DNA of 16,991 nucleotides from Bacilli bacterium. GTDB lineage: Bacteria; Bacillota_I; Bacilli_A; Haloplasmatales; Haloplasmataceae. The stretch lies in NCBI GenBank assembly GCA_012513195.1, contig JAAZCR010000118.1:1-16991 (forward strand), written 5' to 3'. Shown one piece after another: positions 1-16,991 of this stretch; the first letter of the stretch is position 1; each line of letters opens with the position of its first letter. Position numbers and translations under genes: made by a program. The notes under the pieces were generated by a model. The model was not told the origin of the DNA. It did not search any database and was given only the letters and a program-made list of their open reading frames with translations.

Positions 1-905
1 GCTTCACCATCGACGATGATAGCATCTTTTCCACCCATTTCCGCAATTACTCGTTTCAACCAGATTTGTCCTGGTTGAACTTTACTTGCGCGTTCATAAA
101 TTTCAATACCTACGTCTTTTGAACCAGTGAAGGAAATGAATCTGGTCTTTGGATGTTCAACGATGAAGTTACCAATTTCACTACCTCTACCAGGGATGTA
201 GTTAATTACCCCATCTGGTAGTCCTGCTTCTTTCATTAATTCCATAAATTTATAAGCGATAACTAAAGTGTTAGATGATGGTTTGAGAAGTACTGTATTA
301 CCACTTACCACTGCTGCACTAGTCATACCTGTAAGAATGGCTAGTGGGAAGTTCCAAGGGGTAATAATCGCACCTACACCTAGTGGAATATAACGATATT
401 CATTTCTTTCTAAGTTCTTCCTACTTTGAACCTTATCATCAATTCTTTGTAGTTCTAAAATTTGTCTACCATAATATTCTAAGAAATCAATCGCTTCTGC
501 TGTATCTGCATCAGCTTCAACCCATGGTTTACCTGCTTCTAAGGTCATGAGTGCACTATACTCATGTCTTTTCCTTCTTAAAATCGCTGCTGCTTTAAAT
601 AAAATATCAGCTCTTACGCTTGGACTAACTTTACTCCAAGTCTTAAAGGTTTCTAGTGCCACTTCCATTGCGGTTTCTGCTTCTTTGATACCTGCTTGGT
701 GGATGTAACCAATAACTTCTTTATAATTTGCTGGGTTGTAAGAAGCTAAAACCTTACCTGTTTCAATCTTCTTACCACCAATAATTAATGGATAAGTTTG
801 CCCTAAAGTACTACGCACTTTTTCTAAAGCTTGTTTGTACTTTTCTTGATTTTCCACCTTACTAAAATCCGTTAATGGTTCTGTTTGGTAAGGATAAATT
901 GCCAT
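1..905 (-). CDS. rocA: 1-pyrroline-5-carboxylate dehydrogenase (partial, C-terminus outside window)
   Basis: NAD-dependent aldehyde dehydrogenase oxidising P5C/glutamate semialdehyde to glutamate, the second step of proline catabolism. About 301 codons are present. The start is ATG at 905, behind an AGGGAGATGA ribosome binding site and 14 bases after the upstream stop. Visible landmarks are PWNFP near residues 183-187, the NAD-binding KPSS near 208, FTGSKDVG near 259-266, and the RocA-type block EMGGKDA near 289-295, which contains the conserved Glu. By recall it aligns along its whole length with Bacillus RocA (about 515 residues), including the N-terminal segment typical of the PutA/RocA branch. 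The catalytic Cys would lie beyond the left edge, so completeness cannot be judged. It is the last visible gene of the operon starting at 4206; that position behind an amino-acid dehydrogenase complex is the main reason to assign the complex to proline. Confidence 0.93.
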
Positions 906-919
906 TGTCATCTCCCTTT

Positions 920-2062
920 CTATACAACTGATTTTTCGATCACAATATCTCGTGCAGTTTTGAACCGATCAATATGTAAATCGGTTATATCAATAGTCAA
1001 CGGTTCACCTAAGATAATTTCTGATAACAGTAAGCCAGTCATGGGCGCAAACATAAAACCATGCCCACTAAAACCACAGGCTACATAGAATCCTGGTAAA
1101 TCCGTGGTACCTATGATTGGTTGTCTATCAGGACTCATATTATAACTACCTGCCCATTGTCTGATTACACGTAAATTACCAATGGGAGGAAGTAGCGTAC
1201 AAACAGTTTTGGCCATTTCATCAAGGAATTGCCAACTTGATTCGATATTATGACTAGGTTTTTCAAATGGATTACTTCTTCCCATCAAGAAACTGCCATG
1301 TGGAACTTGTTGACAATAAATGTTCATGCCAAAACTCATGACCATTGGCCCTTGGATTTTTTCAACTGGCTCAGTTACTAAGATTTCATGGCGTTCGGCA
1401 TACACTGGTATAGCAACATTTACCATATCACCAATTTCTTTCGCATAGCCACCCGCCGCATTAATCACATTGCTTGTATGGATTTCATGATTAGTTGTGA
1501 TAACTTTTTCAATTTTATCATTCTTCACAACAATACTTTTAACTTCTTCTCTAAATAAAAAGGTTACACCTAAACGCTTGGCAGCTTGATAATAAGCATC
1601 GGTCATTGTAAAGGGATTCAAATGTCCATCAGTTGGACAGAAAGTCGCACTTAAAATAACATCGGTATTTAAGTGCGGTACGATTTCCTTTGCTTCTTCT
1701 TTCGTGATTTTTCTTGATGGTATCCCTAAACTGTTTTGTAAAATGACATTCTTCGCAAACTGCTTATCCTCTTCTTCATTTACCGCAACAATTAAATACC
1801 CTTCTTGTTTAAATTCAATATCCCCTTGATAACCTAATTCATCCTTAGCGATGGAGAAAAAGTCAATACTGGCCTTTGCTAAACGACAATTCATTTCGGT
1901 ACCCCATTGTTGGCGGACACCAGCACCACACCGTCCTGTCGCACCAGCGGTTAAATAATGTTTTTCAACAACGATAATATCTTTAACACCTTTTTTCGCT
2001 AGATTATAAGCGATACTACAACCACTAATGCCAGCGCCAATAATCACATAACTAGCTTTCAT
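920..2062 (-). CDS. DAO-family FAD-dependent amino-acid dehydrogenase, probable catalytic (beta) subunit of proline dehydrogenase complex
   Basis: FAD enzyme of the glycine/D-amino-acid oxidase family (relatives: sarcosine oxidase beta, HcnC, beta subunit of archaeal dye-linked L-proline dehydrogenase). Numbered from the ATG at 2062 (380 residues), it has the FAD loop GAGISG at 9-14, an acidic residue (E33) ending the second strand, [13 protein letters not shown] near 303-315, and the C-terminal flavin-contact motif GFSGHGF near 330-336. A GTG nine bases upstream keeps the frame open, but it lies inside the GAGGGTG ribosome binding site, so I prefer 2062. That leaves an 11-base overlap with the preceding gene. 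Inferred role: oxidise proline to P5C and pass electrons to the partner subunits. Adjacent rocA supports proline; sarcosine, D-proline, hydroxyproline or an opine remain possible substrates because the fold does not fix specificity. Family certain, substrate inferred. Confidence 0.85.
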
Positions 2063-2333
2063 CGCAAGCACCCTCTTTTATGGCGTTGAGTTTTACCCCC
2101 ATCGTTAAGGGACGTACTTTTTGCGTTTTCACTTCTTCTATCGGAATATTTAAAAACTTACTTACTTCCCGTTGAATTAGCTGCATACATGTTGTCCCTT
2201 GACATGGACCCATACCTACTCGTAATAATCTCTTTAGTTCTTCAATATTGGTATAACCTCGTTCAAGTAATTGGTGAATTTCTTCTAAAGTAACATCCTC
2301 ACACCGACATATAATAATGTCTTTCTTACTCAT
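2052..2333 (-). CDS. BFD-type [2Fe-2S] protein, small subunit of the dehydrogenase complex
   Basis: A 93-residue protein that is almost entirely a BFD-like (bacterioferritin-associated-ferredoxin) [2Fe-2S] domain. Cys9 and Cys11 form CRC, and Cys44 and Cys49 form GPCQGTTC, the usual CXC...CX4C ligand set with a helical segment between. In many HcnB/sarcosine-oxidase-alpha-like proteins this domain is the C-terminal part of the large NAD/FAD subunit; here it is a separate gene. ATG at 2333 overlaps the end of the preceding gene by 8 bases, implying translational coupling. It is probably an electron-transfer subunit between the two flavoproteins. About 10 kDa, similar to the small delta subunit recalled for Thermococcus proline dehydrogenase. 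Fold assignment is firm; membership in the complex follows from the operon. Confidence 0.85.
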   Translation of the reverse strand: MSKKDIIICRCEDVTLEEIHQLLERGYTNIEELKRLLRVGMGPCQGTTCMQLIQREVSKFLNIPIEEVKTQKVRPLTMGVKLNAIKEGACDES

Positions 2334-2811
2334 AATCCTGACTCCTTATCGTAACAAACTCATATAATAACTCTTTATCAACTAAAACTTGGACTAATTG
2401 GGTTTTATCTTGACGTGGTGTTAAGGTAACTTTTTCAATATAGGCTTCACCAATTACTTCACCCTTCCGATTTACCGCATGCCAAAGTTCTCCCTGTTTA
2501 GGTATGGGTAAAAACTCATAAGGAATCTTGAAACGGACTTTATCTTCTAATACTTCACAAACCGTAATCGCAAGTCCTGGACAACTATAAACGCAAATAC
2601 CACAACCAGTACATTTATCGAAATCTACCACGGGAGTATTATTGATATCTTCACCAATTGTAATGGCTTTAAATGGACAACTTGTGCTACAGGGATTACA
2701 AGGAATCTTCTCATAACATTCAACAATCGCTTTTGGTTTAACTAATATCTCAAGACTAGGAAACTTTGACTTTACTTGCTCAGGGGAGGGATAACCATAT
2801 TGATTTAACAT
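2326..2811 (-). CDS. Ferredoxin-like protein with two [4Fe-4S] sites, electron-transfer subunit
   Basis: A 161-residue protein with eight clustered cysteines. Cys32, 38, 41 and 45 (CX5CX2CX3CP) would bind one cluster. Cys67, 70, 73 and 77 (CX2CX2CX3CP) bind a second of classical form. The first site has five residues, not two, between its first two cysteines. Residues about 1-30 and 85-161 are not ferredoxin; the tail reads as beta-strand rich with no motif I recognise, and may be a docking domain. ATG at 2811 overlaps the preceding stop by 7 bases. About 18 kDa, close to the gamma subunit recalled for archaeal dye-linked proline dehydrogenase. Likely carries electrons from the flavins to the outside acceptor, which the sequence does not identify. 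Confidence 0.82.
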   Translation of the reverse strand: MLNQYGYPSPEQVKSKFPSLEILVKPKAIVECYEKIPCNPCSTSCPFKAITIGEDINNTPVVDFDKCTGCGICVYSCPGLAITVCEVLEDKVRFKIPYEFLPIPKQGELWHAVNRKGEVIGEAYIEKVTLTPRQDKTQLVQVLVDKELLYEFVTIRSQDYE

Positions 2812-3902
2812 ACCTCTTTCACCCCTTCTAATTTAGCCAGACCCTTTCTAATCTTTTCGCCAAAAGGTCCACTACGTAATATGTCTAATTGTTTGCGTAA
2901 ATCTACCATCAATTCATCATATTGTGGATGCACTTTACCGAGTTTTTTAGCAGCAGCAAGTCCCGTTATATAACCTTCTACCATCGCACTTGATGCTTCT
3001 TCAATACCACTTGCATCTCCACAGGCATAGACTCCTTCAATAGTGGTCTCATAATCTTTTGAAAGTACTGGTACTAATCCCCCTAATTCTCCAACATACT
3101 TTAATTCGCAACCAATCATCGCAAGAAGATTAGTCAATGGACTTAAACCAACTGCTATACATACCGCATCAACTTCATATTCTTTTTCAGTACCTGGAAT
3201 TTCTTCCCATTTTTCGTTTAGCCTTACTGTAACGATTTTTTCAACTTTATCTTTACCAATCGCTTTTTTTATCGTACATGAAGTAATAATATCTACACCT
3301 AAGCGACGTAATTTCGAAGCATGTACTTTATAACCGCCGATAACTTTTGCGGCTTCAATCACCGCAAGTACCTTAACTCCCGCTTGCATCAACTGATAAC
3401 TAACGATTAAACCGATATTACCACTACCGACCATGACGATTTTTTCGCCTGGTTTTACGCCGTAAACATTCATTAATGTTTGCACAGCACCGGCACCATA
3501 AATTCCTGGTAAATCGTTATTTTCAAACGCTAAAACTTTTTCACTCGCTCCTGTAGCGACAATGATAGCCTTCGCTTGTACTTTTCGATAAGTTTCTCCT
3601 GTTAACACTGTTAAAACTTTATCTGAATATAACCCAACAACAGTAGAATTATCCCAAATTTCTACTAAATCAGGATATTTCTTAACATCATCGATGAGTT
3701 TCTTCGCAATATCAAAACCCCTCGTTTTCGCATATTGTTTTTCACTACCAAAAAACATATGCGTTTGCTTAATTAATTGCCCACCTAATTGGGGATTTCG
3801 ATCGATAAGCAACACTTTTTGGCCTGCTTCAGCTGCCATCTTGGCGGCACATAAACCGCTAGGTCCTGCACCGATGATGACCAAATCCCTATTTAAGATC
3901 AT
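2805..3902 (-). CDS. NAD(P)/FAD-dependent oxidoreductase, HcnB / sarcosine-oxidase-alpha type (alpha subunit core)
   Basis: A 365-residue two-dinucleotide flavoprotein of the pyridine nucleotide-disulfide oxidoreductase superfamily. The FAD loop GAGPSG is at 11-16, the ATGAS strand near 116-120, the NAD(P) loop VGSGNIG at 158-164, and the second FAD contact YACGDASG near 292-299. No redox-active CXXC follows the first FAD loop, so it is not a disulfide reductase. It matches the flavin core of HcnB/opine oxidase A/PdhA-type subunits, but its N-terminal [2Fe-2S] and C-terminal BFD domains are encoded separately by the flanking genes. With the 105-residue partner it reaches about 470 residues, the size recalled for the archaeal proline dehydrogenase alpha subunit. 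ATG at 3902 overlaps the previous gene by 14 bases. Probably accepts electrons from the DAO subunit; whether it reduces NAD or a quinone/dye acceptor cannot be read from sequence. Confidence 0.85.
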   Translation of the reverse strand: MILNRDLVIIGAGPSGLCAAKMAAEAGQKVLLIDRNPQLGGQLIKQTHMFFGSEKQYAKTRGFDIAKKLIDDVKKYPDLVEIWDNSTVVGLYSDKVLTVLTGETYRKVQAKAIIVATGASEKVLAFENNDLPGIYGAGAVQTLMNVYGVKPGEKIVMVGSGNIGLIVSYQLMQAGVKVLAVIEAAKVIGGYKVHASKLRRLGVDIITSCTIKKAIGKDKVEKIVTVRLNEKWEEIPGTEKEYEVDAVCIAVGLSPLTNLLAMIGCELKYVGELGGLVPVLSKDYETTIEGVYACGDASGIEEASSAMVEGYITGLAAAKKLGKVHPQYDELMVDLRKQLDILRSGPFGEKIRKGLAKLEGVKEVC

Positions 3903-4206
3903 ACAGTTCCCCCTTATTCGTTTGTGTTTCGACTTTCATTCCTTCCTTTAATAATGTGATACATGTTTTGACATTAGGTACACCATCGACAATCATGTGA
4001 CAACTCGAACAATTCCCAATCGCACAATAAAAGCCTCTTGGTCTTTTGTGCTTAATGCTTACGGAAAACTCTTTAACTCCTAAAGCACTTAATGCCGAGG
4101 CGATAGTGTCTCCCTCATACCCATAAACTTCTTGACCATTGAAAGTAAAGCGAATAATTTTCCGTTCTTTCGAGAAATCAAGTATCGGATGTTCTTTGAT
4201 TCGCAT
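3889..4206 (-). CDS. [2Fe-2S]-binding protein, HcnA-like first gene of the dehydrogenase operon
   Basis: A 105-residue Fer2_4/HcnA-like domain. Cys61, 66, 69 and 82 give CX4CX2CX12C, the plant-type [2Fe-2S] ligand pattern, after a beta-grasp stretch (IIRFTFNGQEV) near 17-27. The longest open frame starts at a GTG at 4215, but that GTG is part of the ribosome binding site GAGGTG. ATG at 4209 and ATG at 4206 follow; 4206 has the better spacing (6 versus 3 bases). It is the first gene of the operon, directly behind the promoter with the cre site. In relatives the domain is either a separate small subunit (HcnA) or fused to the N-terminus of the alpha subunit. Likely part of the intra-complex electron path. 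Confidence 0.83.
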   Translation of the reverse strand: MRIKEHPILDFSKERKIIRFTFNGQEVYGYEGDTIASALSALGVKEFSVSIKHKRPRGFYCAIGNCSSCHMIVDGVPNVKTCITLLKEGMKVETQTNKGELYDLK

Positions 4207-4225
4207 CATCTTCACCTCATCCCTT

Positions 4226-4254
4226 ATTTTAACATAAAAGCGTTTTCATTAAAA
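4226..4254 (-). promoter_or_regulatory. Extended -10 promoter of the proline-catabolism operon
   Basis: Reading the minus strand, TGTTAAAAT is an extended -10 (TG-N-TAAAAT, hexamer at 4226-4231). Seventeen bases upstream is a weak -35, TTTTAA (4249-4254), next to the exoA stop codon. The predicted transcript would start near 4219, leaving a very short leader of about 10-13 bases before the ATG. No terminator separates exoA from this promoter, so some read-through from cobB-exoA is possible. Confidence 0.6.
4235..4248 (-). promoter_or_regulatory. CcpA-type cre site in the promoter spacer
   Basis: The minus strand reads TGAAAACGCTTTTA. It agrees with the catabolite-responsive-element consensus TGWAANCGNTNWCA at every defined position but one (the C of the terminal CA is T). 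It sits between -35 and -10 of the operon promoter, where a bound repressor would block RNA polymerase. Known: CcpA with HPr-Ser-P binds such sites when sugar is plentiful. Inferred: proline catabolism here is carbon-catabolite repressed. No ccpA gene is visible in the window. Confidence 0.65.
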
Positions 4255-4262
4255 TAGCCGAT

Positions 4263-5015
4263 TTACAACTCGATGATTAATCCAACTGGACAATGATCAC
4301 TTCCTAATACTTCATCAAAAATTAGACTATCTACTAACCTGTCTTTCAAACGTTCAGAAATGAGAAAATAGTCAATTCTCCATCCGATATTCTTAGCCCG
4401 AGCATTAAACATATAACTCCACCAAGTATACTTAATTGTATTTGGATATAAGTAGCGGAAAGTGTCGATAAATCCAGTTTGTAGTAACTTTGTAAACTCC
4501 GTTCTTTCTTCAATCGTATAACCAGCATTGCGCTCATTTTCTTTGGGATTCTTTAAATCGATTTCGCGATGGGCAACATTCATATCACCACAAACAATAA
4601 CTGGCTTGTATTGATCTAAATAGTGTAAATATTCCCGTAAATGGGCTTCATATTCAATACGATAATCTAAGCGAGTTAAGCCTCTTTGGGCGTTTGGTGA
4701 GTATAAAGTCACAAAATAAAAATTATCATATTCTAAGGTAATAGCTCGCCCTTCATCATTATATTTGCCATCTAGTAAACCATAGTGAACATTTAATGGC
4801 TCTTTCTTGGTGAGAATTAAAGTACCAGAGTAACCTAATTTATCTGCTGAGTTCCAATACTCAAAATACCCAGGAAAATGGAAATCTTTTTGGGATTCTT
4901 GCATCTTCGTTTCTTGAATCGCGAAGATATCCGCATCTTGCGCATTAAAGAAATCAAGAAAACCCTTCTTCAAACAGGCACGTAGCCCATTCACATTCCA
5001 TGATACAAACTTCAT
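4263..5015 (-). CDS. exoA: Exodeoxyribonuclease III (AP endonuclease)
   Basis: Magnesium-dependent AP endonuclease and 3'-repair exonuclease of the Xth/APE1 family, acting in base excision repair. The whole family pattern is visible in 250 residues, the usual length: WNVNG with Asn7, QETK with Glu35, YSPN with Tyr105, the catalytic GDMNV with Asp144 and Asn146, and the terminal GSDHCP with Asp240 and His241. The start at 5015 (ATG) gives the canonical MKFVSWNVNGLR N-terminus. It lies 20 bases after the cobB stop with no promoter or terminator between, so the two are probably one transcript. No catalytic residue is missing. Confidence 0.97.
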   Translation of the reverse strand: MKFVSWNVNGLRACLKKGFLDFFNAQDADIFAIQETKMQESQKDFHFPGYFEYWNSADKLGYSGTLILTKKEPLNVHYGLLDGKYNDEGRAITLEYDNFYFVTLYSPNAQRGLTRLDYRIEYEAHLREYLHYLDQYKPVIVCGDMNVAHREIDLKNPKENERNAGYTIEERTEFTKLLQTGFIDTFRYLYPNTIKYTWWSYMFNARAKNIGWRIDYFLISERLKDRLVDSLIFDEVLGSDHCPVGLIIEL

Positions 5016-5035
5016 AACCTTACCTACCTATCTAA

Positions 5036-5749
5036 TTATAATAAATCGTCTGTTAATACTGTCTCTAAATTATCTCTTATTATTAATTTCGCGTAATCAT
5101 CATAGGGAGTTGGACTCTTATTAATGATGACTAAATTTTCCCCTTTAAAGTAATAAATCAAACTCGCAGCGGGATTAACTAATAGCGATGTCCCTACCAC
5201 AATTAATAAATCAGCATTTCTAATATGATAAATCGCATCACTAATTGCCTTTTCATCAAGTAACTCCTCATATAACACGACACCAGGTTTAATAATACCG
5301 CCACACTCACATTTTGGTACCCCTTCGTTATAAGCAATGGTTTCAACAGGATAAAACTTACCACATTTCATACAATAATTTCTATGCACGCTACCATGTA
5401 ACTCAATAACTACTGGACTTCCAGCCTTTTGGTGGAGTCCATCGATGTTTTGTGTAATTACCGCTTTGACGTTTTTCATCTTGGCGATAGTTTGATGAGC
5501 AATATTAGGTTCTGCATCTAAATACAACATTTTATTGCGATAATAATCATAAAATTTTTCGGGATACCTCATAAAATAAGTGTGTGAAAGAATGGTTTCA
5601 GGACTCACATTATATATCGTTTCGGAATAAAGACCACTGGCACTACGAAAATCAGGAATACCAGATGGTACAGATATTCCCGCTCCCGTCATAAAGACGA
5701 TATATTCACTACTATTTATCATGTTTTTTAGAAGTTCTTTCTTTTCCAT
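5036..5749 (-). CDS. cobB: NAD-dependent protein deacylase, sirtuin (Sir2) family
   Basis: Cytoplasmic sirtuin that removes acyl groups from protein lysines using NAD, releasing nicotinamide and O-acyl-ADP-ribose. Its 237 residues are typical for a bacterial single-domain enzyme. The NAD-binding GAGISVPSGIPDFR is at 22-35, TQNIDGLH at 99-106, catalytic His118 in ELHGS, the zinc ligands Cys126/129 and Cys147/149, and GTSLLVNPAA near 186-195. I do not see the Tyr/Arg pair that marks desuccinylases in the expected acyl pocket, so deacetylation is the simpler guess. The ATG follows a GTGGTGAT ribosome binding site. First gene of a two-gene unit with exoA. Confidence 0.96.
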   Translation of the reverse strand: MEKKELLKNMINSSEYIVFMTGAGISVPSGIPDFRSASGLYSETIYNVSPETILSHTYFMRYPEKFYDYYRNKMLYLDAEPNIAHQTIAKMKNVKAVITQNIDGLHQKAGSPVVIELHGSVHRNYCMKCGKFYPVETIAYNEGVPKCECGGIIKPGVVLYEELLDEKAISDAIYHIRNADLLIVVGTSLLVNPAASLIYYFKGENLVIINKSPTPYDDYAKLIIRDNLETVLTDDLL

Positions 5750-5780
5750 TTATCACCACTTCTTAAAACATATACTTAAC

Positions 5781-5808
5781 ACTATATTAAATATACCATA
5801 AAAAACAA
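5781..5808 (-). promoter_or_regulatory. Putative promoter of cobB-exoA
   Basis: On the minus strand TTGTTT (5803-5808) and TATAGT (5781-5786) are separated by 16 bases. They lie between the antiporter terminator and the cobB start, which leaves about 30 bases of leader. Reasonable but not a strong match. Confidence 0.45.
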
Positions 5809-5828
5809 CTAATAGAACATTTAATAAA

Positions 5829-5858
5829 AAAAATACTTGGTAAAATCCAAGTATTTTT
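5829..5858 (-). terminator. Intrinsic terminator of the antiporter gene
   Basis: A perfect 12-base inverted repeat (arms 5829-5840 and 5847-5858) with a 6-base loop, followed on the minus strand by a T-rich run. The arm touches the antiporter stop codon (5858-5860). T-rich flanks on both sides would also let it work on the plus strand, but no plus-strand gene reaches it. Confidence 0.88.
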
Positions 5859-7078
5859 TAGACTGTTTCTAAATTTTCCCGTGATTCGCCAATCTTTTCT
5901 AGTGTCTTCTTAAAGATAACAGGACCAAATAACTCAAAGATTAAGATCCCAGCTAACACGATAGTTTGTACGAGTTTCGCTTCATTTTCAGGGAACATAG
6001 TGCTAATAGCAACTAACATCCCAATCGCTACCCCACCCTGTGGGAGTAAGCAGATACCCGTATATTTCTTAACTTTATCGGGAGCTTTCGCAACTACGGC
6101 ACCAATATATGCGCCAATAATCTTTCCTATACATCTAAATAGAATATAGAAGACCGCAATGATTCCCGCTTCTATTAATACCTTAAGCGATAATTCAACC
6201 CCTGCAATCGTGAAGAACAGGATGATTAGTGGTCCACTAAAGTTACTTAAAGCTGCTGCTTGAATATCAAAGGGTTCTTTACTAATAAAGTTAGTGAAAG
6301 TCATCCCAATAGTCATCGGAATCAAAATCATTGATAAGTTATACTTATGAGCAATCCATACTGATAAGAATATTAGTGAAAGTTCTAATGATAGATATGC
6401 CACATAGCGTTCCTTTTTCTTTAAGTAATTAATACCAAACCGATGTGCTGCGACTAATATTAATCCCAATACTAATCCAATACCTATTGATAATATTACC
6501 TCAATTAAAGGATCTATTAAGGCAGTGTGAATATTCAAACTTTGTCCACTAATCAAACTAACAGCGATACTTGCGAATAATCCAAAAATGATGACCCCAA
6601 AGATATCATCAATACCAACAAGTGGAACGACAACATCAGTTACTGGTCCTTTCGCTCTAATCTTCTTCACGATAACCATTATCGGTGCTGGTGCTGTCGC
6701 AATCGCAATCGATGATAAGGCAAGAGCTAACCATAATCTTTGATCGATTAGCCAGACCCCTAAGAATACTACAAGTGCGGTGATTATGGCTTGAATACAA
6801 GTTATAATCATAATTTGCTTGCCCGTTTTCTTAAACTTCGGAATCCATAATTCTGTCCCAATTTGATAAGCGATAATTCCTAATACGACATTTGAAATAA
6901 CGTTAAAATTACGCAATACTTCATCACTAACGATATTTAATACGGATGGTCCTAATAAAACTCCCGCTACGATATAACCGGTAATCTCTGGGATTCTAAT
7001 TACTTCAGCAAGTTTACCTAAAAAATAACCAATAGATAGAATAATCGCTAGATATAACAATAGTTCATATACATCCAT
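5858..7078 (-). CDS. Monovalent cation:proton antiporter, CPA2 family
   Basis: Integral membrane antiporter of the KefB/NapA type exchanging Na+ or K+ for H+. About 12-13 hydrophobic segments fill the 406 residues, with the N-terminal GxxxG-rich RIPEITGYIVAGVLLGP typical of the family. TAPAP at 128-132 corresponds to the broken helix 4. Asp157-Asp158 in GIDDIFG is the double-acid ion site of electrogenic members. It ends after the last helix with a short charged tail (KKTLEKIGESRENLETV); there is no RCK/TrkA-N or universal-stress domain, so it is not a full glutathione-gated KefB/C. A TTG at 7108 opens the frame further, but the AAGGAGATGA ribosome binding site lies between it and the ATG at 7078, which I take as the start. 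Single-gene unit; ion specificity unresolved. Confidence 0.9.
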   Translation of the reverse strand: MDVYELLLYLAIILSIGYFLGKLAEVIRIPEITGYIVAGVLLGPSVLNIVSDEVLRNFNVISNVVLGIIAYQIGTELWIPKFKKTGKQIMIITCIQAIITALVVFLGVWLIDQRLWLALALSSIAIATAPAPIMVIVKKIRAKGPVTDVVVPLVGIDDIFGVIIFGLFASIAVSLISGQSLNIHTALIDPLIEVILSIGIGLVLGLILVAAHRFGINYLKKKERYVAYLSLELSLIFLSVWIAHKYNLSMILIPMTIGMTFTNFISKEPFDIQAAALSNFSGPLIILFFTIAGVELSLKVLIEAGIIAVFYILFRCIGKIIGAYIGAVVAKAPDKVKKYTGICLLPQGGVAIGMLVAISTMFPENEAKLVQTIVLAGILIFELFGPVIFKKTLEKIGESRENLETV

Positions 7079-7114
7079 TTTTATGTCATCTCCTTGTATA
7101 GCTACCAAAAAAAA

Positions 7115-7142
7115 ATTATACTCTCTTTATTTAATAAGTAAA
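7115..7142 (-). promoter_or_regulatory. Putative promoter of the antiporter gene
   Basis: A perfect TATAAT (7115-7120) on the minus strand, with TTTACT (7137-7142) 16 bases upstream. It is followed by a run of nine T residues and then the ribosome binding site. The rest of the gap up to the terminator at 7228 is plain AT-rich sequence. Confidence 0.6.
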
Positions 7143-7227
7143 CTATTTTAATGATAAATTCACAGAAAATTATCTTTTTCACATATTATAATTATTAAAC
7201 TATAAATAATAAAATATAAGTCTTAAG

Positions 7228-7271
7228 AAAAATATCTCACAACTATTAAAGAATAGTTGTGAGATATTTTT
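7228..7271 (-). terminator. Long perfect-stem terminator overlapping the end of the membrane/TPR gene
   Basis: Arms 7228-7247 and 7252-7271 form a perfect 20-base inverted repeat around a 4-base loop. Its upstream arm encodes the last residues (KKYLTTI) of the preceding protein, whose tandem stop TAATAG starts in the loop. The downstream minus-strand side reads ATATTTTTC, a short T run. The coding sequence therefore has to fit both the hairpin and the peptide. Confidence 0.85.
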
Positions 7272-8445
7272 TAGCCTCATTTCTTAATGTCTCTAAGGGG
7301 TGATTATCATTGATAATATCTTCTAATAATTCCGCTGCTTTATCATACTCTTTATTTAAATAATAGTACTCAGCATGAATCATTTTATTAATAAGCGTAT
7401 TTATTCTATCCTGATTGTCTAACGGAAAAGCATTTAACACTCTAATATCAGGATTGTTGTTCTTCATCATTTGATAATAAAGTAGTATACTATGTAGATT
7501 ATGCAAGGTAAACTTATAGACTTTATTAGAAAATAATTCATTAATTAGATTAATGCATATATCATAGTCTTCATAACAAGCATGATAATCAATTTCGACT
7601 AGTTTATAGATTAACTTATCAATGTCAGGATCATTAGGATTAATATTCTTAAACATCGTTTCCGCTTTTTGAAAATCGTGATTCATTAATACATCAATAT
7701 ACAATAAATCGATTTTACTGATTGTTTCTGGATGTAAATGATTTTCTTTTAAAAATTCAAACTTTTTCCTTAATTCATCTAAATCTAAAGTATCAGCATA
7801 TTCTTTTAAATATTTTGAAATTAAGTTTTGTTGTTTGTATGATAAACCAAACATTACAGCGAGGAAAATGTCAATTAATATTATAATATACAAGAATTTA
7901 AACTGTACAACTGGCACGAAAAACAATCCAAACAACATTAAAACAAATGCACCTTGAACAATATACACGTCTCTTCTAATCAACCAACCTTTAGGTAAGT
8001 TCTTAGGTTTAGATTTGTCTATTTCTACAATACTTTGAATATCAGTTTTCATCGTTTTACTTTTAAGTAGTACATTAACAAATACATCTAATAATAATGC
8101 GACTACATAGAGTGCACTAAAAGTATAGATAATAATAATCATTTCAACTATACCTTTATTGATATATGCAGAAAGATCTAACGCAAAATAAAGGGTAAAG
8201 CATATATAACCAGCGATATTGTAAACTTTATTTTGATATTTCTTAAATATATTATATAAAAACAATATGGTATGACAGGCCAATAAACTAATTATACTTA
8301 CCTTGCCAAAAATGTTAAAGTCAGTGATGAGATCATTTGAAGGTGAATCAACTTGATTATTTGTAAAGGATGCGATGATGATAATAATAATTGATATTGT
8401 TATAGGTAAGTAAAATCTAAGCCAAAATTGCTTACTTCGATCCAT
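7246..8445 (-). CDS. Membrane protein with C-terminal TPR-like helical domain, function unknown
   Basis: Not recognised as a named family. The first 200 of 399 residues contain about six hydrophobic segments (roughly 12-28, 46-66, 75-92, 100-125, 160-180, 182-201), with a charged loop at about 126-158. Residues about 210-399 are soluble and made of helical pairs. The last is a clear TPR-type motif (AEYYYLNKEYDKAAELLEDI), and an earlier one reads LMNHDFQKAETMFKNINPND. This suggests a membrane-anchored protein-interaction platform facing the cytoplasm; that is inference. ATG at 8445 follows an AAGAGATGA ribosome binding site. It has its own promoter and terminator, and neither neighbour hints at a pathway. 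Confidence 0.75.
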   Translation of the reverse strand: MDRSKQFWLRFYLPITISIIIIIIASFTNNQVDSPSNDLITDFNIFGKVSIISLLACHTILFLYNIFKKYQNKVYNIAGYICFTLYFALDLSAYINKGIVEMIIIIYTFSALYVVALLLDVFVNVLLKSKTMKTDIQSIVEIDKSKPKNLPKGWLIRRDVYIVQGAFVLMLFGLFFVPVVQFKFLYIIILIDIFLAVMFGLSYKQQNLISKYLKEYADTLDLDELRKKFEFLKENHLHPETISKIDLLYIDVLMNHDFQKAETMFKNINPNDPDIDKLIYKLVEIDYHACYEDYDICINLINELFSNKVYKFTLHNLHSILLYYQMMKNNNPDIRVLNAFPLDNQDRINTLINKMIHAEYYYLNKEYDKAAELLEDIINDNHPLETLRNEAKKYLTTIL

Positions 8446-8489
8446 TCTTTTTTCATCTCTTTCCTAAATGTTTACATTCAATCATCATA

Positions 8490-8518
8490 ATATTAACATA
8501 TATATAATATTTACTCAA
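8490..8518 (-). promoter_or_regulatory. Putative promoter of the membrane/TPR gene
   Basis: On the minus strand, TTGAGT (8513-8518) and TAATAT (8490-8495) are 17 bases apart. The spacer ends in TG-T, giving an extended -10. Confidence 0.5.
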
Positions 8519-8540
8519 ATATTTTTATATCACATAAATA

Positions 8541-8574
8541 ATAAATGAGTTTGATTTGTGTCAAACCCATTTAT
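8541..8574 (-). terminator. Terminator of the phosphoribosyltransferase-like gene
   Basis: Fourteen-base arms (8541-8554 and 8561-8574) around a 6-base loop pair fully except for one G-T wobble. The minus-strand tail is only moderately T-rich (TATTTATG), so termination may be partial. The hairpin starts 22 bases after the stop. Confidence 0.7.
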
Positions 8575-8596
8575 GAAATACACTTATTAGATATTC

Positions 8597-9232
8597 TTAA
8601 TAGCGTGATTTATAAAGATCATATTTATCATCTTTAGAATAACCAATTGTATATAATACGACTCGCTTAGCTCCTAAACTTAATAAAGCTTGGATGCAGT
8701 CTTCATGCATGTTAATGTTTTTAGTATAAAGGTCATCGATTAAGATAATTTCTCTGCCTTTGATTTTTTCTTCATCGATTTGACACGTATTTAACGTTAA
8801 ACCAGGGAAGACAACATGCATACTGTATCCGGGTAATATATGCGTAGTTTGGGAATCTTTAATTCTAACTATACAATCCGTACCATCTTCAAAACCATCA
8901 AGTTTAGAAAGAGCAATTTTAATTGCTTCTTTAAACATTAATTGTTCAGGATTATATGATTCTAACGTTTTAGCTCTAGGTACAATTACTACTAAACAGT
9001 TTTCCAACTGTTCTTCTTCTTTTACTAATGGTAAATCCTCAATCACAATGTCCACTACTTTATTTTGAGCTTCAATTAATTCTGGTAAAGAATAACTATT
9101 ATTATCATTCTTTAAGATATTAATAAAATCTGGATTACCCGGCCGATTAAAACCAATAAAATATTGATGGTAATATCCATTAACACTTACATCTAAATGT
9201 GTGTTAGGTTCAACAATATACTTTTCAACCAT
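8597..9232 (-). CDS. Orphan phosphoribosyltransferase-fold protein (ComFC/type I PRTase-like)
   Basis: 211 residues. The type I phosphoribosyltransferase hallmark is at 162-174: a hydrophobic strand and acid pair, IILIDDLYT, then a loop and the helix EDCIQALLSLGAK leading into a last strand (RVVLYTIG). Earlier elements also resemble ComFC-type proteins: the strand VVIVPRAK at 81-88 and VRIKDSQ at 122-128, comparable to their R-rich TxxQ segment. The PRPP loop is unusual: TKNINM where active enzymes have TTG-type Gly/Thr residues, so PRPP binding may be altered. Residues 1-75 match nothing I know, and there is no zinc-finger. The longest frame begins at a TTG at 9253, but GGGGG just upstream of ATG 9232 marks the better start. 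No purine, pyrimidine or competence gene is nearby, so the substrate is unknown. Confidence 0.72.
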   Translation of the reverse strand: MVEKYIVEPNTHLDVSVNGYYHQYFIGFNRPGNPDFINILKNDNNSYSLPELIEAQNKVVDIVIEDLPLVKEEEQLENCLVVIVPRAKTLESYNPEQLMFKEAIKIALSKLDGFEDGTDCIVRIKDSQTTHILPGYSMHVVFPGLTLNTCQIDEEKIKGREIILIDDLYTKNINMHEDCIQALLSLGAKRVVLYTIGYSKDDKYDLYKSRY

Positions 9233-9278
9233 TTTATTCCCCCGTTTATTCAAATATTATTAATCTATGACAATTAAT

Positions 9279-9284
9279 ATTATA
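9279..9284 (-). promoter_or_regulatory. Putative -10 element of the phosphoribosyltransferase-like gene
   Basis: A perfect TATAAT on the minus strand about 46 bases before the start codon. No convincing -35 is seen at 16-18 bases. The rest of the gap between this gene and the permease terminator (about 9285-9413) holds no open frame. Its only palindrome is TAGTTAACTA at 9366-9375. Confidence 0.4.
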
Positions 9285-9413
9285 CTAATCATTTAATATA
9301 GTATACCAAATATTATCACCCTTAAGCAATAATAATCAGTATTTATTTTCACAATTTTAACATGATAGTTAACTAACTAATAATATTGTAAATTTAAATC
9401 TCTTTTAAGTAAA

Positions 9414-9438
9414 AATAAGTGGTATAAAACCACTTATT
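9414..9438 (-). terminator. Terminator of the ABC exporter operon
   Basis: Ten-base perfect arms (9414-9423, 9429-9438) with a 5-base loop, followed by TTTTTAC on the minus strand. It begins 3 bases after the permease stop. Confidence 0.85.
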
Positions 9439-9441
9439 ATT

Positions 9442-11004
9442 TTATAAGGGGAGATCTTTTTCATTGAAACGTTTGATACCAATTATGTATGTAATTAATC
9501 CAATAAATAGGAGGATAAGAAGTTTCCAAAGATAATTATTGGTGCCTTCGATAATGCTGTTAGTATCGAATAAGGTAATAATTGATACATAGTTGAAGTA
9601 ACGCATTGCTTCAATTCTAATTGCGCTAGGAATGACTGGTGAACCAAATAGTCCTAAAATCGTCGCTACTAAGAAGAACATCGTGAGTCCACCTCCAATA
9701 CTCATCGCATACTTACTACGATTAAACCAACAACTAGATAAGAAGCAAATTCCGGATATTGCCAACATTGTGATAAATGCAGATAGATTAAGCTTTAAGA
9801 GTTGCATATAAGTTATCTTGATCGCATCTTTCACTATGGATAGGCTTATTATACTTGTTAATGTCATTAGGATGTACATTACTAGTAAAGCGCTAATTAG
9901 ATAACTCATTTGGGTAATAGTGACTTTACGACGTTTGGTTGGTGTTGATAAAACAAAGGCCATGGCACCAGAATCTACTTGCCCAGCGATGAGGTTATTT
10001 GCGGTCATTATCACGAAAATGATTGGTAATAGTAGTCCAGATATTCGGTAGAAAATGGTACCAATAACTAAAGTGCTTACCTCCATATCACCAAGTTCGG
10101 TTAATGCTTCTGATACTTTTTTGGGCAAGCTATCTAGTAATGTTTTACTACGTTCTTGAATAATACTAGTAACTTGCTTTTCTAATTCACTTTGTATTTG
10201 CTCATCTGTATAATCAGGATATTTTTCTCGTAGTTGATTTTCTTTAACTTCTAACTCTGCTCTGAAAGATACAATAGCGCTATAGGATAATTCATAAATT
10301 CTTGCCTTAGTAAAATAGTCTGATACATTAATCGTTTTATTTTTATTTGTAAAGCTTTGTTCATGGAAAACATCTTGTAAAACGCTGGGAATATAATTTG
10401 TCGCAAACTCCGTAACATTAGTCGAACCCGAATTTACATAAGCATTTATTGCCACGGAAATAAACACTTTTGCGGTTTGAGCAGCTTCTTCACCATCGGT
10501 TTCTAGCACTTGTTTGTATAATTCTTCTGCTATGAGATTTAAAATATACTCTGAAACTTTCTCTCTTGAGTAATCTTCACCTTGAACAAGATAATAGTTT
10601 AGAAAAGTATTTATCGCTAATTGATATTCAGCAGGTTGATTGTTTGTTAAAACTTGTCGTGCTTCTTCATCAGTATATCCTTGTTGAAGAAGATTCTTGT
10701 AAGTGTTAATGATATAGTTTTTCTGGAAAGTATTTAAGCGCACATTTAACAAATCATATAAATTATTAAAGTTTTCTAGCGTTTTATCGGTTAGATTATA
10801 GTACTCCATCGACTTTTGTTCGATGTTTGATTCAATTGCATCTCGAATGAACATATCAGCCATCGAATCACGTATTTCACTCACACTTAATCTACCTAAG
10901 ACAATAATGATAATTGCTAACATGATGCAGTTGATGGCTGTAACGAATACCCATGTACCTAAGTTTGCTTTGGCGGATTGTTTATATAGCGGTTTACTAA
11001 TCAT
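9442..11004 (-). CDS. ABC-2 type exporter permease with large extracytoplasmic helical domain
   Basis: Membrane subunit of an ABC exporter, 520 residues. One transmembrane helix at about 18-37 is followed by roughly 270 mostly helical, charged residues (39-312). Five further helices follow (about 312-335, 366-390, 403-425, 436-456, 492-510). GAMAFVLSTPTKRRKV at 346-361 resembles the cytoplasmic coupling segment of ABC-2 permeases in low-GC Gram-positives. The large domain between helices 1 and 2 would lie outside the cell; residues about 245-300 look coiled-coil-like. The start ATG overlaps the stop of the ATPase gene as ATGA. It is the only permease beside two ATPases, so it may homodimerise over an ATPase heterodimer. 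Substrate unknown; a drug, peptide or lipid is typical for TetR-controlled exporters. Confidence 0.85.
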   Translation of the reverse strand: MISKPLYKQSAKANLGTWVFVTAINCIMLAIIIIVLGRLSVSEIRDSMADMFIRDAIESNIEQKSMEYYNLTDKTLENFNNLYDLLNVRLNTFQKNYIINTYKNLLQQGYTDEEARQVLTNNQPAEYQLAINTFLNYYLVQGEDYSREKVSEYILNLIAEELYKQVLETDGEEAAQTAKVFISVAINAYVNSGSTNVTEFATNYIPSVLQDVFHEQSFTNKNKTINVSDYFTKARIYELSYSAIVSFRAELEVKENQLREKYPDYTDEQIQSELEKQVTSIIQERSKTLLDSLPKKVSEALTELGDMEVSTLVIGTIFYRISGLLLPIIFVIMTANNLIAGQVDSGAMAFVLSTPTKRRKVTITQMSYLISALLVMYILMTLTSIISLSIVKDAIKITYMQLLKLNLSAFITMLAISGICFLSSCWFNRSKYAMSIGGGLTMFFLVATILGLFGSPVIPSAIRIEAMRYFNYVSIITLFDTNSIIEGTNNYLWKLLILLFIGLITYIIGIKRFNEKDLPL

Positions 11005-11903
11005 ATTACCTCACCTCTTCTGATTAACTCATTGAAGTGTCGTTCAAGGGTGTATTTAATCTCCGCTATAAACTTAACTTGATAATTAGTTAAGTCATTA
11101 AACAACATCTTAATCCTATCTTTCTCGATAGTTATTGTCACTTGGTTATATGTTTCCTGGTCACGAATTATTTGATAGTTTAATCTTTTAAAGTTTAAAT
11201 AGTCATCTCGATTAGTAAACTCAATTTTAAAATCAGTGACCTTACGATTCTTAATATCATCTAACTTAACAACATCAACAATTCTTCCATTGTTTATTAG
11301 CGCCACGCGATCACACGTTTTCTCTAACTCTTCATAAACATGGCTACTCATGAAAATCGTTTTTCCTTTAGCCTTTTCCGCTTTAATAATATCTAAGAAA
11401 CTCACCCGCATTAAGGGATCTAATCCAGTAGTTGGCTCATCTAAGATAATAATATCATTATCCGCTAATAAACTCGCCACAATCGCGGTTTTTTGTTTCA
11501 TTCCTTTACTCATACGCTTTAGATTAGCACTAGGGTCAAGTTGCAATTTCTCAATCAAATAATTGGCATAACTTAAATCTTTTACACCTTTAAATTCAGC
11601 GATAGCTTTGAGAAAATCAGTACCGCTCTTATAATCAGGGAACCCAATTTCACCTGGTACATAGCCTACAAATTGCTTAATCCTAGCACTATCTTTCCAT
11701 GCATCCATACCTTTTACAGTAATACTTCCTTTATCAGGTTTGATAAACCCCATAATTGTCCGAATGGTTGTAGTTTTTCCCGCACCATTCGGACCGATAA
11801 ACCCTAACATTTCCCCCTTATAAATAGATAAATCTATGTCAAATATACCCCGTCCATTTCCAAAGTCTTTCGTTACATCTTTGATTTCTATGACTTTTTC
11901 CAT
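11001..11903 (-). CDS. ABC exporter ATP-binding protein 1 (BcrA/CcmA-like)
   Basis: Cytoplasmic ATPase, 300 residues. Walker A GPNGAGKT is at 37-44, signature MSKGMK at 131-136 (a degenerate LSGGQ, normal for BcrA-like exporters), Walker B IIILDEPT at 151-158, and the switch His at 188 in SSHVYEE. Residues about 220-300 form the variable C-terminal domain seen in drug-export ATPases. ATG at 11903 has a GGAGGTG ribosome binding site and overlaps the upstream ATPase by 16 bases. The stop is TGA, the only one among the 15 stops I could read, and it sits in an ATGA overlap with the permease. All catalytic motifs are intact. Confidence 0.95.
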   Translation of the reverse strand: MEKVIEIKDVTKDFGNGRGIFDIDLSIYKGEMLGFIGPNGAGKTTTIRTIMGFIKPDKGSITVKGMDAWKDSARIKQFVGYVPGEIGFPDYKSGTDFLKAIAEFKGVKDLSYANYLIEKLQLDPSANLKRMSKGMKQKTAIVASLLADNDIIILDEPTTGLDPLMRVSFLDIIKAEKAKGKTIFMSSHVYEELEKTCDRVALINNGRIVDVVKLDDIKNRKVTDFKIEFTNRDDYLNFKRLNYQIIRDQETYNQVTITIEKDRIKMLFNDLTNYQVKFIAEIKYTLERHFNELIRRGEVI

Positions 11904-12823
11904 TGGATGGCACCTCCAAAGTCGCGGTCCTCTTTATAGTACTTCATGAAATAATCCTCAAGTGTTTCTTTTAATTGACTAAAACTACGAAAATGGACAT
12001 GCGACAAAGCTTTGATGAGATAATTAATATTCTCATCATTAATATTTATTAATAAATGATTATCTTCTTGATTAATAATGGTAAATTTATCACTTTTCTC
12101 ATATAGATTACGAAAAACATGCAAATCGTCTAAACTAGAAAACTCGACTTCATATTTCTTATTCTTACTATGTTTCAAATCCGTCGCATAAAATTCCGCG
12201 ACAATTTTGCCTTCTTTAATAATCTCAATGCGATCACATGTTGCGTCGACTTCGCTAAAAATATGACTAGACAGCAGGATAGTTTTGCCACGTTCTTTTT
12301 CTTCTTTAATAAAATCGATAAAAACTTGCTGCATCTTTAAATCCAAGCCACTTGTGGGCTCATCTAATATTAAGATTTCTGGATCGTTCATAAAAGCTGC
12401 GACAATCGCTAATTTTCGTTTCATTCCTAAACTCATGCGTTTAGTTTCTCCAGTTGGATCGACTTCAAATAAATCACATAAATATTTAATATATTTATCA
12501 TCTTTAACTCTCTTTAGTTCTTTTATCATTTCGATGAATTCATAACATGTTAGGCCTTCTGGTAATGCTATTTCTCCTGGTAAATAACCTATTTTATCCA
12601 TAAATTTATCATAGTTTGTAAAAGTTTCCATCCCAAGAATCCGTGTATGACCTTTATCTGGCTTACTAAAACCTAACAAATGTCTAATGGTCGTTGATTT
12701 ACCTGCCCCATTAGGCCCTAAGAATCCATACACTTCACCTTCATGTATTTGAAAAGAGATATCAAAGACACCTCGACCAAAACCATAATCTTTTGTGAAG
12801 TGCTCTACTTCAATCTTAATCAT
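11888..12823 (-). CDS. ABC exporter ATP-binding protein 2 (BcrA/CcmA-like)
   Basis: Second ATPase of the exporter, 311 residues from ATG 12823. Walker A GPNGAGKS is at 36-43, signature MSLGMK at 130-135, Walker B ILILDEPT at 150-157, switch His187 in SSHIFSE, and a C-terminal variable domain from about 215. It is clearly paralogous to the downstream ATPase, including the N-terminal FG.GRG.FDI segment, but diverged, which fits a heterodimer. The frame is open to a further 5' start at 12865, but a near-perfect AGGAGGTCAAG ribosome binding site lies directly before the ATG at 12823. First gene of the operon, divergent from the TetR gene. Confidence 0.95.
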   Translation of the reverse strand: MIKIEVEHFTKDYGFGRGVFDISFQIHEGEVYGFLGPNGAGKSTTIRHLLGFSKPDKGHTRILGMETFTNYDKFMDKIGYLPGEIALPEGLTCYEFIEMIKELKRVKDDKYIKYLCDLFEVDPTGETKRMSLGMKRKLAIVAAFMNDPEILILDEPTSGLDLKMQQVFIDFIKEEKERGKTILLSSHIFSEVDATCDRIEIIKEGKIVAEFYATDLKHSKNKKYEVEFSSLDDLHVFRNLYEKSDKFTIINQEDNHLLININDENINYLIKALSHVHFRSFSQLKETLEDYFMKYYKEDRDFGGAIQWKKS

Positions 12824-12872
12824 CTTGACCTCCTGTAGATAGACATTTGTATATATTATTGACACATGATAT

Positions 12873-12901
12873 ATTATATGCTAGAATAAGAGAGAATGCA
12901 A
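12873..12901 (-). promoter_or_regulatory. Promoter of the ABC exporter operon
   Basis: On the minus strand, TTGCAT (12896-12901) and a perfect TATAAT (12873-12878) are separated by 17 bases. They lie about 50 bases before the first ATPase start. Confidence 0.65.
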
Positions 12902-12911
12902 TCGGATTTAC

Positions 12912-12937
12912 ATAAACAATCTATTTAATTTGTTTAT
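12912..12937. promoter_or_regulatory. Inverted repeat, candidate TetR-family operator
   Basis: ATAAACAA (12912-12919) and TTGTTTAT (12930-12937) are perfect 8-base arms around a 10-base spacer. The site lies just upstream of the ABC operon -35, and its right arm covers the -35 of the TetR gene. A bound regulator could affect both genes. TetR-family operators are commonly palindromes of about this size in the divergent gap; the assignment is inference. Confidence 0.45.
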
Positions 12938-12959
12938 ATATATGTACATAAATTATAAA
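12930..12959 (+). promoter_or_regulatory. Putative promoter of the TetR-family gene
   Basis: TTGTTT (12930-12935) and TATAAA (12954-12959) are 18 bases apart. They are followed by the AAAGGAG ribosome binding site (12968-12974) and the ATG at 12982. Confidence 0.5.
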
Positions 12960-12981
12960 TAGTCTATAAAGGAGCATAACT

Positions 12982-13566
12982 ATGAAAGATAACTACAAAG
13001 AAGATTTGCGCGTTTTACGAACGCGAAAACTACTAGCGAGATCGTTATTTGAATTATTAGAAACCACCCCCTTTGATAAAATTACTGTAGTCGATATTTG
13101 TGACAATGCGATGGTTCATCGTGCCACTTTTTACAATCACTTTGAGAGTAAAGAACATTTACTTGATTATGCGATTGAGGAAATAAAAGAAGATCTTTTC
13201 CTCTCAACATATGATAAAGAACATTTCAACTCTATAAAAGATTTATACTTGTATATTATAGGAAAAGTGTTAGATTTTATAGAAGAACACAAGGCTAAAA
13301 TCCTTCTCATCCTCAATCAAAATAGTTTTGAAAAAGCTGCTGAATTCTTGATGTCAACAATTAAACGTAGTTTAGTAAATCTTATGTCAAACTTCGAAAA
13401 TACCAGTTATGAAAATGCCATACCAAAAAGTTTTCTCATCAATTACTTTAGTGGAAGCATTACTATGATATGCTTAAACTGGTTAATTTCACCACAAGCA
13501 GCATCAAAGGAAGAATTGATCAAGTACTTTGATACATTATTAAATGATGAAATAACGATAAAATAA
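12982..13566 (+). CDS. TetR/AcrR-family transcriptional regulator
   Basis: A 194-residue dimeric DNA-binding regulator. The helix-turn-helix is at about 33-54 (KITVVDICDNA, turn, HRATFYNHF) with the TetR signature ending ...FYNHFESKEHLL. Residues about 70-190 are an all-helical ligand/dimer domain of the type linked to DhaS-like and many Firmicutes regulators. It is the only plus-strand gene in the window and is divergent from the ABC exporter, so the likely job is to repress the exporter (and itself) until a ligand, perhaps the exported compound, releases it. The ATG has a good AAAGGAG site. The ligand cannot be inferred. Confidence 0.93.
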   Translation: MKDNYKEDLRVLRTRKLLARSLFELLETTPFDKITVVDICDNAMVHRATFYNHFESKEHLLDYAIEEIKEDLFLSTYDKEHFNSIKDLYLYIIGKVLDFIEEHKAKILLILNQNSFEKAAEFLMSTIKRSLVNLMSNFENTSYENAIPKSFLINYFSGSITMICLNWLISPQAASKEELIKYFDTLLNDEITIK

Positions 13567-13597
13567 AAGGGATTAAGCGTAAAACTTAATCCCTTTT
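13565..13597. terminator. Bidirectional terminator between the TetR gene and the lipoprotein gene
   Basis: Thirteen-base perfect arms (13565-13577, 13585-13597) with a 7-base loop. The left arm begins in the TetR stop codon. T-rich sequence follows on both strands, so it can serve the TetR gene (plus) and the lipoprotein gene, which ends 23 bases away on the minus strand. Confidence 0.88.
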
Positions 13598-13619
13598 ATA
13601 TTTATTTATTCAACGTATA

Positions 13620-16538
13620 TTATAGCCTACTCGTTACTAAGTGTTCGAAGTAGTACTTAATATCACTAAGGCTATTCAAGTAGTTAGCTGATTTGTATGC
13701 ATGAATAACTGTTGCGACATCAGTTTTACTTGTATTGCTAAATTCTTCGTAAGCTTCAACAAGTGCTGGATCTAAGTTTACAGCATCTTGGAATTTGAGA
13801 ATTTCAGCAACTAATGCTTCAGCTGTTGTTGTAGCCATAATTTGTTCATAAGCATATTCATAGTAGTCTTTTAGTACATATGTGAACGTATTTTCTGGTG
13901 TGACGTTATACATTGAACCCCAAGTATAGCCTTGTTCATCATAGAGCACAATGTAGAATGTAACTTGGCCAGCATCTAAGAACATTGCTGTTACAGTTGT
14001 ACCGAAGTCAATTGTCCAAGTTTGAGTATCAGCATCATAAGTGACTGTTACACCGAATGCTTCAAACTCAGCTTTAGTTTCTAATGAACCATATGGATTA
14101 TCTTCACTTGCGTATACTGAGAATTCTGGTAATGTTCCTTCGAATGAATGGTCTACTTCGAGTTTGAATAATGTTTGATCGCTTGCTTTAATAATCCAGA
14201 CGAACTTATCTTTGACAAGGACAAAATCATTGTCATGTTCAATTGGTTCAACTACTTCAACACCGACTAATTCTGGATTATATAAGTCACTAATCAAGAT
14301 TGATGCTAATGCATCCATGACGTCGTAAATATCTGTGAATGGAGCAAATTCTAATAACTTAGCACTAATCTTAGTTAGTTTGTCAATATTATTAGCATCA
14401 ATGATAACATTGATTTCAGTTACTACTTCTGTATATGTATCATCTACAAGGTCTGGATAGGTACCAAGGCTGAGTAATTCTTGACGATATGCGAATAATT
14501 CAGGGAATCTTTCATTGATGATATCAAATACTGTTTCTTCATCTGTCGCATTATTCAATAATACTGTAGTCATGTATTTGTAGTATTCTTTTTCAGCCAT
14601 GAATTCGAATGCAACTTTTACATCTTCAAGTGAGCCAAGTAAATCAGAATGAGATAATACTATAATATGATGTAATACATTTGCACGATAATCACTTGGA
14701 TCTGGTAACTCATTGAAGAGATCCCATGCTTCTTCAGAAATGTTAACAGCGTCTTGGTAAGTAGTTAAAGCATTTAACATTCCATTAGTTGTTTCAGCAC
14801 TCTTAATTGCGTTCAATGCTTTTTCATAGTAGTCTTCAAATTCATATACGAAGGTATTTTCTGGAGTTGTTCCATACATTGTACCCCATGTATTACCATA
14901 GATATCATGGATGACAATGAAGAATCTGACTTGTTGAGCAGCTAAGAAGAAATTAGCAGTTATTTCAGCACCAAAGTCGATTGTCCAAGTTTGTGTATCA
15001 GCATCAAATGTTACTGATGCACCGTATGCTTCAAATTGATTCTTAGCATCTTCTGAACCGTAAGGATTATCTTCATCAGCATATACATTAAATTCAGGTA
15101 AGATACCTTCTAATGAATGGTCAACTTCTAACTTGTAGAGGTTCTTATCAAATGCTCTTACGATTAATACGAATGACTCACCGTCTTTAATGACGACTTC
15201 GCCTTCTTCAGGTTCAACACTGATTAAAACTGGATCTGTCTTATCAACTACTGTGAGTTCAATTATTTCAACGAATTCACTGTCTTCATCACGAACAGTA
15301 ATTGTAACAGTTCCTGCCTTAATCGCTGTAATCAAACCATCAGCATCAACAGTCGCAATGGTTGGATCACTAGTTTCAAATACTAGTTCTGGTAATAATG
15401 CATCATCTGGAACTGGAGTTACTTCAATTTGATATGTTTCTTCTTCTTCAAGTTCTAATTCATACTCAGTCAGAATTATTCCTTCTAATGGAATTAGTTC
15501 CCATCTAGCATATAAGTCAATATCTCTAACTACTGGAATGAAGTTAGTGAAACGACCTTCAACTGGTGAATCTTCTTCTGAACTATACCAACCTAAAAAT
15601 CTGTAACCTAAACGTTCTAGAATTGGTAAGTTAGTTGTATGACCTTTAACAACTTCTTCTGTGAATACCGCATCACCATTGTTTGGATGGAAGGTTATCG
15701 TGACTGTTTCTACTTCGGCTAGACGACCGTTAATTAAATCACTTAACCATTCTTCCTCAGTTTTATCGTAGTTTGGATTATATAACTTATATAATTCGTA
15801 AGCTGATAAACCGTTTAATCCGTCTTCCCCATCTTCTCCCCTAATATCATCTAATGAGAAAAGATTATCCCATGCGTCGTCTGGTTCACCTACATAACGC
15901 CATTGAAGATAACCATCATTGAGACGGAATTCAACTTCTCGTCCATCTTGGCCGTCTTGACCATCTTGACCAGCTGGACCAGTTATTTCACTAAGTGGAA
16001 TCAATTGTGTCCAGGTTTCTTCACCTTTGTATCTCCACTCAATGTAGCCATTTTCGACGCGGAATTCAACTTCTCGTCCGTCTTTACCATCTTGACCGTC
16101 TCTTCCGACGACTTTACCAAGGGTAATTACAGTATCGTTATCCAGAGTAATAACTAAATTGCCATCATCATCAATTTCGATGGCTTTAATACCAATACCT
16201 GGATCTCCTTGATCACCTTTATCTCCTTTTGGTCCCTTTATAACACCCAAGTTCTTTGTGGAGTTATCATCGTAGGTAATGACTAGTTCGTTATCGTCGT
16301 TAACATCAATGGATCTAATACCTTTACCATCTTGTCCTTTTAGTTGGTCGATAGCAATTAGGTTGTTCCATTGTCCATCACCTACTCTCCATTGAATATA
16401 GCCATTACTTACTCGCATGCTTATGTCAGCTTGTACTGGAGTTGTAGTCTCAGTAGTGCTTGTGTTTTTGCACGCATAAAGTAATGCACTAAATACCACA
16501 GCAATTAGGATTAAAACAATCCTTTTAAATTTAAACAC
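13620..16538 (-). CDS. Large modular surface lipoprotein with collagen-like, InlB-type and BIG2 domains
   Basis: A 972-residue protein predicted to be lipid-anchored outside the cell. The signal peptide is about 1-22, with lipobox LYAC and Cys23. Then come short beta modules of two kinds. Type A (R.xNGYIxWR...W..LI.L..I.G) is at about 40-68, 156-187 and 201-233. Type B (I..I.ID..GNLVIT.D....LG) is at about 74-101 and 117-144. They are joined by collagen-like GXY runs (102-115, 145-154, 187-199, 234-243). A SAYELYK...TEEEWLSDLING motif follows at 245-271, an InlB_B/Listeria-Bacteroides repeat at 278-346, a BIG2 immunoglobulin-like domain at about 352-431, and two copies of a large C-terminal unit (about 455-755 and 773-972). 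The start is GTG behind AAAGGAGAGAG; no ATG is available. Probably an adhesin or stalk-like surface protein; the ligand is unknown. Confidence 0.9.
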   Translation of the reverse strand: MFKFKRIVLILIAVVFSALLYACKNTSTTETTTPVQADISMRVSNGYIQWRVGDGQWNNLIAIDQLKGQDGKGIRSIDVNDDNELVITYDDNSTKNLGVIKGPKGDKGDQGDPGIGIKAIEIDDDGNLVITLDNDTVITLGKVVGRDGQDGKDGREVEFRVENGYIEWRYKGEETWTQLIPLSEITGPAGQDGQDGQDGREVEFRLNDGYLQWRYVGEPDDAWDNLFSLDDIRGEDGEDGLNGLSAYELYKLYNPNYDKTEEEWLSDLINGRLAEVETVTITFHPNNGDAVFTEEVVKGHTTNLPILERLGYRFLGWYSSEEDSPVEGRFTNFIPVVRDIDLYARWELIPLEGIILTEYELELEEEETYQIEVTPVPDDALLPELVFETSDPTIATVDADGLITAIKAGTVTITVRDEDSEFVEIIELTVVDKTDPVLISVEPEEGEVVIKDGESFVLIVRAFDKNLYKLEVDHSLEGILPEFNVYADEDNPYGSEDAKNQFEAYGASVTFDADTQTWTIDFGAEITANFFLAAQQVRFFIVIHDIYGNTWGTMYGTTPENTFVYEFEDYYEKALNAIKSAETTNGMLNALTTYQDAVNISEEAWDLFNELPDPSDYRANVLHHIIVLSHSDLLGSLEDVKVAFEFMAEKEYYKYMTTVLLNNATDEETVFDIINERFPELFAYRQELLSLGTYPDLVDDTYTEVVTEINVIIDANNIDKLTKISAKLLEFAPFTDIYDVMDALASILISDLYNPELVGVEVVEPIEHDNDFVLVKDKFVWIIKASDQTLFKLEVDHSFEGTLPEFSVYASEDNPYGSLETKAEFEAFGVTVTYDADTQTWTIDFGTTVTAMFLDAGQVTFYIVLYDEQGYTWGSMYNVTPENTFTYVLKDYYEYAYEQIMATTTAEALVAEILKFQDAVNLDPALVEAYEEFSNTSKTDVATVIHAYKSANYLNSLSDIKYYFEHLVTSRL
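13623..15176 (-). repeat. Tandem duplication within the lipoprotein C-terminus (two units offset by 969 bases)
   Basis: Unit 1 encodes residues about 455-755 and unit 2 about 773-972. Both share [LF]KLEVDHS.EG.LPEF.VYA.EDNPYGS, then T.DADTQTWTIDFG, WG.MY..TPENTF.Y, and helices with YQDAVN/FQDAVN and L.SL.D[VI]K..FE. The first half keeps a constant offset of 323 codons, and the DNA is also similar (for example 14971-15006 against 14002-14037). Unit 2 ends early and lacks the last 100 or so helical residues of unit 1. Confidence 0.85.
15810..16235 (-). repeat. Region of collagen-like triplets alternating with small beta modules
   Basis: This segment encodes four short Gly-X-Y runs rich in QDG/KGD/EDG triplets, separated by type A and type B modules of 28-33 residues. 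The runs are 3-5 triplets long, too short for a stable isolated triple helix. They may act as linkers or assist trimerisation. Confidence 0.75.
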
Positions 16539-16588
16539 TTAGCTCTCTCCTTTCTGTATTTAAAATTTATTTATATGCGTATCTATTA

Positions 16589-16631
16589 AATAAACGAGTT
16601 AACATGAAAGATACAAGATAACTCGTTTATT
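16589..16631 (-). repeat. Perfect inverted repeat in the lipoprotein leader
   Basis: Thirteen-base perfect arms (16589-16601, 16619-16631) with a 17-base loop lie about 50 bases before the GTG start. No T run follows on either strand, so it is not a plain terminator. It could stabilise the mRNA, control translation, or bind a protein. Confidence 0.6.
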
Positions 16632-16659
16632 CACCCAAATATTAGTTTATAAACTATCT

Positions 16660-16706
16660 GTATAACTTACCCCGTTAAATACCCGTAAATATTAAGTTTT
16701 TTATAC
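16660..16706 (-). promoter_or_regulatory. Possible second leader stem in the lipoprotein mRNA
   Basis: In the minus-strand transcript GTATAA (16701-16706) plus CTTA (16693-16696) can pair with TAAG and TTATAC (16660-16669), with four bulged A residues. The stem encloses a 23-base loop that holds CGGGTATTTAACGGGG. Pairing was done by eye; stability was not calculated. Confidence 0.3.
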
Positions 16707-16747
16707 CCCTCTACTTGTTATATACTCATAATACTTAATTTTCTTAC

Positions 16748-16776
16748 ATTTTACCATGAAAAATTTACAGTGTCTA
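16748..16776 (-). promoter_or_regulatory. Proximal promoter of the lipoprotein gene
   Basis: On the minus strand TAGACA (16771-16776), a 17-base spacer ending in TGG, and TAAAAT (16748-16753) form a good promoter with an extended -10. The transcript would have a leader of about 200 bases. Confidence 0.65.
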
Positions 16777-16827
16777 GCAGTATGGATTATTTTAGCAATA
16801 AAATGCGATATAATAATTTCTAAATAT

Positions 16828-16856
16828 ATTTTATAGATTTTGTGTGGTTTCGTCAA
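16828..16856 (-). promoter_or_regulatory. Distal promoter of the lipoprotein gene
   Basis: TTGACG (16851-16856) and TAAAAT (16828-16833) are 17 bases apart on the minus strand, 80 bases upstream of the proximal promoter and in the same direction. Confidence 0.6.
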
Positions 16857-16991
16857 TAATTATGTGTAAATGATTTTATAGGAAATCATCCTGTTGTTTA
16901 GTACTAGGTAATTAGTAGTTAGTATAGAATTATCATTTGATATAATGATGTATTAATAACCATAATCTTGATCAATAATATTAGGATGAAA

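Follow-up and report, generated by a model that had tools for sequence, protein, structure and literature searches.

A predicted PDH2-type L-proline dehydrogenase complex encoded with rocA in a Bacilli bacterium

Five overlapping redox genes followed by rocA form an operon that we read, with a probability of about 0.85, as encoding a predicted PDH2-type L-proline dehydrogenase complex that supplies P5C/glutamate semialdehyde to RocA. The operon lies in a 16,991-nucleotide stretch of DNA, referred to here as the window. The observations behind this reading are gene content, gene order, homology, co-occurrence, the failure to find PRODH and proline racemase, and a conserved cre-like site; from these we infer the substrate, cofactors, electron path, acceptor and regulation of the complex. 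If correct, the reading gives a role to an operon that is widespread in bacteria and whose catalytic subunit is listed under such names as 'sarcosine oxidase subunit beta'. An enzyme type described from Thermococcales would then occur in many bacteria as well, and would account for the conversion of proline to glutamate in a class where a single genome of the 296 sampled was found to have PRODH.

Operon layout and subunit motifs

The redox genes run on the minus strand from 4209 to 920 in the order Fer2, FAD/NAD oxidoreductase (PyrR), predicted 2x[4Fe-4S] ferredoxin, BFD [2Fe-2S] and DAO, followed by rocA:

4234..4249, minus strand: cre-like site, putative CcpA operator (ATGAAAACGCTTTTAT); sole core match in the window
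3889..4209 (ORF 3889-4206/4209), minus strand: Fer2_4 [2Fe-2S] subunit, about 105 aa (PF13510, 101 bits)
2805..3902, minus strand: FAD/NAD(P) oxidoreductase subunit (PyrR), 365 aa (PF07992, 124 bits)
2326..2811, minus strand: ferredoxin subunit (Fer4), 161 aa (PF00037; alignment A2)
2052..2333, minus strand: BFD-like [2Fe-2S] subunit, 93 aa (PF04324 and PF17806)
920..2062, minus strand: DAO catalytic subunit, 380 aa, or 383 if translation begins at the upstream GTG, position 2071 (PF01266, 247 bits)
3..911, minus strand: rocA, L-glutamate gamma-semialdehyde/P5C dehydrogenase, first 303 residues (fragment scores: NF002852, 457 bits; TIGR01237, 402 bits)

Neighbouring reading frames among the five redox genes share 7–14 bases and start with ATG, and DAO is separated from rocA by 14 or 8 bases for a rocA start at 905 or 911, respectively. 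These coordinates bear out a preliminary description of five overlapping redox genes with rocA 14 bases on, and the inner ATG starts yield the sizes that it gave (105+365, 161, 93 and 380 residues).

Each subunit matches its counterpart in the Thermococcus operon L077, with identical gene order and 38% identity for both DAO and Fer4, in agreement with the PDH2 subunit order and sizes that the preliminary description gave for the archaeal enzyme. L077 is named PDH2-type from its architecture, and the characterised PDH2/DPDH enzymes come from other strains. The Fer2 subunit corresponds to the N-terminal domain of the archaeal PDH2-type alpha subunit (54% identity to the L077 N-terminus), and its C-x4-C-x2-C-x11-12-C motif is present in 69 of 70 aligned rows. 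PyrR corresponds to the main part of alpha (51% identity to L077 alpha) and keeps a second Rossmann motif, GSGNIG, that would form an NAD site; this motif is found in 84 of 90 PyrR rows, is missing from five PDH1-type rows and from locus L051, and is also lacking in four two- or three-subunit relatives. The ferredoxin subunit, counterpart of PDH2 gamma, combines a C-terminal beta domain with eight cluster cysteines that are predicted to hold two [4Fe-4S] centres, and both cysteine motifs are kept in all 81 rows. Its AlphaFold model is confident (pLDDT 94.9); a fold search with it returned nothing at E ≤ 0.001, the best match (E = 0.035) being a bifurcating hydrogenase ferredoxin domain, and we therefore kept this likeness out of the evidence. 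The BFD subunit is the counterpart of PDH2 delta (65% identity over 49 aa to L077 delta). In DAO, GFSGHG occurs in 94 of 99 rows, and an Arg-x-Trp motif, linked to FMN binding in the accessible part of PMC4575208, is invariant across the 32 rows of alignment A3. Binding motifs for Fe-S, FAD and FMN (Arg-x-Trp) are thus all present in the window complex.

The cre-like site overlaps the promoter, with two bases between it and a TAAAAT -10-like box (4231-4226). Of 25 operon starts, 16 carry its core, where the expectation is 0.0106 per locus, and the spacing to a -10-like box is similar in relatives. CcpA, of which the genome has a homologue (G000:C98), would repress this putative promoter when better carbon sources are present.

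Substrate of the DAO subunit

Comparison with solved structures suggests that DAO is an FAD-dependent L-proline dehydrogenase equivalent to PDH2 beta. By sequence it scores 260 bits against the Pyrococcus horikoshii L-proline dehydrogenase (1y56_B), 123 against DMGDH and 116 against SoxB, and 1y56_B is also the best fold match of its model in the PDB (TM 0.90, 37% identity). A DAO search and tree had been proposed at the outset; the search placed 1y56_B above SoxB by bits, and the trees (one of 104 rows from DAO ORFs of 331–469 aa, the other of 37 chosen from these plus 4 plasmid rows) are partial, using plasmid loci with opine-type gene order as stand-ins for named D-HypDH, HcnC and OpnDH type-2 sequences. 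They settle that the window DAO nests with clostridial DAOs and leave the deep order unsettled, with SoxB on a long branch. The term 'archaeal-type' used in the preliminary description is misleading, because the same operon is found in many bacteria and DAO nests among clostridial sequences. In the accessible part of PMC4575208, BjOpnDH2, whose subfamily stands close to the archaeal enzyme, shows no activity with L-proline, and homology by itself therefore leaves the substrate unfixed.

P5CDH enzymes can accept hydroxy-P5C, and the same genes could in principle convert trans-4-hydroxy-L-proline to 3-hydroxy-P5C, from which RocA would make 4-hydroxyglutamate. D-HypDH is a homologous multi-subunit enzyme (PMC4575208, accessible part). 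We consider a hydroxyproline dehydrogenase unlikely: the closest solved structure is an L-proline dehydrogenase, and the proline racemase/hydroxyproline epimerase family PF05544 reaches its cut-off in 0 of 80 genomes, 51 of them DAO-positive, with three sub-threshold matches of 22–25 bits in G002, G003 and G006. The PF05544 result speaks against a route through D-hydroxyproline and leaves a direct L-hydroxyproline route unaffected.

Some database names for such DAOs ('sarcosine oxidase subunit beta', '4-methylaminobutanoate oxidase') point instead to a dehydrogenase of sarcosine or another N-methyl amino acid, and SoxB is the second-best fold match of DAO, with a TM-score equal to that of 1y56_B. 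The sarcosine oxidase models do match, TIGR01373 on DAO and TIGR01372 on PyrR and Fer2, but below threshold: TIGR01373 scores 160 bits where its cut-off is 529, and TIGR01372 scores 160 against 1164, the latter being no fair test because the model describes a 996-residue alpha subunit. As SoxD and SoxG were not found among the Pfam-scanned ORFs of the window, and the neighbours found are P5CDH or AOR, this assignment is highly improbable.

Partner genes and proposed electron path

The lack of PutA/PRODH first remarked on in the window extends to its own draft genome (91% complete), which has 0 matches to PF01619. Searches of 296 class genomes gave a single PRODH positive (G042, 55% complete), which is not among the genomes with DAO or rocA, and none of 50 named genomes carrying the DAO family of the window yielded a match.

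The window rocA runs off the contig end, covering 303 residues against 511 TIGR01237 model positions; a second piece, from the C-terminal end of rocA, is found on a different contig of this genome (G000:C14:4636-5247), and the two were kept separate. An intact orthologue in G001 scores 794 bits with TIGR01237 (cut-off 660). Every one of the 49 genomes with rocA in the class sample also has DAO, and in 45 the two are adjacent on one contig with gaps of 27–71 bp, counts that come from genomes related by descent and are not phylogenetically independent. The arrangement is not due to chance, since it recurs across the class. B. subtilis RocA serves arginine as well as proline catabolism, but the constant company of DAO, and the second P5CDH family adjoining the complex elsewhere, make it very unlikely that RocA here serves an arginine/ornithine route beside a functionally unrelated complex. 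A phylum-wide sample of 275 genomes overlaps the class sample and so provides no independent control; in it, class genomes G174 and G187 carry a more weakly matching DAO relative (189 bits), which falls short of the 1e-60 threshold applied in the class DAO count, and no P5CDH match.

The five-gene operon is widespread in bacteria, and in Parabacteroides all five domains are fused in operon order. Of 50 other bacterial loci, 28 have the complex next to a P5CDH (TIGR01236, n = 9; TIGR01237, n = 2) or AOR, aldehyde ferredoxin oxidoreductase (n = 17), and the two distinct P5CDH families adjoin it in different groups; in the remaining 22, neither was found within 1.5 kb. Genome G021 has no rocA and has AOR genes adjoining the complex, and G083 has the complex and no rocA match. 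P5CDH at E ≤ 1e-80 is absent from 29 of the 50 named genomes (23/44 bacterial, 6/6 archaeal), and none of 24 archaeal loci checked adjoins P5CDH. In 3 of the 50 loci M24-cluster peptidase genes occur no more than 1.5 kb from the complex, 6 loci have them somewhere in the locus stretch, and NfnAB-like genes occur near the complex in six loci.

In the proposed pathway the FAD-containing DAO subunit would oxidise L-proline to P5C. Electrons would probably pass via an FMN at the DAO/PyrR interface and via the BFD, Fer2 and 2x[4Fe-4S] centres, with the NAD-binding FAD module or ferredoxin as acceptor. P5C would open to glutamate semialdehyde, which RocA would oxidise to glutamate with NAD+. The route from proline to glutamate through the complex and RocA, put forward in the preliminary description, is supported, 1y56_B being the closest solved structure and PRODH not having been found in the 91% complete genome.

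Titles and opening abstract text in open-licence PMC gave, among the matches listed, no description of a PDH2-type complex in bacteria. The terms 'proline oxid' and 'proline dehydrogenase' do not occur in the accessible part of the C. sticklandii genome paper (PMC3091704), a term search found no 'proline' in the main text of the first cultured Izemoplasma paper (PMC8397711), and the accessible part of PMC3045925 mentions neither subunits nor NADH.

More speculatively, and with low odds, PDH2-type complexes of anaerobes may be proline dehydrogenases that are linked to NAD and ferredoxin and possibly confurcate electrons. We raise this because the second Rossmann motif is kept, a 2x[4Fe-4S] subunit is added, AOR adjoins the complex in 17 of 50 other bacterial loci and NfnAB-like genes lie nearby in six. 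The reaction would be proline + reduced ferredoxin + 2 NAD+ → P5C + oxidised ferredoxin + 2 NADH, and in Clostridia and G021 the neighbouring AOR would oxidise glutamate semialdehyde, yielding reduced ferredoxin. The findings point to a glutamate semialdehyde route via AOR and a possible new NAD/ferredoxin-coupled amino acid oxidation; if this reading holds, fermenters would have a PRODH-free proline-to-glutamate route that passes proline electrons to NAD.

Comparison with known systems

PutA/PRODH (PF01619) with P5CDH carries out the same pathway step as that proposed for the window complex, using a TIM-barrel PRODH that differs in fold from DAO. P. horikoshii PDH1 (alpha4beta4, PDB 1y56) has a catalytic DAO like that of the window (TM 0.90, 37% identity); PDH1-type loci, however, show genes for just two subunits, with none for a ferredoxin, and the second Rossmann motif is missing from their alpha, whereas the window has a ferredoxin gene and its PyrR keeps the motif. 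Flavin-dependent opine dehydrogenase, D-hydroxyproline dehydrogenase and HCN synthase, each of three subunits, contain parts homologous to DAO, to the FAD oxidoreductase and to a [2Fe-2S] subunit of the window (PMC4575208, accessible part). In the opine-type plasmid loci no ferredoxin subunit was found, a pattern search found no second GxGxxG motif in alpha, and DAO is 24–31% identical to that of the window. The Sulfurisphaera dye-linked L-lactate dehydrogenase was considered as a four-gene parallel and set aside on the description in the accessible part of PMC8704557 (purified enzyme alpha3beta3 with FMN); the same part mentions an alpha-beta-gamma-delta form of dye-linked L-proline dehydrogenase.

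The archaeal heterotetrameric dye-linked PDH2/DPDH of Thermococcus profundus and P. horikoshii has functional blocks and their order in common with the window. By contrast, the window splits alpha into two overlapping genes, Fer2 and PyrR, where L077 alpha is fused, and adds rocA and the cre-like promoter site. As Fer2 and PyrR are separate, we name the window complex a bacterial variant of the PDH2 type.

Operon structure and co-occurrence with rocA

The putative L-proline dehydrogenase operon lies in a draft genome of 1.84 Mb (G000; 314 contigs, 91% complete), in which the window, of 16,991 bases, is contig C286. Domain searches of the window ORFs identified Fer2_4, Pyr_redox_2, Fer4, Fer2_BFD/SO_alpha_A3 and DAO proteins (hereafter Fer2, PyrR, Fer4, BFD and DAO) encoded by mutually overlapping minus-strand ORFs, and a RocA/P5CDH-family aldehyde dehydrogenase gene directly 3′ of the DAO ORF on the same strand. 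This rocA gene is cut off by the contig end, and a C-terminal rocA piece is present on a separate contig, C14. The coordinates, sizes and spacing of the operon genes in the preliminary description are correct when inner ATG starts are used.

4209-920, minus strand: Fer2, PyrR, Fer4, BFD and DAO genes, followed by rocA
7246-9253: ORFs of 399 and 218 aa, neither with a Pfam match at E ≤ 1e-5, in a low G+C stretch (25–30%)
13620-16538: 972-residue lipoprotein-like protein, perhaps a surface protein, that combines collagen-like GxDG stretches with one Big_2 domain and a Listeria-Bacteroides repeat

In a class sample of 296 genomes, searched at E ≤ 1e-60 for DAO and E ≤ 1e-100 for TIGR01237 rocA, DAO occurs in 51 genomes and rocA in 49, and all 49 rocA genomes carry DAO (Fisher p about 4e-54, a value that ignores relatedness). 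Forty-five of the 49 pairs share a contig, their match ends 27–71 bp apart. G059 and G211 carry the two genes on separate contigs, and the DAO matches of G004 and G182 stop at a contig edge and hence give no adjacency reading. DAO occurs without rocA in G021 and G083, and a weaker DAO relative (189 bits) without a P5CDH match in G174 and G187. The G083 locus (L050) has the complex without rocA; its relatives L100 and L122 carry rocA between DAO and members of the same downstream gene cluster, and rocA was therefore perhaps lost from L050.

PRODH was detected in 1 of the 296 class genomes (G042, 55% complete and outside the DAO and rocA genome sets) and in none of 50 named genomes with the window-type DAO family (44 bacterial and 6 archaeal, the archaeal locus L063 being of the two-subunit PDH1 type). 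Three named genomes (L109, L122 and L124) are of Izimaplasma type; judged by identical or near-identical rocA coordinates, two or more of them appear to be the same genomes as class members (G059, G193). No proline racemase/hydroxyproline epimerase reached the cut-off in 80 genomes (51 DAO-positive, 29 DAO-negative).

Distribution, neighbours and a putative cre site

A named-genome scan confirmed at least 544 loci. The best 80 were retained, and the operon gene order is seen repeatedly among them; they span Thermococcales, Thermoplasmatota, Clostridia and other Bacillota, Thermotogota, Atribacterota and Izimaplasma-type bacteria, among other groups. Among 50 bacterial loci outside the class, P5CDH lies within 1.5 kb in 11, aldehyde ferredoxin oxidoreductase (AOR) in 17 and neither in 22, some with short flanks. 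Nine P5CDH1 neighbours are TIGR01236 (L084, L087, L110 and L121 scanned directly; L091, L093, L097, L125 and L134 assigned from positional coincidence with over-cut-off genome matches), and two P5CDH2 neighbours are TIGR01237 by scan. AOR was identified for one representative (L112) by its matches in Pfam and PDB, and for the other genes by their similarity to it; an upstream gene of the AOR similarity cluster in L087 and L093 was left out of the stricter AOR count. Among 24 archaeal loci, none has P5CDH within range and one (L065) has AOR. At E ≤ 1e-80, P5CDH was not detected in 29 of the 50 named genomes (23/44 bacterial, 6/6 archaeal).

We read the product as P5C/glutamate semialdehyde mainly because these partners, drawn from two P5CDH families and the unrelated AOR family, act on aldehydes. 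The adjacent AOR could be a glutamate semialdehyde:ferredoxin oxidoreductase, and the substrate may differ at loci without an aldehyde-oxidising neighbour. According to PMC4575208, BjOpnDH2, whose subfamily is reported to lie close to the archaeal enzyme, is inactive on L-proline. In G021 (locus L047), which lacks rocA, a ferredoxin gene and AOR lie directly 3′ of DAO, and in Clostridia, at L080, L086 and L112 among others, both likewise come after the complex with no adjoining rocA. Genes of a peptidase cluster assigned to M24 from one scanned representative, a family that includes prolidases, occur in six loci (L081, L082, L105, L111, L112 and L132), within 1.5 kb in three. NfnAB-like pairs of GltA-type and sulfide/dihydroorotate dehydrogenase-like genes occur in L053, L068, L071, L072, L073 and L140.

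A 16-base site at 4249-4234, with a TAAAAT box two bases further on, matches the cre consensus. Sixteen of 25 loci (the window, 18 class loci and 6 named loci of Izimaplasma/Mollicutes type) carry its 11-base core at the operon start (about −200 to +20), where the core frequency in those loci predicts 0.0106 per locus; none of 39 other bacterial loci carries it there. In the window, this putative cre site is the single match to the core. A LacI-family protein in the same genome is a candidate CcpA: it scores 328 bits with the CcpA model, below the cut-off of 442, which none of the 40 relatives searched attained either.

The DAO subunit and a proposed mechanism

A PDB sequence search places DAO closest to 1y56_B, the beta subunit of Pyrococcus horikoshii L-proline dehydrogenase (260 bits), ahead of dimethylglycine dehydrogenase (123 bits) and heterotetrameric sarcosine oxidase (116 bits). 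A fold search with an AlphaFold model built from 32 aligned sequences (pLDDT 93.5) again returned 1y56_B first (TM 0.90, 37% identity), followed by SoxB at the same TM and 25% identity. In a DAO tree the window sequence falls within a supported clade of its own class, neighboured by clostridial sequences; the tree does not settle the deeper branching or the positions of SoxB and Azospirillum DAO within it, and we therefore claim no archaeal origin for the complex. On Haladaptatus plasmids (L145 161-4483; L150 146-4475), a lone DAO relative sits between ornithine cyclodeaminase-family and S9 family peptidase genes, perhaps a proline context again.

The complex contains [2Fe-2S], 2x[4Fe-4S], FAD and RxW motifs. 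Proline would be oxidised at DAO-bound FAD, and electrons would pass through an FMN at the subunit interface to the NAD-binding FAD module or ferredoxin. The proline/P5C potential is too positive for unaided NAD+ reduction, which makes a ferredoxin-driven (confurcating) reaction an attractive, if hypothetical, possibility. Of 90 PyrR rows, 84 retain the second Rossmann motif, which is missing in five PDH1-type rows and L051; four two- or three-subunit plasmid relatives each gave a single GxGxxG-type motif in a pattern search. The L051 locus (G048, 7995-12111) is degenerate, with Fer2 and BFD lacking cysteine motifs and no Fer4 found; it retains DAO and rocA, and looks like an independent PDH1-like simplification.

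Comparison with known dehydrogenase complexes

That the small subunits correspond to the termini of PDH1 alpha agrees with legends in PMC4575208. In Parabacteroides distasonis, a plasmid gene (L146, 2639-5875) encodes a 1,078-residue single chain with Fer2, PyrR, Fer4, BFD and DAO in the window operon order, its DAO part being very divergent (20% identity); in a search of 72,556 plasmid records, this fusion was the sole match to the window ferredoxin subunit. DAO scores 225–230 bits against PDH1 and DHVE2 proteins, and an identical 211 bits against DAO of the Thermococcus locus L077 and an Azospirillum opine-type protein. L077 has the PDH2 architecture (alpha 481, gamma 174, delta 117 and beta 396 aa), and the window proteins share 54% (Fer2), 51% (PyrR), 38% (Fer4), 65% over 49 aa (BFD) and 38% (DAO) identity with it. 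In the two opine-type loci used for comparison, the matches of Fer2, PyrR and BFD score lower than those in L077, and Fer4 has no match; the electron-transfer subunits thus link the window to PDH2 more than DAO does.
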